Source: Planotetraspora kaengkrachanensis (GTDB lineage: Bacteria > Actinomycetota > Actinomycetes > Streptosporangiales > Streptosporangiaceae). From it: 64,000 bases of DNA. A model generated the notes under the pieces. It was not told where the DNA came from. It was given only the letters and a program-made list of their open reading frames with translations, and searched no databases. A program made the translations under genes and the position numbers. Location of the stretch: assembly GCF_016862895.1 (NCBI RefSeq), contig NZ_BONV01000019.1:124001-188000 (forward strand), given 5' to 3'. Shown here piece by piece: positions 1 to 64,000 of this stretch (its first letter is position 1; each line of letters begins with the position of its first letter).

Positions 1-104
1 GGGCCACGGCGGTCGAGGTGCTGCGGGAGGCTCCGGTCGAGGTCGACATCGTGGTCATCGACCGGGCCGGCGTGATCGTGGGACGGGCGGGCGGCCGCTC
101 CTGA
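1..104 (+). CDS. C-terminal tail of a probable CbiD (cobalt-precorrin-5B C1-methyltransferase)
   Basis: Only the last 33 codons lie in the window, in frame 3, ending at TGA 102-104. The visible tail (ending VIDRAGVIVGRAGGRS) has the alternating hydrophobic/acidic pattern of a CbiD C-terminus, and it converges on cobM and cobL, which act in the same corrin-ring methylation pathway. CbiD methylates C1 of the corrin ring using SAM. The assignment rests mostly on context because no catalytic segment is visible; another cobalamin-pathway protein is possible. Confidence 0.45.
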   Translation, partial: ATAVEVLREAPVEVDIVVIDRAGVIVGRAGGRS

Positions 105-112
105 CGCTACCG

Positions 113-856
113 TCACGACCGGCGGCGGCCGGGCGAGTAGAGGTGGCTGTCGGGGAACTCCGACGCCGCCAGCACCCGCCCCACCACGATGACCGCCGTG
201 CGCCTGATCCCTGCCTGCCGTACCTGGTCGGTGATGTCCGCGAGCGTGCCCCGGAGGATCACCTCGTCGTCGCGGCTCGCCCGGGCCACGACGGCGACGG
301 GACAGCCCGCGCCGTACGAGGGCAGGAGCTCCGCGACGACCTCCTCGACGCGCTGGACGGCCAGGTGCAGCACCATGGTCGCGGTGCTCGCCGACAACGT
401 CCCGAGGTCCTCGCCCTCCGGCATCGGCGTCGCCCGCGCGGACGTTCGCGTGAGGATGACCGTCTGGCCAACGCCGGGGACGGTGAGCTCGCGGCCCAGC
501 GAGGCGGCCGCCGCGGCGAAGGCGGGCACTCCAGGCACCACGTCGTAGGGGATGTCCAGCAGGTCGAGCCGGCGCATCTGCTCGGCCACGGCGCTGAACA
601 CCGAAGGGTCGCCCGAGTGCAGGCGCGCCACGTCCAGCCCCGCCTCGTGCGCGGCGGTCATCTCGGCGATGATCTCGTCGAGCGTCAGGTCGGCCGTGTC
701 GACGAGCCGGGCGTCCCCGGGGCAGGAGTCGAGCAGCTCACGGGGGACCAGCGACCCCGCGTAGAGGCAGACGGGCGACGACTCCAGCACGCGCAGCCCG
801 CGTAACGTGATGAGGTCGGCCGCTCCCGGGCCCGCGCCGACGAAGTGCACCGTCAT
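113..856 (-). CDS. cobM: precorrin-4 C11-methyltransferase CobM
   Basis: This is a 247-residue tetrapyrrole methylase that transfers a methyl group from SAM to C11 of precorrin-4 in corrin synthesis. The N-terminal VHFVGAGPGAADLITLRG is the family SAM-binding loop. The DARLVDTADLTLDEI, HSGDPSVFSA and YDVVPGVPAFAAAAA segments are typical of CobM/CbiF, and length matches the family. ATG at 856 is chosen because it overlaps the cobL stop in an ATGA junction, implying translational coupling. It is the last gene of a leftward operon and converges with the cbiD-like tail, only 8 bp away. Confidence 0.93.
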   Translation of the reverse strand: MTVHFVGAGPGAADLITLRGLRVLESSPVCLYAGSLVPRELLDSCPGDARLVDTADLTLDEIIAEMTAAHEAGLDVARLHSGDPSVFSAVAEQMRRLDLLDIPYDVVPGVPAFAAAAASLGRELTVPGVGQTVILTRTSARATPMPEGEDLGTLSASTATMVLHLAVQRVEEVVAELLPSYGAGCPVAVVARASRDDEVILRGTLADITDQVRQAGIRRTAVIVVGRVLAASEFPDSHLYSPGRRRS

Positions 857-2094
857 GGGGAATCTCCTTCGACCAGGGATTCGGGCACGGATTTGACCGC
901 GGACCAGACGGTCACCGGCATCATCGCCCGCCATCCGGTGAAGCCGCCGACCGGAGAGGCCCGCTGCACCGAGAGGCGCACCAGGTCGCCGCCGAGCCTG
1001 CCGTACCACTGCCCGACGACGGCCTCGGACTCCAGGGTGACCGCGTTCGCGACGAGCCGACCGCCGGGCCGTAGCGCCGCCCAGCACGCCTCGACGACTC
1101 CGGGCACGGTGACGCCGCCGCCGACGAACACCGCGTCGGGCGAGGGCAGGCCCGCCAGCGCAGCCGGGGCATACCCGTCCACCACGCGCAGCCCGGGCAC
1201 GCCCAGCGTCTCCGCGTTGCGGCGGATCCGTTCGCCGCGGTCGGGCCTGCCCTCGACGGCGACAGCCGTACAGGACGGGTGGGTCCGCATCCATTCGATC
1301 GCGATGCTTCCCGCGCCCGCGCCGACGTCCCACAACAGTTCGCCGGGAAGGGGAGCGAGCCTGGAGAGGCTGACCGCCCGCACCTCGCGCTTGGTGAGCT
1401 GCCCGTCGTGCTCGTACGCCTCGTCGGGCAGGCCGGGAACCAGGGCTGACGGCCGGGTGCCCGGGTCGGCCGCGCATTCGACACCGATCACGTTGAGCGC
1501 CGGGGAGTCGGAGTGCGGCCACCGGGACGCGACGCCGTCCTGCCGCGACTCGGCCGCCGAGCCCAGATCGGCCAGGACCGTCATGCCGCTCGCGCCGTAG
1601 CCTCGCGCGGTCAGGAGCGCGGCCACCTGTGCGGGGCCGTCGCCGTCCGCGCTGAGCACGAGGACGCGCCGCCCGGGCGAGACGGCCGCGCTCACGGCGG
1701 CGAGCGGTCGGCCGACGAGGCTCACGACCTCGACCTGCTCGACGGGCCAGCCCAGCCTCGCGCAGGCCAGGGAGAGCGACGACAGGTGGGGCAGCACGCG
1801 CAGCCGCTCGGGACCGAGCAGGCGCACCAGCGTCGAGCCGATGCCGAAGAACATCGGGTCACCGCTCGCGAGGACGCAGACGGCCCTGGCGGCGTGCGCC
1901 TCCATCAGCCTCGGCAGGGCGGGCAGGAGGGGGGACGGCCAGATGATCCGCTCGGCGGTGACGCCGGGCACCTCAGGGATCAGATCGAGCTGCCTGGAGC
2001 CGCCGACCAGCACCTCGGCCGCCTGGACGGCCGCACGCGAAGAGGGGGAAAGACCGGCCCACCCGTCGGCGCCGATCCCGACGACCGTGATCAC
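853..2094 (-). CDS. cobL: precorrin-6Y C5,15-methyltransferase (decarboxylating) CobL, CbiE-CbiT fusion
   Basis: This is a 413-residue bifunctional enzyme that methylates C5 and C15 of precorrin-6Y and removes the C12 acetate carboxyl. Residues 1 to about 200 are the CbiE-type tetrapyrrole methylase (start VITVVGIGADGW, then LASGDPMFFGIG). Residues from about 215 are the CbiT Rossmann methyltransferase (LWDVGAGAGSIAIEW). The start is GTG at 2094, which overlaps the TGA of the upstream PPOX gene as GTGA; upstream in-frame residues are arginine/proline-rich read-through. It is coupled to cobM by ATGA. Confidence 0.93.
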   Translation of the reverse strand: MITVVGIGADGWAGLSPSSRAAVQAAEVLVGGSRQLDLIPEVPGVTAERIIWPSPLLPALPRLMEAHAARAVCVLASGDPMFFGIGSTLVRLLGPERLRVLPHLSSLSLACARLGWPVEQVEVVSLVGRPLAAVSAAVSPGRRVLVLSADGDGPAQVAALLTARGYGASGMTVLADLGSAAESRQDGVASRWPHSDSPALNVIGVECAADPGTRPSALVPGLPDEAYEHDGQLTKREVRAVSLSRLAPLPGELLWDVGAGAGSIAIEWMRTHPSCTAVAVEGRPDRGERIRRNAETLGVPGLRVVDGYAPAALAGLPSPDAVFVGGGVTVPGVVEACWAALRPGGRLVANAVTLESEAVVGQWYGRLGGDLVRLSVQRASPVGGFTGWRAMMPVTVWSAVKSVPESLVEGDSP

Positions 2095-2486
2095 ACGTTT
2101 CCCAGCACTCGGGTCACCCGGATCTCCAGCACGACTCGGGCCGGGTTGGGCCGCGGCTGTTTGTACCGCTCGGCATAGCGGCGCTCGGCGTCGGCGACCT
2201 GCTCGGGCTCGGCACGGAGGACGGCCATGCCTTCGAGGGTCGACCACCGGCGTCCGTCGACCTGGCAGACCGCGACCGGTGTGCCCTCGGGACCGGCGGC
2301 GGCGACGCGGCGCGCCTTGTGCGAGGCGCCCGAGGTGATGACGCGGGCCGTCGCCGATTCCAGGTCGAGGGTCACGCCGACCGGCACCACGTGGGGCGTG
2401 CCGTCACGCCGGACGGTGGTGAGCGTGCACAGGTGCCGCTCCCGCCAGAACCCGGCGAACTCCGCACCACGCTCGACCAGATTCAC
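2091..2486 (-). CDS. PPOX-class split-barrel flavin/F420-type oxidoreductase
   Basis: This 131-residue protein belongs to the pyridoxamine-5'-phosphate-oxidase-like split-barrel family. The pattern is typical: LCTLTTVRRDGTPHVVPVG, then the ARVITSGASHKARRV strand, and a RWSTLEGMAVL segment. Family members bind FMN or F420; the cofactor and substrate cannot be told from sequence. The start is GTG at 2486, preceded by GAAAGGG. It is translationally coupled to cobL, so a redox role near corrin metabolism is plausible, but co-transcription may be incidental. Confidence 0.8.
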   Translation of the reverse strand: MNLVERGAEFAGFWRERHLCTLTTVRRDGTPHVVPVGVTLDLESATARVITSGASHKARRVAAAGPEGTPVAVCQVDGRRWSTLEGMAVLRAEPEQVADAERRYAERYKQPRPNPARVVLEIRVTRVLGNV

Positions 2487-2533
2487 GCCGTACCCTTTCG
2501 TCCCGTTTCGGCCATCGTAGTGGCCGGGATCCG

Positions 2534-2552
2534 CCGGCCCCGTCAGGGCCGG
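2534..2552. terminator. short hairpin at the end of the response regulator gene
   Basis: CCGGCCC (2534-2540) pairs with GGGCCGG (2546-2552) around a 5-base loop that contains the response-regulator stop codon. There is no U tract. It could separate the two-component transcript from the cobalamin operon. Confidence 0.35.
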
Positions 2553-3220
2553 TGGCCGAGACCGGCCTGGCGGGCGCGCACGATCGCCTCGGCGCGGTCG
2601 GCGACCTGGAGTTTGGCGAAGATCGCGGAGATGTGGTTGCTGACCGTCTTGGGGCTGATGACGAGACGCCGGGCGATGACCGCGTTGGAGTGTCCGGCGG
2701 CGATGAGGTCGAGGACCTCGCGCTCCCTGCCGGTCAGCTCGGGGAACGGCTCCGCGGGAGTCGCGTTCCGGCCGCCGCCGGCGAAGAAGTCGATGATCCG
2801 GCGGGCCACCGTCGGCCCGAAGACGGCCTGACCTGCCGCGACGGAGCGGATGGACCGGACGATCTCCTCCTGCTCCGCGCCCTTGACGAGATAGCCCGAC
2901 GCGCCCGCGCGCATCGCGGCGAAGACCGACTCGTCGTCTTCGAACATCGTCAGGACGAGCACCCGGGTGGCGGGCGCGACGCGCAGGATCGACCGGGTCG
3001 CCTCGACGCCGCTGACCCCGGGCATGTGCAGATCCATCACGACGACGTCGGGACGGGTGAGCTGGACCTCCCGGCAGGCGGCCTCGCCGTCTCCCGCCTC
3101 GCCGACGACCTCGATGTCGGGCAGGGAGGCGACAAGGGCGCGCATGCCCTCGCGCATCATCGGATGGTCGTCGACCACGACCACACGGATGGCGGCCCCG
3201 GTGCTCAGGTCGGTGCTCAT
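2543..3220 (-). CDS. NarL/FixJ-type response regulator
   Basis: This 225-residue regulator pairs a receiver domain (residues about 11-130; acidic pocket DD17-18, phospho-acceptor D63 in VVMDLHMPG, K in GYLVKGAE) with a LuxR-type HTH at the C-terminus (LTGREREVLDLIAAGHSN...ISPKTVSNHIS). It is co-transcribed with the adjacent histidine kinase, which is its presumed phosphodonor: the kinase stop and this ATG overlap as ATGA at 3217-3220. Targets are unknown. Confidence 0.93.
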   Translation of the reverse strand: MSTDLSTGAAIRVVVVDDHPMMREGMRALVASLPDIEVVGEAGDGEAACREVQLTRPDVVVMDLHMPGVSGVEATRSILRVAPATRVLVLTMFEDDESVFAAMRAGASGYLVKGAEQEEIVRSIRSVAAGQAVFGPTVARRIIDFFAGGGRNATPAEPFPELTGREREVLDLIAAGHSNAVIARRLVISPKTVSNHISAIFAKLQVADRAEAIVRARQAGLGHRP

Positions 3221-5193
3221 CTCGGCTCCAGGGGCAGGAGGGCGTGGACGCGGCCGCCGCGGTCGGTCGGCCCCGCGCTGAGGGAGCCGCCGAGTTCGGC
3301 GGCGCGTTCGTGCATGGAACGGAGGCCGACTCCATGCTGCCACGCGGTCACGCCGCCGGCGCCGTCGTCGCGGACCTCCAGATGCAGGGAGTGGTCGGCC
3401 CGCAGCGTGATGACGCACGAGCCGGCGCTGCCGTGCCGCAGGGCGTTGGTGACCGCCTCCGTGGCGATGCGGTAGGCGGCGACCTCCACGGCCGCGGGCA
3501 GCGACGGCAGGTCGGCGGGGGAGTCGAGGGTGACGACGAAGCGGCCGTCGTCGCGGCGCCAGGCCTGCTCCGCCCGTTGCCGCAGGGCGCCGAGCAGGCC
3601 GAGTTCGTCGAGGTCCGGCGGCCGCAGGTCGTAGACGAGACGCCGGATGTCGGCGATGGCGCCGGTCAGGTCGGCCCGCAGGTCGAGCAGCAACTGCCCG
3701 GACCGCGCCGGATCGACGGTCTGGAGGTTGTGGGCCGCGTCCGCCTTCAGCGTGACGGCGGTCAGCGCGCTGCCGAGGCCGTCGTGCAGGTCACGGCGCA
3801 GCCGACGGCGCTCCTCCTCCCTGGCGGCGACGATGCGGGCACGCGACTCGCGCAACTGCTCGGACAGCAGGACCGCCTGGAGCGCGACTCCGACGGGCGC
3901 GGCGAGCAGATCGAGCGCGCGGCTGTCGGCCGCGGACAGCCGTGATTCGCCGGAGCGCAGTCCCACCAGCAGGTCGGCGGGCGTGCCGTCCGCCACCTCC
4001 AGAGGCACGGTGTGCCGCCCCTCGGGTGCGGTGCCGAACGTGGCGACGAGCCTGCCGTCGGCGCTGACCGCGGCGTACGGCAGGCGCAACGCCTCGCAGA
4101 CCGCCCGGAGCACACCCTCCAGTCCGGCGCCGAGCCGCACGCCCACGCTGGCCGCCGCCGCGGCCGGGTCGTGGCGCCGGCCGTACATGAGCCGGTCCAC
4201 GCCGGACTGGACGGCGGCGCGGGCGGGCGCGAAGACCAGCGCGACCACACCGGTCGCCACCAGCGGGCTGGCCTCGAGCCGGTCGCGGGCCAGAGCGCCG
4301 AGCACTGCGACGATGCCCAGGTAGGCGCCGATCACGCCCACCGTGAGCACGCCGTAGACGATGGACCGGTTGACCACCAGCCGGATGTCGTACAGCCGGT
4401 GCCGGATGATCGCGATCGTCGCGGCGGCCGGGATCAGCGGCAGGGTCAGCAGGAACAGGATCGGCCCGTCGGTAGTCACGAGGCGCTGGACGTTGAGGAC
4501 GACGAAGACCGCGACCGCCCAGAGCAGCCACATGAGCTGGAGCCGCTGGTCGCCGATCGAGCGCCTGACCCGCAACCACAACGCGGCGACGCTGGCCAGC
4601 AGCACGAGCCCCACGAGGACGACGGCCACCGGGACGATCGCCCCCACGACGCGTCCGGCCGCCTCCGGCAGCAACGGGCTGCGGTCGGCGATGGGCTCCT
4701 TGTCGATGGCCCCCGGCTGCAGTGTCAGAGCCGGCGTGAGCACGACCAGAGCCAGGGTGACCGCGGCCAGCGGGCGCCACCGCGGCGACAGCGCCGTCCC
4801 GTCGGGGAACAGCTGCAGGATCAGCGGCAGGCAGACCGCGGGGGCCGGGATCCACACGGTGATGCCGATCACGTCGATCAGCCGTTCCCACCCCGGCGTC
4901 AGTGCGATCACGCCCGACTGCAGGCCCAGGCAGACCACGCTCGCCGCGTAGAAGGCGCCGAATGCGACGAACAACGATCCGATGCGGTGCCGCGGCCGGT
5001 GGGTCAGCACGAGCGCGCCGAACGCGGTGAACGTCACGGCCATCGCCGAGTTCGTCAGCAGGTACGTCTCGGCCGCGTCGCGCAGGTCGTAGCCGCCGGC
5101 GAGCCACGACGCCCACGCGGCCGCGATCGCCACGGCCGTGACGGTGAACGTGGCGATCGGAGCGGCTCGGGAGGCTGACATGCGACCCATCAT
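3217..5193 (-). CDS. membrane sensor histidine kinase (HisKA_3 type)
   Basis: This is a 658-residue kinase. The first about 300 residues hold several hydrophobic segments separated by short loops (for example AVTLALVVLTPALTL and VAVVLVGLVLLASVAALWL), so it is a polytopic membrane sensor. A GAF-like segment follows (about 360-450), then the dimerisation/phosphoacceptor helix EERRRLRRDLHDGLGSALTA near residue 468 and a GHKL ATPase with ATEAVTNALRHG and VRDDGAGG. Three ATG codons are possible (5193, 5190, 5181); 5193 is taken, with AGGGGT 12 bases upstream. It is coupled to the response regulator and divergent from the membrane protein at 5341. The stimulus is unknown. Confidence 0.88.
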   Translation of the reverse strand: MMGRMSASRAAPIATFTVTAVAIAAAWASWLAGGYDLRDAAETYLLTNSAMAVTFTAFGALVLTHRPRHRIGSLFVAFGAFYAASVVCLGLQSGVIALTPGWERLIDVIGITVWIPAPAVCLPLILQLFPDGTALSPRWRPLAAVTLALVVLTPALTLQPGAIDKEPIADRSPLLPEAAGRVVGAIVPVAVVLVGLVLLASVAALWLRVRRSIGDQRLQLMWLLWAVAVFVVLNVQRLVTTDGPILFLLTLPLIPAAATIAIIRHRLYDIRLVVNRSIVYGVLTVGVIGAYLGIVAVLGALARDRLEASPLVATGVVALVFAPARAAVQSGVDRLMYGRRHDPAAAAASVGVRLGAGLEGVLRAVCEALRLPYAAVSADGRLVATFGTAPEGRHTVPLEVADGTPADLLVGLRSGESRLSAADSRALDLLAAPVGVALQAVLLSEQLRESRARIVAAREEERRRLRRDLHDGLGSALTAVTLKADAAHNLQTVDPARSGQLLLDLRADLTGAIADIRRLVYDLRPPDLDELGLLGALRQRAEQAWRRDDGRFVVTLDSPADLPSLPAAVEVAAYRIATEAVTNALRHGSAGSCVITLRADHSLHLEVRDDGAGGVTAWQHGVGLRSMHERAAELGGSLSAGPTDRGGRVHALLPLEPR

Positions 5194-5340
5194 CGGGTCC
5201 GGCGACCCCTGGAGCCATAGGGGCGGACTCCTATCCCGCCGCAGGAGGCCTGGGAACGGATGGGAGGGCGCGCCCAGGAACGCGGGGGCTCCGGCGGCCC
5301 ACTCTCGGCGGGAGGAGACATCACAGGCATCGGAGGATCC

Positions 5341-6072
5341 ATGGAAAACGAGTCCCGTACCGAGACGGCGAGCCGCGCGGCGGCTACGGCGGCCGGCAGG
5401 CCACTGCGAGACGTCCGCGCGTTCTGGCGGATCCTGCTCGCGGTGATCACTCCGCTGCCGCTGTTCGCCCAGGCGGTCTACCAGCTGCTGATGCCTGGCC
5501 CCGCCGGCGGCGACTTCGCGAGCACGCTGGACATGGTCGGCTCCGCCCAGGGCACGGTGGGCGCGCTGCAGTGGGTGGGAGCCGTCTTCACCGTCACGCT
5601 CATCCCGGCCACGTGCACGGTGGCGTGGGTCGCCCGCCGCGGCGCCCCCCGGCTCGCGACGGCGGGCGCCCTGCTGTCGATCCTGGGGTTCCTCGCCTCG
5701 GCTCTGCTGCCCAACGACCACCTCATCGCGCTGGTCACGCTGCAGGGTGGCATCGACCAGGGCGCGGCGACCGCGCTCGACCAGGGGCTGTGGGCGAACC
5801 CGGTCGTCTCCGCCGCCTCGGGGTTGTGGATCCTCGGGCTCACCGTGGGCCTGGCGCTGGTGGGGGCCGCGCTCTGGCGCAGCCGGGTCGCGCCCGCCTG
5901 GGCGGGCGTCGCGCTCATGATCGCCGGCCCCACCCACCCGTTCATCCCGGGTCAGGTCGGCAGCGCCGCGGGACTGGTGGTGGGTGCGATCGGCATGGCC
6001 GGGGCGGGCGTCGCCCTTCTGCGGATGCGCGACGACGAGTTCGACCTGCCGCCCGGACGGCGGTCGTCCTGA
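5341..6072 (+). CDS. integral membrane protein, function unknown
   Basis: This 243-residue protein has about six hydrophobic segments, beginning FWRILLAVITPLPLFAQAVYQ and including LLSILGFLASALL and LWILGLTVGLALVGAALW. It ends in a short charged cytoplasmic tail. The start ATG 5341 has a clear GGAGG seven bases upstream. It is transcribed away from the kinase at 5193, so the two share a 147-bp divergent promoter region and this gene may be a target of that two-component system (inference). I do not recognise a named family. Confidence 0.75.
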   Translation: MENESRTETASRAAATAAGRPLRDVRAFWRILLAVITPLPLFAQAVYQLLMPGPAGGDFASTLDMVGSAQGTVGALQWVGAVFTVTLIPATCTVAWVARRGAPRLATAGALLSILGFLASALLPNDHLIALVTLQGGIDQGAATALDQGLWANPVVSAASGLWILGLTVGLALVGAALWRSRVAPAWAGVALMIAGPTHPFIPGQVGSAAGLVVGAIGMAGAGVALLRMRDDEFDLPPGRRSS

Positions 6073-6103
6073 CCCGAGGAGTGAGCCTGACTCAAGAGGT
6101 GAG

Positions 6104-6144
6104 CGCTGACGCGCGGCGGGTCGGCGGCCCGCCGCGCGTCAGCG
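6104..6144. terminator. long bidirectional hairpin between convergent genes
   Basis: A perfect 17-bp inverted repeat (6104-6120 with 6128-6144) surrounds a 7-base loop. It sits between two convergent genes and overlaps the last codons of the methyltransferase. GC-rich hairpins without a U tract are the common actinobacterial terminator form. Confidence 0.75.
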
Positions 6145-6942
6145 TCCGTCCGGGAGGCGGGTGTCGGAGAGGCGGGTGTCGGAAAGGCGCAGCAGGGTGA
6201 GGTAGCGCTTGACGATCCGCCCGCCGTACCGGCCGTCGATGAGGGCGGCGATGCAGCCGAGCAACCCGGCTCTGGCGTCGGCGGGCAGCGCCCGGTGGTT
6301 GGAGTAGGTGGACAACACGTCGAGGTATTCGGCCGTGGTGTAGCCCCGTTCCCATTCGAAGCGGCGGAACCGTGAGACGCCGAACCTGCCTGAGGCGTCG
6401 ATCTCGGCGCTGTCGGACGGCAACGCGACGGCCGGCTGCAGCGTCAGGCCCGGCGGCGTGTCCGGGTCGAACCTCTCGTAGCACCGCTGGACCTCGGCGA
6501 AGAAGGGTTCCGTCCCGCCGCTGATGTGGTGCGTCGAGATGACGGCGAGGGTGCCGCCGGGGCGCAGCGCGTCCGCGGCCTTGGCGACGCGGACGGCCGG
6601 GTCTATCCAGTGGAAGCTCGTCGCCGCGAGGACGACGTCGAACGGCTCGGGCGGCAACGGCCACTCCTCGAACGCCGCGTTGACGATCTCGACGTCGGGG
6701 AAGCCGGCGAGCTTGCGGCGGGCGAGCCGGGCCAACTCCTCGCCCAGCTCGATCGCGACGATCCGGCATCCGCGCTCGGCGAGCGGGATGGTCGCCTGCC
6801 CGGTGCCGCAGCCGATCTCCAGCACGCGGCTTCCCCGGGGGATCTCGTCGAAGAGCCCGGCGGGATATCCGGGCCGCGCCCGGTCGTACAGCTCGGCGTC
6901 CTCGGTGAACGTACGGCGGAGCCTTTCCCGGTCTGCGGCCAT
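6139..6942 (-). CDS. class I SAM-dependent methyltransferase
   Basis: This 267-residue protein has a Rossmann methyltransferase core: motif I VLEIGCGTGQA (about residues 40-50), the acidic end of strand 2 in IVAIELGEEL, VEIVNAAFEEW, and FDVVLAATSFHWIDP. The last segment is common in small-molecule methyltransferases of the type 11 family. The substrate is unknown. It lies divergent to the PadR-family gene, across 122 bp that contain the PadR promoter/operator, so PadR control is possible. No convincing Shine-Dalgarno precedes ATG 6942. Confidence 0.87.
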   Translation of the reverse strand: MAADRERLRRTFTEDAELYDRARPGYPAGLFDEIPRGSRVLEIGCGTGQATIPLAERGCRIVAIELGEELARLARRKLAGFPDVEIVNAAFEEWPLPPEPFDVVLAATSFHWIDPAVRVAKAADALRPGGTLAVISTHHISGGTEPFFAEVQRCYERFDPDTPPGLTLQPAVALPSDSAEIDASGRFGVSRFRRFEWERGYTTAEYLDVLSTYSNHRALPADARAGLLGCIAALIDGRYGGRIVKRYLTLLRLSDTRLSDTRLPDGR

Positions 6943-6946
6943 GTTT

Positions 6947-6985
6947 CGAAGCGTACGCGCGGGCCCCGAAGCGCACGCGCGGGCC
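6947..6985 (+). repeat. two-copy tandem repeat upstream of the methyltransferase gene
   Basis: A 19-bp unit (6947-6965) recurs at 6967-6985 with one mismatch (CGAAGCGTACGCGCGGGCC versus CGAAGCGCACGCGCGGGCC). It lies in the 5' region of the methyltransferase gene and may be a simple duplication or paired protein-binding sites. Confidence 0.5.
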
Positions 6986-6996
6986 GGGCGGGAGCC

Positions 6997-7042
6997 TTGT
7001 CAGGCGATTACTCGTAAACGTATACTCGCCTACGAGTAATCG
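6997..7042 (+). promoter_or_regulatory. promoter with overlapping palindromic operator for the PadR-family gene
   Basis: A near-consensus sigma-70-type promoter is visible: TTGTCA (6997-7002), an 18-bp spacer, and TATACT (7021-7026). A perfect 12-bp inverted repeat, CGATTACTCGTA (7005-7016) and TACGAGTAATCG (7031-7042), brackets the -10 box and the expected start point. A regulator bound here would block the promoter. The first gene downstream encodes a PadR-type repressor, so autoregulation is the natural reading; the divergent methyltransferase could be affected too. Confidence 0.75.
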
Positions 7043-7064
7043 GCTGCGAATATCGGAGCGTCCA

Positions 7065-7718
7065 TTGGCCAAGCGTCGAAAGGTCGGCAACCTACTGGCG
7101 CTCGCCGTGCTCTCCGCTGTCATGGAACGGCCGATGCACCCCTACGAGATGGCCTCTGTGCTCCGCGAGCGGGGCAAGGAGCGCGACATGAACATCAAGT
7201 GGGGCTCCTTCTACACCGTCGTGCGGAACATGGAGAAGCACGGCCTGCTGGAGGCGACGGAGAGTGTCCGGCAGGGGGGCCGCCCCGAGCGCACCGTCTA
7301 CCGGATCACCGACGCCGGTCGCGCCGAGCTCGTCGACTGGGTGCGTGAGCTGGTCTCCACGCCCGAGCGTGAGTTCTTCAGGTTCGAAGCCGGGCTCTCG
7401 GTGCTCGTGGTGCTGCCTCCCGACGAGGTGACCGCGCTGCTCGGGCAGCGCCTGAGCCTGTTGGAGGCGGAGATCGCCGATACGCGGGAGTCCCTCGGGC
7501 GGGTCGCCGGTCAGATTCCCCGGGTGCTCCTCCTCGAGACGGAGTACGACCTGGCCATGCGTGAGGCGGAGGCGGCCTGGGTCCGCTCGCTGCTCGGCGA
7601 GCTGACCTCGGGTTCGCTGCCTGAGCTCGAGCTCTGGCGGCGGTTCCACGAGACGGGGCAGGTCCCCCAGGAGGTGCTCGACATCGCGGAGAGGAGCCGT
7701 ACGAAGGACGCGCCATGA
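7065..7718 (+). CDS. PadR-family transcriptional regulator
   Basis: This 217-residue protein has an N-terminal PadR winged helix: LLALAVLSAVMERPMHPYEMA, then IKWGSFYTVVRNMEKHGLLEA, then the wing PERTVYRITDAGRAEL. The C-terminal half is the dimerising PadR_C/Vir-type helical domain. The start is TTG at 7065 with GGAG at 7055-7058 and no better alternative. Its promoter carries a 12-bp-arm palindrome, the likely site of autorepression. PadR proteins usually respond to small phenolic or antibiotic-like ligands; the FAD monooxygenase downstream may belong to the same response, though a strong hairpin separates them. Confidence 0.9.
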   Translation: MAKRRKVGNLLALAVLSAVMERPMHPYEMASVLRERGKERDMNIKWGSFYTVVRNMEKHGLLEATESVRQGGRPERTVYRITDAGRAELVDWVRELVSTPEREFFRFEAGLSVLVVLPPDEVTALLGQRLSLLEAEIADTRESLGRVAGQIPRVLLLETEYDLAMREAEAAWVRSLLGELTSGSLPELELWRRFHETGQVPQEVLDIAERSRTKDAP

Positions 7719-7722
7719 AGAA

Positions 7723-7765
7723 GGGGACCCCGGACGAGGTGCTGCAACACCCCGCCGGGGTCCCC
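7723..7765 (+). terminator. hairpin terminator after the PadR gene
   Basis: GGGGACCCCGG (7723-7733) pairs perfectly with CCGGGGTCCCC (7755-7765) around a 21-base loop, starting 5 bases after the stop codon. There is no U tract. Confidence 0.7.
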
Positions 7766-7880
7766 GGCCTCGAACCGAACCCGCGGAAGGGAACCAGCAC
7801 GAGGTGGCGACCGCAAGAATAGCCGGGGCTCTCCTCCATGGGCCGGTTCGGACGATCAAGATCCGAAACCGGAGGAATCC

Positions 7881-9152
7881 ATGCAGAACCCAACCCGAGG
7901 AGAGGGCATGTCCAAGGTACGGACAGCGCTGGTGATCGGTGGCGGGGTGGCCGGACCGGTCGCGGCGCTGGCATTACGCAAGGCCGGTATCGACGCGAAG
8001 GTGTACGAGGCCTACCCGAGCACGGCCGACGGCATCGGCGGCTCGCTCGCGATCGCCCCGAACGGCCTGGCCGCGCTGGAAATCGTCGGCGCCAGGAAGG
8101 CCGTCGAAAACTACGGGACACCGACCCCGAAGTCCGTGATGTCCTTTGGTCGCAGGGAGGTCGAGCTGCCCCAGCCGTCCGGCCTGCCGCCCATGCGGCT
8201 GATCCAGCGCGGCGACCTGCACAGGGCGCTGTACGACGTCGCGGTCGCCGGCGGTGTCCAGATCGAGCACGGCAAGCGGCTGGTGGCGTTCGACGACGAC
8301 GACCCAGCCGGGGTGACCGCCCGGTTCGCCGACGGCAGCGTCGCGACCGCCGACGTGCTGATCGGTGCCGACGGCGTGCACTCGACCGTGCGTCGACTGA
8401 TCGACCCGGCCGCGCCCAACGCCGGCTACACGGGCATGCTGGGCCTCGAGTCGATCATCGACTGGGCCGTGCCCACCGAGACCGGCACGATGCGCTTCAC
8501 GTTCGGCAAGCGGGCGTACTACCTGTACTCGCGGCGGCCTGACGGGCGCACGCAGTTCGGCGTCAACCTGCCGCAGGAACGGCCGATGAGCCTGACCGAG
8601 GCGCGGGCCGTGCCGGCCGAGGAGTGGTTGCGGCGGCTGCGCGATGTGTACGGCGACGACGACCCGGGCGGCGACCTGGTCCGGCATATCGACCCGGCGA
8701 AACTGATCGTGACCGGCTCGACGCACATCATGCCGGCCGTGCCGCACTGGCACCGCGGGCGTGCCGGGCTGGTCGGCGACGCGGTGCACGCGCCGTCGAA
8801 CAGCTCGGGGCAGGGCGCGTCGCTGGCCATCGAGAGCGCGATCGAGCTGGCCCGCTGCCTACGGGACCTGCCGGACGCGCGGTCGGCGTTCACCGCGTAC
8901 GAGCGGTTGCGCCGGTCGAGGGTGGAAGGCATCGCCCGCAAGGCGGCGAAGGTCAACCACGTGAAGGCGCCTGGTCCGTTCGCGCGGGCCGTGACGCCGA
9001 CGCTGATGCGGTTGCTGCTGAGGACGGCGCTGCGGCCGGAGAAGACCTTGGGCCCGATCCAGCGGTACCGCATCGACTGGGCGGCGAAGGTGACGGCCGA
9101 CGCGTCTTCGAGATCGTCACCCCGGCGACGAGCCGGAAGCGCTTCAACGTGA
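7881..9152 (+). CDS. FAD-dependent aromatic-type monooxygenase
   Basis: This 423-residue group A flavoprotein monooxygenase resembles the PHBH fold. It shows the dinucleotide-binding VIGGGVAGPVAALALRKAG (residues 18-36), the DVLIGADGVHSTVRR motif that contacts FAD/NAD(P)H, and GRAGLVGDAVHAPSNSSGQG, the second FAD motif. Such enzymes hydroxylate aromatic or polyketide substrates with NAD(P)H and O2. Two starts are credible: ATG 7881 with GGAGGA, and ATG 7908 with GAGGAGAGGG. The last about 18 residues are serine/arginine-rich and poorly family-like. The substrate is unknown. Confidence 0.88.
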   Translation: MQNPTRGEGMSKVRTALVIGGGVAGPVAALALRKAGIDAKVYEAYPSTADGIGGSLAIAPNGLAALEIVGARKAVENYGTPTPKSVMSFGRREVELPQPSGLPPMRLIQRGDLHRALYDVAVAGGVQIEHGKRLVAFDDDDPAGVTARFADGSVATADVLIGADGVHSTVRRLIDPAAPNAGYTGMLGLESIIDWAVPTETGTMRFTFGKRAYYLYSRRPDGRTQFGVNLPQERPMSLTEARAVPAEEWLRRLRDVYGDDDPGGDLVRHIDPAKLIVTGSTHIMPAVPHWHRGRAGLVGDAVHAPSNSSGQGASLAIESAIELARCLRDLPDARSAFTAYERLRRSRVEGIARKAAKVNHVKAPGPFARAVTPTLMRLLLRTALRPEKTLGPIQRYRIDWAAKVTADASSRSSPRRRAGSAST

Positions 9153-9260
9153 CGATTTGCGACTTCGGCAGAGTCCGGGGCGAGGAGTTCCGCGAAACAC
9201 CTACAGGGTAGCTACCGTTCGTTCATGGCAAATGTCGCATAAGACATGGAAAGGCAGACA

Positions 9261-9680
9261 ATGGCGGAGATTCCCCGTTTCCATCTGGCCGTGCCCGTGG
9301 ACGACCTGGACGCGGCCCGCCGCTTCTACGGCGAGCTCATGGGCTGCGCGCAGGGCCGTAGCTCCGACCGGTGGATCGACTGGAACCTGCACGGCCACCA
9401 GTTCGTCACCCACCTGGCCCCCGGCCGCTCCGAACGCGTGCACAACCCGGTCGACGGCCACGACGTCCCCGTGCCGCATTTCGGGCTTATCCTGACAATT
9501 CCAGAATTTCACAAGCTGGCGGACCGGTTCCGCGAAGCCGGCACCGCGTTCGTCATCGAGCCGTACCTGCGTTTCGAGGGCCTGCCCGGCGAGCAGTGGA
9601 CGATGTTCCTGCTGGACCCGGCCGGCAACGCGATGGAGTTCAAGGCGTTCGCGGACGACGCGCAGGTGTTCGCCGTCTAG
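9261..9680 (+). CDS. VOC-superfamily (glyoxalase/dioxygenase-like) protein
   Basis: This 139-residue protein has the paired beta-alpha-beta-beta-beta modules of the vicinal-oxygen-chelate fold. It starts FHLAVPVDDLDAARRFYGELM, continues with a central VPHFGLILTIPEFHKLADRFRE, and ends WTMFLLDPAGNAMEFKAF. Metal ligands typical of the fold (H at the first strand, H of PHFGL, E of MEFK) are present, so it is probably a metalloenzyme; the reaction is not evident. ATG 9261 is preferred over 9246 because GGAAAGG lies at the right spacing before it. Confidence 0.85.
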   Translation: MAEIPRFHLAVPVDDLDAARRFYGELMGCAQGRSSDRWIDWNLHGHQFVTHLAPGRSERVHNPVDGHDVPVPHFGLILTIPEFHKLADRFREAGTAFVIEPYLRFEGLPGEQWTMFLLDPAGNAMEFKAFADDAQVFAV

Positions 9681-9980
9681 CACTACATCGCTGGATCGCG
9701 TTCAGCGTCTGGCTGATTCCGCTGTGTGACGGGCTCGGGTGTGTCGCGGTGGGGGGCATGCCCGAACCTGTCGAGAGTCCAGGCGCGGTCACACTCGCTG
9801 ATCTGAATATCTGCGCGAGTGGAGCGGCCGCCTGTTCCCTTTGGCGCAGGGCGTACCCCGAACGGTGTAGACCCCGGTGACGGTCAACGGACGACGCGGC
9901 CCGCGCGCGGCCCGGCCTAGCGTTGCGCCTCGCCCCTTGTCGCGCTTGTCGCGCTTCACCCCCTTGAGGGAGCACCCCGC
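9681..9980. other. intergenic region without recognised gene
   Basis: These 300 bases between the VOC gene and the kinase stump hold no convincing ORF, hairpin or repeat. They presumably carry the promoter of the downstream two-component remnant. Confidence 0.4.
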
Positions 9981-10229
9981 ATGGCCGAACCTTCGCCGCT
10001 CCGCGAACCCGCCCCCGTGCGCCATTCCGCCGTGATCGTCGACGCCGCGCTCGCCGTTCTCACCGTGGTCGGCTTCACCACCGGCGCCCTCGCCGCCGGG
10101 GTGCGTTCACCCTGGCAGGGCACGATCCCCCTCGCGCTCTTTCTCGGAGCTCTCCTGTTCTTCAGGCGCCGCCTCGGTCCCCGGCGGCTTCGCCGTACGG
10201 GCCGACATCCCTGTGGCAGGCTCGGCACC
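9981..10229 (+). pseudogene. N-terminal stump of a sensor histidine kinase
   Basis: An ATG at 9981 with GAGGGAGCA upstream opens 83 codons that read straight into the response regulator. They resemble only the start of a NarL-type kinase: a short charged leader, then two hydrophobic segments (SAVIVDAALAVLTVVGFTTG and GTIPLALFLGALLFF) and RRR. The dimerisation and ATPase domains are missing. In the usual arrangement a complete kinase gene of about 400 codons precedes the regulator, so I infer an internal deletion. A functional membrane-anchored regulator (915-nt ORF to 10895) is the alternative. Confidence 0.6.
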
Positions 10230-10895
10230 GTGACGATCAAGGTGCTCCTCGCCGACGACCAGGCACTCGTGCGGGCCGGGTTCCGCAGCCTGCTGGCCCG
10301 TTCCCGGGACGTCACTGTCGTCGGCGAGGCCGCCGACGGCGACGAGGCCGTACGGCTGGCCGCGAGCACCCGCCCCGACGTCATCCTGATGGACATCCGC
10401 ATGCCCGGCACCGACGGCATCACCGCCACCCGCCGCATCGTGGCCGACCCCGCCGCGCCCGGTTGCCGCGTCGTCATCCTCACGACGTTCGACACCGACG
10501 AGCACGTCTTCGCCGCGCTGCGCGCCGGAGCCGGCGGCTTCCTCACCAAGGAGGTCGAACCGGCCGAGCTGCGCCGCGCGGTCGCTGCGGTCGCCGCCGG
10601 AGACGCCCTTCTATCGCCGGGTGTCACCCGCCGCGTCGTCGAGCAGTTCGCCCGTCGCCAGGACCTCTCTCCGGGCGCCGGACAGCGGTTGGCCGTCCTC
10701 ACGGCGCGGGAACGGGAGGTGGTCAGGCTCGTCGCGCTCGGCCTGTCCAACGACGAGATCGCCGAGCGCCTCGTCATCAGCCCGCTCACCGCCAAGACCC
10801 ACATCACCAGGTCCATCGCCAAGCTGGACGTACGCGACCGGGTGCAACTGGTCATCCTCGCCTACGAGAGCGGCCTGATCCGGCCCGGCGGCTGA
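10230..10895 (+). CDS. NarL/FixJ-type response regulator (kinase partner deleted)
   Basis: This 221-residue regulator has a receiver domain with DD9-10, phospho-acceptor D55 in VILMDIRMPG, and K in GGFLTKEVEP. A C-terminal LuxR HTH follows (LTAREREVVRLVALGLSNDEIAERL...LTAKTHITRS). The start is taken as GTG 10230 with GGCAGG upstream, but the frame is open back to ATG 9981 through a kinase stump, so a 304-residue fusion is also possible. No intact kinase lies next to it. Confidence 0.88.
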   Translation: MTIKVLLADDQALVRAGFRSLLARSRDVTVVGEAADGDEAVRLAASTRPDVILMDIRMPGTDGITATRRIVADPAAPGCRVVILTTFDTDEHVFAALRAGAGGFLTKEVEPAELRRAVAAVAAGDALLSPGVTRRVVEQFARRQDLSPGAGQRLAVLTAREREVVRLVALGLSNDEIAERLVISPLTAKTHITRSIAKLDVRDRVQLVILAYESGLIRPGG

Positions 10896-11245
10896 GCGAG
10901 ACGGACGATTCGTTCGCGCCGCCACAAATGACTCGCCATCGCGCCGTGCCGGGCGGCGAGATCGGGAGATCACGCCCGGTCTCGTCGCCCGTACGGAGCC
11001 GGCTCACGGAAGCCGGCCCGAGATTCCATGAAACGAAAGAGAGGGCACCCGGAGTGCCCCTCGCTTCGACCTCATCAGAGGGGCCGGGCAGGAGCAATGT
11101 GAGTGGAGGGAGCCGTTGTGAACACAACGGGCTGAAGCGGCCAAAAGTGCCCGATATTCGCATCGAATTTGTTAGTTACAAATGCTGGGTTATCAGGCAA
11201 TAATGCATACGTCTCAGGGGGGACGTACGTAAACGGTGGGAGTCG
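10896..11245. other. 350-bp intergenic region before the flotillin block
   Basis: No gene is seen. An imperfect hairpin at 11041-11062 (GGGCAC pairing with GTGCCC, flanked by GAG/CTC) may terminate the response-regulator transcript. The 11110-11230 stretch is relatively AT-rich and probably contains the promoter of the YqiJ/flotillin operon; I could not define its boxes. Confidence 0.45.
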
Positions 11246-11806
11246 ATGGGGGATTTCGTCGGCGCGGCGCTCGGTTTTCCGGCCGTCCTGTTCAGCTTCA
11301 TGTTGGTCGTCGTCATCGCTTATTGGGTGCTCGTTCTGCTCGGAGGTCTCGGGCTCGACCTTCCCGACGAGTTCCTGTCGGGCATCGGGATGCGCGGGCT
11401 CCCCGCGGGCGTCGCGCTCTCGCTCATGGTGGCGATCGCCTGGTTCGTCAGCCTCGCCGGTGTGGTGCTGGTCGACGGGACGCCCGCCAGGATCGCCGTT
11501 CTGCTGGTCGCGCTGCTCGCCGCATGGTCGCTCACCCGCCTTCTGGCGCTGCCGTTCCGGCGGTTCCTGCCGCCGATCGCCGCGCCGTCGCGGAACGACT
11601 TCGTCGGGCGGATGTGCGTCATCCGCACCGGGCGGGTCGGGCGTGACTTCGGCCAGGCCGAGGTCACCGCGGAGGACGGCTCCTCCGCGGTCGTCCAGGT
11701 GCGGCAGACCGGCGAGGACGACCTTCGCGCCGGCAGTTCCGCCCTCATCTTCGACTATGACCCGGAGGGCGAGTTCTTCTGGGTCATGCCCTATGAAATG
11801 CACTGA
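11246..11806 (+). CDS. YqiJ/NfeD-like OB-fold membrane protein
   Basis: This 186-residue protein has three or four hydrophobic segments (VLFSFMLVVVIAYWVLVLL, VALSLMVAIAWFVSLAGVVL, RIAVLLVALLAAWSLTRLL). A soluble C-terminal domain follows, from about residue 115 (FVGRMCVIRTGRVGRDFGQA...), with the strand pattern of an NfeD/YqiJ OB fold. YqiJ/NfeD proteins accompany flotillins and are thought to act with them in membrane microdomains. The next gene, 15 bp downstream, is a flotillin, which strongly supports the call. Confidence 0.8.
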   Translation: MGDFVGAALGFPAVLFSFMLVVVIAYWVLVLLGGLGLDLPDEFLSGIGMRGLPAGVALSLMVAIAWFVSLAGVVLVDGTPARIAVLLVALLAAWSLTRLLALPFRRFLPPIAAPSRNDFVGRMCVIRTGRVGRDFGQAEVTAEDGSSAVVQVRQTGEDDLRAGSSALIFDYDPEGEFFWVMPYEMH

Positions 11807-11821
11807 CAGGGGACCTAGCGC

Positions 11822-13897
11822 ATGGATGTCATCTCCACGGGAATGGGCGTTCTCTTAGGCGTCATCCTTCTCGTCATCATCGGCATGGTGTTCGTCATCA
11901 GCCGCCTGTTCCGCAAGGTCGAGCAGGGCAAGGCTCTCATCGTCTCCAAAGTGCGGAAGGTGGACGTCACATTCACCGGCGCCGTCGTCCTGCCCGTGCT
12001 GCACAAGTCGGAGACGATGGACATCTCGGTGAAAACCATCGAGATCACTCGGACCGGGCAGGAAGGCCTCATCTGCCGGGACAACATCCGGGCCGACATC
12101 CGCATCACGTTCTTCGTCCGGGTCAACAAGACGGTCGAGGACGTCATCAAGGTCGCGCAGGCGATCGGCACGGCCAGGGCCAGTGACGAGCAGACGCTGC
12201 AGGTGCTGTTCAACGCCAAGTTCTCCGAGGCGCTCAAGACGGTCGGCAAGCAACTCGACTTCGTCGACCTCTACACCAAGCGCGACGAGTTCCGGGACCA
12301 GATCGTCCGCGTGATCGGCACCGACCTGAACGGCTACAGCCTCGAGGATGCCGCCATCGACTTCCTCGAGCAGACGCCCCTGGCGCAGCTCGACCCGGCC
12401 AACATCCTCGACGCCCAGGGCATCAGAAAGATCACCGAGCTCACCGCGATCGAGCACGTCAAGACCAACGAGTACCAGCGCAACGAGGAGAAGGAGATCA
12501 CCCGCCAGAACGTCGACGCGCGGGAGGCGATCCTCGAGCTGGAACGGCGCCAGGCCGACGCGGAGACCAAGCAGAAGCGTGAGATCGAGACCATGCGGGC
12601 GCGGGAGGAGGCCGAGACCTCCCGGGTGCGGGCCGAAGAACGCCTCAAGGCGCAGACGGCGATCATCCGCACCGACGAGCAGGTGGGCGTCCAGGAGGAG
12701 AACCGGGCCAGGGAGGTCGCCGTCGCGGAGAAGAACCGCGAGCGGGTCATCGCGATCGAGACCGAGCGGATCGAGAAGGACCGCATGCTCGAAGTGATCG
12801 CCAGGGATCGCGAGACCGAACTGGCCCGCATCGCCAAGGACAAGGAGCTCGAGGTCGAGAAGCGGGCCATCGCCGAGGTCACACGCGAGCGGATCGCAGT
12901 GGACAAGACGGTCGCCGAGCAGGAGGAGACCATCAAGCGCCTGCGGGTCGTCGAGGAGGCCGAGCGCACCCGCCAGGCACTGGTGATCCAGGCCGAGGCG
13001 GAGGCGCAGGAGAACCTCGTCAAGGACATCAAGGCGGCCGAGGCCGCGGAGGCCGCCGCGAAGTACAGGGCCCGCGAGGAGCTCGTGCTCGCCGAGGCCC
13101 GCCAGCAGGCGGCCGAGCTCGACAGCCGGGCGAAGATCCGCCTCGCCGAGGGCATCCAGGCCGAGGCGGCCGCCGCCGGCCTCGCCGAGGTCCAGGTGCG
13201 CGAGCGCGACGCCGAGGCCATCGAGAAGGTGGGCCGCGCGGAGGCCGCCGTCGACAGGGAGAAGGCGCTCGCCGCCGCCCTGGCCGTCGGCGAGAAGCTC
13301 AAGGCCGAGGCCGAGGGCGAGCAGGCCAAGGCGCTCGCGGCCGCGGCCGCCGTGGGCGAGAAGCTCAAGGCCGAGGCCGAGGGTCTCACCGAGAAGGCGG
13401 CGGCGATGGCCGCGCTCGACGAGGCGAGCCGGGGACACGAGGAGTACCGCCTGCGGCTGGAGGCCGACACGCAGGTCCGGCTCAGGAGCATCGACGTGCA
13501 GCGGAACATCGCCGAGGCGCAGGCGGCCGTGCTGGCGGCCGGGCTGGAGAAGGCCGACATCGACATCGTCGGCGGCGACACCGTGTTCTTCGACCGGCTG
13601 ATGGGCTCGATCTCCATGGGCAAGAGCGTCGACGGCTTCGTCGAGAACTCGGACGTCGCGCGGGCGGTCGCCCGGCCGTACCTGGACGGGACGGCGAGCC
13701 TGACCCAGGACCTCAGCCGGATGCTCGGGTCGCTGGACACTGCCGACGTGCGGAACCTCACGCTCTCCGCGCTGCTGGTGAAGCTCATCAAGGCGGGCGG
13801 ACCCGATGCCGACAAGCTGCAGGCCCTGCTGAGCGCCGCGCAGCGGCTCGGCGTCGCCGAACAGCCGGTGGCGGCGCTCGACGCGGTGAAGCACTGA
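11822..13897 (+). CDS. flotillin/YqiK-family SPFH protein
   Basis: This 691-residue protein has an N-terminal membrane segment (GVLLGVILLVIIGMVFVISRL) and an SPFH domain (about 30-200, including DIRITFFVRVNKTVEDVI). A very long charged coiled coil (about 200-560, rich in E, R, K and A) leads to a flotillin-type C-terminal region. A 20-residue unit containing VGEKLKAEAEG is duplicated within the coil (13285-13384). Flotillins oligomerise on the inner face of membranes and organise microdomains. The gene lies between a YqiJ-like gene and a giant ATPase, all co-directional, which suggests a functional cassette. Confidence 0.9.
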   Translation: MDVISTGMGVLLGVILLVIIGMVFVISRLFRKVEQGKALIVSKVRKVDVTFTGAVVLPVLHKSETMDISVKTIEITRTGQEGLICRDNIRADIRITFFVRVNKTVEDVIKVAQAIGTARASDEQTLQVLFNAKFSEALKTVGKQLDFVDLYTKRDEFRDQIVRVIGTDLNGYSLEDAAIDFLEQTPLAQLDPANILDAQGIRKITELTAIEHVKTNEYQRNEEKEITRQNVDAREAILELERRQADAETKQKREIETMRAREEAETSRVRAEERLKAQTAIIRTDEQVGVQEENRAREVAVAEKNRERVIAIETERIEKDRMLEVIARDRETELARIAKDKELEVEKRAIAEVTRERIAVDKTVAEQEETIKRLRVVEEAERTRQALVIQAEAEAQENLVKDIKAAEAAEAAAKYRAREELVLAEARQQAAELDSRAKIRLAEGIQAEAAAAGLAEVQVRERDAEAIEKVGRAEAAVDREKALAAALAVGEKLKAEAEGEQAKALAAAAAVGEKLKAEAEGLTEKAAAMAALDEASRGHEEYRLRLEADTQVRLRSIDVQRNIAEAQAAVLAAGLEKADIDIVGGDTVFFDRLMGSISMGKSVDGFVENSDVARAVARPYLDGTASLTQDLSRMLGSLDTADVRNLTLSALLVKLIKAGGPDADKLQALLSAAQRLGVAEQPVAALDAVKH

Positions 13898-13904
13898 CGA
13901 GCGC

Positions 13905-16900
13905 GTGACAGAGGTTTCCGTGACAGAGGCCGGCGGGACGGACACCGCAGTGACCGGGACAGAGTCGATCGGAACACAGCCGATCGGGACGGCGACCACC
14001 GCAGCCGGGGGCGCCGAGGCAGGGAGCATGGGAGCGGGGGACGCCGCCGGGACGCGGGCCGGGCTCGACGCGGGCACCTACGAGGTGCTCAGAGCCCGGC
14101 TGGGCGAGCAGGCCAAGGAGCTCGCCCGCCGGGCCGAGGCGCTCAACGCCGACCGGCTCGAGGTCTTCGGCGGCACGGAGCTCCGGCTCGTCGGCACCGA
14201 CCGGGTCCGTACGGAGAACAACTGCGTGCCCCGCGACATCGTGTCGGCGGACGGGGTCATGTTGTTCGGCTACAACGTGTTCATCGGGCTGAAGTCCGAG
14301 ACGACGGTGCCGGACGTGTTCTCCGCCCACCGGTTCAGCCGCGACGGCGACGCGTTCCGGTTCGACGACGCGCCCCTGCCGTTCGGCGGCGACCCGCAGT
14401 TCGACCGGGACTTCGGCGAGCTGTACCGGTACTACAAGGAGACGAGGCTGCTGCAGCTGCGCCGGGTGGAGGGCAGGCTGCTCGCGGTCTTCCAGACGGG
14501 CCCGCAGGACATCCGGGTGTTGCGCTGGACGGTCGCGGCCGACGGCTCCATCGCCTACCTGGACAACCGCGGCGAGCGCGACCACGTGTTCCCGCCGTCG
14601 CACGACTTCGAGTGGACGCAGACCACCCGGGACGACCACGTCCTCGGCCGCCATCCGCACATCTCGATCGGCGACGAGGTGTTCGTCGAGACCGTCGGCG
14701 GCGACCTCACCATCAAGATCGAGAACAACACGGAGACCGGTGAGGGCGTCTACCGGGAGCCCGTCGCCGAGCCGCTGCAGAGCCTGGCCGACGCCGACGT
14801 CCAGTACGCCAGGGTCGGCCCGCTGATCCTGCTGCGCATCCGGCCCTACAACGAGCCCGAATGGCGTCACCTGGTCTTCAACATCCGGACCAGGGCCGTG
14901 GTCAGGCTGGACGGCATCGGCAGGTCCTGCCTGCTGCTCCCCGAGGACCAGGGTGTGATCTTCCCCGGCGGCTACTACCTCGCCACCGGCACGGCCAAGA
15001 CCTTCGACACCGACGTGGCGGGCCTGGAGTTCGAACGCGTCATCCGCTCGCCCAACGGCGAGGACGTGCTCTACGTCTACCGCGCGCGGACGGAGGGCCG
15101 GACGCTGCTCCTGCCGTACAACGTGATCCGCAAGGAGGTCGCCAACCCGATCACCTGCCACGGCTACTCGCTGTTCGACGACGGCACCCTCATCGTGTTC
15201 CGGGAGACCTCCGCCGAGCCGACCCGCGTGCATCCCATGCAGGTGTGGCAGACGCCGTACGTCTCCGACACCTTCGCCGCGGCCCAGCCGGTGGGGACCG
15301 GCCCGCTGGAACGCATCGGCAACGCCGAACTGGTGCGCGGGATCTCCGACTGCCTGTCCGTCGTCCGCATGGTCGGGGAGATGGCGCCGTCCGTCCCGGT
15401 GCTCGAGGCGCTGATCGCCGCGTGCGTCCGGGCCTTCGACACCTATCACTGGCTGAACGACCACGGCCTGCGCGGGCCGCTCGCCGACGTCCGCGCGACG
15501 GCCGAGCAGGTCCTGGACGAGTTCGAGAAGGTCCAGTCGCTGACCGGGCAGGCCGCGTCCGCGCTGCAGGACGAGGAGGGGCGGATCGCCTCGCTCGTAC
15601 GGCAGGCCCGTGGCGAGACGCCCATGACGGCCGACGCCTGGGTGCGGCAACTCGCCGGGCTCCGCCGGGCCCAGGGGCGTCTCGCGACGTTGCGCGAGAT
15701 GCGGTACGCCGACCTGGACAGGGTCGCCGCGCTGACGGCCGACCTCGACTCCGAGATCGGCACGGCCGCGCGTCGGGCCGTGACGTTCCTCCAGGGCGAA
15801 GACGCGTTCACCGGCTACCACGCAGACGTGGAACGGCTCACCGAGCAGGCACGGGCCATCGGCACCGTCGCGGAATCCACGCCGGTCTCCGAGCGGCTCG
15901 CGGAGCAGAGCGAGGGCCTGGCCATCCTGACCGAGGTCGTCGGCACGCTGGACATCGACGACGCGACGGTGCGCACCGCGATCCTGGAACGGATCGGCGA
16001 GGTCCTCGGCGGGATCAACCGCGGCAGGGCGACGCTCACCGCGCGGCGCGAGGAACTGCTCGCGAGCGAGGGACGGGCCGGCTTCGCCGCGGAGTTCGCC
16101 GTGCTCGGCCAGACGATCACCGGCGCCCTCGACGTGGCCGACACCCCCGAACGGTGCGACGAGCAACTCGGCCGGCTGATGCTCCAGCTGGAGGGGCTGG
16201 AGTCGCGGTTCGGCGAGTTCGACGACCTCGTCGCCCGGCTCGAGGACAAGCGGGAGGACGTCTACGAGGCGTTCTCCTCGCGCAAGCAGGCGCTTCTCGA
16301 CGAACGCGCGCGGCGTGCCGACCGGCTGTCCGCCTCCGCCGACCGCATCCTCGGCGGCCTGGGACGCCGGGTCGCGAGCCTCGGATCGCTCGAAGAGGTC
16401 AACACCTACTTCGCCTCCGATCCCATGGTGGCCAAGCTGCGCGCCGTGTCCGGCGAGTTACGCGAGCTCGGAGACCAGGTCAGGGCCGAGGAGCTCGACG
16501 GCAGGATCAAGGCGGCCCGGCTCGAGGCGGGCCGTGCGCTGCGCGACCGGCTCGACCTCTACGCCGACGGCGGCGAGACCATCCGGCTCGGCAGGCACCG
16601 ATTCGCCGTCAACACGCAGCCGCTCGACCTCACGCTGGTCCCGCAGGACGGGCGGATGGCGTTCGCGATCACCGGGACCGACTACCGGGCGCCGGTCGGC
16701 GACGAGTCATTCGACGCCACCCGGCCGTTCTGGGACCAGCCGCTCGTCTCCGAGTCCGCCGACGTCTACCGGGCCGAGCACCTGGCCGCCGCGATCCTCT
16801 CCGAGGCGGAGGCGGACGCACCGGAGCGCACGCTCGACGCCCTCCAGGCGGCCGCGCTCGTCGACGGCGGCCTGCTCGACGTGGTCCGCCGCGTCGTGGA

Positions 16901-18938
16901 GACCCGCTACGACGAGGGTTACGAACGCGGGGTGCACGATCACGACGCGGCGGCCGTCCTCGACGCCCTCCTGCGACTTCACGCCGGCGCCGGTCTGCTG
17001 CGGTACCCGCCGGAGGCGCGCGCCGCCGCGCAGCTGTTCTGGGCGTTCGGCGCCGAAGAGGCCGCCCGTGCCACCTGGACGACGCGGGCCCGTTCGCTGG
17101 CCAGGGCCCGGGCCATGTTCCGCAGGAGCTCCGCGGCAGGTGAGATGCACGCGGAGCTGGGTTCGGCCGTGGACGCCTTCCTTCGCGGCGCGGGACTCGC
17201 GGGAGGCGAGGCCGCGCTCGCGGGGGAGTACCTCTTCGAGGAGATGTCGAGCACGCCCACCGGTTTCGTCACGAGCACCGCGGCCAGAGGCCTCCTCGAC
17301 GGCTTCCGGGGGGCGCTCGGCGGTTCCGCGAGGGACTTCGAAGCCGACCTGCGCGCGCTCGGCGACGACCTGAGAGCCCGCCACCAGCTCGTCGGCGCCT
17401 GGCTCGGGGCCTACCTCGACGCCTCCGACGGCCGGTCGGCCGTACAGGCCGGAGATCTGGCCGAGGCCGTCGCCGTGCTGCTGTGCGACCTGCCGCGGCA
17501 CGACTCGTCGGCGGCCCTGACGGCCACCGTCGAGAACCTGCTGGGCACGCATCCCCGGTTGACCGGGCGGAACATCGACCTGCGCCTCGACGAGGTGCTC
17601 GCCCGCACCCGCCGGTTCCGTACCGAGCGGGTGCCCGCCTACCGCGCCTACCAGCGGCGGCGGGGTGAGCTGGTCGACGGCGAGCGGGCGCGGCTGCGGC
17701 TCGAGGAGTACAGGCCCTCGGTGATGAGCGCGTTCGTGCGCAACCGGCTGCTCGACGAGGTCTACCTGCCGCTCATCGGCGACAACCTGGCCAAGCAGCT
17801 GGGCGCGGCGGGAGACGCCAAGCGCACCGACCAGATGGGCCTGCTGTTGCTGATCTCCCCGCCGGGGTACGGCAAGACGACGCTGATGGAGTACGTCGCG
17901 AGCCGGCTCGGCCTGGTCTTCGTGAAGGTCAACGGCCCGGCACTGGGGAACGCCGTCACCTCGCTCGACCCGGACCAGGCTCCGGACGCCACCGCGCGGC
18001 AGGAGATCGAGAAGGTCTCGTTCGCGCTGGAGTGCTCGAACAACGTGCTGCTCTACCTGGACGACATCCAGCACACCTCGCCCGAACTGCTGCAGAAGTT
18101 CATCTCGCTGTGCGACGCCCAGCGCCGCATCGAGGGCGTGTGGAACGGCCGGACCCGCACCTACGACCTGCGTGGCAAACGCTTCGCCGTCTGCATGGCG
18201 GGCAACCCGTACACCGAGGCGGGCAGACGCTTCCGCATCCCGGACATGCTGGCCAACCGGGCCGACGTGTGGAACCTCGGCGACGTGCTGTCGGGCAGGG
18301 AGGAGCTGTTCGCGCTCAGCTACATCGAGAACGCGCTGACCTCCAACCCCGTCCTCGCGCCGCTGTCGACCCGCGACCGCGCCGACGTCGAACTGCTCGT
18401 ACGGCTGGCCAGGGGCGACTCGGGAGTGCGCGCCGACCAGTTGAGCCATCCGTACTCGAAGGTCGAGCTCGACCAGATCGTCGCGGTGCTCACCAAGCTG
18501 CTGCTGGTCCAGGAGATCGTGTTGTCCGTCAACCAGGCGTACATCGCCTCGGCTGCCCAGGCGGACGCCTCGAGGACCGAGCCGCCCTTCCAGCTCCAGG
18601 GGTCGTACCGGAACATGAACAAGCTCGCCGAGCGGATCATCCCGATCATGAACGAGGCCGAGCTCCAGGCCCTGATCGACGATCACTACCTGGGCGAGGC
18701 CCAGACGCTCACCTCCGGGGCCGAGGCCAACATGCTCAAGCTGGCCGAGCTGCGCGGCACGATGACGCCCGGCCAGGCCGAGCGCTGGGCCGCGGTGAAA
18801 TCCGGCTACCTGCGGTCGAAGGCCCTCGGCGGGGACGGCGACGACCCGGTGGCCCGGGCCGTCGGCGCCATCGGCCTGCTCGCCGACCGGGTGGGCGGCG
18901 TGGAGAAGGCCATCGAACGGGCGGCCGGCCCCGAATGA
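13905..18938 (+). CDS. giant DUF3686-type AAA ATPase ('DNA repair ATPase' family)
   Basis: This 1677-residue protein has a beta-rich N-terminal third with repeated short blades (about 60-480; for example LLQLRRVEGRLLAVFQTG). A helical/coiled-coil middle (about 490-900) and an AAA module near residues 1290-1480 follow. The module shows Walker A LISPPGYGKTTLMEYVA (about 1315), Walker B NVLLYLDDIQHT (about 1380) and the sensor-like CMAGNPYTEAGRRF. The family is annotated as ATPase involved in DNA repair, but direct functional evidence is scarce. GTG 13905 is the first start; GTG 13920 has the better AGAGG. It lies 8 bp after the flotillin gene, so a membrane-linked role is as plausible as repair. 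Confidence 0.8.
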   Translation: MTEVSVTEAGGTDTAVTGTESIGTQPIGTATTAAGGAEAGSMGAGDAAGTRAGLDAGTYEVLRARLGEQAKELARRAEALNADRLEVFGGTELRLVGTDRVRTENNCVPRDIVSADGVMLFGYNVFIGLKSETTVPDVFSAHRFSRDGDAFRFDDAPLPFGGDPQFDRDFGELYRYYKETRLLQLRRVEGRLLAVFQTGPQDIRVLRWTVAADGSIAYLDNRGERDHVFPPSHDFEWTQTTRDDHVLGRHPHISIGDEVFVETVGGDLTIKIENNTETGEGVYREPVAEPLQSLADADVQYARVGPLILLRIRPYNEPEWRHLVFNIRTRAVVRLDGIGRSCLLLPEDQGVIFPGGYYLATGTAKTFDTDVAGLEFERVIRSPNGEDVLYVYRARTEGRTLLLPYNVIRKEVANPITCHGYSLFDDGTLIVFRETSAEPTRVHPMQVWQTPYVSDTFAAAQPVGTGPLERIGNAELVRGISDCLSVVRMVGEMAPSVPVLEALIAACVRAFDTYHWLNDHGLRGPLADVRATAEQVLDEFEKVQSLTGQAASALQDEEGRIASLVRQARGETPMTADAWVRQLAGLRRAQGRLATLREMRYADLDRVAALTADLDSEIGTAARRAVTFLQGEDAFTGYHADVERLTEQARAIGTVAESTPVSERLAEQSEGLAILTEVVGTLDIDDATVRTAILERIGEVLGGINRGRATLTARREELLASEGRAGFAAEFAVLGQTITGALDVADTPERCDEQLGRLMLQLEGLESRFGEFDDLVARLEDKREDVYEAFSSRKQALLDERARRADRLSASADRILGGLGRRVASLGSLEEVNTYFASDPMVAKLRAVSGELRELGDQVRAEELDGRIKAARLEAGRALRDRLDLYADGGETIRLGRHRFAVNTQPLDLTLVPQDGRMAFAITGTDYRAPVGDESFDATRPFWDQPLVSESADVYRAEHLAAAILSEAEADAPERTLDALQAAALVDGGLLDVVRRVVETRYDEGYERGVHDHDAAAVLDALLRLHAGAGLLRYPPEARAAAQLFWAFGAEEAARATWTTRARSLARARAMFRRSSAAGEMHAELGSAVDAFLRGAGLAGGEAALAGEYLFEEMSSTPTGFVTSTAARGLLDGFRGALGGSARDFEADLRALGDDLRARHQLVGAWLGAYLDASDGRSAVQAGDLAEAVAVLLCDLPRHDSSAALTATVENLLGTHPRLTGRNIDLRLDEVLARTRRFRTERVPAYRAYQRRRGELVDGERARLRLEEYRPSVMSAFVRNRLLDEVYLPLIGDNLAKQLGAAGDAKRTDQMGLLLLISPPGYGKTTLMEYVASRLGLVFVKVNGPALGNAVTSLDPDQAPDATARQEIEKVSFALECSNNVLLYLDDIQHTSPELLQKFISLCDAQRRIEGVWNGRTRTYDLRGKRFAVCMAGNPYTEAGRRFRIPDMLANRADVWNLGDVLSGREELFALSYIENALTSNPVLAPLSTRDRADVELLVRLARGDSGVRADQLSHPYSKVELDQIVAVLTKLLLVQEIVLSVNQAYIASAAQADASRTEPPFQLQGSYRNMNKLAERIIPIMNEAELQALIDDHYLGEAQTLTSGAEANMLKLAELRGTMTPGQAERWAAVKSGYLRSKALGGDGDDPVARAVGAIGLLADRVGGVEKAIERAAGPE

Positions 18939-18964
18939 GAGACCTTTGATGGCATCCTTACCTT

Positions 18965-21838
18965 GTGTCAGCTTCTCGGGGGATTAGTTCGACTCTGGTA
19001 GGTCGTGCCGGTGAGCTCGCCTTCCTGGACGCCGCCATGGACACGCTGCCCACGGCGTTGCTCGTCGGGGGCGAGGCCGGCGTGGGGAAGAGCAGGCTGA
19101 TCCGGGAGTTCGTGCAACGGGTCCAGCAGCGCGGCCGGACGAAGGGCGTGCTGGCGTTGATCGGCGCCTGCCACCAGATCAGCGCGGAGGGCCTGCCGTA
19201 CGCGCCCTTCAGCGCCGTGCTCCGCCGGCTCGTCAGGCAGATCGGCGTGGAGGGGGTGACCGCGCTGCTGCCCGGCGGCTCGCCTCGCGGTCTGGCCCGC
19301 CTGCTGCCCGAGTTCGGCGAGCCGGACACCGAGTCCGGCACGTCGGTGGCCAGGTCGCGGTTGTTCGACCACGTCCTGCTGCTGTTCGAGCGGCTGGCGG
19401 AGGACAGGCCCGTCGTCCTGGTCATCGAGGACGCGCAGTGGGCGGAGCGCTCCACCCGCGACCTGCTCAGCTACCTGATCGGCAACCTGCCGCCGGGCGT
19501 CCTGGTGATCGTCGCCTATCGGTCGGACGAGCTGCATCGCACGCATCCGCTCCGGCCGCTGGTCGCCGAGCTCGACCGCATCCCCTGGGTGCGCAGGCTC
19601 GAGCTCGACCGGCTGCCCCGCCGGGGGGTCGCCGAGCAGGTCCGGAGCATCCTCGGCCGCGAGCTCGATCCGCGGCTGCTCGACCGGATCTACGAACGCA
19701 GCGAGGGCAACCCGCTGTTCGTCGAGGCGCTGCTGGGCGACGGGAGGATCGAGGGCGAGCTGCCCGAGTCGCTGCGCGACCTCATGCTCGGAGCCGTCCA
19801 CAAGCTTCCAGAGGAGACCCAGGAGATCCTGCGGCTGGCCAGCGCGGGAGGCGCCCGGGTCGAGCACACGCTGCTCGCGGCGGTCAGCGGGCTGGACGAC
19901 GCCGCCCTGTCGCGGGTGCTCCGACCGGCGGTGTCCGGCAACGTCGTGGTCGTTGACGGCGAGGCGTACACCTTCAGGCACGCCCTGCTGCGCGACGCGG
20001 TCCACGGCGACCTGCTGCCGGGCGAGCACTCCCGCACGCACGCCAGGTTCGCCGAGGCGCTCGAGGCCGACCCGTCCCTGGTCCCGCCCGGCCGCGCCCC
20101 CGCGGCGCTGGCCTTCCACTGGTACTCCGTGCACGACGACACCGGAGCGCTGGTCAGCGCCTGGAAGGCCGCGCAGGTCGCGAAGGAGGCGGCCGCCTAC
20201 ACCGAGTCGCTGCAGATGCTCGACCGCGTCCTCGACCTGTGGAAGAAGGTGCCGGACGCGCAGGAGCGCCTGGGCGTCGACCACACGTCGGTGCTGGAGG
20301 GGGCGATCGAGGCCGCCAACGTCGCGGGCGAGACCGATCGGGGGATCGCCTACGCCCGCGAGGCGCTGAAGGAGATCGACGATCCGGTGCGCGCGGCCGG
20401 GGTGCTCGAACAGCGGGCCAGGATCAAGATCAAGCTGGGCGACGCCACGGTCCTCGACGACCTGCACGAGGCCGTTCGGCTGGTGCCGGCGCACCCGCCC
20501 AGCCTGCCCCTGGCGCGGGCGTTGTCCACGCTCGCGCAGCGGCTCTACCTGATGCCGTCGGGACGAAGGGACGAGGCCCGCGCGCTGGCCGCCGAGGCGC
20601 TGACCATGGCCCGCGCGGTGGGCGACGCCACCGCCGAGGCCCACGCCCTCATCACGCTCGCCGGGTGCGAGTTCGACGAGGGGGACGCGGAGCGGCACCT
20701 GGAGGCTCTGGCGGAGGCCCTCAGGGTCTCCGAGCGCGGGGCGGACGACTCCGTGCTGCTGCGGGCCGCCACCAACGAGGCGCACGTCCTCGAGGGCATG
20801 GGCGAGCACGAGCGCGCCGCCGCCGCGGCACGGCGGGGGATCGAGGCCGCGGGCCGCCACGGCCAGGCCCGCACGTCGGGCGCGTTCCTCACGATGAACC
20901 TGGCGGAGCCGCTGCTCGCGCTCGGCCGCTGGGACGAGGTCCTCGAGCTGGTCGAGCACGCGCTGGAGCTGTCACCGCCCCGGCTGACCCGGGCCTCGCT
21001 GCACTGGCTGATCGGTTTCGTCGCGATGGCGCGGGGCGACCTCGACGCCGCCGCAGACGCGCTGGCCGCCGTCGACACGGTGCGGGCGTCGTCGTCCTCC
21101 CTCGTGCAGGATCTGTTCCCGCCCGAGAGGCTGCGGATCGAACTCCGGGTCGCCCAGGGCGACCTGTCCGGCGCGCTCGACGCCGTCGACTACGTGCTGG
21201 CCGAGCTCGGCCTCTCCGGCGGACCCCGGTACGGCTGGCCGTTGCTGGCGAGCGCCGCACGCGCCTGTGCGGAGGCGGGCGGGGAACGCGCGGCGAAGCT
21301 GGTGGGCGAGCTACGCCTGCTGGCCTCGCAGACGCCCGTCCGCGTACGCGTCCAGCAGGCGCACGCCCTCGTCTTCGAGGCGGAGGCAGCGCGGGCCGAG
21401 GGCCGTGCCGTCCCGAGTGAGTGGGACGCCGCGGCGGCTCACTGGAAGGCGCTGGGCGAGCCGTACCCGGAGGCCTACGCGCTGCTCCGGGCGGCGGAGA
21501 CGGCCGGCAAGGACGCCGCGGCGACCCGGCTGCACCGCGCGGCCGAGCTCGCACACGAACTCGGCGCCCAGCCGCTGCTCGAGGAGATCGAGGCCCGCGC
21601 CCGCCGTGCCCGCGTGCCGATCGGCGCGCGTCCGGGCGACGACTCGCTCGGGCTGACGCCGCGTGAGCGGGAGGTGCTCCGCCTCATCGCCGACGGGAGG
21701 AGCAACCGGGAGATCGCCGGGGCGCTGTTCATCTCGGCCAAGACCGCCAGCGTCCACGTGTCGAACATCCTCACCAAGCTCGGGGTGGCGGGCAGGGGCG
21801 AGGCCGCGGCCGTCGCCCGCCGCCTAGGCGTCGGCTGA
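18965..21838 (+). CDS. LAL-type LuxR-family transcriptional regulator with NTPase domain
   Basis: This 957-residue regulator has an N-terminal STAND-like ATPase with Walker A LLVGGEAGVGKSRLIREF (about 34-50) and Walker B VVLVIEDAQWAE (about 150). A long TPR-like helical middle and a C-terminal LuxR HTH follow (LTPREREVLRLIADGRSN...SAKTASVHVSNIL, about 897-950). LAL regulators are ATP-dependent activators, often of transport or secondary-metabolite operons. It begins at GTG 18965, 26 bp after the ATPase gene, with no clear Shine-Dalgarno, so it may be leaderless or coupled. Targets are unknown. Confidence 0.9.
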   Translation: MSASRGISSTLVGRAGELAFLDAAMDTLPTALLVGGEAGVGKSRLIREFVQRVQQRGRTKGVLALIGACHQISAEGLPYAPFSAVLRRLVRQIGVEGVTALLPGGSPRGLARLLPEFGEPDTESGTSVARSRLFDHVLLLFERLAEDRPVVLVIEDAQWAERSTRDLLSYLIGNLPPGVLVIVAYRSDELHRTHPLRPLVAELDRIPWVRRLELDRLPRRGVAEQVRSILGRELDPRLLDRIYERSEGNPLFVEALLGDGRIEGELPESLRDLMLGAVHKLPEETQEILRLASAGGARVEHTLLAAVSGLDDAALSRVLRPAVSGNVVVVDGEAYTFRHALLRDAVHGDLLPGEHSRTHARFAEALEADPSLVPPGRAPAALAFHWYSVHDDTGALVSAWKAAQVAKEAAAYTESLQMLDRVLDLWKKVPDAQERLGVDHTSVLEGAIEAANVAGETDRGIAYAREALKEIDDPVRAAGVLEQRARIKIKLGDATVLDDLHEAVRLVPAHPPSLPLARALSTLAQRLYLMPSGRRDEARALAAEALTMARAVGDATAEAHALITLAGCEFDEGDAERHLEALAEALRVSERGADDSVLLRAATNEAHVLEGMGEHERAAAAARRGIEAAGRHGQARTSGAFLTMNLAEPLLALGRWDEVLELVEHALELSPPRLTRASLHWLIGFVAMARGDLDAAADALAAVDTVRASSSSLVQDLFPPERLRIELRVAQGDLSGALDAVDYVLAELGLSGGPRYGWPLLASAARACAEAGGERAAKLVGELRLLASQTPVRVRVQQAHALVFEAEAARAEGRAVPSEWDAAAAHWKALGEPYPEAYALLRAAETAGKDAAATRLHRAAELAHELGAQPLLEEIEARARRARVPIGARPGDDSLGLTPREREVLRLIADGRSNREIAGALFISAKTASVHVSNILTKLGVAGRGEAAAVARRLGVG

Positions 21839-21862
21839 CCGGGCCGGCGGTAAAGATCGCCC

Positions 21863-21890
21863 CACCCGCCGGACGGAGGTCCGGCGGGTG
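21863..21890 (+). terminator. strong hairpin terminator after the LAL regulator
   Basis: CACCCGCCGGAC (21863-21874) pairs perfectly with GTCCGGCGGGTG (21879-21890) around a GGAG loop, 25 bp after the stop codon. Confidence 0.85.
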
Positions 21891-21942
21891 CTGGTGAGAT
21901 GGGAACGCCTATTCGCCGTCCATCATGCGAAGGACCACCCTG

Positions 21943-22482
21943 ATGAACACTCGTGCCCGCGCGGGCCGTCTCGTGGCCGTCACATTCGCCGTCGTCGGGC
22001 TCGCGACCGCCTGCTCGTCCGGTGACGAGTCGAAGAGCGCCGCCCCCGCCCCCAAGGCCGCCACTCCCGAGTCGACCGCGGCCACCGCCGCCGCGAACGC
22101 GACGGAGACCCCCGGCCCCGTCGTCGGCGGGCCGGTCGGCACCTCGACGTCGTCCATCGGACTGATCGTGGTCGACGGCACCGGCCGCACGGTCTACGCG
22201 TACGACAAGGACAAGACCCACCCCGCGACGTCGGACTGCGACGACCGGTGCGCCGCCCAGTGGCCACCCGTTCCCGCCACCACCGACGTCGCCGGCATCG
22301 ACTCCGCCCTGGTCGGCTCGCTGACCCGCAAGGACGGGTCCGAGCAGCTCACCATCGGCGACCACCCGGTCTACCTCTACGCCGGGGACAAGGCGCCGGG
22401 AGACGTCAAGGGCCAGCTGGCCGAGGGCGCCTGGCACGCCATCACGCCGAAGGGCAAGGAGATCGACAAGCAGGCCCGCTGA
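21943..22482 (+). CDS. lipoprotein with secreted-repeat (PF03640-type) domains
   Basis: This 179-residue protein carries a lipoprotein signal with lipobox LATAC and an S/A/P/T-rich linker, so it is probably anchored on the outer face of the membrane. The mature part has two copies of the short repeat seen in secreted lipoproteins: TGRTVYAYDKDKTHPATSDC...CAAQWPPV and IGDHPVYLYAGDKAPGDVKGQ. Related proteins appear in electron-transfer or stress contexts, but function is unproven. ATG 21943 (GAAGGA upstream) is preferred to ATG 21925, which lacks a Shine-Dalgarno. Confidence 0.85.
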   Translation: MNTRARAGRLVAVTFAVVGLATACSSGDESKSAAPAPKAATPESTAATAAANATETPGPVVGGPVGTSTSSIGLIVVDGTGRTVYAYDKDKTHPATSDCDDRCAAQWPPVPATTDVAGIDSALVGSLTRKDGSEQLTIGDHPVYLYAGDKAPGDVKGQLAEGAWHAITPKGKEIDKQAR

Positions 22483-22483
22483 G

Positions 22484-22533
22484 CCGCCCGATGCGCGCGT
22501 CAGGCGGGAGCGCCCGGCGCGCGCATCGGGCGG
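22484..22533. terminator. bidirectional hairpin between convergent genes
   Basis: A perfect 16-bp inverted repeat (22484-22499 with 22518-22533) encloses a small inner hairpin. It separates the lipoprotein gene from the leftward secreted-protein gene. Confidence 0.8.
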
Positions 22534-22588
22534 AGTGCCACCGGGGGCCGGTGGGCCTCCGATGTGCCCCCGATGGCAGGTCCCGGTT

Positions 22589-23710
22589 TCAGCGGTCGCG
22601 CTGGATGAGGCCGAAGCCGTGGGCGACCTGGCCGTCGTCGACGATGTAGTTGCCGACGCTCCACAACCGGGCCGTGCCCTTGATCGGAGCCAGCGCGTTC
22701 ACCGCTTCGACCCGGCCCCCGGCGGGGACCGTGCCCGCGACGGTCTTCCAGCGCCTGCCGTCGAAGCGCCAATAGAGCGGCGGCCCGGAGAATCCGGCCG
22801 GGTCGCCGGTGACCCACACCTTGCCGCCGTTGCCGCTGATGGCGAGCGGCCACTGGCCCTTGTCGGGCATCTTGACGTTCTTCCAGCGTTCGCCGTTCCA
22901 GTGCAGGACCGTCGGGATCCAGCCCTCGCCCTTCGGGATCAGCCCGGTCACCCACACGCTCTTCCTGGACTGGGCCCACACGTCGTTGACGCCCAGATTG
23001 TTCGCCGGGGTCTTCACCCGCTTCCAGCTTCGGCCGTTCCAGCGCGCGGTGTACGGCTGCAGCCCCTTGGCCTCGGTGTAGACGGTCCCGGCGATCCACG
23101 CGTCGGTGGCGGACCTGGCGTCGATCGAGCTGATCCGCACGCCCGCGGGCACAGCCGTGGTCTTCCAGCCGCCGCGGACGCGCCGCGACACCCAGGTCTC
23201 CCCGACCAGCCATGTGGCCTTGCCCGCCGAGGCGAGCTCGGCGTAGGAGACGGGCGCCCCCTCGGGAAGCTCGGGGAAGGCGACCTCGCGCCACCTCCGC
23301 CCGTCGAAGTGGGCGACCCCCGCCCGCTCCTCGTTCCAGCCGTAGACCCATACGTCACGGGGCGAGGACGCGCTGACGGAGTACCAGTACTTCATGTCCG
23401 GCAGCGAGCCGGGCGGGATCAGGCTCCAGGCGCGCCCGTTCCAGCGCAGGACAGCCGCGTGGTGGTCGCCGTTCGCGTCCTGGTACTGGCCGACCGCCCA
23501 CGCGCTCGACGCGCTGGGAGCGGCCACCGAGTGGAGGTATCCCTCGGTCAGGCGGCCCGCGTAGAAGATCTTCCAGGCGGGCGGGACCGCCGCCGCCTGT
23601 CGCGTCGGCGCCGTCTGCCGCATCGGTGTCGCCTGCGCCGGCTCGACGGCCGCGGTCAGGCCGATGACCATCGTGGCGGCGGCGAGGCCGTACACCATCC
23701 TTGCTCTCAT
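22589..23710 (-). CDS. secreted WNG-repeat, beta-propeller-like protein
   Basis: This 373-residue protein has a Sec signal peptide (MVYGLAAATMVIGLTAAVEPAQA) and at least six repeats of about 45-50 residues. Each repeat carries a W-[ND]-G-R-x-W motif (for example VLRWNGRAWSLI, HFDGRRWREV, RWNGRSWKRV, HWNGERWKNV, RFDGRRWKTV), preceded by an A-W-A/VWV strand. The pattern predicts a secreted beta-propeller. No catalytic residues are evident; a binding or cell-surface role is likely. It converges with the lipoprotein gene and is divergent from the SDR gene. Confidence 0.78.
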   Translation of the reverse strand: MRARMVYGLAAATMVIGLTAAVEPAQATPMRQTAPTRQAAAVPPAWKIFYAGRLTEGYLHSVAAPSASSAWAVGQYQDANGDHHAAVLRWNGRAWSLIPPGSLPDMKYWYSVSASSPRDVWVYGWNEERAGVAHFDGRRWREVAFPELPEGAPVSYAELASAGKATWLVGETWVSRRVRGGWKTTAVPAGVRISSIDARSATDAWIAGTVYTEAKGLQPYTARWNGRSWKRVKTPANNLGVNDVWAQSRKSVWVTGLIPKGEGWIPTVLHWNGERWKNVKMPDKGQWPLAISGNGGKVWVTGDPAGFSGPPLYWRFDGRRWKTVAGTVPAGGRVEAVNALAPIKGTARLWSVGNYIVDDGQVAHGFGLIQRDR

Positions 23711-23861
23711 CGCGCGTCCTTCCCCCCGGGCCGGCCGGCGGAGGCCGGTGCCGTCCCTCGCTACTGAGAGAAGAGATGGGGATTACGGCGATGCGGTTTG
23801 TGGCCTGTGGGCGACATTTCTGAATCGCCGGGTAGGTGCGGGGTCCGACCGAGGAGGGATC

Positions 23862-24635
23862 ATGGGCGACACCTACATCGTGACCGGGGGCGGCCACGGC
23901 ATCGGACGCGCCATCGCCGAGCGGCTGCTGGGCGAGGGGAGCGGCGTCGTCGTCATCGAGTTCGACCCGGCGGCGCTTGCGTGGACCGACGACCACCCCG
24001 CCGGACCTCGTCTGACCGCGGTGGCGGGCGACGCCGCCGACGAGGCCGTGACCGAGCGGGCCGCCGACCTGGCGGAGTCGTCAGGCAGGCTCGCGGGGTG
24101 GGTGAACAACGCCGCGGTCTTCCGGGACGCCGCGCTGCATTCGACGGCGGCGCGGGACGTCCTCGACCTCATCACGCTGAACCTCGCCCCGGCGGTGACC
24201 GGCTGTGCCACGGCGGTGCGCCGGTTCCTGGCACGCGGCCAGGGCGGAGCGATCGTGAACGTCTCCTCCCACCAGGCGCGGCGTGCCGTGCGGGGCGCGC
24301 TGCCGTACGCGACGGCCAAGGCCGCGATGGAGGGGCTGACCCGGGCGCTCGCGGTCGACTACGGGCCCTCGGGCGTCAGGACCAACGCCGTCGCGCTCGG
24401 CTCGATCGGCACGCAGCGGTATGCGGACTTCCTCGGCAGCCGGGATCCGGCTGCGGCCGCGCGCATCGAAGGCGAGATGGCCTCGCTGCATCCGCTGGGC
24501 AGGGTCGGGCGGGCCGAGGAGGTGGCGGCCGCGGTGGCCTATCTGTTGTCCGATGACGCGAGCTTCGTCAACGGTGCGATCGTGCCCGTCGACGGCGGCC
24601 GGTCCGCCGCCGGCCACGACCCCGAAGAGATGTGA
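23862..24635 (+). CDS. short-chain dehydrogenase/reductase
   Basis: This 257-residue classical SDR has the cofactor motif VTGGGHGIGRAIAE (TGxxxGxG), NNAAV after strand 4, catalytic serine in IVNVSSHQARR, and YxxxK in LPYATAKAAMEG. The C-terminal LSDDASFVNGAIVPVDGG is the usual SDR ending. The acidic residue after strand 2 (VVVIEFDP) suggests preference for NAD over NADP. ATG 23862 has GGAGGG upstream. Substrate unknown; no pathway neighbour. Confidence 0.92.
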   Translation: MGDTYIVTGGGHGIGRAIAERLLGEGSGVVVIEFDPAALAWTDDHPAGPRLTAVAGDAADEAVTERAADLAESSGRLAGWVNNAAVFRDAALHSTAARDVLDLITLNLAPAVTGCATAVRRFLARGQGGAIVNVSSHQARRAVRGALPYATAKAAMEGLTRALAVDYGPSGVRTNAVALGSIGTQRYADFLGSRDPAAAARIEGEMASLHPLGRVGRAEEVAAAVAYLLSDDASFVNGAIVPVDGGRSAAGHDPEEM

Positions 24636-24962
24636 TCACGGTGCCGCAGGGCGCGGGCCGGAGCCTCGGTTCAAGGGTTCGGCATGGGGACCGAGAGATT
24701 CCTGTGTGAGCAATATCACCGTCCTGCCCCGCACGTCCGTCGCGGGGCGACGCCGTACCGGCGGTCTTCGGGGTGGGCCGGGGTGGGTGATCAGTGAGTT
24801 AACCGGACGCTAACCGAGCCGCCGGGCATTGCTATCGCCTGCCCGGCCCGCGGCGTTACAGGTGTGCCGACTGGATCACTGACTGTTGGTATTTACGCAT
24901 ATTGATCACCTTTCTTACGATCAGGGCGCTTTGTCGGCAACTGGTCTTTGATGGGGGCTGAA
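24636..24962. other. intergenic region upstream of the LamG gene
   Basis: No gene is seen in these 327 bases. They hold the first copy of an 18-bp direct repeat (24667-24684), a hairpin GCCGGGCA/TGCCCGGC (24821-24828 with 24840-24847), and an AT-rich stretch (24880-24925). The AT-rich part contains TTTACG, an 18-bp spacer and TACGAT, a weak promoter candidate for the LamG gene. Confidence 0.45.
24667..24684 (+). repeat. 18-bp direct repeat, copy 1
   Basis: CGGTTCAAGGGTTCGGCA is present here and again, identically and in the same orientation, at 28000-28017. The two copies flank the LamG gene and its terminator. Confidence 0.85.
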
Positions 24963-27950
24963 ATGCGTCTGACGAGGAGATCGTCGGCGGCACGAGAGCG
25001 AAGTCCGCGGAGAGCGCGCACGCGTCACGCGGTCCGCATATTGGGTGCGGCGGCGGCCGTGCTGGCACTGGAGGCAGGCGTCGGGGTGCCACAGGCCTCA
25101 GCCGCCACGGAGACGACGTCCTCGGGAGCGTTCACGGCGGCAGCGGTGGTCAACACGCCGCCCGCACAACCCGCGCTTGCGGATCTGACGATGTCGCCTG
25201 GTTCCGTGTGCCAGGCCGAGCCGGTCCGGGTCAACCGGCTGCCCCAGGTCACCGCGAAGTTGACCGACCCGGACGGCGATCGGGTGGGCGCCCAGTTCGC
25301 GGTCTCCTGGCCTGACGCCACGGGCAAGCTGGTGCGCCAGTGGTGGTCCACCGGTGGGGAGGACGTCCCGCCGCCCAGTGGGTGGTTCGAGAGCTCGGGG
25401 TCCCCGTTCACGGAGGCGCTGCCGGCGTCGATCCCCCAGGGAACGACCGTGGGCTGGGAGGTCCGTGCCTGGGACGGAGTCGCCTGGGGCCCGTGGAGCC
25501 CGGCCGGCACCTCCACGAGGTGCCGTTTCGCATGGAAGACGGCCGCGCTGAGCGACCCGAAGGTGACGAGCGCCGACTATCCGGGATCCACTGATTTGAC
25601 CGGCTCGCTGCCGTTCACGACCGGGGTGGGCCGCGACGGCGCGTTCACCGTCGATTCGGACGACAGCGATGTCGTCGCGTACCAGTGGGGAATGGACACG
25701 GGCGTCACGGGCGCCCACGTGGTGACGACGAGACAGGGTGAGCCCCGGACCGTGCGACTGCTGCCCACGACGGAGGGCGGCCACTCGCTGGCGGTCAGGG
25801 CCTTCGACTCCTACGGCAACGGCAGTCGCCAGGTGACCTACCACTTCAACGTGCTCGCCGGTCAGCCGGAGCGGGCGTCGTGGACCCTCGACGAGGGCGC
25901 CGGCGCAGCCGAGGCGGGAGGCGCGGGCGGCTCCTATCCGCTCACCATCGGGGGCCATGCCGCGCTGGGCGCCGACGGGCATTCGGGCACGGCGCTGTCC
26001 CTGAGCGACGAGGACTCCTTCGCCGAGTCCCAGGGTGCGGTGCTGGACTTCTCCCAGGGCTTCACCGTCTCCGCGTGGGCGAAGGCGGACGACCTGAGCC
26101 GTTCCCGGACCGTGGTCTCACAGGCCGGGACGTACAACAGCGGCGTCGTCATGGGATACGACGCGTCCAGCGGCAAGTGGTCGCTCCGCCTTCCCGACGC
26201 GGACGACTCCGGCGCCTCGACGGCGGCCTCGGTCTCGGACGCGCCCGTCGTGCCGGGCCGGTGGACCCATCTCGTGGGGACGTACGACGCGAGGACGAAG
26301 ACCGCGACGCTGTATGTCGACGGTGCGGCCGCGTCGGCCGCCTCGGTGACGGCGTTCAACGCCCGCGGGAACCTGGAGATCGGCCGGCGCTGGGACGCGG
26401 GCGTGTGGGCGGACCCGTGGTCCGGCGCGGTCGACGATCTGCGCGTGTGGGATCGGGTGGTCTCCGCCGCTCAGGTCGCGCGTCTCCACAGCACCGGCGC
26501 GGTCACCACGCGCCTGCCCGCCAAGGTGGTGTGGGGGCTGGACGACGCGACCGGGCGTTCAGAGGGCCAGAGCGTGACCTTCCACGGCGGAGCGCAGACC
26601 GGGCAACCGGGATACACCGGCAAGGCGGCGGCCTTCGACGGCGCAGACGGCTACGGAGACACCGCACGCGAAGTCGTCAACACCGCGCGGAGCTTCTCGG
26701 CCGGGGCGTGGGTGAAGCTGGGGGACACCGCCTCCGACCACGCGGCCTTGAGCCAGAGCGGCAGCGCCAGAGGCTCCTTCACGCTCGGGTACGACCACGA
26801 GAAGGGAGCGTGGGTCTTCCGGCTGCCGACGCGGGACGCGGAGGGAGCGGACTTCCAGGCCGCCTACTCACCGGCACCGGCCGTGGCCGGACAGTGGATC
26901 CACCTGCTGGGCGTGTACGACTCCGCGGCCGACCAGATCACGCTGTACGTCAACGGGCAGGCCGGGTCCCCGGTGGCGGCGCCTTCGGCCTGGCAGTCCG
27001 CGGGCGGACTCCAACTGGGCCGGGTCCTCGGCCAGGGCGGCTACCGGGACTACTGGAAGGGATCGCTTGACGACATCGAGGTCTTCGACCGGGTCGTGAC
27101 CGGGCCGGAGGCCCAGAAGCTGGCCGCACCGAAGCCGCCGGCGGTCGCCGGCCGGTGGATGCTCAACTCGGCTCCGGACGGCGTGACCCCCGACTCGTCT
27201 CCGGCGAAGCTCGGCGCCACGTTGTCCGGCGGCGCTCGCATCGGCGCCGACTTCTACGCGGACTGGCTGGTGGGCGATTTCAACGGGATCAACGCCGACG
27301 GGCAGGAGGAGCCCGACGGGGGCCTGGTGCTGGACGGAGTCGACGGTTACGCCGCCACGGCGGCCTCTCCGCTGGACACCACACAGAGCTTCACGATCGC
27401 CGGCTGGGCGAGCATGCCCAACGGCATGCCGGACTGCCCGGAGGACAAGGCCCTCGCCGACTGCGACATGACGGTTCTGAGCCTCCAGGGGAACGGCGAG
27501 CATCCGTACAACAGCGCGTTCACCCTGCGCTGGCATGTGATGGGCCGTGGTGACGCGGAGAACCAGCCATGGGGGATCTGGCAGGTTGAGATGCCCGACA
27601 AGGACGCCCCCGGAGCCGTCCGTGCCGTCGCCTCCCATTCGTATAGGTTTGGCAGCTTCAGTCCGTGGACCCACCTTGCGGTGGTCTACGACGCCGGCCG
27701 CAAGCAACTGCGGTTGTACGTGGACGGTCAGTTGGAGAACAGCCAGCAGGCGGTCTCGACCGTGGACGGCGTCGAACCCTTCGCGGGAACGGGCGGTCTG
27801 CAGTTCGGGCGCAACTGGTCTGAGGGCGAGGCCGGGGAGTACTTCGCCGGGCCGATCGACGATGTGTGGGCCTACCAGGGTGTTCTGAGTGACGCCAAGA
27901 TCCGGCTCCTCGCACTCAGCTTGGAGTTCCCGACCAGCACCGGTCCCTGA
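24963..27950 (+). CDS. secreted protein with three LamG/concanavalin-like domains
   Basis: This 995-residue exoprotein has an arginine-rich leader and a signal peptide ending near QASA (about residue 48). An Ig/fibronectin-like segment (about 60-310) precedes three LamG-type jelly-roll domains at about 320-510, 520-720 and 740-990. Each carries the FTVSAWAK/FSAGAWVK/FTIAGWAS strand and the TLYVDG/TLYVNG/RLYVDG and LEIGR/LQLGR/LQFGR strands of the family. Such domains bind carbohydrates or surface ligands; no catalytic domain is present. ATG 24963, with GGGGG upstream, is preferred to 24948 or 24951. An identical 18-bp repeat lies on each side. Confidence 0.87.
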   Translation: MRLTRRSSAARERSPRRARTRHAVRILGAAAAVLALEAGVGVPQASAATETTSSGAFTAAAVVNTPPAQPALADLTMSPGSVCQAEPVRVNRLPQVTAKLTDPDGDRVGAQFAVSWPDATGKLVRQWWSTGGEDVPPPSGWFESSGSPFTEALPASIPQGTTVGWEVRAWDGVAWGPWSPAGTSTRCRFAWKTAALSDPKVTSADYPGSTDLTGSLPFTTGVGRDGAFTVDSDDSDVVAYQWGMDTGVTGAHVVTTRQGEPRTVRLLPTTEGGHSLAVRAFDSYGNGSRQVTYHFNVLAGQPERASWTLDEGAGAAEAGGAGGSYPLTIGGHAALGADGHSGTALSLSDEDSFAESQGAVLDFSQGFTVSAWAKADDLSRSRTVVSQAGTYNSGVVMGYDASSGKWSLRLPDADDSGASTAASVSDAPVVPGRWTHLVGTYDARTKTATLYVDGAAASAASVTAFNARGNLEIGRRWDAGVWADPWSGAVDDLRVWDRVVSAAQVARLHSTGAVTTRLPAKVVWGLDDATGRSEGQSVTFHGGAQTGQPGYTGKAAAFDGADGYGDTAREVVNTARSFSAGAWVKLGDTASDHAALSQSGSARGSFTLGYDHEKGAWVFRLPTRDAEGADFQAAYSPAPAVAGQWIHLLGVYDSAADQITLYVNGQAGSPVAAPSAWQSAGGLQLGRVLGQGGYRDYWKGSLDDIEVFDRVVTGPEAQKLAAPKPPAVAGRWMLNSAPDGVTPDSSPAKLGATLSGGARIGADFYADWLVGDFNGINADGQEEPDGGLVLDGVDGYAATAASPLDTTQSFTIAGWASMPNGMPDCPEDKALADCDMTVLSLQGNGEHPYNSAFTLRWHVMGRGDAENQPWGIWQVEMPDKDAPGAVRAVASHSYRFGSFSPWTHLAVVYDAGRKQLRLYVDGQLENSQQAVSTVDGVEPFAGTGGLQFGRNWSEGEAGEYFAGPIDDVWAYQGVLSDAKIRLLALSLEFPTSTGP

Positions 27951-27956
27951 CCGGGT

Positions 27957-27992
27957 GGCCGGGGCAGGACGGACGCCGTGCCTGCCCCGGCC
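27957..27992 (+). terminator. hairpin terminator after the LamG gene
   Basis: GGCCGGGGCAGG (27957-27968) pairs perfectly with CCTGCCCCGGCC (27981-27992) around a 12-base loop, directly after the stop codon. Confidence 0.8.
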
Positions 27993-27999
27993 CTGCTTC

Positions 28000-28017
28000 C
28001 GGTTCAAGGGTTCGGCA
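28000..28017 (+). repeat. 18-bp direct repeat, copy 2
   Basis: This is identical to 24667-24684 and in the same orientation, 3333 bp away, just past the LamG terminator. Confidence 0.85.
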
Positions 28018-28123
28018 CGCGTACGTCAAAGATTTGACATGCCCGCTACCTGGAAAAGTTCGCCAGAAGGTAGACAGAGGGGATAACGCAGGTCAACTAG
28101 TACGGCGTCGCATCGGGGGGATC

Positions 28124-29179
28124 ATGGCGCGTGCTCTCGACGCGTGGGAGATCTTCCAATCCGGGGGAGAACCCACCGGTATCCAGGGGGAGATCGTCAG
28201 TTCGTGGCGGCGTTCCCAGGACAGCGGCGTACATCCCGAGCGGCTCGATGTCGGTTACATCGAGATCGACTCGGGTTCGGCGTTCGTGCGAACGGCGGCT
28301 CCCGTGCTGGAGAAGATCGGGGACACGCTCGTCGGCAGCGCGACCTGCCTGGTCTTGACCGACACCAACGGCAACCTGAACTGGCGGTGGGTCTCGGAGC
28401 GGTCCCTGGGCCGTGCGCTCGACCGGTACGAATTCGCGGAGGGGGCGCGTTACGGCGAGGCGCACGCCGGGACCAACGCGATCGGCGTGGCCCTGGAAAG
28501 CGGCCGCCCGGCGATGATCGTGGGCGGAGAGCACTACAAACAACCCCTGCACAGGTGGGCGTGCGCCGCGATGCCGATCGCCCACCCCATCACCGGACAG
28601 CCCCTCGGCACCGTCAACGTGACCTGCAGGGCGGACGACGCGAACCACCTTCTGCGGATGGCGGTGCGGCTCCTCGCCGACGAGATCACGTCGGCGCTGT
28701 ACGCCGCCGCCACCGCCAAGCAGCGCCGCCTGCTCGACGTCTTCCTCAACTACCGTGCGACGACGACCAGTCCGGTGATCACGCTCTACGACCACATCAT
28801 GATCGCCGACGAGACGGCGACGTCGCTGAATCTGGACCAGGGCCGCCTGTGGGCGACGGTCAGGGAGGCCGGGCCGACGGCACGCACGATCCGCCTCAGC
28901 GCAATGGTGACCGCCCGCATGTTCCCCGTGACGCCGGGAACCCTGGCAGACGGGGTGGTGCTCCTGCTGGCCGGGGTCGTGCCCGTCGGGCGGCAGGCCG
29001 CACTTCCCGCCTCCGCCGAGCCGCAGCCCGCCAGGCTCACGCCGATCGAACGGGCCGAGGCCCAGATCATCTCGAACGTCCTCGTCGAGTGCGCGGGCAA
29101 CAAGTCCGCCGCCGCCGCCAAACTCGGCATCTCCCGGGGCACGCTCTATCAGAAGCTCCGGCGTTACCGGCTCAAATAG
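28124..29179 (+). CDS. GAF-domain, Fis-type HTH transcriptional regulator
   Basis: This 351-residue protein opens with the SWRRSQDSGVHPERLDV segment typical of AcoR-like activators. It continues with a GAF domain (about 60-205; GARYGEAHAGTNAIGVALE and CAAMPIAHPITGQPLGTVNV) and ends in a Fis/HTH_8 helix-turn-helix (NKSAAAAKLGISRGTLYQKLRRY). The sigma-54 AAA domain of true AcoR proteins is absent, as is common in actinobacteria, so it should work with ordinary sigma factors. ATG 28124 follows a GGGGGG run. The second copy of the 18-bp repeat lies 107 bp upstream. Confidence 0.85.
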   Translation: MARALDAWEIFQSGGEPTGIQGEIVSSWRRSQDSGVHPERLDVGYIEIDSGSAFVRTAAPVLEKIGDTLVGSATCLVLTDTNGNLNWRWVSERSLGRALDRYEFAEGARYGEAHAGTNAIGVALESGRPAMIVGGEHYKQPLHRWACAAMPIAHPITGQPLGTVNVTCRADDANHLLRMAVRLLADEITSALYAAATAKQRRLLDVFLNYRATTTSPVITLYDHIMIADETATSLNLDQGRLWATVREAGPTARTIRLSAMVTARMFPVTPGTLADGVVLLLAGVVPVGRQAALPASAEPQPARLTPIERAEAQIISNVLVECAGNKSAAAAKLGISRGTLYQKLRRYRLK

Positions 29180-29218
29180 ATCGGCTCAAACAGCTCGGCT
29201 TGCCGCACGAGAGGGGTT

Positions 29219-29270
29219 GTCCGCCGGTACGGCCACGCCGGCGTTCGCCGCCATGGCCGTACCGGCGGAC
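29219..29270. terminator. bidirectional hairpin between convergent regulator genes
   Basis: A perfect 17-bp inverted repeat (29219-29235 with 29254-29270) surrounds an 18-base loop and lies between the GAF regulator and the leftward kinase gene. Confidence 0.8.
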
Positions 29271-30175
29271 TAGACAGCCTCCGCTGACCTGGTCACCTGG
29301 AAGGATCGTGTGCTCGCCGACGCGACCGGACCTGGTGGACAACAGGCGGCCACGATGACGAGGGAATCCTGTGGACCCCAGAGATCGGTCACCGGCTTCT
29401 GCCTCAGACGCTCCCACAACCTGACGGGTCGGTCGGGAGGGTCGGCAAGAGGAAGTCGTAGGACGAAGGACGCGCCGCCACCGGCGGCGTCCCCCACGCG
29501 GAGGGTGCCTTTGTGGGCTTGTGCGATGTCGCGGGCGATCGCCAGGCCGAGGCCGGTGCCGCCGCTTTCGCGGCTGCGTGCGGCGTCGAGCCGGCTGAAC
29601 CGCCTGAAGATCCTTTCTCGATCCGGGGCGGCGACGCCCAGACCGTCGTCGATCACCTGGAGCTCGGCGCTGTCGCCGTCACGGCGGACCCGGATCTCGA
29701 CCGTGGTCCTCGCGTGCCGGTGGGCGTTGTCGAGCAGGTTGGCGAGCAACCGGTCGAGCTGGCTCGGGACGGCCCGGACCAGCACTCCACGCTCGAGCCG
29801 GAGCCGGACCTCATGTCCGCTCGCCCGCCGGGAGACCTCCGCCCGCACCAGGTCGGCCAGGTCGACCTTCTCCTGTTCGGACGGCCGCGGACCGGCGGCC
29901 ACGCGCGTGAGCAGGAGCAGGTCGGTCGTGATCGCCTCCAGCCTGTCGACGTCACGCAACAGGCCGGCGAGCAGGCCGGGAAGCTCGGTCTCGTCCTGGT
30001 GGAGCAGAGCCTCCTCCAACTGGAGCCGCAGGGCGGCCAGAGGAGTCCGCAGTTCATGTGAGACGTCCGCGGCGAACTGGAGCTGTTGAGCGAGGATCCA
30101 CTCGGTGCGCTCGTCCCCAAGCTGATCGCAGTTGACCGGCGCCTGAGCGGCGAGATCGTCGAACTGCGTCGTCAT
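29270..30175 (-). CDS. orphan histidine kinase core without sensor domain
   Basis: This 301-residue protein begins almost directly at the HisKA helix (QLQFAADVSHELRTPLAALR) and has a complete GHKL ATPase: LLANLLDNAHRHA, VIDDGLGVAAPDRERIFRRF and SGGTGLGLAIARDIA. There is no transmembrane segment, HAMP or sensor domain, and no response regulator nearby. The start ATG 30175 has an excellent GGAGGAGGA, so the short form appears to be the real product, not an annotation artefact. The last about 55 residues are unusual for the family. It is either a soluble orphan kinase or a truncated relic. Confidence 0.8.
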   Translation of the reverse strand: MTTQFDDLAAQAPVNCDQLGDERTEWILAQQLQFAADVSHELRTPLAALRLQLEEALLHQDETELPGLLAGLLRDVDRLEAITTDLLLLTRVAAGPRPSEQEKVDLADLVRAEVSRRASGHEVRLRLERGVLVRAVPSQLDRLLANLLDNAHRHARTTVEIRVRRDGDSAELQVIDDGLGVAAPDRERIFRRFSRLDAARSRESGGTGLGLAIARDIAQAHKGTLRVGDAAGGGASFVLRLPLADPPDRPVRLWERLRQKPVTDLWGPQDSLVIVAACCPPGPVASASTRSFQVTRSAEAV

Positions 30176-30466
30176 GCTGGGTCCTCCTCCGTCGGCCACC
30201 AGGGCAGTCGCCCGTTGAGGGCGACTCGGCGTCGTCGACGCCGGCCGATCTCGCCGGTCCGGGGGTGTCGCCCCCGGTACTTGGAGATCCTGCGTCCTCG
30301 GGGAAGCGGGCCGCAACACATTGTTCAGGAATTGAACACGCCTCAACGAGCCTTGACGCGCAGGTCACGACCATGATCGCCCCGGTCGCCGGATTCGGCG
30401 GGCGCGTCGATCGCGTATTCCTTGTCGGGGGCGGTAATCGGGGCGCGCCGGGAGGGACTACTTGGT

Positions 30467-31015
30467 GTGAACGATCCTCATGAACGCTTCACCAACCTCT
30501 ACGACCGGCACTACCGCAGCGTGCTCGGCTACGCGCTGCTGCGCGCCGAGCGCGAGACGGCGGAGGACGTGTCGAGCGAGACGTTCCTGGTCGCCTGGCG
30601 GCGCCTGGACGAGCTCCCCGATCAGCCGCTGCCGTGGCTGCTCGGGGTGGCGCGCAACCTGCTCGCCAAGCAGCGTGACGCACGGCGCCGCGGTCAGGCG
30701 CTGATCGACCGGATCACGGTGCTCACCACGGCCGCGGACCAGACGAGTTGGGACGTCGCCGAGCACGTGCTCGACCGGCAGAGCGCGCTCGCCGCGCTCG
30801 CCTCCCTCCGCGACAAGGACTTCGAGGCGATCACCCTCGCCACCTGGCACGGCCTGACTCCGGAGGAGGCGGCCGCCGTCATGGGCTGCTCGGCCCGCAC
30901 CTACAACGTGCGCCTCCACCGCGCCCGCACCCGCCTGTCCAGGGCGATGCGGGTGGAGCCACGAGTCGCGCCGCCGTACCGGGCCGCCGCCCGCCCGTTC
31001 TTGGAGGAGATCTGA
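30467..31015 (+). CDS. ECF-type RNA polymerase sigma factor (first copy)
   Basis: This 182-residue SigE-like sigma factor has region 2 (FTNLYDRHYRSVLGYALLRA...AEDVSSETFLVAWRRL) and region 4 (ALASLRDKDFEAITLATWHG, then EEAAAVMGCSARTYNVRLHRA). The start is GTG 30467 with GGAGGG at 30451-30456. The stop overlaps the next start as TGATG, so it is coupled to a membrane-anchored CU044_5270-type protein that may act as its regulator. A second, diverged copy of this pair occurs at 37929-39574. Confidence 0.9.
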   Translation: MNDPHERFTNLYDRHYRSVLGYALLRAERETAEDVSSETFLVAWRRLDELPDQPLPWLLGVARNLLAKQRDARRRGQALIDRITVLTTAADQTSWDVAEHVLDRQSALAALASLRDKDFEAITLATWHGLTPEEAAAVMGCSARTYNVRLHRARTRLSRAMRVEPRVAPPYRAAARPFLEEI

Positions 31016-32193
31016 TGCCGAACCCGCCCAGAAGCCCCCACCTGGAGCACGACATGACCGACCACCTCGTCACCCGGCTCAGGCCGGCGCAGCTGGACGA
31101 CCTGGCCGACGACGCCTACGGGCGGCGCCGGTCCGCGGACCTCGCCCGCGCGTTCGAGACCCCCCGAACCCAACTGCCGACCCGAAGGATCACCTTGTCC
31201 CAGCGCCGACGTCCGCTCTTCCTGATCGCCGGCACCGCGGTCGCGGGGCTCGCCGCCGCCGCGATCATCGTCCCTGGAATGGTCTCCGGGGACACGGTCT
31301 CCGGAGACGGCCGGTCCACGACGCCCGTCGCCGCGGCTCCGAGTCCTTCGGCGACCCGGTTGGACGCCCACTCGGTCCTGTTGGCGGCCGCGGCGACCGC
31401 GGCGCGCGAGCCGGCCACGACCGGCCGCTACTGGTACACCCTCGAACGGGAGACCTCACGGGTCGACCGGATCGTGACCAAGCCGGGATCGGGGAAGAGC
31501 CCGAAGGTGAAGATGTTGCCCTTCACCGCCTCCGTCTCCACCTCGCAGGAGTCCTGGTTGGCGCGGAGCCCCAAGGACCGCAGCCGGACGATCACCGGCA
31601 TCGATTTCAAGACGGCCTTCGACTCGCCGGCCGACGAGGCCAAGTGGAAGGAGATGGGCGCGCCCCCGCTCACCCTCCACACCGGCGGCTCGACCAAGCC
31701 CAGGGTCAACAACTACGACATGGCGCTCAACTTCATGATCGGCCAGCAGCAGCTGAGCATGGCCGAGCTCGCGAAGCTGCCCACCACCAAGGACGGCCTG
31801 GAGAAGGAGCTGAAGCGCAGGTATCAGGCCGACGTGAACGACCCGAAGTACCCCCTCAAGGGCAGTTTCCTGCAGTACGTCTGGTCGACGGCGCAGGACC
31901 TGCTGGCCGGGCCGGTCACACCGGGGACCCGGGCGGCTCTCTACCGCGTCCTCGCCGACCAGCCCGGCCTCACCGTGGCCGGAAAGGTGACGGACCCGTT
32001 CGGCCGTCCCGGCATCGCGATCGAGATGACCCTCAAGGGGAACTCCGAGAGGGAGTCATTCCGGCTGATCGTCGACCCGGACACCGGCCGGCTGCTGGCC
32101 TACCAGGCAGCCTTCGGTGAAGGGGAGAAGCCTCTCCTGACGATGGCCTACAAGTCGATGGGCTGGACCGACAGTCTCGGCGCACGCCCCTGA
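31015..32193 (+). CDS. CU044_5270-family membrane-anchored protein, sigma factor partner
   Basis: This 392-residue protein has a cytoplasmic N-terminus of about 65 residues, one transmembrane segment (LFLIAGTAVAGLAAAAIIV), and a large extracytoplasmic domain with WYTLERETSRVDRIVTK and AALYRVLADQPGLTVAGK motifs of the CU044_5270 family. These proteins regularly follow ECF sigma genes in actinobacteria. An anti-sigma or signal-sensing role is inferred from topology and coupling; I see no zinc-binding anti-sigma motif. The paralogue at 37929-39053 has the same layout. Confidence 0.8.
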   Translation: MPNPPRSPHLEHDMTDHLVTRLRPAQLDDLADDAYGRRRSADLARAFETPRTQLPTRRITLSQRRRPLFLIAGTAVAGLAAAAIIVPGMVSGDTVSGDGRSTTPVAAAPSPSATRLDAHSVLLAAAATAAREPATTGRYWYTLERETSRVDRIVTKPGSGKSPKVKMLPFTASVSTSQESWLARSPKDRSRTITGIDFKTAFDSPADEAKWKEMGAPPLTLHTGGSTKPRVNNYDMALNFMIGQQQLSMAELAKLPTTKDGLEKELKRRYQADVNDPKYPLKGSFLQYVWSTAQDLLAGPVTPGTRAALYRVLADQPGLTVAGKVTDPFGRPGIAIEMTLKGNSERESFRLIVDPDTGRLLAYQAAFGEGEKPLLTMAYKSMGWTDSLGARP

Positions 32194-32219
32194 TCCCGCC
32201 CCCGCTGTTGGGGGGTGAC

Positions 32220-32267
32220 CCCCTCCGGCATGGCCACCCTCCGGCGCGACCACCCTCTGGCGTGATC
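32220..32267 (+). repeat. three-copy 16-bp tandem repeat
   Basis: The units at 32220-32235, 32236-32251 and 32252-32267 share the core ACCCTCCGGC followed by a variable end. The third unit runs into the first motif of the 53-bp array. Confidence 0.55.
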
Positions 32268-32505
32268 ATGCACAGACTCGGCCGCATGGGCGCTGACCAG
32301 CGCAGTCACGTTTCGTGATCATGCACGGTTTCGTGGATGTATGGCTCGACCTGGGGTTTCATGCTTCGTGATCATGCAGTGGTGGATTGCATGATCACGT
32401 AGTGTGTACGGCCAGCTCACTGCGGGTCTGCGCGAACCTGTGCATGATCACGGGGTGGAAGAGCCCAGGTCGTGTACCTGGTCGGCGAACCTGTGCATGA
32501 TCACA
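32261..32505. repeat. six-copy palindromically arranged repeat array, period 53 bp
   Basis: The motif CGTGATCATGCAC occurs on + at 32261, 32314 and 32367 (third copy ends CAG). Its reverse complement starts at 32388, 32441 and 32494 (TGCATGATCAC). Each set is spaced exactly 53 bp and the whole array is symmetric about position 32383. The central pair (32367-32378 with 32388-32399) forms a perfect 12-bp stem with a 9-base loop. Sequence outside the motif differs between units, apart from a weak extension AGRYTCG after the outer copies. Each motif contains the palindrome TGATCA. Confidence 0.9.
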
Positions 32506-32539
32506 CCCAGGGGTGGGCCGGGGGGCTCCTGGCGTGCGG

Positions 32540-33040
32540 TCAGTCTGACCGGGTGTGGGCCGCGGTCCAGTTCAGGTGCCAGGTCACGCCGGCGTCGTAG
32601 GAGAAGCGCTGCTCCCATCGGGCGCTCTCGGTGCCGAGGACGTCCCAGTCCCACCTCACCCGTACCGCCTCGCCGTCGATGGTCTCGACCGCGAAGAACT
32701 CGCCGTGCGTTCCGCTGAACCTCCCCTCCATGGGGTTGTCGTCGAGGAGCCCCGGCTGCCGGGTGGAGATCCACCAGATCCGCCAGTTTCCGGTACGCGG
32801 GTCGAACAACCGCAGGGTCATCGCCTCGAGCGGATCACCGGAGGGCGGCATGGCCGGCGCGGTGAAGGGTTCGACGTTGCCCAGACCGCCGAGAACGGGC
32901 TCGCAGCGCACGGTCGAGTCGAACTCGACCCAGGTCGTGCAGTCGCGGTCGAGCACGTCGGCCAGTTTGCGGTTTCGCGTTGTCCAGCGCCCGTGGAAGA
33001 AGTCGAAGTCATGGCGGCCGTCTGGATTCATCTCCGTCAT
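32540..33040 (-). CDS. DUF1579-like protein of unknown function
   Basis: This 166-residue soluble protein starts HDFDFFHGRWTTRNRKLADV and has GLGNVEPFTAP, LRLFDPRTGNWRIWWIS and WEQRFSYDAGVTWHLNW. This is the lipocalin-like beta-barrel pattern of DUF1579-related proteins. No enzymatic function is established. It is divergent from the DUF1445 gene, and a long palindrome lies between the two starts, so the pair is probably co-regulated. Confidence 0.7.
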   Translation of the reverse strand: MTEMNPDGRHDFDFFHGRWTTRNRKLADVLDRDCTTWVEFDSTVRCEPVLGGLGNVEPFTAPAMPPSGDPLEAMTLRLFDPRTGNWRIWWISTRQPGLLDDNPMEGRFSGTHGEFFAVETIDGEAVRVRWDWDVLGTESARWEQRFSYDAGVTWHLNWTAAHTRSD

Positions 33041-33053
33041 GCCGCGAACGCTA

Positions 33054-33092
33054 GGCCGGGTTCACTGACACCCTGCGTCAGTGAATCCGGCC
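33054..33092. promoter_or_regulatory. palindromic operator between divergent genes
   Basis: A 16-bp inverted repeat with one mismatch (33054-33069 with 33077-33092, core TTCACTGAC-N7-GTCAGTGAA) lies in the 81-bp space between two divergent start codons. It is 14 bp from one start and 29 bp from the other, well placed to control both genes. No regulator gene is adjacent. Confidence 0.65.
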
Positions 33093-33121
33093 TGTTCCAT
33101 CCCGCCACCCGGCGTCGTTGA

Positions 33122-33931
33122 ATGGATGACATGAGAGCGGGCGGGGACGTGGCCGACCGGGCGCGGCTGACCCCACCGGAGGCGCGGGCGCTCTTCCGGG
33201 CGGGGCTTGTCACACCCACCTCCGGCTGGGCGGCGGGCTGGACCCAGGCCAACCTGATCGCGTTGCCGAGGGACCGGGCGTACGACTTCCTGGTGTTCGC
33301 CCAGCGCAACCCGCGGTCATGCCCGGTGCTGGACGTCACCGAGCCGGGCGAGACCGCAGCGTCGATCTTCGCCGGCGACCTGCGCACCGACCTGCCCGCC
33401 TACCGCGTCTACCGGAACGGTGAGCAGGTCGCCGAGGTCGCGGACGTGAGCTCCCACTGGCGTGACGACCTGGTCTGCTTCCTCATCGGCTGCAGCTTCA
33501 CCTTCGAGGCGGCCCTGCTGGAGGCGGGTGTGCCGGTCCGCCACATCGAGGCGGGCACGAACGTGCCCATGTATCTGACCGACCGCCCGTGCCGGCCGGC
33601 GGGCGAGCTGGCCGGCCCCCTCGTGGTGTCGATGCGTCCGGTCCCCGCCGAACTGGTGTCGGCCGCGGTCCGGATCACCTCGCGTTACCCGGCCGTCCAC
33701 GGCGCCCCGGTGCATGTGGGCGATCCCGCCGTGCTGGGCATCGCGGACCTCGACCGCCCTGACTTCGGCGACGCGGTGGAGGTACGCGCCGGCGAGTTGC
33801 CGGTCTTCTGGGCCTGCGGGGTGACTCCCCAGGCCGCGGTGATGCGGTCGCGGCCTCCGTTCGCCATCGGCCACGCGCCCGGCCACATGGCGATCACCGA
33901 CGCCCGCGACAGCGCGTACGCGGTGCCCTGA
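33122..33931 (+). CDS. DUF1445 putative hydro-lyase (YcsI family)
   Basis: This 269-residue protein matches the DUF1445/UPF0317 pattern. It has an N-terminal ARALFRAG...[22 protein letters not shown], central [27 protein letters not shown] and [12 protein letters not shown], and C-terminal [15 protein letters not shown] and [12 protein letters not shown]. Relatives include a D-glutamate cyclase, so a role in amino- or hydroxy-acid metabolism is likely, but the substrate here is unknown. Length is typical. ATG 33122 is used (ATG 33131 possible); neither has a strong Shine-Dalgarno. Confidence 0.88.
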
Positions 33932-33969
33932 CCGGCCCCCCTACCGGGCCATGTCGGACCGCACCGCGA

Positions 33970-35181
33970 TCAGGCCGTGGCTGCTGCGGGAACGGCACCG
34001 GGGACGGCCGTGCGACGGGAGATCCTCGGGGCGATGGCTCCGATCCCGAGGGCGGCACCGATGCCCGCGACGGCGCTGAACCACCAGACCACGGCGGGGC
34101 CGGCGGCGGCGTAGACGGTGGTGCCCACGGACAGGGTGATGAATCGGGCGATGCCCCACGTCCACTGGAAGCTGCCCTGATAGCGGCCGCGAGCGTCGGC
34201 CGGGGCGAGGCTCGCGACGATCGAGCCGGGGATGCCGCCGACCATCGCCTCGCCGATCGACCAGAGGACGACCGTCCCGCCGTACGACCAGGTGTCGTGC
34301 GCCACTCCGGTCAGAGCGATGCCGGTCGCGGCGAGCACACTGGCACTCACATAAACCGGGACCTGCCGGAACCGGGCCAGGACGTTCGTGGCGATCGGTT
34401 GCAGCACCACCACCAGGGCGGCGTTGAGCGTGGCCATCAGGCCGAGGGTGGTGGCGGGCAGGCCGTGGTCACGGATCGCCAGCGGCAGGCAGACCTCGGT
34501 GAGCGAGTAGATCGCCAGCCCGACGCCGAACAGCGGAAGCAACGCCCGCATCAGCGGATCCCGGAACACCACTCCGTAACCCGTCCCGCCTCCGGAATCG
34601 GTGGTCCGCACGGCGACGGCGTTTCCGCCGGGCAGCAGCACGACGATGATGAGCGCGAACGCCAGCGAGCTCGCCGCGTCCAGCGTGAACAGCAGCCAGT
34701 AGCCGTGCGTCGCCAGGAATCCGCCGAGCATTCCGGCCACGGCGGTGCCGATGTTGATCGCCCAATGGAGCAACGAGAAGGCGGTGCGCCGCCGCTCGGC
34801 AGGCACCGTGTCGGCGAGCAGGGCGCCGGCGGCCGGGCTGACCATCGAGCCCGCCGCGCTGAGAAGCGCGGCCGCGAGTGCCAGCGTGACCACGTTCGGC
34901 GCGGCGAACAGCAGGCCCTGCGCGAGAGCCGTTCCGATCAGTCCGGTCAGCATCGTGGGACGCCGGCCCACCCGGTCGGCGAGCAGGCCGCCGACCACCG
35001 GGCCGATCAGGTTGCCCGCGCCCAGCGCACCCAGCACGTACGGGGTCTGCGTGGTGGGGATGCCACGCGATCCGAGGTAGAAGACGAGGAAGGGGGTGAC
35101 CACGTAACCGAGCCGGTTCACCACGGTGCCGGCGAAGACGACCCAGGCGGTACGGGGCAGTCCGCTGAAGGTGGAGAGCAT
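33970..35181 (-). CDS. MFS transporter, drug-efflux type
   Basis: This 403-residue protein has twelve hydrophobic segments. The MFS signature GLLADRVGRRPTMLTG sits in the loop after TM2, and FSLLHWAINIGTAVAGMLGG is typical of TM5 of DHA1-type exporters. The substrate is unknown. ATG 35181 (AGGA eight bases upstream) is preferred to 35208. It is divergent from a winged-helix regulator with only 69 bp between start codons, the classic exporter/repressor arrangement. Confidence 0.88.
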   Translation of the reverse strand: MLSTFSGLPRTAWVVFAGTVVNRLGYVVTPFLVFYLGSRGIPTTQTPYVLGALGAGNLIGPVVGGLLADRVGRRPTMLTGLIGTALAQGLLFAAPNVVTLALAAALLSAAGSMVSPAAGALLADTVPAERRRTAFSLLHWAINIGTAVAGMLGGFLATHGYWLLFTLDAASSLAFALIIVVLLPGGNAVAVRTTDSGGGTGYGVVFRDPLMRALLPLFGVGLAIYSLTEVCLPLAIRDHGLPATTLGLMATLNAALVVVLQPIATNVLARFRQVPVYVSASVLAATGIALTGVAHDTWSYGGTVVLWSIGEAMVGGIPGSIVASLAPADARGRYQGSFQWTWGIARFITLSVGTTVYAAAGPAVVWWFSAVAGIGAALGIGAIAPRISRRTAVPGAVPAAATA

Positions 35182-35250
35182 GTCGGAGATCCTGCGACCG
35201 CCGTACACTCATGACCATTGATTAAGTCCAGATCGAATCTTGGAGCGCCC

Positions 35251-36222
35251 GTGCTGTCCGAACTGGCCTTCTCAGCCGACGATCTGGCCCTGACCCGGTT
35301 CGCGGTCTCGCCGATGTGGGAGGTCGTCACCAGCTTCCGGCTGCTCGCGATGGGAACCGCGCATCCCGTGCACCGCGCCTGGATCGATCAGGTACGGCCG
35401 CGCGTGGCCGCCGCCAAGTTGGACTCGGGCTGTTTGGCCGAACTGATCCCGGCCAGTCGTTATCTCCCCGACTTCCTCACCCCGCCGCCCGACGAGCCGG
35501 CTCCCACCCTCGACGCCGAACTCGCCGCCATCCGCGCCACTCCGGCCGATCAGGTGCTGGCCGACCTCGACCTCCTCGGCGGCGCCGGTCCCCACGGCAA
35601 GGCTCTTCGCGCCGACCCGGAAGCCCGGCTGCGCCGCCTCACGGAGGAGATCGAGGTCTACTGGGAGGTGGCGCTCGCTCCCTACTGGGCGAGGATCCGC
35701 GTGGTGCTCGACGCGGACGTCTTCCACCGTGCCCGGCAGGTCGCCGAGCGCGGCGCGGGCCACCTGTTCAACGACCTGCACTCCACGGTGAGCTGGGACG
35801 ACAACACCCTCCGGTTGGTCCGCAGGCATTGCGGCATCCGCCGCGAGACGACCGGGTCGGGGTTGCTGCTGGTCCCCTCCGTCTTCGCCGACGGCATGCT
35901 CACCTGGTCGCGCCCGCCGGAGCCGCCCCAGCTCGCCTATCCCGCGCGCGGAATCGGCACGTTGTGGGAGAGCCGCCCGGTCGCGCACCTCGAGGCGATC
36001 GCGCGTGTCCTCGGCCGATCCCGATCCGTCATCCTGGCCGAGTTGGAGGCCCCGGCCTCCACGACCGATCTCGCCCGCCGCACCGGCATCTCCGCGGCGG
36101 GGGTCTCCCAGCACCTGACCGCCCTGCGGGACGCCGGCATGGTCAGCGCCCACCGTGCGGGCCACTCGGTCCTCTACGCCCGCACGACCATCGCGGAATC
36201 CCTCCTCGCCGTGACGGGCTGA
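35251..36222 (+). CDS. DUF5937/ArsR-like winged-helix regulator
   Basis: This 323-residue protein has an actinobacterial DUF5937-type N-terminal domain (FAVSPMWEVVTSFRLLAMG, ELIPASRYLPDFLTPPP) that presumably senses a ligand. A C-terminal ArsR-type helix-turn-helix follows (ARRTGISAAGVSQHLTALRDAG, then VLYARTTIAESLL). GTG 35251 has GGAG five bases upstream and is preferred to TTG 35218. Divergence from the MFS exporter suggests it controls that gene. No metal-binding cysteine motif is present. Confidence 0.85.
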   Translation: MLSELAFSADDLALTRFAVSPMWEVVTSFRLLAMGTAHPVHRAWIDQVRPRVAAAKLDSGCLAELIPASRYLPDFLTPPPDEPAPTLDAELAAIRATPADQVLADLDLLGGAGPHGKALRADPEARLRRLTEEIEVYWEVALAPYWARIRVVLDADVFHRARQVAERGAGHLFNDLHSTVSWDDNTLRLVRRHCGIRRETTGSGLLLVPSVFADGMLTWSRPPEPPQLAYPARGIGTLWESRPVAHLEAIARVLGRSRSVILAELEAPASTTDLARRTGISAAGVSQHLTALRDAGMVSAHRAGHSVLYARTTIAESLLAVTG

Positions 36223-36236
36223 ATCGCTCGAGGCCG

Positions 36237-36400
36237 TCAGCGGGCGGCGCGGACGGCCGTGACGACGGCGGCGACGGCGCCGAGCGAGAGGGCGACGGCG
36301 AAGCCGATCATCGTGGCCTCGAGGGCCGCGCTCTGGATGACGAGGCTGAACGCGATCGACGGCAGGCCCATGCCGAGGTAGGCGACGACGCCGGGTGGCG
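36237..36400 (-). pseudogene. C-terminal fragment of an MFS-like transporter
   Basis: Read on the minus strand and ending at TGA 36239-36237, this stretch encodes GVVAYLGMGLPSIAFSLVIQ followed by a second hydrophobic helix (TMIGFAVALSLGAVAAVVTA) and an arginine-rich tail. That is the normal ending of an MFS permease. No in-frame start or upstream body exists, because the VOC gene occupies the space. I read it as the residue of a deleted transporter. Confidence 0.5.
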
Positions 36401-36407
36401 GCGCGGC

Positions 36408-36884
36408 TCAGGTCCGCCAGGGCATGTGCTGGAGGGTCCAGGTGTTGCCGTCCGGGTCGGCGAAGGCGGCGTAGAAGACACCGCCCAGATCCTCGACCGG
36501 CCCCACGTCGGCGCCGCGCTCGATGAACGTCGCCCGGGCCTGCTCGATGTCGCTCACCACCAGGTGCAGGCCGCGCAGCGTCCCGACGGGCATGTCGAGA
36601 GACGGTACGCCCTCGCTCAGGACGATCGAGCAGGCCGAGCCCGGCGGAGTGAACTGGACGATCCGCACCCCGTCCGCCGGTCGCACGTCCACGTCCGGGT
36701 GGAAACCGAGAGCCGCATAGAAGGCCTTGGCCCGGTCGATGTCCTCGACGGGCACCGGGACGAGTTCGAGCAGGAACATCCCGGGACGTACGGGCGGCAT
36801 GTCGGGGTCGGCCGGGATGTCGGCGACATCGGCCGGAATCTCGGTCTGCGTGCGCCGCAGGTCGCCGGGCTGGGAGTCGGTCAT
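36408..36884 (-). CDS. VOC-family (glyoxalase-like) protein
   Basis: This 158-residue VOC protein has paired modules: FLLELVPVPVEDIDRAKAFYAALGF then VRIVQFTPPGSACSIVLSEG, followed by LRGLHLVVSDIEQARATFIE and FYAAFADPDGNTWTLQHM. This subgroup (glyoxalase with an FxDPDGN ending) is common beside SRPBCC genes. It is the last gene of an ArsR-SRPBCC-VOC operon and overlaps the SRPBCC stop as ATGA. Reaction unknown. Confidence 0.88.
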   Translation of the reverse strand: MTDSQPGDLRRTQTEIPADVADIPADPDMPPVRPGMFLLELVPVPVEDIDRAKAFYAALGFHPDVDVRPADGVRIVQFTPPGSACSIVLSEGVPSLDMPVGTLRGLHLVVSDIEQARATFIERGADVGPVEDLGGVFYAAFADPDGNTWTLQHMPWRT

Positions 36885-37387
36885 TCGAGATCGCCTTTCG
36901 GGGTCGTTTCGCTGAGCACCTCGGCGAGCCGGTCGTAGGCCTCGCCCGCGCCGCGTTTCATGGGGGTACGGAGCACGCTGTCGCGGATCTCCCGCGAGGA
37001 GTAGCGCACGGTGGTGTTCATCGTGGTCCTGCCGTGCGACTCGTCGAAGACGGTGGTGACGAGCGCCTCGCCCGCTTCCCAGCCGGTGTGCAGTTCGGTC
37101 TGAACCAGCCGGTATGGCGGTTCGACCTCGTGGTACACGCCGCTGAGGCCCATCTCGGCGCCGTCCGGACCGCGAGACACGAAGCGCCACGTGCCGCCGG
37201 GACGCAGGTCGATCTCGCAGACGACGAGATGCCAGCCACGCGCCCCGTGCCACCGCCGGAGCAGTTCCGGCCGGGTGAACGCGTCGAACACGAGCGGACG
37301 GGACGCGTCGAACGTCCTGGTCAGAACCAGTTCGGTGTCGGACGGTGTCGTCACAGACAGGCCCTCGCCGGGCGCCGGCCGTGACAT
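36881..37387 (-). CDS. SRPBCC (AHSA1-like) protein
   Basis: This 168-residue START/AHSA1-fold protein has the family opening LVLTRTFDASRPLVFDAFTRPELLRRWHG and the ending GAGEAYDRLAEVLSE. The fold forms a hydrophobic ligand cavity; the ligand is not known. ATG 37387 overlaps the ArsR stop as TGATG (a GTG at 37390 would overlap as GTGA). The ArsR-SRPBCC-VOC order is frequent in actinobacteria. Confidence 0.9.
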   Translation of the reverse strand: MSRPAPGEGLSVTTPSDTELVLTRTFDASRPLVFDAFTRPELLRRWHGARGWHLVVCEIDLRPGGTWRFVSRGPDGAEMGLSGVYHEVEPPYRLVQTELHTGWEAGEALVTTVFDESHGRTTMNTTVRYSSREIRDSVLRTPMKRGAGEAYDRLAEVLSETTPKGDLE

Positions 37388-37743
37388 CACAGGGCCTCCC
37401 GTTCTCCGGTGCCGGACTTGTCGGCCTCGAGTTCGCCCAGCAGGTCGTCGAGTCGCTGATAACTCTCCTCCCAGTAGGAGCGGTAGTCCGCCAGCCAGTC
37501 CATCGCGGTCTTGAGCCGGGTGGCCTCCAGCCGGCACGGTCTCCGCTGCGCGTCGCGACCTCGGGAGATCAAGCCCGCGCGCTCCAGCACCCGCAGGTGC
37601 TTGGAAACGCCCGGCTGGCTCATCGCGAACGGGGCGGCCAACTCCATCACCGTGGCCTCGCCTTCCGCCAGCCGGGCCAGGATCGCCCGCCTGGTGGGAT
37701 CGGCCAATGCGGCGAACGTCGCGTCGAGAATGTCGGAGGCCAC
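37387..37743 (-). CDS. ArsR-family transcriptional regulator
   Basis: This 118-residue winged-helix repressor has the typical FAALADPTRRAILARLAEGEA, VMELAAPFAMSQPGVSKHLRV and LERAGLISRGRDAQRRPCRL. It lacks the CxC metal motif of arsenic or zinc sensors and belongs to the SRPBCC-linked subgroup. The start is GTG 37743 with GGAAGG seven bases upstream. The AT-rich palindromic site at 37763-37782, just upstream, is a good candidate autoregulatory operator. Confidence 0.92.
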   Translation of the reverse strand: MASDILDATFAALADPTRRAILARLAEGEATVMELAAPFAMSQPGVSKHLRVLERAGLISRGRDAQRRPCRLEATRLKTAMDWLADYRSYWEESYQRLDDLLGELEADKSGTGEREAL

Positions 37744-37762
37744 GCTGATTACCTTCCAGTTC

Positions 37763-37782
37763 TATAACTAGATGGTTTTATA
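37763..37782 (-). promoter_or_regulatory. AT-rich imperfect palindrome, probable ArsR operator
   Basis: The 20-bp TATAACTAGATGGTTTTATA has outer arms TATAA/TTATA and inner AAC/GTT symmetry. It lies 20 bp upstream of the ArsR start in otherwise GC-rich DNA, and it also supplies -10-like TATAAA on the minus strand. Confidence 0.5.
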
Positions 37783-37894
37783 CGTGTGCGCTTCAGTCCA
37801 TGTCAAGGCCCGTGCCCCCCCCGCGCCTGCGTCGACCGGGGATGAAGGGAAGCAACCGGCGGGTCGGTCGGCCGGTTCCGGCGGGTGCGGACCG

Positions 37895-37929
37895 GGCGGG
37901 GGGCGGCCCACACACCGCCGGCCCCCGCC
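37895..37929 (-). terminator. GC-rich hairpin at the end of the CU044_5270-type gene
   Basis: An imperfect stem, GGCGGG-GGGCGG (37895-37906) with CCGCC and CCCCCGCC (37915-37929), ends at the TAG stop of the leftward gene. It probably separates this gene from the ArsR region. Confidence 0.4.
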
Positions 37930-39053
37930 TATTCCTTGGGCGGTGCGTCGTCGGACCAGGCGGCGCTGATGACGACGGTGTAGCTCATGAGCTTGTCCCT
38001 GCCTCCCAGGCTCCAGGACTCCTCGGCGAGGGCGTGCCCGGTGCGCGGATCGATGATCAGCCGGATCTGGCCGAGCGCGCCCGAGTCGCCGCGCCGGGTG
38101 TAGGCAACGGCCACCCCTTTACGGCCGTGCTGGTCGGTGACAGTGCCCAGGCTGGTGATGCCCTTCAGGCCGGCGATCAGCTTGTAAGCCGCCGCACGCA
38201 CCTCCGGAGTCACCGGCAGATCGAGCACGAGCGCGTTGGCGCTCCAGAACAGGTACGCGTTCTCGCTCTCGAGACTGCCCGTGCCGGCGTGCTTTCTGAG
38301 CAGATAGGCCTTCAGAGCCGACGGATCGGCCGGCAGCGCGGACAACTCCGCCGAGGTGATCGGCTGTCCGCCGAGGAGGTGAATATCCTTGCCGGACAGA
38401 CCATCTGGCGTCCTGAGCCGGCGAGGCCCCCCCTTTGCGCTGATGATGACGGGTTTCATGCCCTTGGGTGCGGGCTCGGTCCACCGGGCGGGGGAGCCGT
38501 CCCGCTTCCACGCCTGCTCGTCCGCGGCGGTGGCCGGTGCGGCGCCCATGCTCTGGAAGAAGACCCAGCTCCTGTCCTTCGGGCCGGACGCCAGCCATTT
38601 CTCGTCGATCATCCTGATGACGACGTCGTACGGCCTGGCCTTGGGACCGACCTGCCGGGTCTCGCCGTTCTCGATCCTGGTGACCCAGTACCGCCCGCCT
38701 GCGGCCTCGTCGGCGGCGACCTGCTCGGCGGCGACCAGGAGCAGCCCCCGTGCCGTGACGGGCGTGTCCGCGGGTGTGTCCACGGGCGCGGGCCGCTGGG
38801 TGAGGGTGGGCTGAGGCGTGGGGGTGGCGGGGCTCTGGGCGACCATCACCGTGACCATCACCATGACCGCCGCCGCGGCCGCCACAGCGGGGACGAGCCC
38901 GGCGGCGAGAACCAGCCTGCGCCTGCTCGCCCGGCCGCCGGTCTCCTGCGGGAAGGCGGTGACGGCGGCCAGGTCGATCGGGCGCGGGCCTCGATCGAGC
39001 TGGGCGGGCCGGGCCTCTGACAGCACCCGCAGCACGTCGCGATGCCTGCTCAT
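37929..39053 (-). CDS. CU044_5270-family membrane-anchored protein (second copy)
   Basis: This 374-residue protein has a cytoplasmic N-terminus of about 45 residues (MSRHRDVLRVLSEARPAQLD), a transmembrane segment (LVLAAGLVPAVAAAAAVMVM), a T/P-rich stalk, and the family extracytoplasmic domain (GRYWVTRIENGE, DEKWLASGPKDRSWVF, AAYKLIAGLKGITSLG). It overlaps the upstream sigma gene as ATGA. Layout and family match the pair at 30467-32193, pointing to an old duplication or repeated acquisition. Confidence 0.8.
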   Translation of the reverse strand: MSRHRDVLRVLSEARPAQLDRGPRPIDLAAVTAFPQETGGRASRRRLVLAAGLVPAVAAAAAVMVMVTVMVAQSPATPTPQPTLTQRPAPVDTPADTPVTARGLLLVAAEQVAADEAAGGRYWVTRIENGETRQVGPKARPYDVVIRMIDEKWLASGPKDRSWVFFQSMGAAPATAADEQAWKRDGSPARWTEPAPKGMKPVIISAKGGPRRLRTPDGLSGKDIHLLGGQPITSAELSALPADPSALKAYLLRKHAGTGSLESENAYLFWSANALVLDLPVTPEVRAAAYKLIAGLKGITSLGTVTDQHGRKGVAVAYTRRGDSGALGQIRLIIDPRTGHALAEESWSLGGRDKLMSYTVVISAAWSDDAPPKE

Positions 39054-39574
39054 CGGCTGAACTCCTTGAGGTCGAATGTGGTCGGTGCGTCTTCCATGGC
39101 GGCTTCGAGCCGCTTCCTGGCGCGGTGCAGGCGGACGAAGAACGTCGCCACCGAGCAGCCGACGACGTGCGCCGCCTCCCGGTTGGACAGGCCCTGCCAT
39201 GCCATGAGCGTCAGCAGTTCGCGGTCGCCGTCGCTCAACCGGGCCAGGGCGGCCAGGACGGCGGCCCGCTCGGTCACCCCGTCGGCCACGTCCGCGTCCG
39301 CCTCCTCCACCCAGGCACGCAACTCGGCGGCCAGCGAGGCCTGCCGTACCTCGTCCCGGTATCGCCCGTGCATCACGTTGCGGGCCGTCACCAACAGCCA
39401 CGGCAACGGCGTCTCGGGGACCATGGACAGGCGCCGCCATGCGACGAGGAAGGTTTCGCCGACCACGTCGTCGGCGAGCTGCCGGCCCGCCCGGCTCACC
39501 GCGTACGCGTATACCTGCTCGTGGCAGGCCGCGTACATCTCGGTGAACCGGGCGCCCGCATCTGGTTCCTTCAC
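39050..39574 (-). CDS. ECF-type RNA polymerase sigma factor (second copy)
   Basis: This 174-residue sigma factor has region 2 (FTEMYAACHEQVYAYAVSRA...ADDVVGETFLVAWRRL) and region 4 (LARLSDGDRELLTLMAWQGL, then REAAHVVGCSVATFFVRLHRA). GTG 39574, preceded by GGAGCAGGA, is chosen over the GTG/ATG codons further upstream, which lack a Shine-Dalgarno and would add a nonconserved proline-rich leader. It is coupled to its CU044_5270 partner. Confidence 0.88.
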   Translation of the reverse strand: MKEPDAGARFTEMYAACHEQVYAYAVSRAGRQLADDVVGETFLVAWRRLSMVPETPLPWLLVTARNVMHGRYRDEVRQASLAAELRAWVEEADADVADGVTERAAVLAALARLSDGDRELLTLMAWQGLSNREAAHVVGCSVATFFVRLHRARKRLEAAMEDAPTTFDLKEFSR

Positions 39575-39715
39575 TGGTCCTGCTCCTTCGTCGGGGAAGG
39601 TGTCACCGGGTAATGCGCAGGGAGCCTCCGTTCTTACCTCCGGCGCGGGATCCGGCGCCATACGGCAGGCGCCGCCGCCGGCGCGACGCCTGCCGGGCCG
39701 GGGCGTGACGACGAA

Positions 39716-39749
39716 GGGCGCCCAGGCCCGTCTCCGGACCTGGACGCCC
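39716..39749 (-). terminator. hairpin terminator after the sugar-dehydrogenase-like gene
   Basis: A 15-bp stem with two mismatches (39716-39730 with 39735-39749) and a 4-base loop lies 17 bp past the stop codon of the leftward gene. Confidence 0.7.
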
Positions 39750-39766
39750 CTCGCGTGTCACCGGCT

Positions 39767-42700
39767 TCACATGGCGCGGACCTGGGCGATCAGCGCCTGC
39801 GCGTCGCGGACGAGCGCGTCACGCACCGCCCTGTCGGTCACGTGGAACGGAATGCGGACGGAGTCGGCGAACCGCTCCAGCGCCTTCACGGCGTTCTTCG
39901 TCTTGCCCTTGCGCGCGTCCTTGTCGGCCTGGTCGAGCTGGGCGCGCAGGACGATCGAGCCCAGGATCGTCACCGACCCCGCCTCCCTGAAGTCGCCGAG
40001 GAGCGTGCGCACGTCCGCGAAGGAGGTCGTGACCTGGAAGGCGACGGTCTTCGTCGTCGTCCGGCCCGCCTTGTCCTTCGTCGTGACGGACAGGCTGTGC
40101 TCGCCGAGCGTCAGCCGCCACAGGGCGACCGGCCGTCCCGTGACGACCTGCCCGCCGTCGATCGTCGCGGTCACCGTGTCCACGCCCGACGTGGCGTCCG
40201 CCGCCGAGAAGACCGGCGTGACGGAGGCGGAGTCTCCGTACGCCTTGGCCTCCACGCCGCTGACGTCCAGGGTGGGCGCGGTCTTGTCGATCCGGACCGT
40301 GAGCGATCCGACCGGCGAGACGTTGCCGCCCGTGTCGGTCGCCCGGTACCGCACCTCGTGCACGCCCTCGGCGCTCAGCGTCACCGGGTTGCTGGCGTTC
40401 GACCAGGTGGCGCCGTTGTTGAGGGAGTACTGCCGGCTCGCCACCGCCACGTTGTCGGTCGCGGAGACGGTCAGCGTGACGTCGCCGGTGTACCAGCCGT
40501 TTGCGCCGTTCGGCTGGGCCGGGTTCGGTGTCGCCGTCACGGCCGGCGGCGTCGTGTCCGCGGTGCCGTCCCCCTGGAAGACGAACTCGTCGAGGTCCAC
40601 GCCGCCTGTCGAGGTGACGTAGAGCCTGCCGCTGCCGGTCGGAGCGCCCGCGAGCGCGGTGTCAACCGTCTGCCAGCCGTCCCCGGCGGGCACCGTGACG
40701 GTGGCGAACGGCTCGGCGGACGGCGAGTTCCACCGCAGGGACAACGTGCCTGCGCCGGAGGCCCGGGTCGTCACGCCGGTGATGCCCGCGAAGTTCACCG
40801 GGTCGTAGGCGATCCAGTCACCGGGGTCGAACGAGGTGATCTTGGCCAGGGCGGACGCGGTCTCGTCCTCGACCTCGGTGACCCCGCTGCTCGCGTCCGC
40901 GTGCTCGGCCTGCAACTGCTTCGGGTTGAGGATGAGCGTCGCGTCGCCGAGCGCACCCGGGATGCCGGCGTGGCCGTTGTCCCGGTAGCTCACGACGACG
41001 ACGCCGAAGATGTTCTCGGTCTCACCGTGCTGGGGGGCGTCGGCGGGCGTCGCCCACCCCCCGCTGCACCCGGTTCCGGTCGTCAGCGGGTGGGCGTGGA
41101 CGTCGTGGCCGAGTCCGAAGGTCCACTGCACCCGGCTGCAGACCGGGGTGTCGCCGTCCTCCGCGTCGGAAACCGCGATCCGGAACGGCACCACGTCTCC
41201 CCAGTCGATGAAACCGCCGTTTCCTGGAGTCTGGATGGTCACCTCGGGGGCGGTGTTGCCCACGGTGATCTCCGTCGTGGTGAGCCCGAACTTGCCCTGG
41301 GCGTCGGTCACGCGCAGCCGGGCGACGTACTGGCCCAACTCGGCGTAGGTGTGGGAGGCCGTCACGCCCGTCGCGTCGAAGGTTCCGTTCCCGTCGAAGT
41401 CCCACTCGTACGTCAACGTCCCCGGCTCGGCGTCCGTCGACGACTCCGCGCTGAACGCGACGGTGAGCGGCGCGTCGCTGCTCGACCTGCGGTCAGCCGT
41501 GATCTTCGCCTGAGGGGTCTTGTTCCCCGGCGTGTAGTCGATGCGGTAGAGGCCCGCGTCGGGGTTGGCGCGGAAGAAGCCGTCGCCGTAGTCGAGGACG
41601 TACAACGAGCCGTCGGGGCCGAACTCGATGTCCATCGGGCTGTCGGTGATGGGCATCGCCATCGAGGTGAGCGCGCTGTTGGGCAGGAACTGCTCGATCG
41701 CGGTGACCGGCCCGTCCGCTCCCGAGACCGTGAACGCCGCCAGGTAGTCCTGGGAGAACTCGGCGAAGAACGCCTTCTTGTCCCAGTACTCGGGGAACTT
41801 CGTCGGCGACGGGTTGGACGCGTCGTAGTGGTAGACGGGGCCGCCCATCGGCCCCTGGCCGCCCTGCGGGTCGAAGTCGGTCAGCCCCGCCCAGGCCGCG
41901 GGCTGGTGGGTGTTGTTGTCGCCGTAGTAGAGGTCAGCCGGCGTCGCGGCGGGCAGTTTGTCCAGCCCGGTGTTCCACCGTGACGTGTTGACCGGACCGC
42001 CCGCGCAGTCGAACCACTCGCGCGGCGTCGCGGTCTGGAAGTTCCAGTTGTTGTAGTTGAAGTCGTCGCCCGTGCAGTACGGCCAGCCGCTGTTCATCGG
42101 CGTGCCGATGGGGGTGACGTTCCACTCCACGTATCCGAGCGGGCCGCGGTTGGGGTCGGGCGCACCGGCGTCGGGGCCGTAGTCCGCCCACGAGACCGTC
42201 CCGGTCGCCGGGTCGACGTCCATGCGGAACGGGTTCCGCACTCCCGTCACGAAGATCTCCGGACGGGTCCTGGCCGTTCCCGGGGCGAACAGGTTGCCCT
42301 CGGGAATCGTGTAGGAGCCGTCCTCCTCGACGTGGATCCGGAGGATCTTGCCCCTCAGGTCGTTGCTGTTGCCCGAGCCGCGGCGCGAGTCGAACCCGGG
42401 GTTCATCCCGGGGGCGTCGTTGTTGGGTGCGAAGCCGTTGGCGCCGGGCGTGCTGGCGGGGGTGTTGTCGCCGGTCGCGAGGTAGAGGTTGCCGTCGGCG
42501 TCCCAGTCCATGTCGCCGGCGACGTGGCAGCACTGGCCGCGCTGCGTCTCCACCTTGATGACGACCTGCTCGGTGGACAGGTCGAGCGCGTCGCCCGTCC
42601 ACTTGAACCGGGACAGCTGGTTGTAGCCCTTCCACTGGTTCCAGTACGACTCGTCCGCGCCGGCGGGCACCGAGTTGGGCGCCGACCCCGTCGGCGTCGT

Positions 42701-43090
42701 CTCCGGGTACGGCGCCGACATCGTCTTCGGCGCGTAGTAGACGTAGACCCACTTGTTCTCGGCGAAGTCGGGGTCGATCGCGATCGTCTGGAGGCCGTCC
42801 TCCGAGTTGTTGTACACGGGGACGGTATTGATGATCTTGGTGATGCCGGTCGCCGGATCGGTCAGCCGGATGTCGCCGTTGCGCGCGGTGTGGAGAACCC
42901 GTTCGTCGGGAAGCACGGCGAGGTCGATCGGCTCCCCGACGTTCTTGGTCAACGTGATCTTCTCGTAGTCGGTCCACTCGGTGGCGGGGTCGTGTCCCGG
43001 ATGGGCGAAGGCGGGGGTGGCTCCGGGCAGAGCGAGGGGGAGCGCCAAGGCCGTCAGAAGGACGGCGGCCGTCATGCGAGTACGCTGCAC
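39767..43090 (-). CDS. secreted multidomain PQQ-type sugar dehydrogenase-like protein with PKD, CBM6 and FIMAH domains
   Basis: This 1107-residue exoprotein has a signal peptide (MTAAVLLTALALPLALPGATPAFA). A beta-propeller of the sugar/sorbosone dehydrogenase type follows (about 45-470; LAVLPDERVLHTARNGDI, GQCCHVAGDMDWDADGNLYL, IFVTGVRNPFRMDVDP). Then come a PKD domain (about 490-575; LTYEWDFDGNGTFD), a segment resembling CBM6 (about 690-810), an Ig-like OmpL47-type domain, and a C-terminal FIMAH helical domain. Likely role: extracellular binding or oxidation of sugars at the cell surface; the cofactor is unproven. GTG 43090 has GAGGTG six bases upstream. Confidence 0.85.
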   Translation of the reverse strand: MQRTRMTAAVLLTALALPLALPGATPAFAHPGHDPATEWTDYEKITLTKNVGEPIDLAVLPDERVLHTARNGDIRLTDPATGITKIINTVPVYNNSEDGLQTIAIDPDFAENKWVYVYYAPKTMSAPYPETTPTGSAPNSVPAGADESYWNQWKGYNQLSRFKWTGDALDLSTEQVVIKVETQRGQCCHVAGDMDWDADGNLYLATGDNTPASTPGANGFAPNNDAPGMNPGFDSRRGSGNSNDLRGKILRIHVEEDGSYTIPEGNLFAPGTARTRPEIFVTGVRNPFRMDVDPATGTVSWADYGPDAGAPDPNRGPLGYVEWNVTPIGTPMNSGWPYCTGDDFNYNNWNFQTATPREWFDCAGGPVNTSRWNTGLDKLPAATPADLYYGDNNTHQPAAWAGLTDFDPQGGQGPMGGPVYHYDASNPSPTKFPEYWDKKAFFAEFSQDYLAAFTVSGADGPVTAIEQFLPNSALTSMAMPITDSPMDIEFGPDGSLYVLDYGDGFFRANPDAGLYRIDYTPGNKTPQAKITADRRSSSDAPLTVAFSAESSTDAEPGTLTYEWDFDGNGTFDATGVTASHTYAELGQYVARLRVTDAQGKFGLTTTEITVGNTAPEVTIQTPGNGGFIDWGDVVPFRIAVSDAEDGDTPVCSRVQWTFGLGHDVHAHPLTTGTGCSGGWATPADAPQHGETENIFGVVVVSYRDNGHAGIPGALGDATLILNPKQLQAEHADASSGVTEVEDETASALAKITSFDPGDWIAYDPVNFAGITGVTTRASGAGTLSLRWNSPSAEPFATVTVPAGDGWQTVDTALAGAPTGSGRLYVTSTGGVDLDEFVFQGDGTADTTPPAVTATPNPAQPNGANGWYTGDVTLTVSATDNVAVASRQYSLNNGATWSNASNPVTLSAEGVHEVRYRATDTGGNVSPVGSLTVRIDKTAPTLDVSGVEAKAYGDSASVTPVFSAADATSGVDTVTATIDGGQVVTGRPVALWRLTLGEHSLSVTTKDKAGRTTTKTVAFQVTTSFADVRTLLGDFREAGSVTILGSIVLRAQLDQADKDARKGKTKNAVKALERFADSVRIPFHVTDRAVRDALVRDAQALIAQVRAM

Positions 43091-43127
43091 TTGCTGCACC
43101 TCTTGTTCCGCGAGGGGTGACAGGAGA

Positions 43128-43179
43128 GGCGGACCGCCACGCGTACCGGTGCAACGGTTCGAGAACGTGGCGGTCCGCC
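43128..43179 (-). terminator. hairpin between the TIM-barrel gene and the sugar-dehydrogenase-like gene
   Basis: A perfect 14-bp inverted repeat (43128-43141 with 43166-43179) with a 24-base loop lies between two same-strand genes. It should terminate or attenuate read-through from the TIM-barrel gene. Confidence 0.7.
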
Positions 43180-43235
43180 GGAATGTTCGGGGCTTACTCA
43201 GCCGCTCGGGTGCCGATCTTCAGGCGTTTCTCCGG

Positions 43236-44387
43236 TCAGTGCTTGGGGGCGCGCAGCGCGGCCATGTTGTCGTAGCTCACTTCGGAGAACTCGAGCGACT
43301 GGTTCGGGTTGGCCGTGCCTCCGGGCGCGTTGTCCTGCTCGTACATCGGGTTGTGGTAGCCCTTCGCGCCCATCTGCGAGAAGAACGTGGCGTAGTCGAT
43401 GTCGCCGGTGCCGAACGGCACCATGTCGTACCCGTTGCCTGTCGCCGGGTTGGACCTGCCGTCCTTGGCGTGGAACAGGGGGAACCGCTTGGTCTGCTTC
43501 TGCACGACGCCGAGCGGGTTGAAGACGTTGGTCTGCGCCGAGCCGTCCGGCGCGGTGTAGTTGCGGTACTTGAACTGGGCCACATGCGCCCAGAAGATGT
43601 CCATCTCCAGCCAGACGTGCTCGGGGTTGGTGATCTGCAGGAAGTACTCGAGACGGCGGATGCCGGAGGAGCGGGTGGGCCGGCCCTGGGCGTCCAGAGG
43701 CCCGCTGTCGAGGAGGAAGCTGTAGGCGACGTCGTGGTTGTGCGTGTACAGCTTGAGCCCGGCCTCTGAAGCGATCTCGCCGAGGGAGTTCCACTTGTCG
43801 GCGGCCACGTCCCAGTCGGCCTTGTAGGCGCTGCCGGTCGGGTCGTTGCCGGTGCCCACGTGCCCGAAGCCCAGGATGTTGGCGATCTCCAGGTGCAGCT
43901 TGAACCGGTCGAGGTCGGCCGCGCTGAGAGGCCACGAACCGGGGATGAAGCCGTGGTTGCCCTCGGCCTCGAGACCGTTGTCGTCGAGCCACCCGCGAAG
44001 GAGCCGGGCGCCCTCGACGGTCTCCAGGTTGGCGCCGCCCTCGCTGTTCGCGTGCTGGCCGTACCCGGCGAACTCCACCTGACTGAAGCCGATCCGGGAC
44101 AGCTCCTCGAAGACGGCGCGGAAGCCGGAGGGCAAGGTGGTCGACCGGGGGTCGCGGGAGATCGCGTCGCGGACGGTGTAGAGGATGATGCCGCGCTTGC
44201 TCGGCGGCACGAGCGTGCCGCCGCGGCCCTTGGCGGCGGCCTCCGCGGCGGACGAGAGCGGGCCCATGCCCGCGACGGTCGCCGCCGCGGTGAGTCCCGT
44301 GGTGGCTGCGAGGAACTGACGTCGGTTGAGGCCTAACCCGCGGCGCAGCGCTCCGGCGGACTGGATCTCTTCTTCGTGCGCAGTCAT
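43236..44387 (-). CDS. Tat-exported sugar phosphate isomerase/epimerase-like TIM-barrel protein
   Basis: This 383-residue protein has a twin-arginine signal NRRQFLAATTGLTAAATVAG (RR at 22-23) and an AP-endonuclease-2-type TIM barrel. It shows IILYTVRDAI, GFSQVEFAGYG, LKLYTHNHDVAYSF, HVWLEMDIFWAHVA and FPLFHAKDG, with H, E and D residues placed as metal ligands. The family interconverts sugars or inositols. Export by Tat and the secreted dehydrogenase downstream suggest extracellular carbohydrate processing. ATG 44387 is used. A palindromic site lies about 235 bp upstream. Confidence 0.87.
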   Translation of the reverse strand: MTAHEEEIQSAGALRRGLGLNRRQFLAATTGLTAAATVAGMGPLSSAAEAAAKGRGGTLVPPSKRGIILYTVRDAISRDPRSTTLPSGFRAVFEELSRIGFSQVEFAGYGQHANSEGGANLETVEGARLLRGWLDDNGLEAEGNHGFIPGSWPLSAADLDRFKLHLEIANILGFGHVGTGNDPTGSAYKADWDVAADKWNSLGEIASEAGLKLYTHNHDVAYSFLLDSGPLDAQGRPTRSSGIRRLEYFLQITNPEHVWLEMDIFWAHVAQFKYRNYTAPDGSAQTNVFNPLGVVQKQTKRFPLFHAKDGRSNPATGNGYDMVPFGTGDIDYATFFSQMGAKGYHNPMYEQDNAPGGTANPNQSLEFSEVSYDNMAALRAPKH

Positions 44388-44960
44388 GTCTTTCCTGACT
44401 CCAAAAGGTCGGAATCGCGTGCTTGTTCCCCCGATGCCTGAGCCGCTATGACTCCCTTCCTGCGTCGGACCGGGCTCGCGGAGTGGTCGCCGCCCGGACG
44501 GTCACCACAGACGTCGTCGTCGGGCTCACGCAGCTCCCATCGGTCCTTTGCGGAGATCTTGACAAGGAAGTTACGTCGCTTTTTTCAGGATTGGAATAGC
44601 TTTCGTTCAGGTTGCTCTAACTTTGTCTTGATTGAGGACAAAGTGTCAGGCTGAGTACTGGAGCGGCCTGGAGACGGACTGAGTCCGTGAGGGCCGGCCG
44701 TGCATGATCTGTATGTCGAGGCCGCGGTCTCCACACCGGGTCAGGTGGCCGCGATTTGCCCTGCGGCCGGAGTCGCTCTCGGGGGCAAGCGGATGAACTG
44801 TGTCCCGCCGGGACGCCAGGGTGATCGAGCGAACTCGGTCTCCGAGGTCAGGGAGGTGCCTGTGATGATCTTTGTGCGCTGCGCGCTCGAGCGCTGTACT
44901 GGAGCGGCTCCCTGGGCCGACTCCTGTTTCTCGGGCACTGTCCGGTCCATCGGTGGGGAC
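44388..44960. other. 573-bp intergenic boundary of the accessory region
   Basis: No gene is seen. An AT-rich stretch (44555-44650) contains a palindrome, and a 13-bp direct repeat GTACTGGAGCGGC occurs at 44655-44667 and 44896-44908. GTGCATGATC at 44700-44709 partly matches the motif of the 32.3-kb array. This is the junction between host-like genes and the restriction-modification island. Confidence 0.5.
44620..44644. promoter_or_regulatory. palindromic operator-like site upstream of the TIM-barrel gene
   Basis: ACTTTGTC (44620-44627) and GACAAAGT (44637-44644) form a perfect 8-bp-arm palindrome with a 9-bp spacer. The size and sequence style fit a ROK- or LacI-type sugar regulator, consistent with the carbohydrate-related gene downstream on the minus strand. 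No regulator gene is adjacent. Confidence 0.55.
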
Positions 44961-45413
44961 TCACCGAGTCAGTTTTGGGCCGGGTCGGATCCTGCGCGAC
45001 GCGACGATCGAGGCGATCATTTGAGCGGCCTGAAGGGGGGGCTCGTGCTCCCAGATGCGGATAGCAAGCCAACCTTCCGCGGTCAACAGGCCGTCGGTCT
45101 CGGCGTCGCGCTCGCGGTTCCGCCTGACCTTTTCGGCCCAATATTCGGCGTTGGTGGCCGACTTGGTGTGGTGCTCCGGGCATCCGTGCCAGAAGCAGCC
45201 ATCAAGGAACACGGCGATCTTCGCCTTGGGGAACACCATGTCGGCCGTCCGGCGCACGCTCGGCACAGGCCGTGCTGAGACGCGATATCGGAGTCCGAGT
45301 GCGTGAGCGGCCTTGCGCAGCGCCAACTCCGGCCGTGTGTCTCGACCTTTGTTGGACTGCATGCTCTTGCGCACGCCAGGGCTGGATGCCTGGGTGGGTC
45401 TCGGAACGTTCAC
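44961..45413 (-). CDS. vsr: very short patch repair endonuclease Vsr
   Basis: This 150-residue Vsr-type nuclease has MQSNKGRDTRPELALRKA, the catalytic aspartate in RRTADMVFP (D58), AVFLDGCFWHGCPEHH (71-82), and YWAEKVRRNRERD. Vsr nicks next to T:G mismatches produced by deamination of 5-methylcytosine, protecting a host with a C5 methylase; here it may equally serve the system as a nuclease. The start is GTG 45413, without an obvious Shine-Dalgarno. It lies 53 bp downstream of the cytosine methylase, the usual arrangement. Confidence 0.93.
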   Translation of the reverse strand: MNVPRPTQASSPGVRKSMQSNKGRDTRPELALRKAAHALGLRYRVSARPVPSVRRTADMVFPKAKIAVFLDGCFWHGCPEHHTKSATNAEYWAEKVRRNRERDAETDGLLTAEGWLAIRIWEHEPPLQAAQMIASIVASRRIRPGPKLTR

Positions 45414-45466
45414 AGTGCCTACGTTAGGGAAGCCTGGCAGTGTTCGCGCGAGAGCACCTTAGATCG

Positions 45467-46567
45467 TCAGGACGAGCGGAGATGCTCGGCGATGTGCTTG
45501 GCCAGTGCTTCCGCGAGGGGGATGGGTACGGCATTGCCGATCTGTCGAGCGATCTCCAACTTCGGACCGCACCACTTGAAGTCGTCCGGGAATCCCTGAA
45601 TGCGTGCTGCCTCGTGGTGTGATAGCGCGCGAGGTTGGTCAGGGTGCAGGTAGCGGCCTTTTTCTGGTTTGAAGAACTCGGTTCGGATCGTCACGGATGG
45701 CTTTTCCCAGACGAGTCGCCCCATGACGTCCCCGGATCCTGTGGTGTGCTTCTTCCAGCAAGGCGCCTTGAGATCCTCAGGCAGATGGAAACGGTTACCG
45801 CCAGCAGGGATGGCTGCGAAGCGCTTCTCTGAGAGCTCGGTGTAGTTCCGCGTAATGTGCAGTTCCGCCGCGGTATAAGTCCCTGGCACTACCTTGTCGA
45901 AGGCCTTGAACTCCCTGCCTGTGGGTAGGTCGACGAGTTCCTGTGGGATCTTGGGATCGAGATCTCCGAGCACGTCCTTTATCGTCTTCCACCCTGTGGG
46001 TGCCACTTGCCTGGCAGGCATCTCGATCTGTGCAAGATCCTTACGGGTACCAATGACGATCGCTCGCCGGCGTAGCTGGGCGGCTCCGAAGTCGGTGGCC
46101 TTCAACACGTCGAAGTCGATCTGGTAGTCCTGCAGTCTGCCGGTCCTGACCTCGGCTTGCAGTTGTTGGAACTGGTGCGTCTTGAGGAACCTGTCCACGT
46201 TCTCCAACAGGAAGGCCTTGGGCTTGACCTTGACCAGAGTGTCGACGTAGCGCTCCCATAGCTCATTGCGCTCATCGTCTTCACGTTTCGCGCCCAGGTT
46301 GGAGAAGCCTTGGCAGGGCGGGCCACCAACGACGACATCAGCCGCCGGCAGGTCTCCCTTCACCCAGTCCGCGATGTCTCCTTGATGGACATGGTCCTCG
46401 CCGAAATTCGCCGCATAAGTGGCTGCGGCGAAGAGATTCTGCTCGACGGCGGCAATGGGGGTGTAGAGACCCGTTGCCCGGAACCCTGCCGAAAGTCCGC
46501 CGCACCCTGCGAAGAGGTCGATCACTCGGAACAGGTGCGTGTTCGACGGCACGGAAGGATCGGACAT
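45467..46567 (-). CDS. DNA (cytosine-5-)-methyltransferase
   Basis: This 366-residue C5 methylase has all key motifs in order: motif I VIDLFAGCGGLSAGF (15-29), motif IV GGPPCQGFS with catalytic C85, motif VI LLENV (120-124), motif VIII GAAQLRRRAIVIG, and motifs IX-X SVTIRTEFF and IARQIGNAVPIPLA. It transfers methyl from SAM to cytosine; the target recognition region (about 205-270) does not reveal the site. It acts as the modification arm of the MORC/Z1-type system and sits between Vsr and the DUF6339-like gene. Confidence 0.96.
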   Translation of the reverse strand: MSDPSVPSNTHLFRVIDLFAGCGGLSAGFRATGLYTPIAAVEQNLFAAATYAANFGEDHVHQGDIADWVKGDLPAADVVVGGPPCQGFSNLGAKREDDERNELWERYVDTLVKVKPKAFLLENVDRFLKTHQFQQLQAEVRTGRLQDYQIDFDVLKATDFGAAQLRRRAIVIGTRKDLAQIEMPARQVAPTGWKTIKDVLGDLDPKIPQELVDLPTGREFKAFDKVVPGTYTAAELHITRNYTELSEKRFAAIPAGGNRFHLPEDLKAPCWKKHTTGSGDVMGRLVWEKPSVTIRTEFFKPEKGRYLHPDQPRALSHHEAARIQGFPDDFKWCGPKLEIARQIGNAVPIPLAEALAKHIAEHLRSS

Positions 46568-46778
46568 CGGCCTCTTGCACCGCCTTCCACGCTACTCCGA
46601 ACCGGTGTTCGCATACTACGAGGTGTCGCCGACAAGATCGAACCAGATGTGCGAAAACGGGTTCCGATGCTATCCGGTGTGGCGGACTTGCGGGCCACGA
46701 CGAACTTCACGTCCGGTCGGTCGGGCAAGCGGTGTCGGTCGAGCCGGCCTCGGGTCTGGCTCACTGAAATGCGCCGGG

Positions 46779-47528
46779 TCAGGTCGGGGCTCCTTCTAGT
46801 GACCCCGGTACGCCAGTCCTCAGACGCATGACCGTCTCGTTCGTCAGCGCAGAACACAGCTCTCGAACTTGCTGGTCGGAGAGGGCTCGCGCGTCCAGGA
46901 ATGCCAAGTACCGTCTCAATCGGAACGTGACATCGCGAATCACTGCTCGCCGGGGAACCTGTGCGGGGACTTCGGTGACTGCTCGGGCGATCTCCCGTAC
47001 GAGACGGGGGTCGCCGCCGATGCTGCGCCGTTCCAGAAGTTGGTTGAGATCACTCTCGCTAAGTGCGGCCAAGACATGTTCGTGTCCGGCGAACACTACA
47101 GCCTGCCACCATAGCCGGGCCCACGTGTGTCGGGTGAGGTCGGTTGCGATCCATCGTTCCCTGTTGTCCAGCCCGAAGCGCCACTTGGTCACGTGAGGCA
47201 GGGCCACGAGGGAGAGGAAGGACCAGAGATTCCGGTTACCGGCTTCCGCCCATGACAGATCCATGTGGAGACGGATCGCGCTGGCCGCATCTCGGTCGAA
47301 GGCGATTCGCGCCTCGGGGCCCGCAGGTTCCGGAAAGCCATACTTTTTGGCCAAAGTGGAGATCGTGTCGATCATTTCACGTACACGCTTTTCCGACACG
47401 CGGCCCCCAACGGGAGCCCAGGTTTGGTCCGGGTGGTTCTCCTGTGGGACTGGAGGTCGCCCGGAGGCGAACTCGGCGAACACTGCAGCACTCACGACTG
47501 CCGGAAGATGCGGCCATAGTTCACTCAC
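46779..47528 (-). CDS. DUF6339-like protein of the MORC/Z1 restriction system
   Basis: This 249-residue soluble, mostly helical protein has a conserved-looking core with HMDLSWAEAGNRNLWSFLSL, VTKWRFGLDNRERWIATDLTRHTWARLWW and LLERRSIGGDPRLVREIARA. I assign DUF6339 from memory of proteins in the same gene neighbourhood; no enzymatic motif is visible. The start is GTG 47528, overlapping the upstream stop as GTGA. A 210-bp gap without features separates it from the methylase gene. Confidence 0.7.
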   Translation of the reverse strand: MSELWPHLPAVVSAAVFAEFASGRPPVPQENHPDQTWAPVGGRVSEKRVREMIDTISTLAKKYGFPEPAGPEARIAFDRDAASAIRLHMDLSWAEAGNRNLWSFLSLVALPHVTKWRFGLDNRERWIATDLTRHTWARLWWQAVVFAGHEHVLAALSESDLNQLLERRSIGGDPRLVREIARAVTEVPAQVPRRAVIRDVTFRLRRYLAFLDARALSDQQVRELCSALTNETVMRLRTGVPGSLEGAPT

Positions 47529-48412
47529 AGGAACATCCGCCCCCTACCGAGGTTTCTGATAGCACCCGAGACCTGAGTCCTGAAATCCGCCAGGTCGCCC
47601 GGCGACGGTGGGGTGACGACGGACAATGGCGACGCTGCGAGCGTTCTTGCCAGGACGTCGCCGACGCTGTCCGGCGGCCATTCCTCGCGCTCGGACAGAT
47701 CTGTACGGAGATGCAGGGCGAGTTCCAGTAGCAGCGCGGCGACTCCCGACTGCAGTTCGTCGAGCAGGGCCTGTTGTCGCTTGTCCTTGCCGCCTCGGGC
47801 GACAGCCGCGGTCAGTTCACGGTCGCGCTTATTGATGAGTACGCGGAACGTTCCGTAGAAGGGCGCGATCAGGTCTGTGCTCGTTTCCAGATGCCAACTG
47901 GCAGTGGGCGAGAGCCGCGTGTGCGTGAAGTCGATCTCATGGACCGGGAACATGGAGGACATGCTCTCCAGCACCACTCGCTGAACATGTTCTGCAAGAA
48001 CCGAACCGGGGATTGCGGCCACGCCGACTCCTCGCCCCGTCGGGGGGTGAACCAGGCTGATGGTGCTACGAAGCGTCAGGATTCCGGACAGGCGTTCGCC
48101 GACGAGAACGGTGTCGAGGACTGCCGCGCCCAAAGGATCGAACCTCACCGGAGGCGCGGCTTCCGTCATACCAGTCGTCGAACTGGTCCAGGAGATGATC
48201 AGGGCGACGTCGCCGAGGTGGAGTCCCGTCTCTTGTACGAAGCGGTCGACGTCGATCTGGACTCGTCGTGCGGTTCTCAGGTCCGTCCCAGGATCCCAAC
48301 CGTCGACCGCGTCCGGCAACGGACTCCACTCTGTCGCGTCCAGCAACATCCATGGTTCCCACGCGACCGTCCCCGGACTAGGCACTAGGTACGGTCGGAC
48401 GTCAGCCGGCAT
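47525..48412 (-). CDS. uncharacterised protein of the MORC/Z1 restriction system
   Basis: This 295-residue protein has no recognised motif. The N-terminal two thirds are predicted beta-rich (VQIDVDRFVQETGLHLGDVA, LIISWTSSTTG, VHEIDFTHTRLSPTASWHLE), and the C-terminus is helical (LLDELQSGVAALLLELALHL). It overlaps the GHKL ATPase gene by 11 bp and the DUF6339-like gene by 4 bp, so it is an integral subunit or accessory of the same operon. A structural or DNA-binding role is possible. Confidence 0.65.
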   Translation of the reverse strand: MPADVRPYLVPSPGTVAWEPWMLLDATEWSPLPDAVDGWDPGTDLRTARRVQIDVDRFVQETGLHLGDVALIISWTSSTTGMTEAAPPVRFDPLGAAVLDTVLVGERLSGILTLRSTISLVHPPTGRGVGVAAIPGSVLAEHVQRVVLESMSSMFPVHEIDFTHTRLSPTASWHLETSTDLIAPFYGTFRVLINKRDRELTAAVARGGKDKRQQALLDELQSGVAALLLELALHLRTDLSEREEWPPDSVGDVLARTLAASPLSVVTPPSPGDLADFRTQVSGAIRNLGRGRMFL

Positions 48413-50270
48413 CGGACGTCACCTGGCTCACGCGGAAACGAACTACGGCGTCCGGCACGTGTGTGGCGAAGACGTACCAGTCCGATTCCTCTCCTGGGGA
48501 TATCCGGATGGTCTTATCTTGCACGACGACATCTCCAGAAAACGACTGCCATTGCATGATCCGGGGCACGGAGGCACCCAACGGGGGCTCACTCTCGCGG
48601 CCACCCCCTTCCAGGACGACTTCGACGTCCGCGGACAGGACTCGCGCGACGTCCGCCGCAGGGACCTTGACGACGGCGACCAAGTACGGTTGCTGTTGGT
48701 GGACCCGCAACATCGGTGTTCCGATCAACCGGGGCTTCCCCCCTCGTCGCAGCGTCGTACCGCCGTTCGAGCCGTTACCGCCGTTGCTGCCGAGCCCACC
48801 TCCGAAACCACCGGCATCGTGGCCTGTATCACCGGTCTTGTGCTCGCCGCTCAACCGAGCGGGGACGAGGCCGGCGAGCAGTGCCGATAATTGCCCCAGG
48901 CCTTGGCCACCTGGGCCGCCAGCCTGGGGTCCAATGCCGAGGCGCTCGTCCAACTGCTTCTGCACGAAGGTCCGTGCTCCCACGACGACCCCTCGCGCGG
49001 CTCCGCTGAGTCCCTTGGACACCCAGTCGTCGTGCGTCGGTGGCTCGGCGGACGCGAACAACGCATCGGCGTCCTCTGACGCCTTGAACACGCCACCGTA
49101 GGCCAGGCGTGGGTCCGGATGCAGCGGCCCGGGAAGGTAGTCCACCACGAGTTCAGCGACGCGCATACGGGCGACATGGTGCGAAGGTCCTTCGAACGGC
49201 CTCGCCGCCGCGATCACCAGACGCGTACTTTCACCGCCGGCGGCTCCCAGAGCCATCGCGAAGGAACCGGCATGCTTTGGAGGGACAGTCCGTGAGTAAG
49301 CGGCACCCTTACCCGCCCGAACCTCACGTAGAGCTTCGGCGAAGGGCGCCAACTCGTCGAAGCTGTCAGGTTCGGGAACGGGAACCCCCGCGCCATCGAC
49401 ACCCACAACGAAGTGCATCCGATGTCCGTGCTGATCCGGGACCATCTTCGACCACAGGTTCCACAGGATTGAAGACGAGATGAAGGTCGCGGCCTCCTGG
49501 GGCGTACGCTCACGTGCATTCGTCTCGGATCCGTTAGGCCCCAGATCGGCGGCGAGAACCACGATGTCCGTGCCGGTGCGGCCATCTGCGAAGCCCGGCA
49601 ATTTCAATCTCTTCGAAACCGCGTCCGCCTGTTCGGCGAGCACTGGGTCGGGCACGTCGTCCTTTGCTACGAGGCCCCACCAGTGGCGACCGGTGAAAAG
49701 GCGATCGTCGAGATGCCAACTGTGTCCAAGCGCGGCACCCATCAATCGACGACCAGAGGCGCCCCCTGCGGCCGTGTGGGTATCCACGAGGATCGCGCCC
49801 ACCTGACTGAGCCGATAGAAGATTCCCTTCCCGAATCCATAGGTGCCGCCGCCGAACTCGTGATCGCTCGGCTCACCAACATTACGGATGAACTGGACGA
49901 AATCCGGCGTCTCCCCATGGGATCGTTCACCTGCGCGAAGCGGACCGCCCAGCCCTCTGGTATTCCGGTCAGAGATCACCAGCACAACTGATTCGGGTCG
50001 TAGAGCCTTGTCGAGGTCGACGTTCGACCCGCTCTGTGGTCCGGGCAGCAGCAATTCGCGCCAGGCATGAACGTCGTCGCCGAGCACGCGAACATCGACA
50101 CGGAACTCCACCACACCATCGGGCAGGTGTGCATCCCAACTGTTCTGCGCCGCCTCGCGTACCAGGACGGTCAACGGATCCAGCGCCGGCCGACCCAACT
50201 GCTTGACGATGCCCTCAGCCGCAGCCGATCCTTCCGGTGCGAACGGCTGTGACCACCAGCGAACACTCAA
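48402..50270 (-). CDS. MORC/MutL-like GHKL ATPase of the restriction system
   Basis: This 622-residue ATPase has the GHKL boxes near the N-terminus: N-box LVREAAQNSWDAH (E39, N43), G1 VLVISDRNTRGLGG (D101, G106), and the lid GGGTYGFGKGIFYRLS (140-155). A second fold of S5 type probably follows. A glycine/asparagine-rich linker (about 490-520) leads to a C-terminal beta domain. Prokaryotic MORC-like ATPases occur in R-M systems and are thought to clamp DNA. It starts with TTG 50270 through a TTGA overlap with the nuclease gene. Confidence 0.87.
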   Translation of the reverse strand: MSVRWWSQPFAPEGSAAAEGIVKQLGRPALDPLTVLVREAAQNSWDAHLPDGVVEFRVDVRVLGDDVHAWRELLLPGPQSGSNVDLDKALRPESVVLVISDRNTRGLGGPLRAGERSHGETPDFVQFIRNVGEPSDHEFGGGTYGFGKGIFYRLSQVGAILVDTHTAAGGASGRRLMGAALGHSWHLDDRLFTGRHWWGLVAKDDVPDPVLAEQADAVSKRLKLPGFADGRTGTDIVVLAADLGPNGSETNARERTPQEAATFISSSILWNLWSKMVPDQHGHRMHFVVGVDGAGVPVPEPDSFDELAPFAEALREVRAGKGAAYSRTVPPKHAGSFAMALGAAGGESTRLVIAAARPFEGPSHHVARMRVAELVVDYLPGPLHPDPRLAYGGVFKASEDADALFASAEPPTHDDWVSKGLSGAARGVVVGARTFVQKQLDERLGIGPQAGGPGGQGLGQLSALLAGLVPARLSGEHKTGDTGHDAGGFGGGLGSNGGNGSNGGTTLRRGGKPRLIGTPMLRVHQQQPYLVAVVKVPAADVARVLSADVEVVLEGGGRESEPPLGASVPRIMQWQSFSGDVVVQDKTIRISPGEESDWYVFATHVPDAVVRFRVSQVTSDAG

Positions 50271-51253
50271 CGAACGGCCTCCTCGGCGATTTCAGCCAGC
50301 GATGCCCCGGCGCTGAATGGAAGCAACGAAGCCAGGTCGACCTGATAACTGAGGTTTCCGATGCCCAGCGGGAGTGAACCCGCGACGAGGGACGACGGTA
50401 CGACGCGGGGTGTGTTGAACCCGACCACAAGTCGGAGTACCTCATCGATCGAAAAAGTGTCGAGGTCAGGGCGATCAGGTTGGTTCGACCAACCTGCAGC
50501 CGATAATCGCGTGCGAAGGTCCGCGCGCGATGCGACCGCACCGCGGAGTTGATCTACAAGGTCGCTTACTGTTCGGCCGTCAGGGTCTTCCACCACGCTT
50601 AAGAGGACGAGGTCCAGTGGGCGTTCGTCGTGGGTGTTGAGTTGCTCCAACCCATGGATCACGATGCTGTCGCTCACAGCGCTGAGCCCCTTCACCTCAA
50701 GACACCGGGTGGTCGCCTCGAAGTCGTGCGGTTCGTTGAGCGGTCCCCGCCACGCATCCACAGGGAACGCGGGATCCGCTTCGACAAGAGATGAGAGGAC
50801 CGTGAGCTCGGCGAACAGGCCCAACTTCGCTTGACGCGACAGACCGCGAAGCAGACTGCTTCGAAAGAGCCGCCTCCATCGCATGACCGCATCGATCGCC
50901 GCCGATGCCGGTCGCTGGGCATCGGACACGGCCTCCAGCACATCGGTCACGATCTCGTCGAACTCCGAAAAGAGGTCCGACTCTGCGCACGATACATCGA
51001 CGTACGCGAGCGCCGGGCCTCCGAAGTGCAGCTTACGAATCGCCATCTCGAGCACCGCCGGTTTGGGGTCGACGGACACTGTCTCGTCGATGGCAGGAAC
51101 AAGGAGATGGCGAGCGCCCTTGCCGTCGAGCGCCACGCGGCACGGCTCTGCACCGCACACGACGTCCAGCGGGAAGGAAGAGAGATCCCTTGCGCGCGGG
51201 GGCATCAGAACAGCCCATGCTCGCTCCAGCATGCTCGCTTCGATCTCCGTCAC
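50267..51253 (-). CDS. PD-(D/E)XK motif protein (DUF4420-type nuclease)
   Basis: This 328-residue protein contains a PD-(D/E)XK core: GLFAELTVLSSLVE with E149, W168 in AWRGP, HDFEA with D177, and CLEVKG with E186 and K188, plus a following HGLEQL helix. The domain order matches the DUF4420 group found with Z1 helicases and MORC-like ATPases. It is presumably the DNA-cleaving subunit. The start is GTG 51253, overlapping the Z1 stop as GTGA. Confidence 0.85.
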   Translation of the reverse strand: MTEIEASMLERAWAVLMPPRARDLSSFPLDVVCGAEPCRVALDGKGARHLLVPAIDETVSVDPKPAVLEMAIRKLHFGGPALAYVDVSCAESDLFSEFDEIVTDVLEAVSDAQRPASAAIDAVMRWRRLFRSSLLRGLSRQAKLGLFAELTVLSSLVEADPAFPVDAWRGPLNEPHDFEATTRCLEVKGLSAVSDSIVIHGLEQLNTHDERPLDLVLLSVVEDPDGRTVSDLVDQLRGAVASRADLRTRLSAAGWSNQPDRPDLDTFSIDEVLRLVVGFNTPRVVPSSLVAGSLPLGIGNLSYQVDLASLLPFSAGASLAEIAEEAVR

Positions 51254-53811
51254 GACATCTCCTCGGTGTCGGTGTCGAGAGCCTCGTCGACGTTCTCGCT
51301 CTCGACATCCGTCAGGTCAACCGCGACATGGGTGGCCTGAACGCTCTTCGTCCGAACGTCTCCGGGGAAGGTGATTCCCAAGCCGACCACCGCCGCCACC
51401 GCCCCGAGCGCTACACGCAGCGGAGTCGCCGTATCGGTGTCCTGCTTCGGGTTGACGGGCTCACTCGTCGGCTCGATCAGGTAGAGGACGACCAGACCCC
51501 GGTCGTGATGGATCGGATCGCTGTTACGCAGTGCGACGAGATCGCTCTCGCTCAGTGCTCGTGCTTCCGCGGCCGTAAGACCAAGATCAAGCGCGCGATC
51601 CTGCTTGCTCATCAGCGTCTTGATGTCGGCGCGTTCGGCGTTGAGGTCGTGCGGGTTAAGCCGGGACCGAATCGAGTACCTGACGTCCAGGCCGCCCAGC
51701 TTGGCATCTCCGCCCTCACCGATGACGACGGCGACGGACCAGGTCGCCAGGCTCGGGGGATCGCTCGTGAGTTGCTGGTCGATGTACTTGACCATGAGCG
51801 TTGGATCCAGGTCGGGGGAGTCCTCGTGCACTTGGTATCGCGAGAGGAAGGTCTTCACGAGCGACACCGGAACGTCGCGAATCAGCCGGGCCCCACCCAC
51901 GTCCTCGATCCGACCGTGCCGGACCGCCTCCTGGACCAGGTTCTCCGCGGCCTGGCGGTTGCCGTCCAGCCAGTCGGTATCTTCGTGCTTGAAGTACCGG
52001 GTTTGCAATCGACGTCCGGCGTAAGAGATGAAAGCCGGCTGGGCCGCGCCCATCTTGGCCGTGATCCGGAGCGCCGGGTGCGTTCGGATCCTCACCGCCA
52101 CCTGGGTCGGCGTCAGGTTCTCCCGCTGATAACGGTCGATATCGTCCCGCATCTCGTGTTCGACGGTGGCGAGATGCCGGAACGCCGCAGAGAGGCTGGG
52201 CGTCATCCAGATCCTCGGAAGATCCTCGAATCCGGTCCGATACCCGAACCAGCGTCCCATCTGGAGCAGGGTGTCGTACGCCGTAGCACCCCTGACGAAG
52301 AAGCTGACGACAAGGCCTTCCAATGTCAGCCCTCGGGACAGGGTGTTACCGCCCACGGCGATGGCGACCACGGAGGGGTCGGAGTAGTTGAGTCGGTCCT
52401 GACTCCGGTAGTTGTCGAGAATGATGCGCGTGGCCGCGAGGACGTCGTCCAGGTGCGGCAGCACGTCGTCGAACGAGTTCTGCTTCCGGTCGAAGTCCTC
52501 GGCCGGAACCCGTGACGACTCCTTCTCCCATAGGTTTCGCCACTCATCGAGGGTCTCGGGACGACCGGAGGCGAGTCCCTCCCTGGCCTGTTGCCGTAGC
52601 GTCTCCAAGGGCGCCCGATAGCTCTCGTGAACGGCGATCTTGACGGATGTGTGGATGAGCATCGTGCTGTGGCCGCTGTCACCGCGCGCCCGGCGAGCGG
52701 CCGTGGCCAACCAGAACCAGCGGACTGCCGTCACCAATTCGTCGATCATGGTGGGAGTGAACCCATCCGCGGGTTCCTTGCTGCCAGGACGTAAGAGGGG
52801 GACGTCCTCCTCCGCAACGAGGCGGACCATGTCATAACCGTCCGGCGGACCCTGATCGTCGGCGGGCTCCCCTTCGACCGCATCACGACCGAAAATCTTT
52901 TCGGGGCCGAAGTATCCGTCGGGACGTGGCAAATTGAGAATGAACGACTTCGGATACAGATCGTCTTGCGTGGGATCCACGAAAACGTTGGCGAAAGGCG
53001 TTGCGGTGTAGCCGACGTACGTGCACCGCGGCATCAGGCTCAAGAGTCTTCGGATGAGCGGGTTGATTCGGCCCGTGGCCACCGAGGCCTGATCCGCCTC
53101 GTCATCGATGATCAGGACTGGTGCGGCCTCGAGCGCTTTCCGCCCGTTGGGCGTGTCCAGCCACTTGATGAGCTTGCTGAGTACAGCGGCGTTCTTCTTG
53201 ACGACCGCCAGAACCGTCTTTTCTGGACTTAGTGCGGCCGAGGCGTCGTGTGACGGCTTCACGAAGTCGCGAGACTCCTCCGTCAGCGTCACCCAACGGT
53301 CGGGGTTGAGGTCCTTCAGATACTGGTCAAGGCGCACCTGCGTCTGACGGCGAAGTCCGTTGTGGATGCCGGAGAGCACGATGACAAGGCGGTACTGCAC
53401 GTCCGCCAACTTCGCGATGACGGCGGTGAAGTTGGTGGTCTTTCCGCTCTGTACGTAGCCGACCACGAGTCCCTTCGCGTCCCACTTGGAACGTTCCGGC
53501 CGTGGAGTATGGGCGACAACGGTGCTGGAGGAATGATCCACGGAGGAAGTCCGGTCGTCCGGCCATCCTTCGGCCTTGAATCGGTCCTTCAGCGCCAGCC
53601 AATAACGGTCGGACTCCCCTGGTCCGCTGTACCAGTCGTCTGATCCGGCCGTGATGATTGGCGGACCACCGGCCTGTACCTTCGCCTTGTCGGCCTCGAA
53701 CTGACGGCGAAACTCGTCGACGGTTTCTTTCGGTAGCGACGAAAAGCTGGCCACAGCCGCCTCGACGCCGTTTCGCCTGGCCCAGTCCGCGAAGACGGTG
53801 TAAAGGCCCAA
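51250..53811 (-). CDS. Z1-domain superfamily II helicase/endonuclease-like protein
   Basis: This 853-residue protein has SF2 ATPase motifs: Walker A GYVQSGKTTNF (118-128), DDEAD box VLIIDDEADQAS (232-243), motif III YVGYTATPFANV (265-276), and motif VI LLQMGRWFGYR. The Z1 domain follows in the C-terminal half. It is the first gene of a leftward operon. TTG 53811 is supported by a strong AAAGGTGGTG Shine-Dalgarno. Z1 proteins are the helicase component of MORC-type restriction systems. Confidence 0.9.
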   Translation of the reverse strand: MGLYTVFADWARRNGVEAAVASFSSLPKETVDEFRRQFEADKAKVQAGGPPIITAGSDDWYSGPGESDRYWLALKDRFKAEGWPDDRTSSVDHSSSTVVAHTPRPERSKWDAKGLVVGYVQSGKTTNFTAVIAKLADVQYRLVIVLSGIHNGLRRQTQVRLDQYLKDLNPDRWVTLTEESRDFVKPSHDASAALSPEKTVLAVVKKNAAVLSKLIKWLDTPNGRKALEAAPVLIIDDEADQASVATGRINPLIRRLLSLMPRCTYVGYTATPFANVFVDPTQDDLYPKSFILNLPRPDGYFGPEKIFGRDAVEGEPADDQGPPDGYDMVRLVAEEDVPLLRPGSKEPADGFTPTMIDELVTAVRWFWLATAARRARGDSGHSTMLIHTSVKIAVHESYRAPLETLRQQAREGLASGRPETLDEWRNLWEKESSRVPAEDFDRKQNSFDDVLPHLDDVLAATRIILDNYRSQDRLNYSDPSVVAIAVGGNTLSRGLTLEGLVVSFFVRGATAYDTLLQMGRWFGYRTGFEDLPRIWMTPSLSAAFRHLATVEHEMRDDIDRYQRENLTPTQVAVRIRTHPALRITAKMGAAQPAFISYAGRRLQTRYFKHEDTDWLDGNRQAAENLVQEAVRHGRIEDVGGARLIRDVPVSLVKTFLSRYQVHEDSPDLDPTLMVKYIDQQLTSDPPSLATWSVAVVIGEGGDAKLGGLDVRYSIRSRLNPHDLNAERADIKTLMSKQDRALDLGLTAAEARALSESDLVALRNSDPIHHDRGLVVLYLIEPTSEPVNPKQDTDTATPLRVALGAVAAVVGLGITFPGDVRTKSVQATHVAVDLTDVESENVDEALDTDTEEMS

Positions 53812-53827
53812 GGTTCACCACCTTTTT

Positions 53828-53843
53828 TCCCCATCATAGGGGA
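53828..53843 (-). promoter_or_regulatory. -10 box within a small palindrome upstream of the restriction operon
   Basis: On the minus strand TATGAT (53838-53833) is a good -10 box about 10 bp before the strong Shine-Dalgarno of the Z1 gene. It is bracketed by the palindrome TCCCC/GGGGA (53828-53832 and 53839-53843). The -35 is weak, around TTCTTT. The layout suggests a short leader and possible repression of the operon. Confidence 0.45.
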
Positions 53844-53971
53844 GATATTCGGTCGAAAAGAAGCCATCACAAGCGAGCTTTCTGTGACGGGCGCACATCG
53901 AGTAGTTGATTTGTGGCGAACTATCCTGTGTCGAATTCAGTGGGGGTCGATGGTCATGCTGGCGGCTCCGG

Positions 53972-55273
53972 TCATGCTCTAACGCGGTGGATGGACAGGT
54001 GGGCGAGGACGGCGTGGTTGGCCTCCCAGCCGTCGGGGAACTTGACGGGCACGTTGAGCTGGACGCGTCCCGTGGACGGATGGTTGTCGAGCAGCTCGGC
54101 GATCCCCGCGCGGGCGACGACGATGCAGGCCTGGCGGTGGCGTGAGGTGAGCACGCACAGGCGGCCGGATTCGAGGTGGAACGCGGTGGCGTCGCGCCGT
54201 CCCGACAACGGGTGCAGGACGATGGTGACGTCGTATTCGCGGCCCTGAAGCCGGTTGGCGGTGTCGACGGTGACACCGGCCGGCACGCCGGCGGCGCGGA
54301 TCGCGGCGACCTGGTCGTTGTGGGCGCAGCCGATGGCGATGCGGTCGGGACCCACGTCGTGTGAGCCGTTCTCGTCGCGGGCGACGGCTCCTCGCTGGAG
54401 GAGGCGGGTGGCCAGGCCGGCGCAGGCCTGTACGGCCTCGGCGTCGGTGCGGATCGTGTGGCGGCTCGGAAGCTCATGCAGTGCCCACCCGGTGGCGGCG
54501 GCCTCGTTGAGCGTGCGGTCCCACGGCACCGGGAAGCCGGCGGTGGTGAGCTGAAGCTCACGGTCGCCGGCGGCCGTACCGGACCGGAACGACGCGAAGG
54601 GATAGAACGCCTCGGACACGAGGGGAGCGGCGCTCGCCGGGAGCCGCCACGAGACGGGCAGCCGGTGTACGGGCAGGTCGTTGAGGCGTCCGATGACGGC
54701 GACGGCGCTCTGCATCGGGTCCCAGGCGAGGCCGGCCCAGCGTTCGGTGTCGACGACGGAGAACGGGTCGAGCTGGCCGGGATCGCCGACGAACAGGGCG
54801 CGGTCGAACAGGGCGGCGATGGCCAGCAGCTTGTCGGAGCGCATCTGGTAGGCCTCGTCGACGATCGCCCAGGTCCAGGTGCGGTCGGACACGTAGGCCC
54901 ACTTGTCGGCCGTGGCGATCACCACCGTGCAGGCCTCGACCTGGTCGATCTTGTTGGAGGCGGTGACGCCCGGGTGGCGCGTCACCCTGGGCGGCACGGA
55001 GAATCCGTCGCTGTGCAGGCGGCCGATGGACAACGTGGGGACCTTGGTCGCCAGTTTGTCTGTGAGGTCGTCAACCTGCTCGTTGGTCTGCGCCACGATC
55101 ATGAGCCGCTCACTGGCGTCGGCGAGGGTCGTGGCCGCGGTGACGACCAGGGTCGTCTTGCCGGCTCCCGGCGGGGAGTCCACGATCACTCCCCGGTGCG
55201 GGCCGCCGATGAAGTCGGCCAGGATGGCTTCGGTCGCCTCCGCGGCCGCCTGCCCGGGAGTCGTCGTGATCAT
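53972..55273 (-). CDS. SF1-type (Dna2/UPF1-like) helicase ATPase core
   Basis: This 433-residue protein has the full SF1 motif order: Walker A VDSPPGAGKTTLVV (31-44), MIVAQTNEQVDDL (motif Ia), WAIVDEAYQM (Walker B), LFVGDPGQLDPF (motif III), LPVSWRLP (motif IV), VTVDTANRLQGREYDVTIV (motif V), and a motif VI helix with CVLTSRHRQACIVV. Motifs and order fit SF1B enzymes such as Dna2. It lacks the accessory barrel, which may be supplied by the preceding gene's product. It is the last gene of a four-gene operon, joined by ATGA overlap. Confidence 0.88.
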   Translation of the reverse strand: MITTTPGQAAAEATEAILADFIGGPHRGVIVDSPPGAGKTTLVVTAATTLADASERLMIVAQTNEQVDDLTDKLATKVPTLSIGRLHSDGFSVPPRVTRHPGVTASNKIDQVEACTVVIATADKWAYVSDRTWTWAIVDEAYQMRSDKLLAIAALFDRALFVGDPGQLDPFSVVDTERWAGLAWDPMQSAVAVIGRLNDLPVHRLPVSWRLPASAAPLVSEAFYPFASFRSGTAAGDRELQLTTAGFPVPWDRTLNEAAATGWALHELPSRHTIRTDAEAVQACAGLATRLLQRGAVARDENGSHDVGPDRIAIGCAHNDQVAAIRAAGVPAGVTVDTANRLQGREYDVTIVLHPLSGRRDATAFHLESGRLCVLTSRHRQACIVVARAGIAELLDNHPSTGRVQLNVPVKFPDGWEANHAVLAHLSIHRVRA

Positions 55274-56730
55274 GACCAGGCCTCCTGGGCGTCCTCGTCG
55301 GTGGGCATGTAGGGCTCGGGCGGGCCGCCGTGTGTCCACGGGGTGTCCTCGCCGGCGGGCAGGCGCGGACGTTGCCCGCCGCCGGGGTCGAGTTCGGCGT
55401 AGCAGACGACGTCGCCGACCACGGGCAGGCTGCCGGGGGCCGGGGTGGCGCCGCGGCCCATCTGGTCGTTGACCTGGATGACGACGAGGTCGCCGGTGAT
55501 GTCGACGATCTCGGTCTTCTGCTTGCGGTTGCGGCTGGAGACGAGCCTCCTGCCCGGCGAGAGCCGTACGGGATCGCCCGTGCGGATCGTGACGAGGGGC
55601 CGGGGCGCCGGACGAGTTTTGCCGGCGGGGACGATCCGCCGGGTGGCGTCCACCGCGACGACCTCGCCGGAGAACGCCTTGCCGGCGACCCGGTGCTCGG
55701 TCATGACGAGGGGGTCGTCGAAGGCGCGTTGCGCCTCATAGGCCTGCAGGGCGGATTCCAGGTCGGCCAGGCGGATGGCCGCGCTGACGGCGCCGTCGAC
55801 GCGGCCCCGTGGGAAGCCTCCGTCGGCGAGGCGGGCGGTCTCACGGGTGAACTGGTCACGGTCCCTCGCCCAGCGGGCCTCGACCGTCGCCGCTTCGGGA
55901 AGCCCGCGCAGTAATCGGACGCCCTGCCACATGAGCGTCCAGGTCGGCTCCAGCTGGCTCCGCAGCGCCTCGCGGATCTGGGCCGGCGACCCCGACGTCT
56001 CGTACGCCTGAATCGCGTGCACCAGCACCTGGCCGTCGAAGTCGGGATGCGTCTCGGGCCCGGCGGGCGGTGAGGTGAGCGGGTCCTCCGCGGCCAGGGC
56101 GGCCTCGGGCCCGTTCTTGCCGTCAGGTGGAGCGATCCACGCGAGCTGCGTGGCGAGGCTGGCGTCCTCCATCGAGCTCTGCCCGGTGGCCCAGTGGAGG
56201 GCGAGCGCGTCGGTCATGGAGACCAGCGACGACGATCCCGCGTATTCGGCTCGCTCGGCGAGGAAGGTCAGCCACTGGCCGAGGACCGGCACGGAAGGGT
56301 GAACCGGGTAGGGCCCGTCGGTACGGCGGAACCTGGTCGAGCGGCCGAGCAGTTTGGCGAAGGCGACGCCGCCGCGGTTGGGCACCAGGAGTTGCGGCGC
56401 GTCGGCGCACCGTTCGTACGGAGTCTTCGCCTCGACGGTCTCGGTGACCCCGGCGAAACCCTCGATGTAGGGCAGCAGCACTTCTGCGAGTTCGGCCATG
56501 AAGGCGAAGCGCAGGTCACGGTTGCGCGGTTGGGGGACCAACAGGAGTCGCGGGTTCGCCGGGTCGGTGCCGACGAGCGCCCCCAGCGGCGCCGCGGCCT
56601 CTCCGGCGAGCTTCAGGGGGATGAACACCATCGGTGCGGCGGACAGATGCACGTGCCGTACGGTCGCGACGGGCTGAGCGCACCCGGTCTGTACGGCCAG
56701 TGCCCGCGCGTAGGAGCTCATGATGCTCAA
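55270..56730 (-). CDS. uncharacterised protein with C-terminal beta-barrel, helicase partner
   Basis: This 486-residue protein has no known catalytic motif. The N-terminal part is mixed alpha/beta (VFIPLKLAGEAAAPLGALVG, LRFAFMAELAEVLLPYIEGF) and the middle is helical. The C-terminus (about 345-450) is beta-rich: AFSGEVVAVDATRRI, VTIRTGDPVRLSPGRRLVS, TEIVDITGDLVVIQVNDQM, LPVVGDVVCYAEL. This resembles the barrel inserted in Dna2/UPF1 helicases. I infer it completes the helicase encoded next, with which it overlaps by 4 bp. The start is TTG 56730 via TTGA overlap; ATG 56721 is possible. Confidence 0.6.
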   Translation of the reverse strand: MSIMSSYARALAVQTGCAQPVATVRHVHLSAAPMVFIPLKLAGEAAAPLGALVGTDPANPRLLLVPQPRNRDLRFAFMAELAEVLLPYIEGFAGVTETVEAKTPYERCADAPQLLVPNRGGVAFAKLLGRSTRFRRTDGPYPVHPSVPVLGQWLTFLAERAEYAGSSSLVSMTDALALHWATGQSSMEDASLATQLAWIAPPDGKNGPEAALAAEDPLTSPPAGPETHPDFDGQVLVHAIQAYETSGSPAQIREALRSQLEPTWTLMWQGVRLLRGLPEAATVEARWARDRDQFTRETARLADGGFPRGRVDGAVSAAIRLADLESALQAYEAQRAFDDPLVMTEHRVAGKAFSGEVVAVDATRRIVPAGKTRPAPRPLVTIRTGDPVRLSPGRRLVSSRNRKQKTEIVDITGDLVVIQVNDQMGRGATPAPGSLPVVGDVVCYAELDPGGGQRPRLPAGEDTPWTHGGPPEPYMPTDEDAQEAWS

Positions 56731-57818
56731 GCGACGGCCTCCGTGTAGATCCGCCGGACGTAGCGCAGCTGTTCGGCGATTTCGAGCTGTTCGGTGGACG
56801 GCAGCCGGCTCCCGTCGGCGAGGCCGAGGACGGCGGGGACGGACTCGATGCCACCCAGTTCGTCTCTGGCTGCACGCCCGAGCATGTCCGTCGACCCGTT
56901 GTCGCGCGCTTCCGCACGGCAGAAGAGGGACATTTCACAGCTCGCCAGGCATTCGGGTGCGAACCGCGCGTCGACGGTGGCGACCGCCTTGCTCACCTCG
57001 TCCGGCGACTGCGTCTCGAGGTCGAAGGTGATCCCGAGCGGCAGTTCGTCGAGGATGCGGTCGATGCGGGGCAGCCGGGACAGCTGCCGCTCGAGTGCGG
57101 CCAACTGCTGGCGGACGTCGAGCAGCGTCGCGGTGGGGTGGTTGGCGAAGTCCTTGGGGCAGACCAGCACGACGTTGTGGGAGACCCGCTCGGGGTCGAG
57201 CCCCTCGGCGGCGAACAGCGCACGCAGCGCGTGCACGTAGACCGCGGACTGGCGGGCCGCCGCCGCCACCTGTCCGGCGTCGGCCTGGTCGTCGATGACG
57301 GCGAAGGACTTGATCTCCACGATGTGGAAGCGGCCCTCGATCTGGAAGGCGATGACGGCCGGCTCGAGGTAGACCTCGTGGCCCGCGACGGTGAGCTTGA
57401 GCAGCGGGTGGTCGAAGAGGGTGCCGGCTCCGTCTCCGTCGGTGGCGGCTCGCTTGAGCAGCGCCCGCGTGCGGGTGTGCCGTACGTGGTGGTCGTCGTT
57501 TCCCCCGACGTCGGAGATGTCGGCGTAGGACGCCTCGGAGATCGACAGGTCGAGCGTGTCGCGCAGCAGACGCAGCAGGTGAGCGCAGCCGTTCGCCTTG
57601 ACGAGGGCGTCGAAGGACTTGGCCCGGGTGATCGCGAACGGGGACTGCCCGAAAGGAGCAGGAAAGCCGACGTGGACGGCCGTCTTCTGCTTGTCGACCC
57701 CGGCGGCGTCCAGCAGGGCGCGCCGGTCGCAGCCGGGGTTGACGGCGAGCGCGGCGATGGTGCGGGCGTTGTGGTCGAGAGGCTCGGCGGGGCCGCGGAG
57801 CGTGTCGAGACGGGTCAC
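56727..57818 (-). CDS. Cas4/RecB-like nuclease with four-cysteine (probable Fe-S) signature
   Basis: This 363-residue protein has the RecB/Cas4 nuclease motifs: an acidic strand LEPAVIAF (E152), VEIKSF (E168, K170) and QSAVY (Q190, Y194). One cysteine near the N-terminus (C30, VNPGCDRRALL) and three near the C-terminus (C290, C294, C300 in ECLASCEMSLFC) match the [4Fe-4S] arrangement of Cas4, AddB and Dna2. It probably cuts single-stranded DNA. GTG 57818 is fixed by the GTGA overlap with the upstream gene. It works presumably with the SF1 helicase of the same operon. Confidence 0.8.
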   Translation of the reverse strand: MTRLDTLRGPAEPLDHNARTIAALAVNPGCDRRALLDAAGVDKQKTAVHVGFPAPFGQSPFAITRAKSFDALVKANGCAHLLRLLRDTLDLSISEASYADISDVGGNDDHHVRHTRTRALLKRAATDGDGAGTLFDHPLLKLTVAGHEVYLEPAVIAFQIEGRFHIVEIKSFAVIDDQADAGQVAAAARQSAVYVHALRALFAAEGLDPERVSHNVVLVCPKDFANHPTATLLDVRQQLAALERQLSRLPRIDRILDELPLGITFDLETQSPDEVSKAVATVDARFAPECLASCEMSLFCRAEARDNGSTDMLGRAARDELGGIESVPAVLGLADGSRLPSTEQLEIAEQLRYVRRIYTEAVA

Positions 57819-58582
57819 GCGGTCCTCGCCGTCTTCAGCCCGGCGCCGAACAACTGGGTGACCTCGTTCAGTTGCCGCTCCGCGCGTTGGGCGGCCTCGC
57901 CGCGGTGACTGATGTCGCTCTCCTCGTGTACGGCGAGTTCGGCGCCGGCGGCGGCGATCACCTGGGTGGGATCGGCCTGGTCGAAGCCGTCGACGGCTCC
58001 CGGGATGTTCTGTGCCATCCGCGTCAGCAGGCGGTAGGCGGACGGCGAGGCGTCCTCGCCCGCGCCGGTGAGCCGCATGATGTGCTCGGCGATGCGGGTG
58101 GCCGAGGTCAGGAAGTCCGCGCGAGGGCTGAGCGGTCCGATGATGCGGTTCTGCATCGGCCAGGTGCTGACGGCCAGCAGCCCACGCGCCGGCGACAACA
58201 GCTCGGAGGTCAGCGCCGCACACAGGTAGTACGGCCGGGCGTACGGCGAGCCGCGGAAGGACTTCTCCTCGTCCCGGCGCAGGCTGGTCAGCTGGCTGGT
58301 GGTGATGTGGCCGGCGAAGAAGGCCTCGTTGACCGTCACGATCATCTTGGTGGCCGTCGGCACGCCGAGCAGGGTCAGCGCCTGATGGACCTGCTCGCGT
58401 ACGGGGAGGAGGGGGGCCTTGGCCGGCTCGGGCTCGGGCTCGAGCGCGTCGTCCCAGGCCCGCTCGGCGGTGCGGAGCTCGGCACGCAACGTCCGGACGG
58501 TCGCGTGATCCCCGGCGGCTTTGGTGGCCCGTATCTCCGAACGAAGCTCGGCGATCCGTTTTTCCAGAGCGTCTAGTTCCAC
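57815..58582 (-). CDS. uncharacterised protein with N-terminal coiled coil
   Basis: This 255-residue protein starts with a charged coiled coil (about 1-50: LEKRIAELRSEIRATKAAGD). A helical domain follows with TATKMIVTVNEAFFAGHITT, SLRRDEEKSFRGSPYARPYY and LLSPARGLLAVSTWPMQNRI, which could be a winged-helix-like DNA-binding region. I do not recognise a family. GTG 58582 is inferred from the onset of the coiled coil. It is the first gene of the nuclease/helicase operon and might recognise DNA or recruit the nuclease. Confidence 0.6.
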   Translation of the reverse strand: MELDALEKRIAELRSEIRATKAAGDHATVRTLRAELRTAERAWDDALEPEPEPAKAPLLPVREQVHQALTLLGVPTATKMIVTVNEAFFAGHITTSQLTSLRRDEEKSFRGSPYARPYYLCAALTSELLSPARGLLAVSTWPMQNRIIGPLSPRADFLTSATRIAEHIMRLTGAGEDASPSAYRLLTRMAQNIPGAVDGFDQADPTQVIAAAGAELAVHEESDISHRGEAAQRAERQLNEVTQLFGAGLKTARTA

Positions 58583-58691
58583 GGTCCCGCAGCGTATCAG
58601 AGGTCCCACGGGAAACCTATGAATTCCACTTGCTTCCATGGATTTCCAGTATTACCGTTTCATGGCACAACGCTGGTGATGGGAGTGAGCG

Positions 58692-59150
58692 ATGCGACCT
58701 CTGCGACAGGGACGTGCGATCCATCTGCTGGACATCGAGAACCTGGCGGGTTGTCCCCAGCCCAGTACGGAAGAGGTCGAGCACGTCATGGACGCCTATC
58801 GCCGGCTGGTGCTGATCGGCCCGATGGACCAGTTCATGGTCGCGGTCAACCACAACGCGCTCGTCGGAGTCGGCCTGGCCTTCCGCGGCGTGCAGTTGCT
58901 CACGCGTTCCGGCCCCGACGGCGCGGACAGCGCGTTATCGGAGACCGCGCTCGCCGATCGGGTGGATCTGCGGTTCGAGCGCGTCGTCATCGGGTCGGGT
59001 GACGGCTACTTCGCCGACCTGGCGCGGTGGCTCGCCGATCACGGCGTCCAGGTCTTCGTCGTCGCCCGCCCCAGGAGCCTCAGCTGGCGCCTGTACGCGG
59101 CGGCCCGCGAGTTCGCCTACCTCGACCCCGCTACGCACGAGGCAGCCTGA
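58692..59150 (+). CDS. NYN-domain (PIN-like) ribonuclease
   Basis: This 152-residue protein shows the NYN/PIN acidic residues: D in IHLLDIENLAG, D in GADSALSETALADRV, and D in VVIGSGDGYFADLARWL, followed by GVQVFVVARPRSLSWRLYAAA. NYN proteins are metal-dependent RNases, often found with RNA-processing or defence genes. It diverges from the four-gene nuclease/helicase operon across 109 bp, so shared regulation is likely. ATG 58692 has a GGGAG upstream. Confidence 0.82.
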   Translation: MRPLRQGRAIHLLDIENLAGCPQPSTEEVEHVMDAYRRLVLIGPMDQFMVAVNHNALVGVGLAFRGVQLLTRSGPDGADSALSETALADRVDLRFERVVIGSGDGYFADLARWLADHGVQVFVVARPRSLSWRLYAAAREFAYLDPATHEAA

Positions 59151-59272
59151 GCGTGGATGCGGGATGAGATCGGCGACTCGAGTCTGCGTACGGCCGTGCC
59201 GAATCCGAACCCGCGACCGTGGCAAGGGTGGCGTAATGCGGACCACATTGTTGCTGGGCCGGTTCGGCGCGA

Positions 59273-59923
59273 TCAGTCCTTCTGCAGCAAGGTGATTGTC
59301 GACTTGTCCTGCCGATCGACGAACATGACGACGAGGTTCAGCCGTTCGTGTGCGAGTGGAGGGAGTCGCTCTGCCAGGCGGCGGAACTGCGGATTGTCCG
59401 GCAGGGCGAGTCCGTACTTGGCGGTGGGGTCCCGCAGTCGTTGGACCAGTTCGCCGAGGGCTCCGATGAAGTAGTTGGCCTGCTGCGCGGGATTGCCGGC
59501 TTCACCTTTCGCTTCCAAGTAAAGGTGCTCACGACCACGATGCGCTTCGATGTCGACCCCATGATTGCGCCCCCACGCCACGGTGACGCTCCAGCCGGCG
59601 CCTTCTAGATAGGCCTTCACCGCCGCCTTGACGGAGTCTTCGCTCAGCAGATCGCCGGAACGACGGACGGCCTCGTGACCTGCTGGACGGAGAGGAGTCG
59701 GTGGGGCGACTTCGGTTGTGGGAACAGTCGAGACGAGTGAATTAACGATCTTGCCGTCCGGGCCTACTCTGCGCGCGAGCATGCCACGGGCCTCAAGTCG
59801 CCGACAGACCTGATTGATCGTTTGCCTTTGTGGCGCACCCAACCGAAACGCAAGGGTGTCATCGTCCAGAGGTCGGCTGGATATGCGCAAGGCTTCTACA
59901 ATGCGCTCCGCCCAAGAGGCCAT
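59273..59923 (-). CDS. winged-helix plus PD-(D/E)XK nuclease
   Basis: This 216-residue protein has an N-terminal winged helix (1-65; LDDDTLAFRLGAPQRQTINQ, ARGMLARRVGPDG) and a C-terminal Mrr/HJR-like nuclease domain. The nuclease shows E96, D124 in HGVDIEAH and ExK (E137, K139) in LYLEAKGEAG, followed by a Q-rich helix. Such fusions occur in type IV-like restriction or DNA-repair contexts. The start is ATG 59923 (GTG 59926 adjacent). The region is more AT-rich than the host backbone. Confidence 0.75.
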   Translation of the reverse strand: MASWAERIVEALRISSRPLDDDTLAFRLGAPQRQTINQVCRRLEARGMLARRVGPDGKIVNSLVSTVPTTEVAPPTPLRPAGHEAVRRSGDLLSEDSVKAAVKAYLEGAGWSVTVAWGRNHGVDIEAHRGREHLYLEAKGEAGNPAQQANYFIGALGELVQRLRDPTAKYGLALPDNPQFRRLAERLPPLAHERLNLVVMFVDRQDKSTITLLQKD

Positions 59924-60022
59924 CACGGAAACTCACGCTAACTGCGGTCGATGCGATCGGCCAGAGGCGATCATGACTGAGGGCGTGTTTCCGGACGTTT
60001 TGAATTCAGGTCCAGTGGCCAG

Positions 60023-61195
60023 TCAGCGGTTGGCCGGATCGTGCACACTATCGCTGAACCAGATAAGGCTTTCGACCACGGTGTTGTAGACATCGGGTTC
60101 CGTCAGCTCTGCGATCTTGAATGTCGGATAGAGTTCCAGCCTGGTCGCAGGAATGTCGATGCCGGGTGCCTCGTTGAGGCGCTGACGCAGCTCTTCTCTG
60201 AACTCGGGGTTGTCGAAAGGGCGTCTGTTTTTGAGCGTGCCGAAGGGCACCTCCACGGTCGTGGTGTACAGGCGGACCATGTTCAGTGACTGCTTGCCGC
60301 GTCGAATCGTCAGCGCACAAGATGGGCTGGCGGCTTGACTGAACTGGGTGTCACCTCCGCGCTCCCTCCACCAGTCGAGCAGGGTGCGTACCGCCGTGGC
60401 CGTCTGCCGGCCGTTCGCGTCCGCGACCTGTGCGAAAAATCGCGCTTCGTGCTCAGCTGCATCCCCCGGCGTTTCTTCGATCAACTCTGGATCGATCTGT
60501 TCTGTTTCTGGACTCGGAGGAAGCGCCTGGACCGGACCGTCCAACGCGACCAGAATTGCCCTGGCCACTTGTTCCAGCCGTTCGATGACCGAGTAAGTCG
60601 TGTCGGCGTCGATGGGAATCTTCTGGCCAGAACGATCCGGATCGCGGTCGGCCTCGTGGGAGATTTTGTTCCTGCGGTTCACGATTGTTGAGATCTCATC
60701 GATCACATGTTCATGCCTGATCTTCTCCCCGTCGGGGTCATCAGAGGAAAGGACCTTGGCTACTTCCGGCCATAGCTGGACATCGCTCACCATGGCGAAG
60801 CCTTCTCGGATCTTGTTCGGATTCTGGTATGACCTCCATCCGAGTGCCTCTTTCAGATGGCTGCGGAAGGCCACCTCCAGTGACGTAGTGCCGAGATGGA
60901 CCGCCTCGAAAAGTTTCATCGAAACCTGGATGTCCAGGAATTTCCGAGGCTTGGCGGTCTCCGACTGCTGCGCGATGACCGGTGCCCGATGATAGATCTC
61001 CTCATGGACCCAGTGATCGATCGCCGCCACTGCCTGCACCCATGCCGCCCGATAGAGGTCGTCCACATCGAAGGAACCGACCCCGAGGCCGGAGAGTAAC
61101 TTGCCGCCCTCGACCAGGCGCTTGGCATAGTCGAGATTCCGCTGAAGATCGGCGAATGCGGGCGTGGGAGGTGAGTGCAGCACGATGATCCTCAT
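60023..61195 (-). CDS. HEPN-domain protein, probable RNase
   Basis: This 390-residue, largely helical protein has the HEPN signature R-N-x3-H in NRRNKISHEAD (R175, N176, H180), preceded by WVQAVAAIDHWVHEEIYHRA. That arrangement fits RiboL-PSP-type HEPN RNases. A C-terminal region of about 100 residues (VRLYTTTVEVPFGTLKNRRP) is of unknown type and may be a regulatory or immunity module. HEPN RNases are common abortive-infection effectors. Its start ATG 61195 overlaps, on the opposite strand, the 5' end of the next gene; no Shine-Dalgarno is apparent. Confidence 0.75.
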   Translation of the reverse strand: MRIIVLHSPPTPAFADLQRNLDYAKRLVEGGKLLSGLGVGSFDVDDLYRAAWVQAVAAIDHWVHEEIYHRAPVIAQQSETAKPRKFLDIQVSMKLFEAVHLGTTSLEVAFRSHLKEALGWRSYQNPNKIREGFAMVSDVQLWPEVAKVLSSDDPDGEKIRHEHVIDEISTIVNRRNKISHEADRDPDRSGQKIPIDADTTYSVIERLEQVARAILVALDGPVQALPPSPETEQIDPELIEETPGDAAEHEARFFAQVADANGRQTATAVRTLLDWWRERGGDTQFSQAASPSCALTIRRGKQSLNMVRLYTTTVEVPFGTLKNRRPFDNPEFREELRQRLNEAPGIDIPATRLELYPTFKIAELTEPDVYNTVVESLIWFSDSVHDPANR

Positions 61196-62084
61196 GCTTG
61201 AGTGGCGTGTCGACTATCCGGATTATGCGGGGGGCGGCAAGCCCGTACCTCGACGTTGGCCTAACCGCAATATTCCGAGGTCCCCTCAACAGTTCTCGGA
61301 GATGCTGGAGGGCAACTTGCCCCAGGAGGGACTCCAGCGCCAATGGTTGGGCGGGCATCGCTATTGCGCTGTGGAGCGTCAGGTAATCACGCTGATTCCC
61401 ATGGTGCAGATGTACCTCCGCCCGACCGCCGCCGTACGGCTCGCGGTAGAGCCCCAGTTAGCCAGTTGGGATCGTATCGGGCATCCTAGCCAGCTCCGAT
61501 TGGCTCGTTTTCTGACGCATGTCGACGCCATCGCCAGGCCCATGATGACCACCACCAACAGCCGACTCGCGGTGGAACTGGTCGTAGGTTCGGCCGACGG
61601 CGCGTCGCTCACGACGGGCGGTCGTGACTTGGACAACTATTTGTTCCCGATTGCGCAGCATCTGGGTGCGACGCGGCTGGCGGCCGTGTTCGGGCGAAAA
61701 GTGTACGGGCCGTCCTCGTTCGCAGTCGGTCCCGCGCTGCCCAGCAGTATCGTGCGTCCCCCTCGATTCGCGACCCGGATGGTCGGCTCCTACTCCCGGA
61801 AGGAGTGGAAGCAGAATCTTCGAGACCGGCTGTTGCAGGCGGGAGTGGGCCGAGCCGCTCCCGGTCCGTTGGCGATGGATATCGCCGTCATCACCGGTCC
61901 GGGCCGAAACTGGGCAAATGTCTGGAAGCCGCTCATTGACTCTCTTGGTCCAATCGTGGGAGAAGACCCGTGGAAGCCTTTCCATCCCAATGATGACCGT
62001 ATTGTCAGCCTCGGATTACACCATGAGGTGGACGGCGGCGTCAGGCACGATGTGATCATCGAAATCCGGTGGGCCAACCTCTGA
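61185..62084 (+). CDS. uncharacterised protein with RusA-like motifs
   Basis: This 299-residue protein has two stretches that recall the Holliday-junction resolvase RusA: RDLDNYLFPIAQHLG (147-161, DxDN) and ANVWKPLIDSLG...PNDDRIVSLGL (244-278; N-x3-KP-x2-D and DD). RusA has one such domain; here the motifs may be split over a duplicated or degenerated domain. I claim similarity only, not activity. ATG 61185 has GGAGGTGA about 11 bases upstream; ATG 61194 is possible. It is divergent from, and overlaps the start of, the HEPN gene. Confidence 0.5.
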   Translation: MILMLEWRVDYPDYAGGGKPVPRRWPNRNIPRSPQQFSEMLEGNLPQEGLQRQWLGGHRYCAVERQVITLIPMVQMYLRPTAAVRLAVEPQLASWDRIGHPSQLRLARFLTHVDAIARPMMTTTNSRLAVELVVGSADGASLTTGGRDLDNYLFPIAQHLGATRLAAVFGRKVYGPSSFAVGPALPSSIVRPPRFATRMVGSYSRKEWKQNLRDRLLQAGVGRAAPGPLAMDIAVITGPGRNWANVWKPLIDSLGPIVGEDPWKPFHPNDDRIVSLGLHHEVDGGVRHDVIIEIRWANL

Positions 62085-62144
62085 GGACGGTCGCCGCCCA
62101 AGCGTTGAGCCCGTGGCGGCTCGCTGTGAGCTGACGGACATGCC

Positions 62145-62178
62145 TGAGCGGACGAGCCGGGCGGGGCCCGTCCGCTCA
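62145..62178. terminator. bidirectional hairpin between convergent genes
   Basis: TGAGCGGACG (62145-62154) pairs perfectly with CGTCCGCTCA (62169-62178). Inner GC pairs extend the stem. It separates the accessory region from the ACT-domain gene. Confidence 0.75.
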
Positions 62179-62189
62179 GATGTGGTCGC

Positions 62190-62579
62190 CTATCCGGAGA
62201 TCATGCTGCCCAGCGCGCTGCGCGCCTCGTCCATCCTGTCGACGGACACCGCCATGACGGCTCGGCCCTGGCAGATCGACATCGGCACCAGCCACTCCAC
62301 GTTGACGTTGGCGTTGGCCAGCTTGCGGGCGAACCTGCCCCCCTCGCCGGGCTCGTCGACGCAGGTGATCTGAAGCGCGGGGTGAGCCGAGTAGTCGATG
62401 CCCGCGCCCTCCAGCGAGGCGGTGACGGCCGACTCGTCGGATGCGGTGAAGCAGACGACCCCGTGGTCGCCCGCGGTGACTCCGGCCAGTTCGATGTTGA
62501 CGCCGTCGCGGCCGAGCACCTCACAGACGTGGGCCAGCTCACCGGGCTGGTTCTTGAGTTCGACGGTATAGATGTTCAT
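62190..62579 (-). CDS. tandem ACT-domain protein
   Basis: This 129-residue protein consists of two ACT domains: residues 1-65, YTVELKNQPGELAHVCEVLGRDGVNIELAG, and residues 70-129, VDEPGEGGRFARKLANANVNVEWLV. ACT domains bind amino acids or similar small ligands and regulate metabolism. It stands alone, without an enzyme domain, so it may act as a free regulatory subunit. The strong divergence in composition from the preceding island marks the return to host backbone. Confidence 0.9.
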   Translation of the reverse strand: MNIYTVELKNQPGELAHVCEVLGRDGVNIELAGVTAGDHGVVCFTASDESAVTASLEGAGIDYSAHPALQITCVDEPGEGGRFARKLANANVNVEWLVPMSICQGRAVMAVSVDRMDEARSALGSMISG

Positions 62580-62719
62580 GGCGACTCCCCCTCGGTCGTG
62601 GCCAAATCACATCTCCATTGCGACGTTACTCCCGCCCCGCCGGCCGCCGGGCCGAGGTCTCCCCGCAGACGCCGAACGCCGGCCCGCGATCGTACGGCGG
62701 GCCGGCGTCAAGCCCTCGT

Positions 62720-62950
62720 TCAGCCGTGGACGGCCGGGGGCAACAGGGCGGCGGCGGCGACGGCGAGGGGGTCCAGGCCGCTGCCGGGGGCGCCCGCGTC
62801 GGCGATCAGTTTGGCCCGCATCCGGGGATCCCAGAAGGACTGGATGTGCTGGGCGATCTCCTGCGCCGCGGCGGCCGGATCCCGCTGCTGGAACTGCGCC
62901 GAGATCTCGTTGGCCAGGCGGATGTGCGGGGGCGTGTGCGTCGTCGTCAC
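62720..62950 (-). CDS. fdsD: formate dehydrogenase delta subunit (FdsD-like)
   Basis: This 76-residue protein has the FdsD pattern PHIRLANEISAQFQQRDPAAA, IAQHIQSFWDPRMRAKLIAD and GLDPLAVAAAALLPP. FdsD is a small protein associated with NAD-dependent molybdenum formate dehydrogenases and is needed for active enzyme in characterised systems. GTG 62950, with GGAG seven bases upstream, lies 4 bp after the alpha subunit stop, confirming the operon. Confidence 0.87.
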   Translation of the reverse strand: MTTTHTPPHIRLANEISAQFQQRDPAAAAQEIAQHIQSFWDPRMRAKLIADAGAPGSGLDPLAVAAAALLPPAVHG

Positions 62951-62954
62951 GGTG

Positions 62955-64000
62955 TCACTCCGCCATCGCCGGAGCGGCCGTGGCCGGGGTGGGATTGCGC
63001 AACGCGACCTCGACCGCGGTGACCTTGTACTCGGGGCAGTTGGTCGCCCAGTCCGAGTGTTCGGTCGTCACCACGTTGGCCCCCGTCACCGGGTGGTGGA
63101 AGGTCGTGTAGACGACGCCGACCGGCATCCGGTCGTCGATCTTCACCCGAAGACTGGTCTCTCCGACCCGGCTGGTCAGCGAGACCGTGTCGCCGTCGCG
63201 GACGCCGCGCACCTCGGCGTCGTGCGGGTGCATCTCCAGGAGGTCCTCCGGATGCCAGGCCGAGTTGCCGGTGCGCCGGGTCTGCGCGCCCACGTTGTAC
63301 TGCGACAGGATGCGGCCGGTCGTGAGGATCAGCGGGAACTTCCTGGTGCTGCGCTCCTTCGTCGGCACGTAGACCGTGTCGACGAACCGGCCCCTGCCCC
63401 GGACGAACCCGTCGATGTGCATGATCGGCGTGCCCTCGGGCGCGTTGTCGTTGCAGGGCCACTGCACGCTGCCGACCTGGTCGAGCTTGGCGAACGAGAC
63501 GCCCGCGAAGGTGGGCGTGGTGATCGCGATCTCGTCCATGATCTGGGCGGCGTCGTCGTACTTCATCGGGTAGCCCATCGCCTGCGCGATCTCGCACACG
63601 ATCTGCCACTCGTGCTTGCCGGTCTTCGGCGCCATCACCGGGCGCACCCGGTTGATGCGGCGCTCGGCGTTGGTGAACGTGCCGTCCTTCTCCAGGAACG
63701 ACGTGCCGGGCAGGAAGACGTGGGCGTACTTGGAGGTCTCGTTGAGGAAGAGGTCCTGCACCACGACGAGATCCATGGCGGAAAGGGCCGCGGTGACGTG
63801 CTTGGTGTTCGGGTCCGACTGGACGATGTCCTCCCCCTGCACGAACAGCGCACGGAAGGAGCCGTCGATGGCCGCGTCGAACATGTTGGGGATGCGCAGC
63901 CCCGGCTCCGACTGGAGTGTGCGGCCCCACAGCGTCTCGAAGACATTGCGCACCGCGTCGTCCGACACGTGGCGGTAGCCCGGCAGTTCGTGCGGGAAGG
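62955..64000 (-). CDS. fdhF: formate dehydrogenase alpha subunit, C-terminal part (runs off the window)
   Basis: The last about 348 codons of a molybdopterin oxidoreductase are visible and continue beyond base 64000. Seen are QGEDIVQSDPNTKHVTAALS, VVQDLFLNETSKYAHVFLPG, FLEKDGTFTNAERRINRVRP, and the molydop-binding domain PLILTTGRILSQYNVGAQTR and EMHPHDAEVRGVRDGDTVSL. These match the NAD-dependent formate dehydrogenase alpha subunit, which oxidises formate to CO2 at a Mo-bis-MGD centre. The Fe-S and selenocysteine/cysteine ligand lie outside the window. The FdsD gene follows. Confidence 0.9.
   Translation of the reverse strand, partial: FPHELPGYRHVSDDAVRNVFETLWGRTLQSEPGLRIPNMFDAAIDGSFRALFVQGEDIVQSDPNTKHVTAALSAMDLVVVQDLFLNETSKYAHVFLPGTSFLEKDGTFTNAERRINRVRPVMAPKTGKHEWQIVCEIAQAMGYPMKYDDAAQIMDEIAITTPTFAGVSFAKLDQVGSVQWPCNDNAPEGTPIMHIDGFVRGRGRFVDTVYVPTKERSTRKFPLILTTGRILSQYNVGAQTRRTGNSAWHPEDLLEMHPHDAEVRGVRDGDTVSLTSRVGETSLRVKIDDRMPVGVVYTTFHHPVTGANVVTTEHSDWATNCPEYKVTAVEVALRNPTPATAAPAMAE

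Follow-up and report, generated by a model that had tools for sequence, protein, structure and literature searches.

A four-gene actinobacterial operon resembling a split Dna2, with a nuclease subunit predicted to have lost catalysis in the Planotetraspora lineage

Four overlapping genes (A to D) in a 64,000-nucleotide stretch of Planotetraspora kaengkrachanensis DNA, here called the window, probably encode a Dna2/Bad-type machine split over separate polypeptides and used mainly for vertically inherited genome maintenance; in the window's clade the complex would work as a motor, with a nuclease subunit B that no longer catalyzes. We put the probability of this reading at roughly 55%. A sequence-only reading of the same DNA had proposed the split-Dna2 architecture, which is supported by the fold of B, a predicted barrel in C, a barrel-less helicase core in D and a conserved gene order. 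It had not noticed the loss of catalytic residues in B, which is new here. The folds or motifs of B and D are computational results, and so are the gene order, the distribution and linkages of the set, residue loss, conserved cysteines and purifying selection.

Table 1. Genes of the operon and their neighbors, numbered from the first letter of the window.
Feature	Position	Strand	Start and length	Assignment
Gene A	57815..58639	(-)	274 aa if ATG 58639, 255 aa if GTG 58582	putative accessory protein
Gene B	56727..57818	(-)	GTG start, 363 aa	iron-staple PD-(D/E)XK nuclease fold, Cas4/AddB/Dna2 type
Gene C	55270..56730	(-)	TTG start, 486 aa	predicted barrel protein
Gene D	53972..55273	(-)	ATG start, 433 aa	SF1B UPF1/Dna2-type helicase core
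NYN-domain gene	58692..59150	(+)		putative RNase, divergent from A; Pfam NYN match
MzaC-like / MzaD-like genes	48402-53811			defence-like; flank D, directly downstream of the operon

The operon layout described earlier is borne out: all four genes share one strand and are joined by three exact 4-bp overlaps (GTGA for A/B, TTGA for B/C, ATGA for C/D). GC content is 70.9% in the operon, compared with 69.2% in the window and 63.6% and 62.1% in two flanks; the base composition is thus host-like, as had been claimed, and by this measure the operon looks native and the flanks less so. It is present as a single copy in this genome. The divergent NYN gene also proved to be present, its Pfam NYN match (27.2 bits, E 6e-6) exceeding the cut-off of 24.2.

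Gene D carries the motor. It matches AAA_11 (E 8e-11) and AAA_12 (E 3e-7) in Pfam and the profiles of SMUBP-2, DNA2 and UPF1, confirming that a UPF1-type SF1B ATPase core is encoded as a separate gene. The helicase motifs are intact: of 14 positions, 12 are unchanged in 71/71 homologs and the other two are kept in 70/71 and 69/71. In PADLOC, D matches only the helicase parts of several models, e.g., MkoA. An hhalign comparison with a single-chain UPF1-like helicase gave a probability of 98.8%, with the alignment starting only at residue 195 of that helicase; the residues before this point are presumably its barrel and stalk. D thus has neither barrel nor stalk of its own, and its sequence leaves no room for a barrel.

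Gene B was described as a Cas4/RecB-like nuclease with a four-cysteine signature, and this assignment holds. The window's B has four cysteines (C30, C290, C294 and C300) as well as ExK and QxxxY motifs. Cys290, Cys294 and Cys300 are kept in 74/74 other homologs and Cys30 in 72/74, the two exceptions being rows that lack the N-terminus; two distant homologs (23–25% identity) also carry all four. These cysteines are predicted ligands of a putative iron-sulfur cluster. Foldseek of the B model returned Cas4 SSO0001 and MGME1 as best matches, followed by DinG, RecE, EXO5 and AdnAB, all above E 0.001 and with large rmsd, and some listed matches are unrelated (TDP2). The best of five models reached pLDDT 79 (the others 60–68), with low confidence in the C-terminal cysteine region. 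B agrees with Cas4 in fold and in its four cysteines, yet no Cas4 model matches it, nor does any family in Pfam, NCBIfam or PADLOC; a PHROGs search with B found nothing. Solved-structure profile matches to designed repeat proteins and RecR were discounted as weak or repeat-driven.

Gene C is the candidate for the Dna2 barrel. Its model (best of five pLDDT 84, others 60–71) shows an alpha/beta N-terminal part, long helices between residues 250 and 338, and a six-stranded barrel at 352–445; a C-terminal TPWTHGGPP motif is conserved. The predicted barrel and long helices of C are candidate counterparts of the barrel and helical stalk of Dna2. Among solved structures the best Foldseek match is Dna2, at E 0.013 and a TM of 0.20 of the query, and Ighmbp2 ranks 19th. 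The claim of a Dna2/UPF1-like barrel in this 486-residue protein thus stands in part: a barrel is predicted and Dna2 is its best match, but the match is weak. Elsewhere C matches no Pfam, NCBIfam, PADLOC or PHROGs family, a viral fold library gave no informative match and none below E 0.02, and a solved-structure profile match to NucC was discounted as weak or repeat-driven. Alternatively, the barrel might be of a generic small-barrel type; the operon would then be a loose set of an iron-sulfur nuclease, a DNA-binding protein and an SF1 motor. The insignificant E-value fits this, as do the many ATP-synthase-type barrels that make up most other listed matches, the N-terminal half of C, for which no Dna2 counterpart is apparent, and the lack of profile similarity between C and one single-chain UPF1-like helicase (hhalign E 0.67, with a single-sequence template of low power). 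We nevertheless consider it unlikely, since the alignment with Dna2, the best solved match, spans 169 columns and so exceeds the barrel alone, and since a split Dna2 agrees with the gene order, with the long helices ahead of the barrel and with the missing barrel and stalk of D. We infer from the structural model that C would supply the Dna2 barrel.

Gene order was followed in 60 loci hand-chosen from homolog match lists, with some genomes contributing two. Four loci (L033, L037, L039 and L040) were dropped because they come from the same genomes as L100–L103, L187 (1 kb) was left out, and L045, L048 and L118 were kept in the residue table but not in the tree; B of L128, missed by the gene caller and found by tblastn, does not enter the residue counts. 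B, C and D are contiguous in 58/60 loci, and the two genomes with a broken operon still carry D, at distances of 36 and 49 kb. The order is thus conserved far beyond the genus-level stability suggested earlier, and the B-C-D set is widespread in filamentous actinobacteria. Overlaps of 4 bp recur at 26/52 A/B, 45/74 B/C and 39/72 C/D junctions, counts that are approximate because a simple codon-model caller assigned the starts outside the window. In g74, a genus that appears to be Streptomyces, C was found in 141/150 genomes among the matches listed; among the same matches, 26/150 genomes have at least two C match rows, some of them one gene in two pieces. One conserved chromosomal block surrounds 15/15 core-type copies opened. 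Across the class of G832, B was found in 1/100, that one being G832 itself. A telomere-linked function, considered because some extra copies are close to chromosome or plasmid ends, was dropped, as single-contig genomes have their core-type copies deep inside the chromosome, by millions of bases. Nor is there support for a recent arrival of the window's copy on a mobile element, given its host-like GC and its grouping with its own genus in the B+C+D tree.

Defence-rich surroundings had been reported for the window and were found: MzaC-like (E 8e-105) and MzaD-like (E 4e-22) genes lie beside D, both scoring below the curated NCBIfam cut-offs. These MZA-like genes are absent from the 8-kb operon flanks of four congeners, and a defence island was accordingly rejected as the explanation of the window's copy. 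The neighborhood of this copy does not support the proposed anti-phage role; a link to defence exists for other copies. SbcCD adjoins A-B-C-D in 6/60 loci and on 2 plasmids. Eleven extra g74 copies were opened (in 10 genomes, besides those already sampled), and 8/11 have SbcCD as a neighbor; all or part of Wadjet JetA-D follows SbcCD in four loci (L098, L099, L153 and L173). pPIWI-RE genes adjoin four extra copies, the remaining 3/11 opened in g74 and L142, and motif III of B is altered in 4/4 of these. SbcCD-linked copies do not form one clade; they fall into two supported groups plus L138, and the groups sit within a larger tree group that also holds copies without SbcCD.

For the extra copies a defence role is plausible, and defence could be the ancestral role, given their place in defence cassettes. 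A stronger claim would make anti-phage or anti-plasmid defence primary in all lineages, this one included, with the motor-nuclease degrading or unwinding invading DNA. The extra copies, placed divergently beside SbcCD or pPIWI-RE genes and in some cases near chromosome ends, are consistent with it, as are the MZA-like genes next to D and the PLD-DEAD-DUF3427 helicase found downstream in 3/4 congeners. Against it stand the near-universal presence of C in g74 and the common block around the core-type copies, the absence of any Pfam-recognised defence gene among ten neighbors in four loci, and the lost nuclease site of the window's B. Moreover, PADLOC-DB 2.0 has no model for A, B or C, and B has no match in phages and viral contigs. 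Defence as the primary role in every lineage is therefore improbable in our estimate. The copy in the window seems to serve genome maintenance as an inherited factor, with a defence-rich flank that is strain-specific.

An active nuclease in this genome is not supported by the catalytic motifs of B. The motif II Asp of the RecB-family set (Asp, Glu-x-Lys, Gln...Tyr) is replaced by Ala (A154), and B of the window is predicted to be catalytically dead. Either this Asp or the motif III Glu is lost in 18/18 sampled members of the clade; outside it such loss occurs in 2/57 homologs, motifs II and III being intact in 55/57. A scan for columns conserved outside and variable inside the clade returned seven, including D154, E168, Q190 and G66/E70, the last of which we read as motif I. 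In the Planotetraspora-Microtetraspora clade the cutting residues have been lost by several different substitutions, and no single residue change fixed throughout the clade was found. The clade still keeps C, D and the predicted iron ligands, and purifying selection persists, with a dN/dS of B of 0.17–0.185 between the window and four congeners. Clade-wide loss of nuclease activity is what these residues predict. Could the nuclease still cut? E152, close to the lost Asp, might rescue catalysis, or another acidic residue could take its place: position 152 is E (70) or D (2) in 72/74 homologs, and K170 and Y194 remain conserved in the clade. However, D154 is Asp in 57/57 homologs outside the clade, two distant ones without E152 among them, other clade members have lost the motif III Glu instead of the Asp, and the columns of motifs I (on our assignment), II, III and IV vary together within the clade. 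Retained activity is thus quite improbable.

The product of gene A has a charged, probably helical N-terminal region followed by a conserved domain bearing the motif SLRRDEE. It matches nothing in Pfam, NCBIfam, PADLOC or PHROGs above curated cut-offs, and a weak Pfam match pointing to a coiled coil (E 0.035) lies below cut-off. A is present at 41/60 sampled loci; where missing, it was found elsewhere in 0/9 whole genomes searched. The NYN gene is a neighbor of A in some genera. An RNA surveillance system, in which a UPF1-like RNA motor would work with an NYN RNase on a scaffold that has no catalytic role, is very improbable: D does resemble UPF1 and SMUBP-2, and NYN is divergent from A here and in 7/60 loci, but it does not adjoin A in 53/60, the recurrent neighbors of other copies are DNA-end proteins (SbcCD), and B belongs to a DNA iron-staple family whose site is intact in most lineages.

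Under the split-Dna2 reading, the A-B-C-D proteins would form one complex in which B is an iron-stapled ring threaded by DNA, C a stalk and beta-barrel joining nuclease to motor, D a 5′-3′ SF1B motor (its direction and substrate being presumptive) and A an optional accessory subunit. The B-C-D machine would act at DNA ends or flaps, in repair or replication, and would serve filamentous actinobacteria mainly in genome maintenance, being passed on vertically. SbcCD(-Wadjet) and pPIWI-RE cassettes would have taken up extra copies for end processing. The recurring SbcCD, Wadjet and pPIWI-RE link suggests one end-processing module serving several defence cassettes. Because B of the window's clade appears to have lost catalysis and yet stays under selection, the complex there would unwind or remodel DNA, possibly handing it to another nuclease; the window's complex is most likely a 5′-3′ DNA motor with a retired nuclease. 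More tentatively, and as a possibility on which we would not insist, the Planotetraspora-Microtetraspora clade may have turned a split Dna2 into a processive 5′-3′ unwinding or looping motor that keeps the ring, the active form serving as the resection arm of SbcCD(-Wadjet).

Several known systems share parts of this design. AddAB and AdnAB are multi-subunit helicase-nucleases with a RecB-family nuclease domain and UvrD-like SF1A motors, whereas the operon combines a UPF1-like SF1B motor with a stand-alone nuclease gene. HerA and NurA belong to other families. In the excerpted literature, helicase and nuclease are encoded by separate genes and cooperate with Mre11-Rad50 during end resection, which recalls the extra copies beside SbcCD; core-type copies and that of the window have no adjacent SbcCD. 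UvrD-Cas4-like nuclease-helicases also combine an SF1 helicase with a Cas4-like nuclease, the two being fused in many bacteria and separate within one predicted operon in some, mostly Clostridiales, but their helicase is UvrD-like and 3′-5′, and the excerpt mentions no barrel protein (PMC5704561). The pPIWI-RE system is itself a triad of genes in the excerpt of PMC3702460, beside which A-B-C-D forms an additional divergent module. CnuH is presented as a single-chain UPF1-like helicase with an OB fold and a helical stalk (excerpt of PMC11090510). The operon is unmentioned in the excerpts of PMC10853773, PMC12839542, PMC11090510, PMC5704561, PMC13118837 and PMC4255298, and titles and abstract openings of open-licence papers contain no description of it among the matches listed.

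The closest parallels are Dna2 and Bad. Dna2, as outlined in the excerpt of PMC4716839, has the same order of parts as B-C-D: an iron-sulfur stapled PD-(D/E)XK nuclease, a barrel held by two long helices and a UPF1-type helicase of ~450 residues. Dna2 is one chain (PMC4716839, excerpt), whereas the window and sampled loci have three or four separate overlapping genes; moreover, C has an extra N-terminal part, A is additional and the clade's nuclease site is lost. If B-C-D is a split Dna2, this architecture exists in nearly all sampled genomes of the inferred Streptomyces and in SbcCD-linked paralogs, and what a bacterial Dna2 does can be tested directly, Streptomyces genetics being workable. 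Bad, the bacterial DNA2-like helicase-nuclease of Geobacillus, likewise joins an iron-staple nuclease to an SF1B motor, but in a single polypeptide whose central domain is uncharacterised and whose nuclease is active (PMC7430649, excerpt). According to the same excerpt, bacterial DNA2-like enzymes are sporadic or rare, their role is unknown, and Mycobacteria and Rhodococcus have a second class of them; the motor of Bad is evident only with the nuclease suppressed, the change cited being D150A (PMC7430649). That suppressed state may, by analogy, be the natural state of the window's clade. Clade-wide loss of the cutting residues with the rest conserved would then be a natural experiment on why Dna2-type enzymes put a nuclease before the motor. 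Taken jointly with the pure-motor reading, it is conceivable, though doubtful, that the clade's motor is the natural counterpart of the engineered nuclease-dead Bad.

The A-B-C-D operon (A, accessory protein; B, iron-staple nuclease fold; C, predicted barrel/helix protein; D, SF1B motor) shows a 4-bp overlap at every junction in the window, as the sequence-only reading had described for a four-gene operon. Its GC content is 70.9%, compared with a window mean of 69.2% and lower values in both flanks, and a genome search identified a single copy. Rad50/SbcC-like genes occur elsewhere in this genome, none adjoining the operon. B is 87–94% identical between the window's genome and four congeners (Planotetraspora). 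Two genes upstream of the divergent NYN gene are without match in PADLOC or NCBIfam and were not found beside the NYN gene in the congeners' loci.

Coordinates of the operon and of features in its surroundings and in related loci (window numbering unless a locus is named)
Feature	Position	Strand	Remark
A-B-C-D operon	53972-58639	minus	gene calls, order A-B-C-D
TPWTHGGPP motif	55318-55344		C-terminus of C, after the barrel
NYN gene	58692-59150	plus	divergent from A
Gene upstream of NYN gene	59273-59926	minus	by eye, product resembles a winged-helix plus restriction-endonuclease-like protein
Gene upstream of NYN gene	60023-61195	minus	
PLD + DEAD helicase + DUF3427 protein	L100:12400-15486		downstream of D
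564-aa protein with RNase_H_2 domain	L158:4059-5753	minus	follows operon; distant actinobacterial homolog
SbcCD beside operon, fragmented	L099:2-2185		Streptomyces plasmid p1; A-B-C-D and JetA-D look intact

B was found in 143 of the 249 genomes of the order and in 16/396 genomes of the phylum, and C in 70/394 genomes of the class. Within one genus (g74), any copy of C was present in 141 of 150 genomes; we infer that this genus is Streptomyces, because the identity of its extra copies to those on named Streptomyces plasmids reaches 93%. The order of the genes extends well beyond a single genome: in a 60-locus sample, our own selection from the order, class and phylum search results, B-C-D are contiguous in 58 loci, and they also stand in order in two distant actinobacterial genomes (L158, L159). 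At the two remaining loci, D is separated from B-C (L147 in G429, ~49 kb; L148 in G338, ~36 kb) and is nevertheless kept in the same genome, which argues for a functional link. A mannanase gene follows C in L147. A is present at 41/60 loci and was absent genome-wide from all nine genomes checked that lack it at the locus. Searches of phages and viral contigs with B found nothing.

MZA-like genes follow the window's copy, in line with the claimed defence-rich region, but they are absent from the 8-kb flanks of the operon in the four congeners, so that this flank is recent and specific to the window's strain. Directly downstream of D, three of the four congeners carry a PLD-DEAD-DUF3427 helicase in either orientation, at what seems to be a hotspot for insertions. 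Ten neighbours inspected in four loci comprise metabolic, transport, signalling or unknown genes and one UvrD-like helicase. The core-type copy of g74 (B-C-D without A) lies between a histidine kinase gene and a GGDEF-EAL gene in 7 + 8 loci, the conserved block being scored when at least two of three marker genes were found; in L185, B-C-D is inverted relative to the markers.

Some genomes harbor additional A-B-C-D sets. SbcC and SbcD genes lie divergently beside such sets in 6/60 loci and on two Streptomyces plasmids. Nineteen further g74 loci divide into 8 of core type and 11 extra copies, 8 of these with SbcCD (including L171, where SbcD is seen only in part) and 3 with pPIWI-RE genes. Two of the SbcCD-linked ones, L178 and L179 (G1081 contig 1), are the same SbcCD and A-B-C-D set at both ends of one chromosome, each ~22 kb from an end of the 8.5-Mb contig, an arrangement suggestive of terminal inverted repeats; G1047 and G562 have extra copies at ~7 and ~15 kb from the end of a contig. 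Wadjet genes come next in L098, L099 and L173 (JetA-D) and in L153 (JetA-C, to the stretch end). The pPIWI-RE cassette of L142 contains identified Y/REase, Z and PDDEXK proteins (PADLOC name PprPDDEXK), and the same genes were assigned in L172, L174 and L175 by similarity to it. Pfam confirms the pPIWI-RE protein itself in L191 and L192, from two of the four genomes; the other two each have a gene that fits in length and position. The Pfam match of the Z protein is limited to the Z domain; this protein is described as continuing as a DinG helicase, in excerpts of PMC3702460 that make no mention of a link between pPIWI-RE and A-B-C-D.

B itself matched nothing in Pfam, NCBIfam, PADLOC or PHROGs. 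Its best structure model reaches a mean pLDDT of 79 (remaining four models, 60–68), and the best solved Foldseek matches are Cas4 SSO0001 and MGME1, with DinG, RecE, EXO5 and AdnAB lower, in a list where all E values exceed 0.001, rmsd is large and some unrelated proteins occur. One N-terminal and three C-terminal cysteines (CX3CX5C) are kept even in homologs at 23–25% identity; four Cys arranged so as to span the domain likewise make up the iron-staple signature described for AddB, Dna2, Cas4 and Bad (PMC7430649).

Family library searches assigned C to no known family. Its best model (pLDDT 84, pTM 0.81; other four, pLDDT 60–71) shows long helices within residues 250–338, followed by a six-stranded barrel at 352–445. 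The barrel that had been claimed to be of Dna2/UPF1 type is thus predicted, and Dna2 is the top solved match (Foldseek: E 0.013, probability 1.00, 169 columns), with Ighmbp2 in 19th place. This E value is not significant, many ATP-synthase-type barrels are also among the matches, and the C profile showed no similarity when compared with one UPF1-like sequence; the Dna2-like assignment is suggestive. TPWTHGGPP is near-invariant (Trp, Thr and His each in 73/74) and, lying near the start of D, is perhaps a docking motif. D is, judged by its sequence, an SF1B motor core of the UPF1/Dna2 type. Its alignment with a single-chain UPF1-like helicase encoded by a different actinobacterial genome starts only at residue 195 of the latter, whose preceding residues presumably form the barrel and stalk that D lacks. 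In Dna2, the barrel is gripped by two long helices and placed between nuclease and helicase (PMC4716839), the same order as B-C-D.

Catalytic residues of B are lost throughout the window's clade. In a table of 74 B homologs plus the window, position 154 (motif II) is Asp in all 57 sequences outside this clade, distant ones included. The clade (n=18; Planotetraspora, Microtetraspora, Rhizohabitans, Spongiactinospora and unnamed genera; FastTree support 1.0) shows a loss in 18/18 members: Ala, Ser, Arg or Gly replaces the motif II Asp, or Ala or Thr replaces the motif III Glu, and L127 has lost both residues; B of an additional genome (L016), 82% identical to that of L106, is also changed. Outside the clade, motifs II–III are altered only in L125, where Gln replaces Glu, and in L142, which has Leu for Glu and Arg for Lys. 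A scan for columns at least 94% conserved outside and below 70% inside the clade returned seven, 66, 70, 154, 168, 190, 275 and 286, of which 154, 168 and 190 are motifs II–IV and 66/70 are what we take to be motif I. The Cys ligands and Tyr194 are retained. Against the four congeners, dN/dS is 0.17–0.185 for B, 0.125–0.17 for C and 0.10–0.125 for D, and the value for B indicates that it is not a decaying gene. The nuclease site is intact in SbcCD-linked copies (16/16 loci) and g74 core-type copies (15/15), and in none of the four pPIWI-RE-linked copies, which all read Leu-Ile-Arg and lie beside a PDDEXK gene.

We propose a split Dna2, in which the ring of B would let DNA pass, C would act as a bridge and D would pull 5'-3'. 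Given an active B, the proposed task is to trim 5' flaps or ends, for which a neighbouring SbcCD would be the initiator. Members of the window's clade would have a motor that moves along DNA and makes no cuts. The features that appear new are the split form, its almost invariable presence in one major genus, the linkage to SbcCD/Wadjet and to pPIWI-RE genes and the loss of catalytic residues across a clade; none of them was met among the papers listed by literature searches or in Pfam, NCBIfam, PADLOC or PHROGs. Machines of the Dna2/Bad type are themselves a known kind, and Cas4-like nucleases sharing an operon with an unfused UvrD-like helicase have been described (PMC5704561). The operon is not classed as a Dna2 member, because Dna2 is a single chain and because the catalytic motif is changed in the window's genome. 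In Bad, processive, loop-forming motion is evident only with the nuclease suppressed, e.g. by D150A (PMC7430649). D154 of B may be the equivalent of Bad D150, and Bad with suppressed nuclease offers a precedent for a cutting-free motor in the window's clade.
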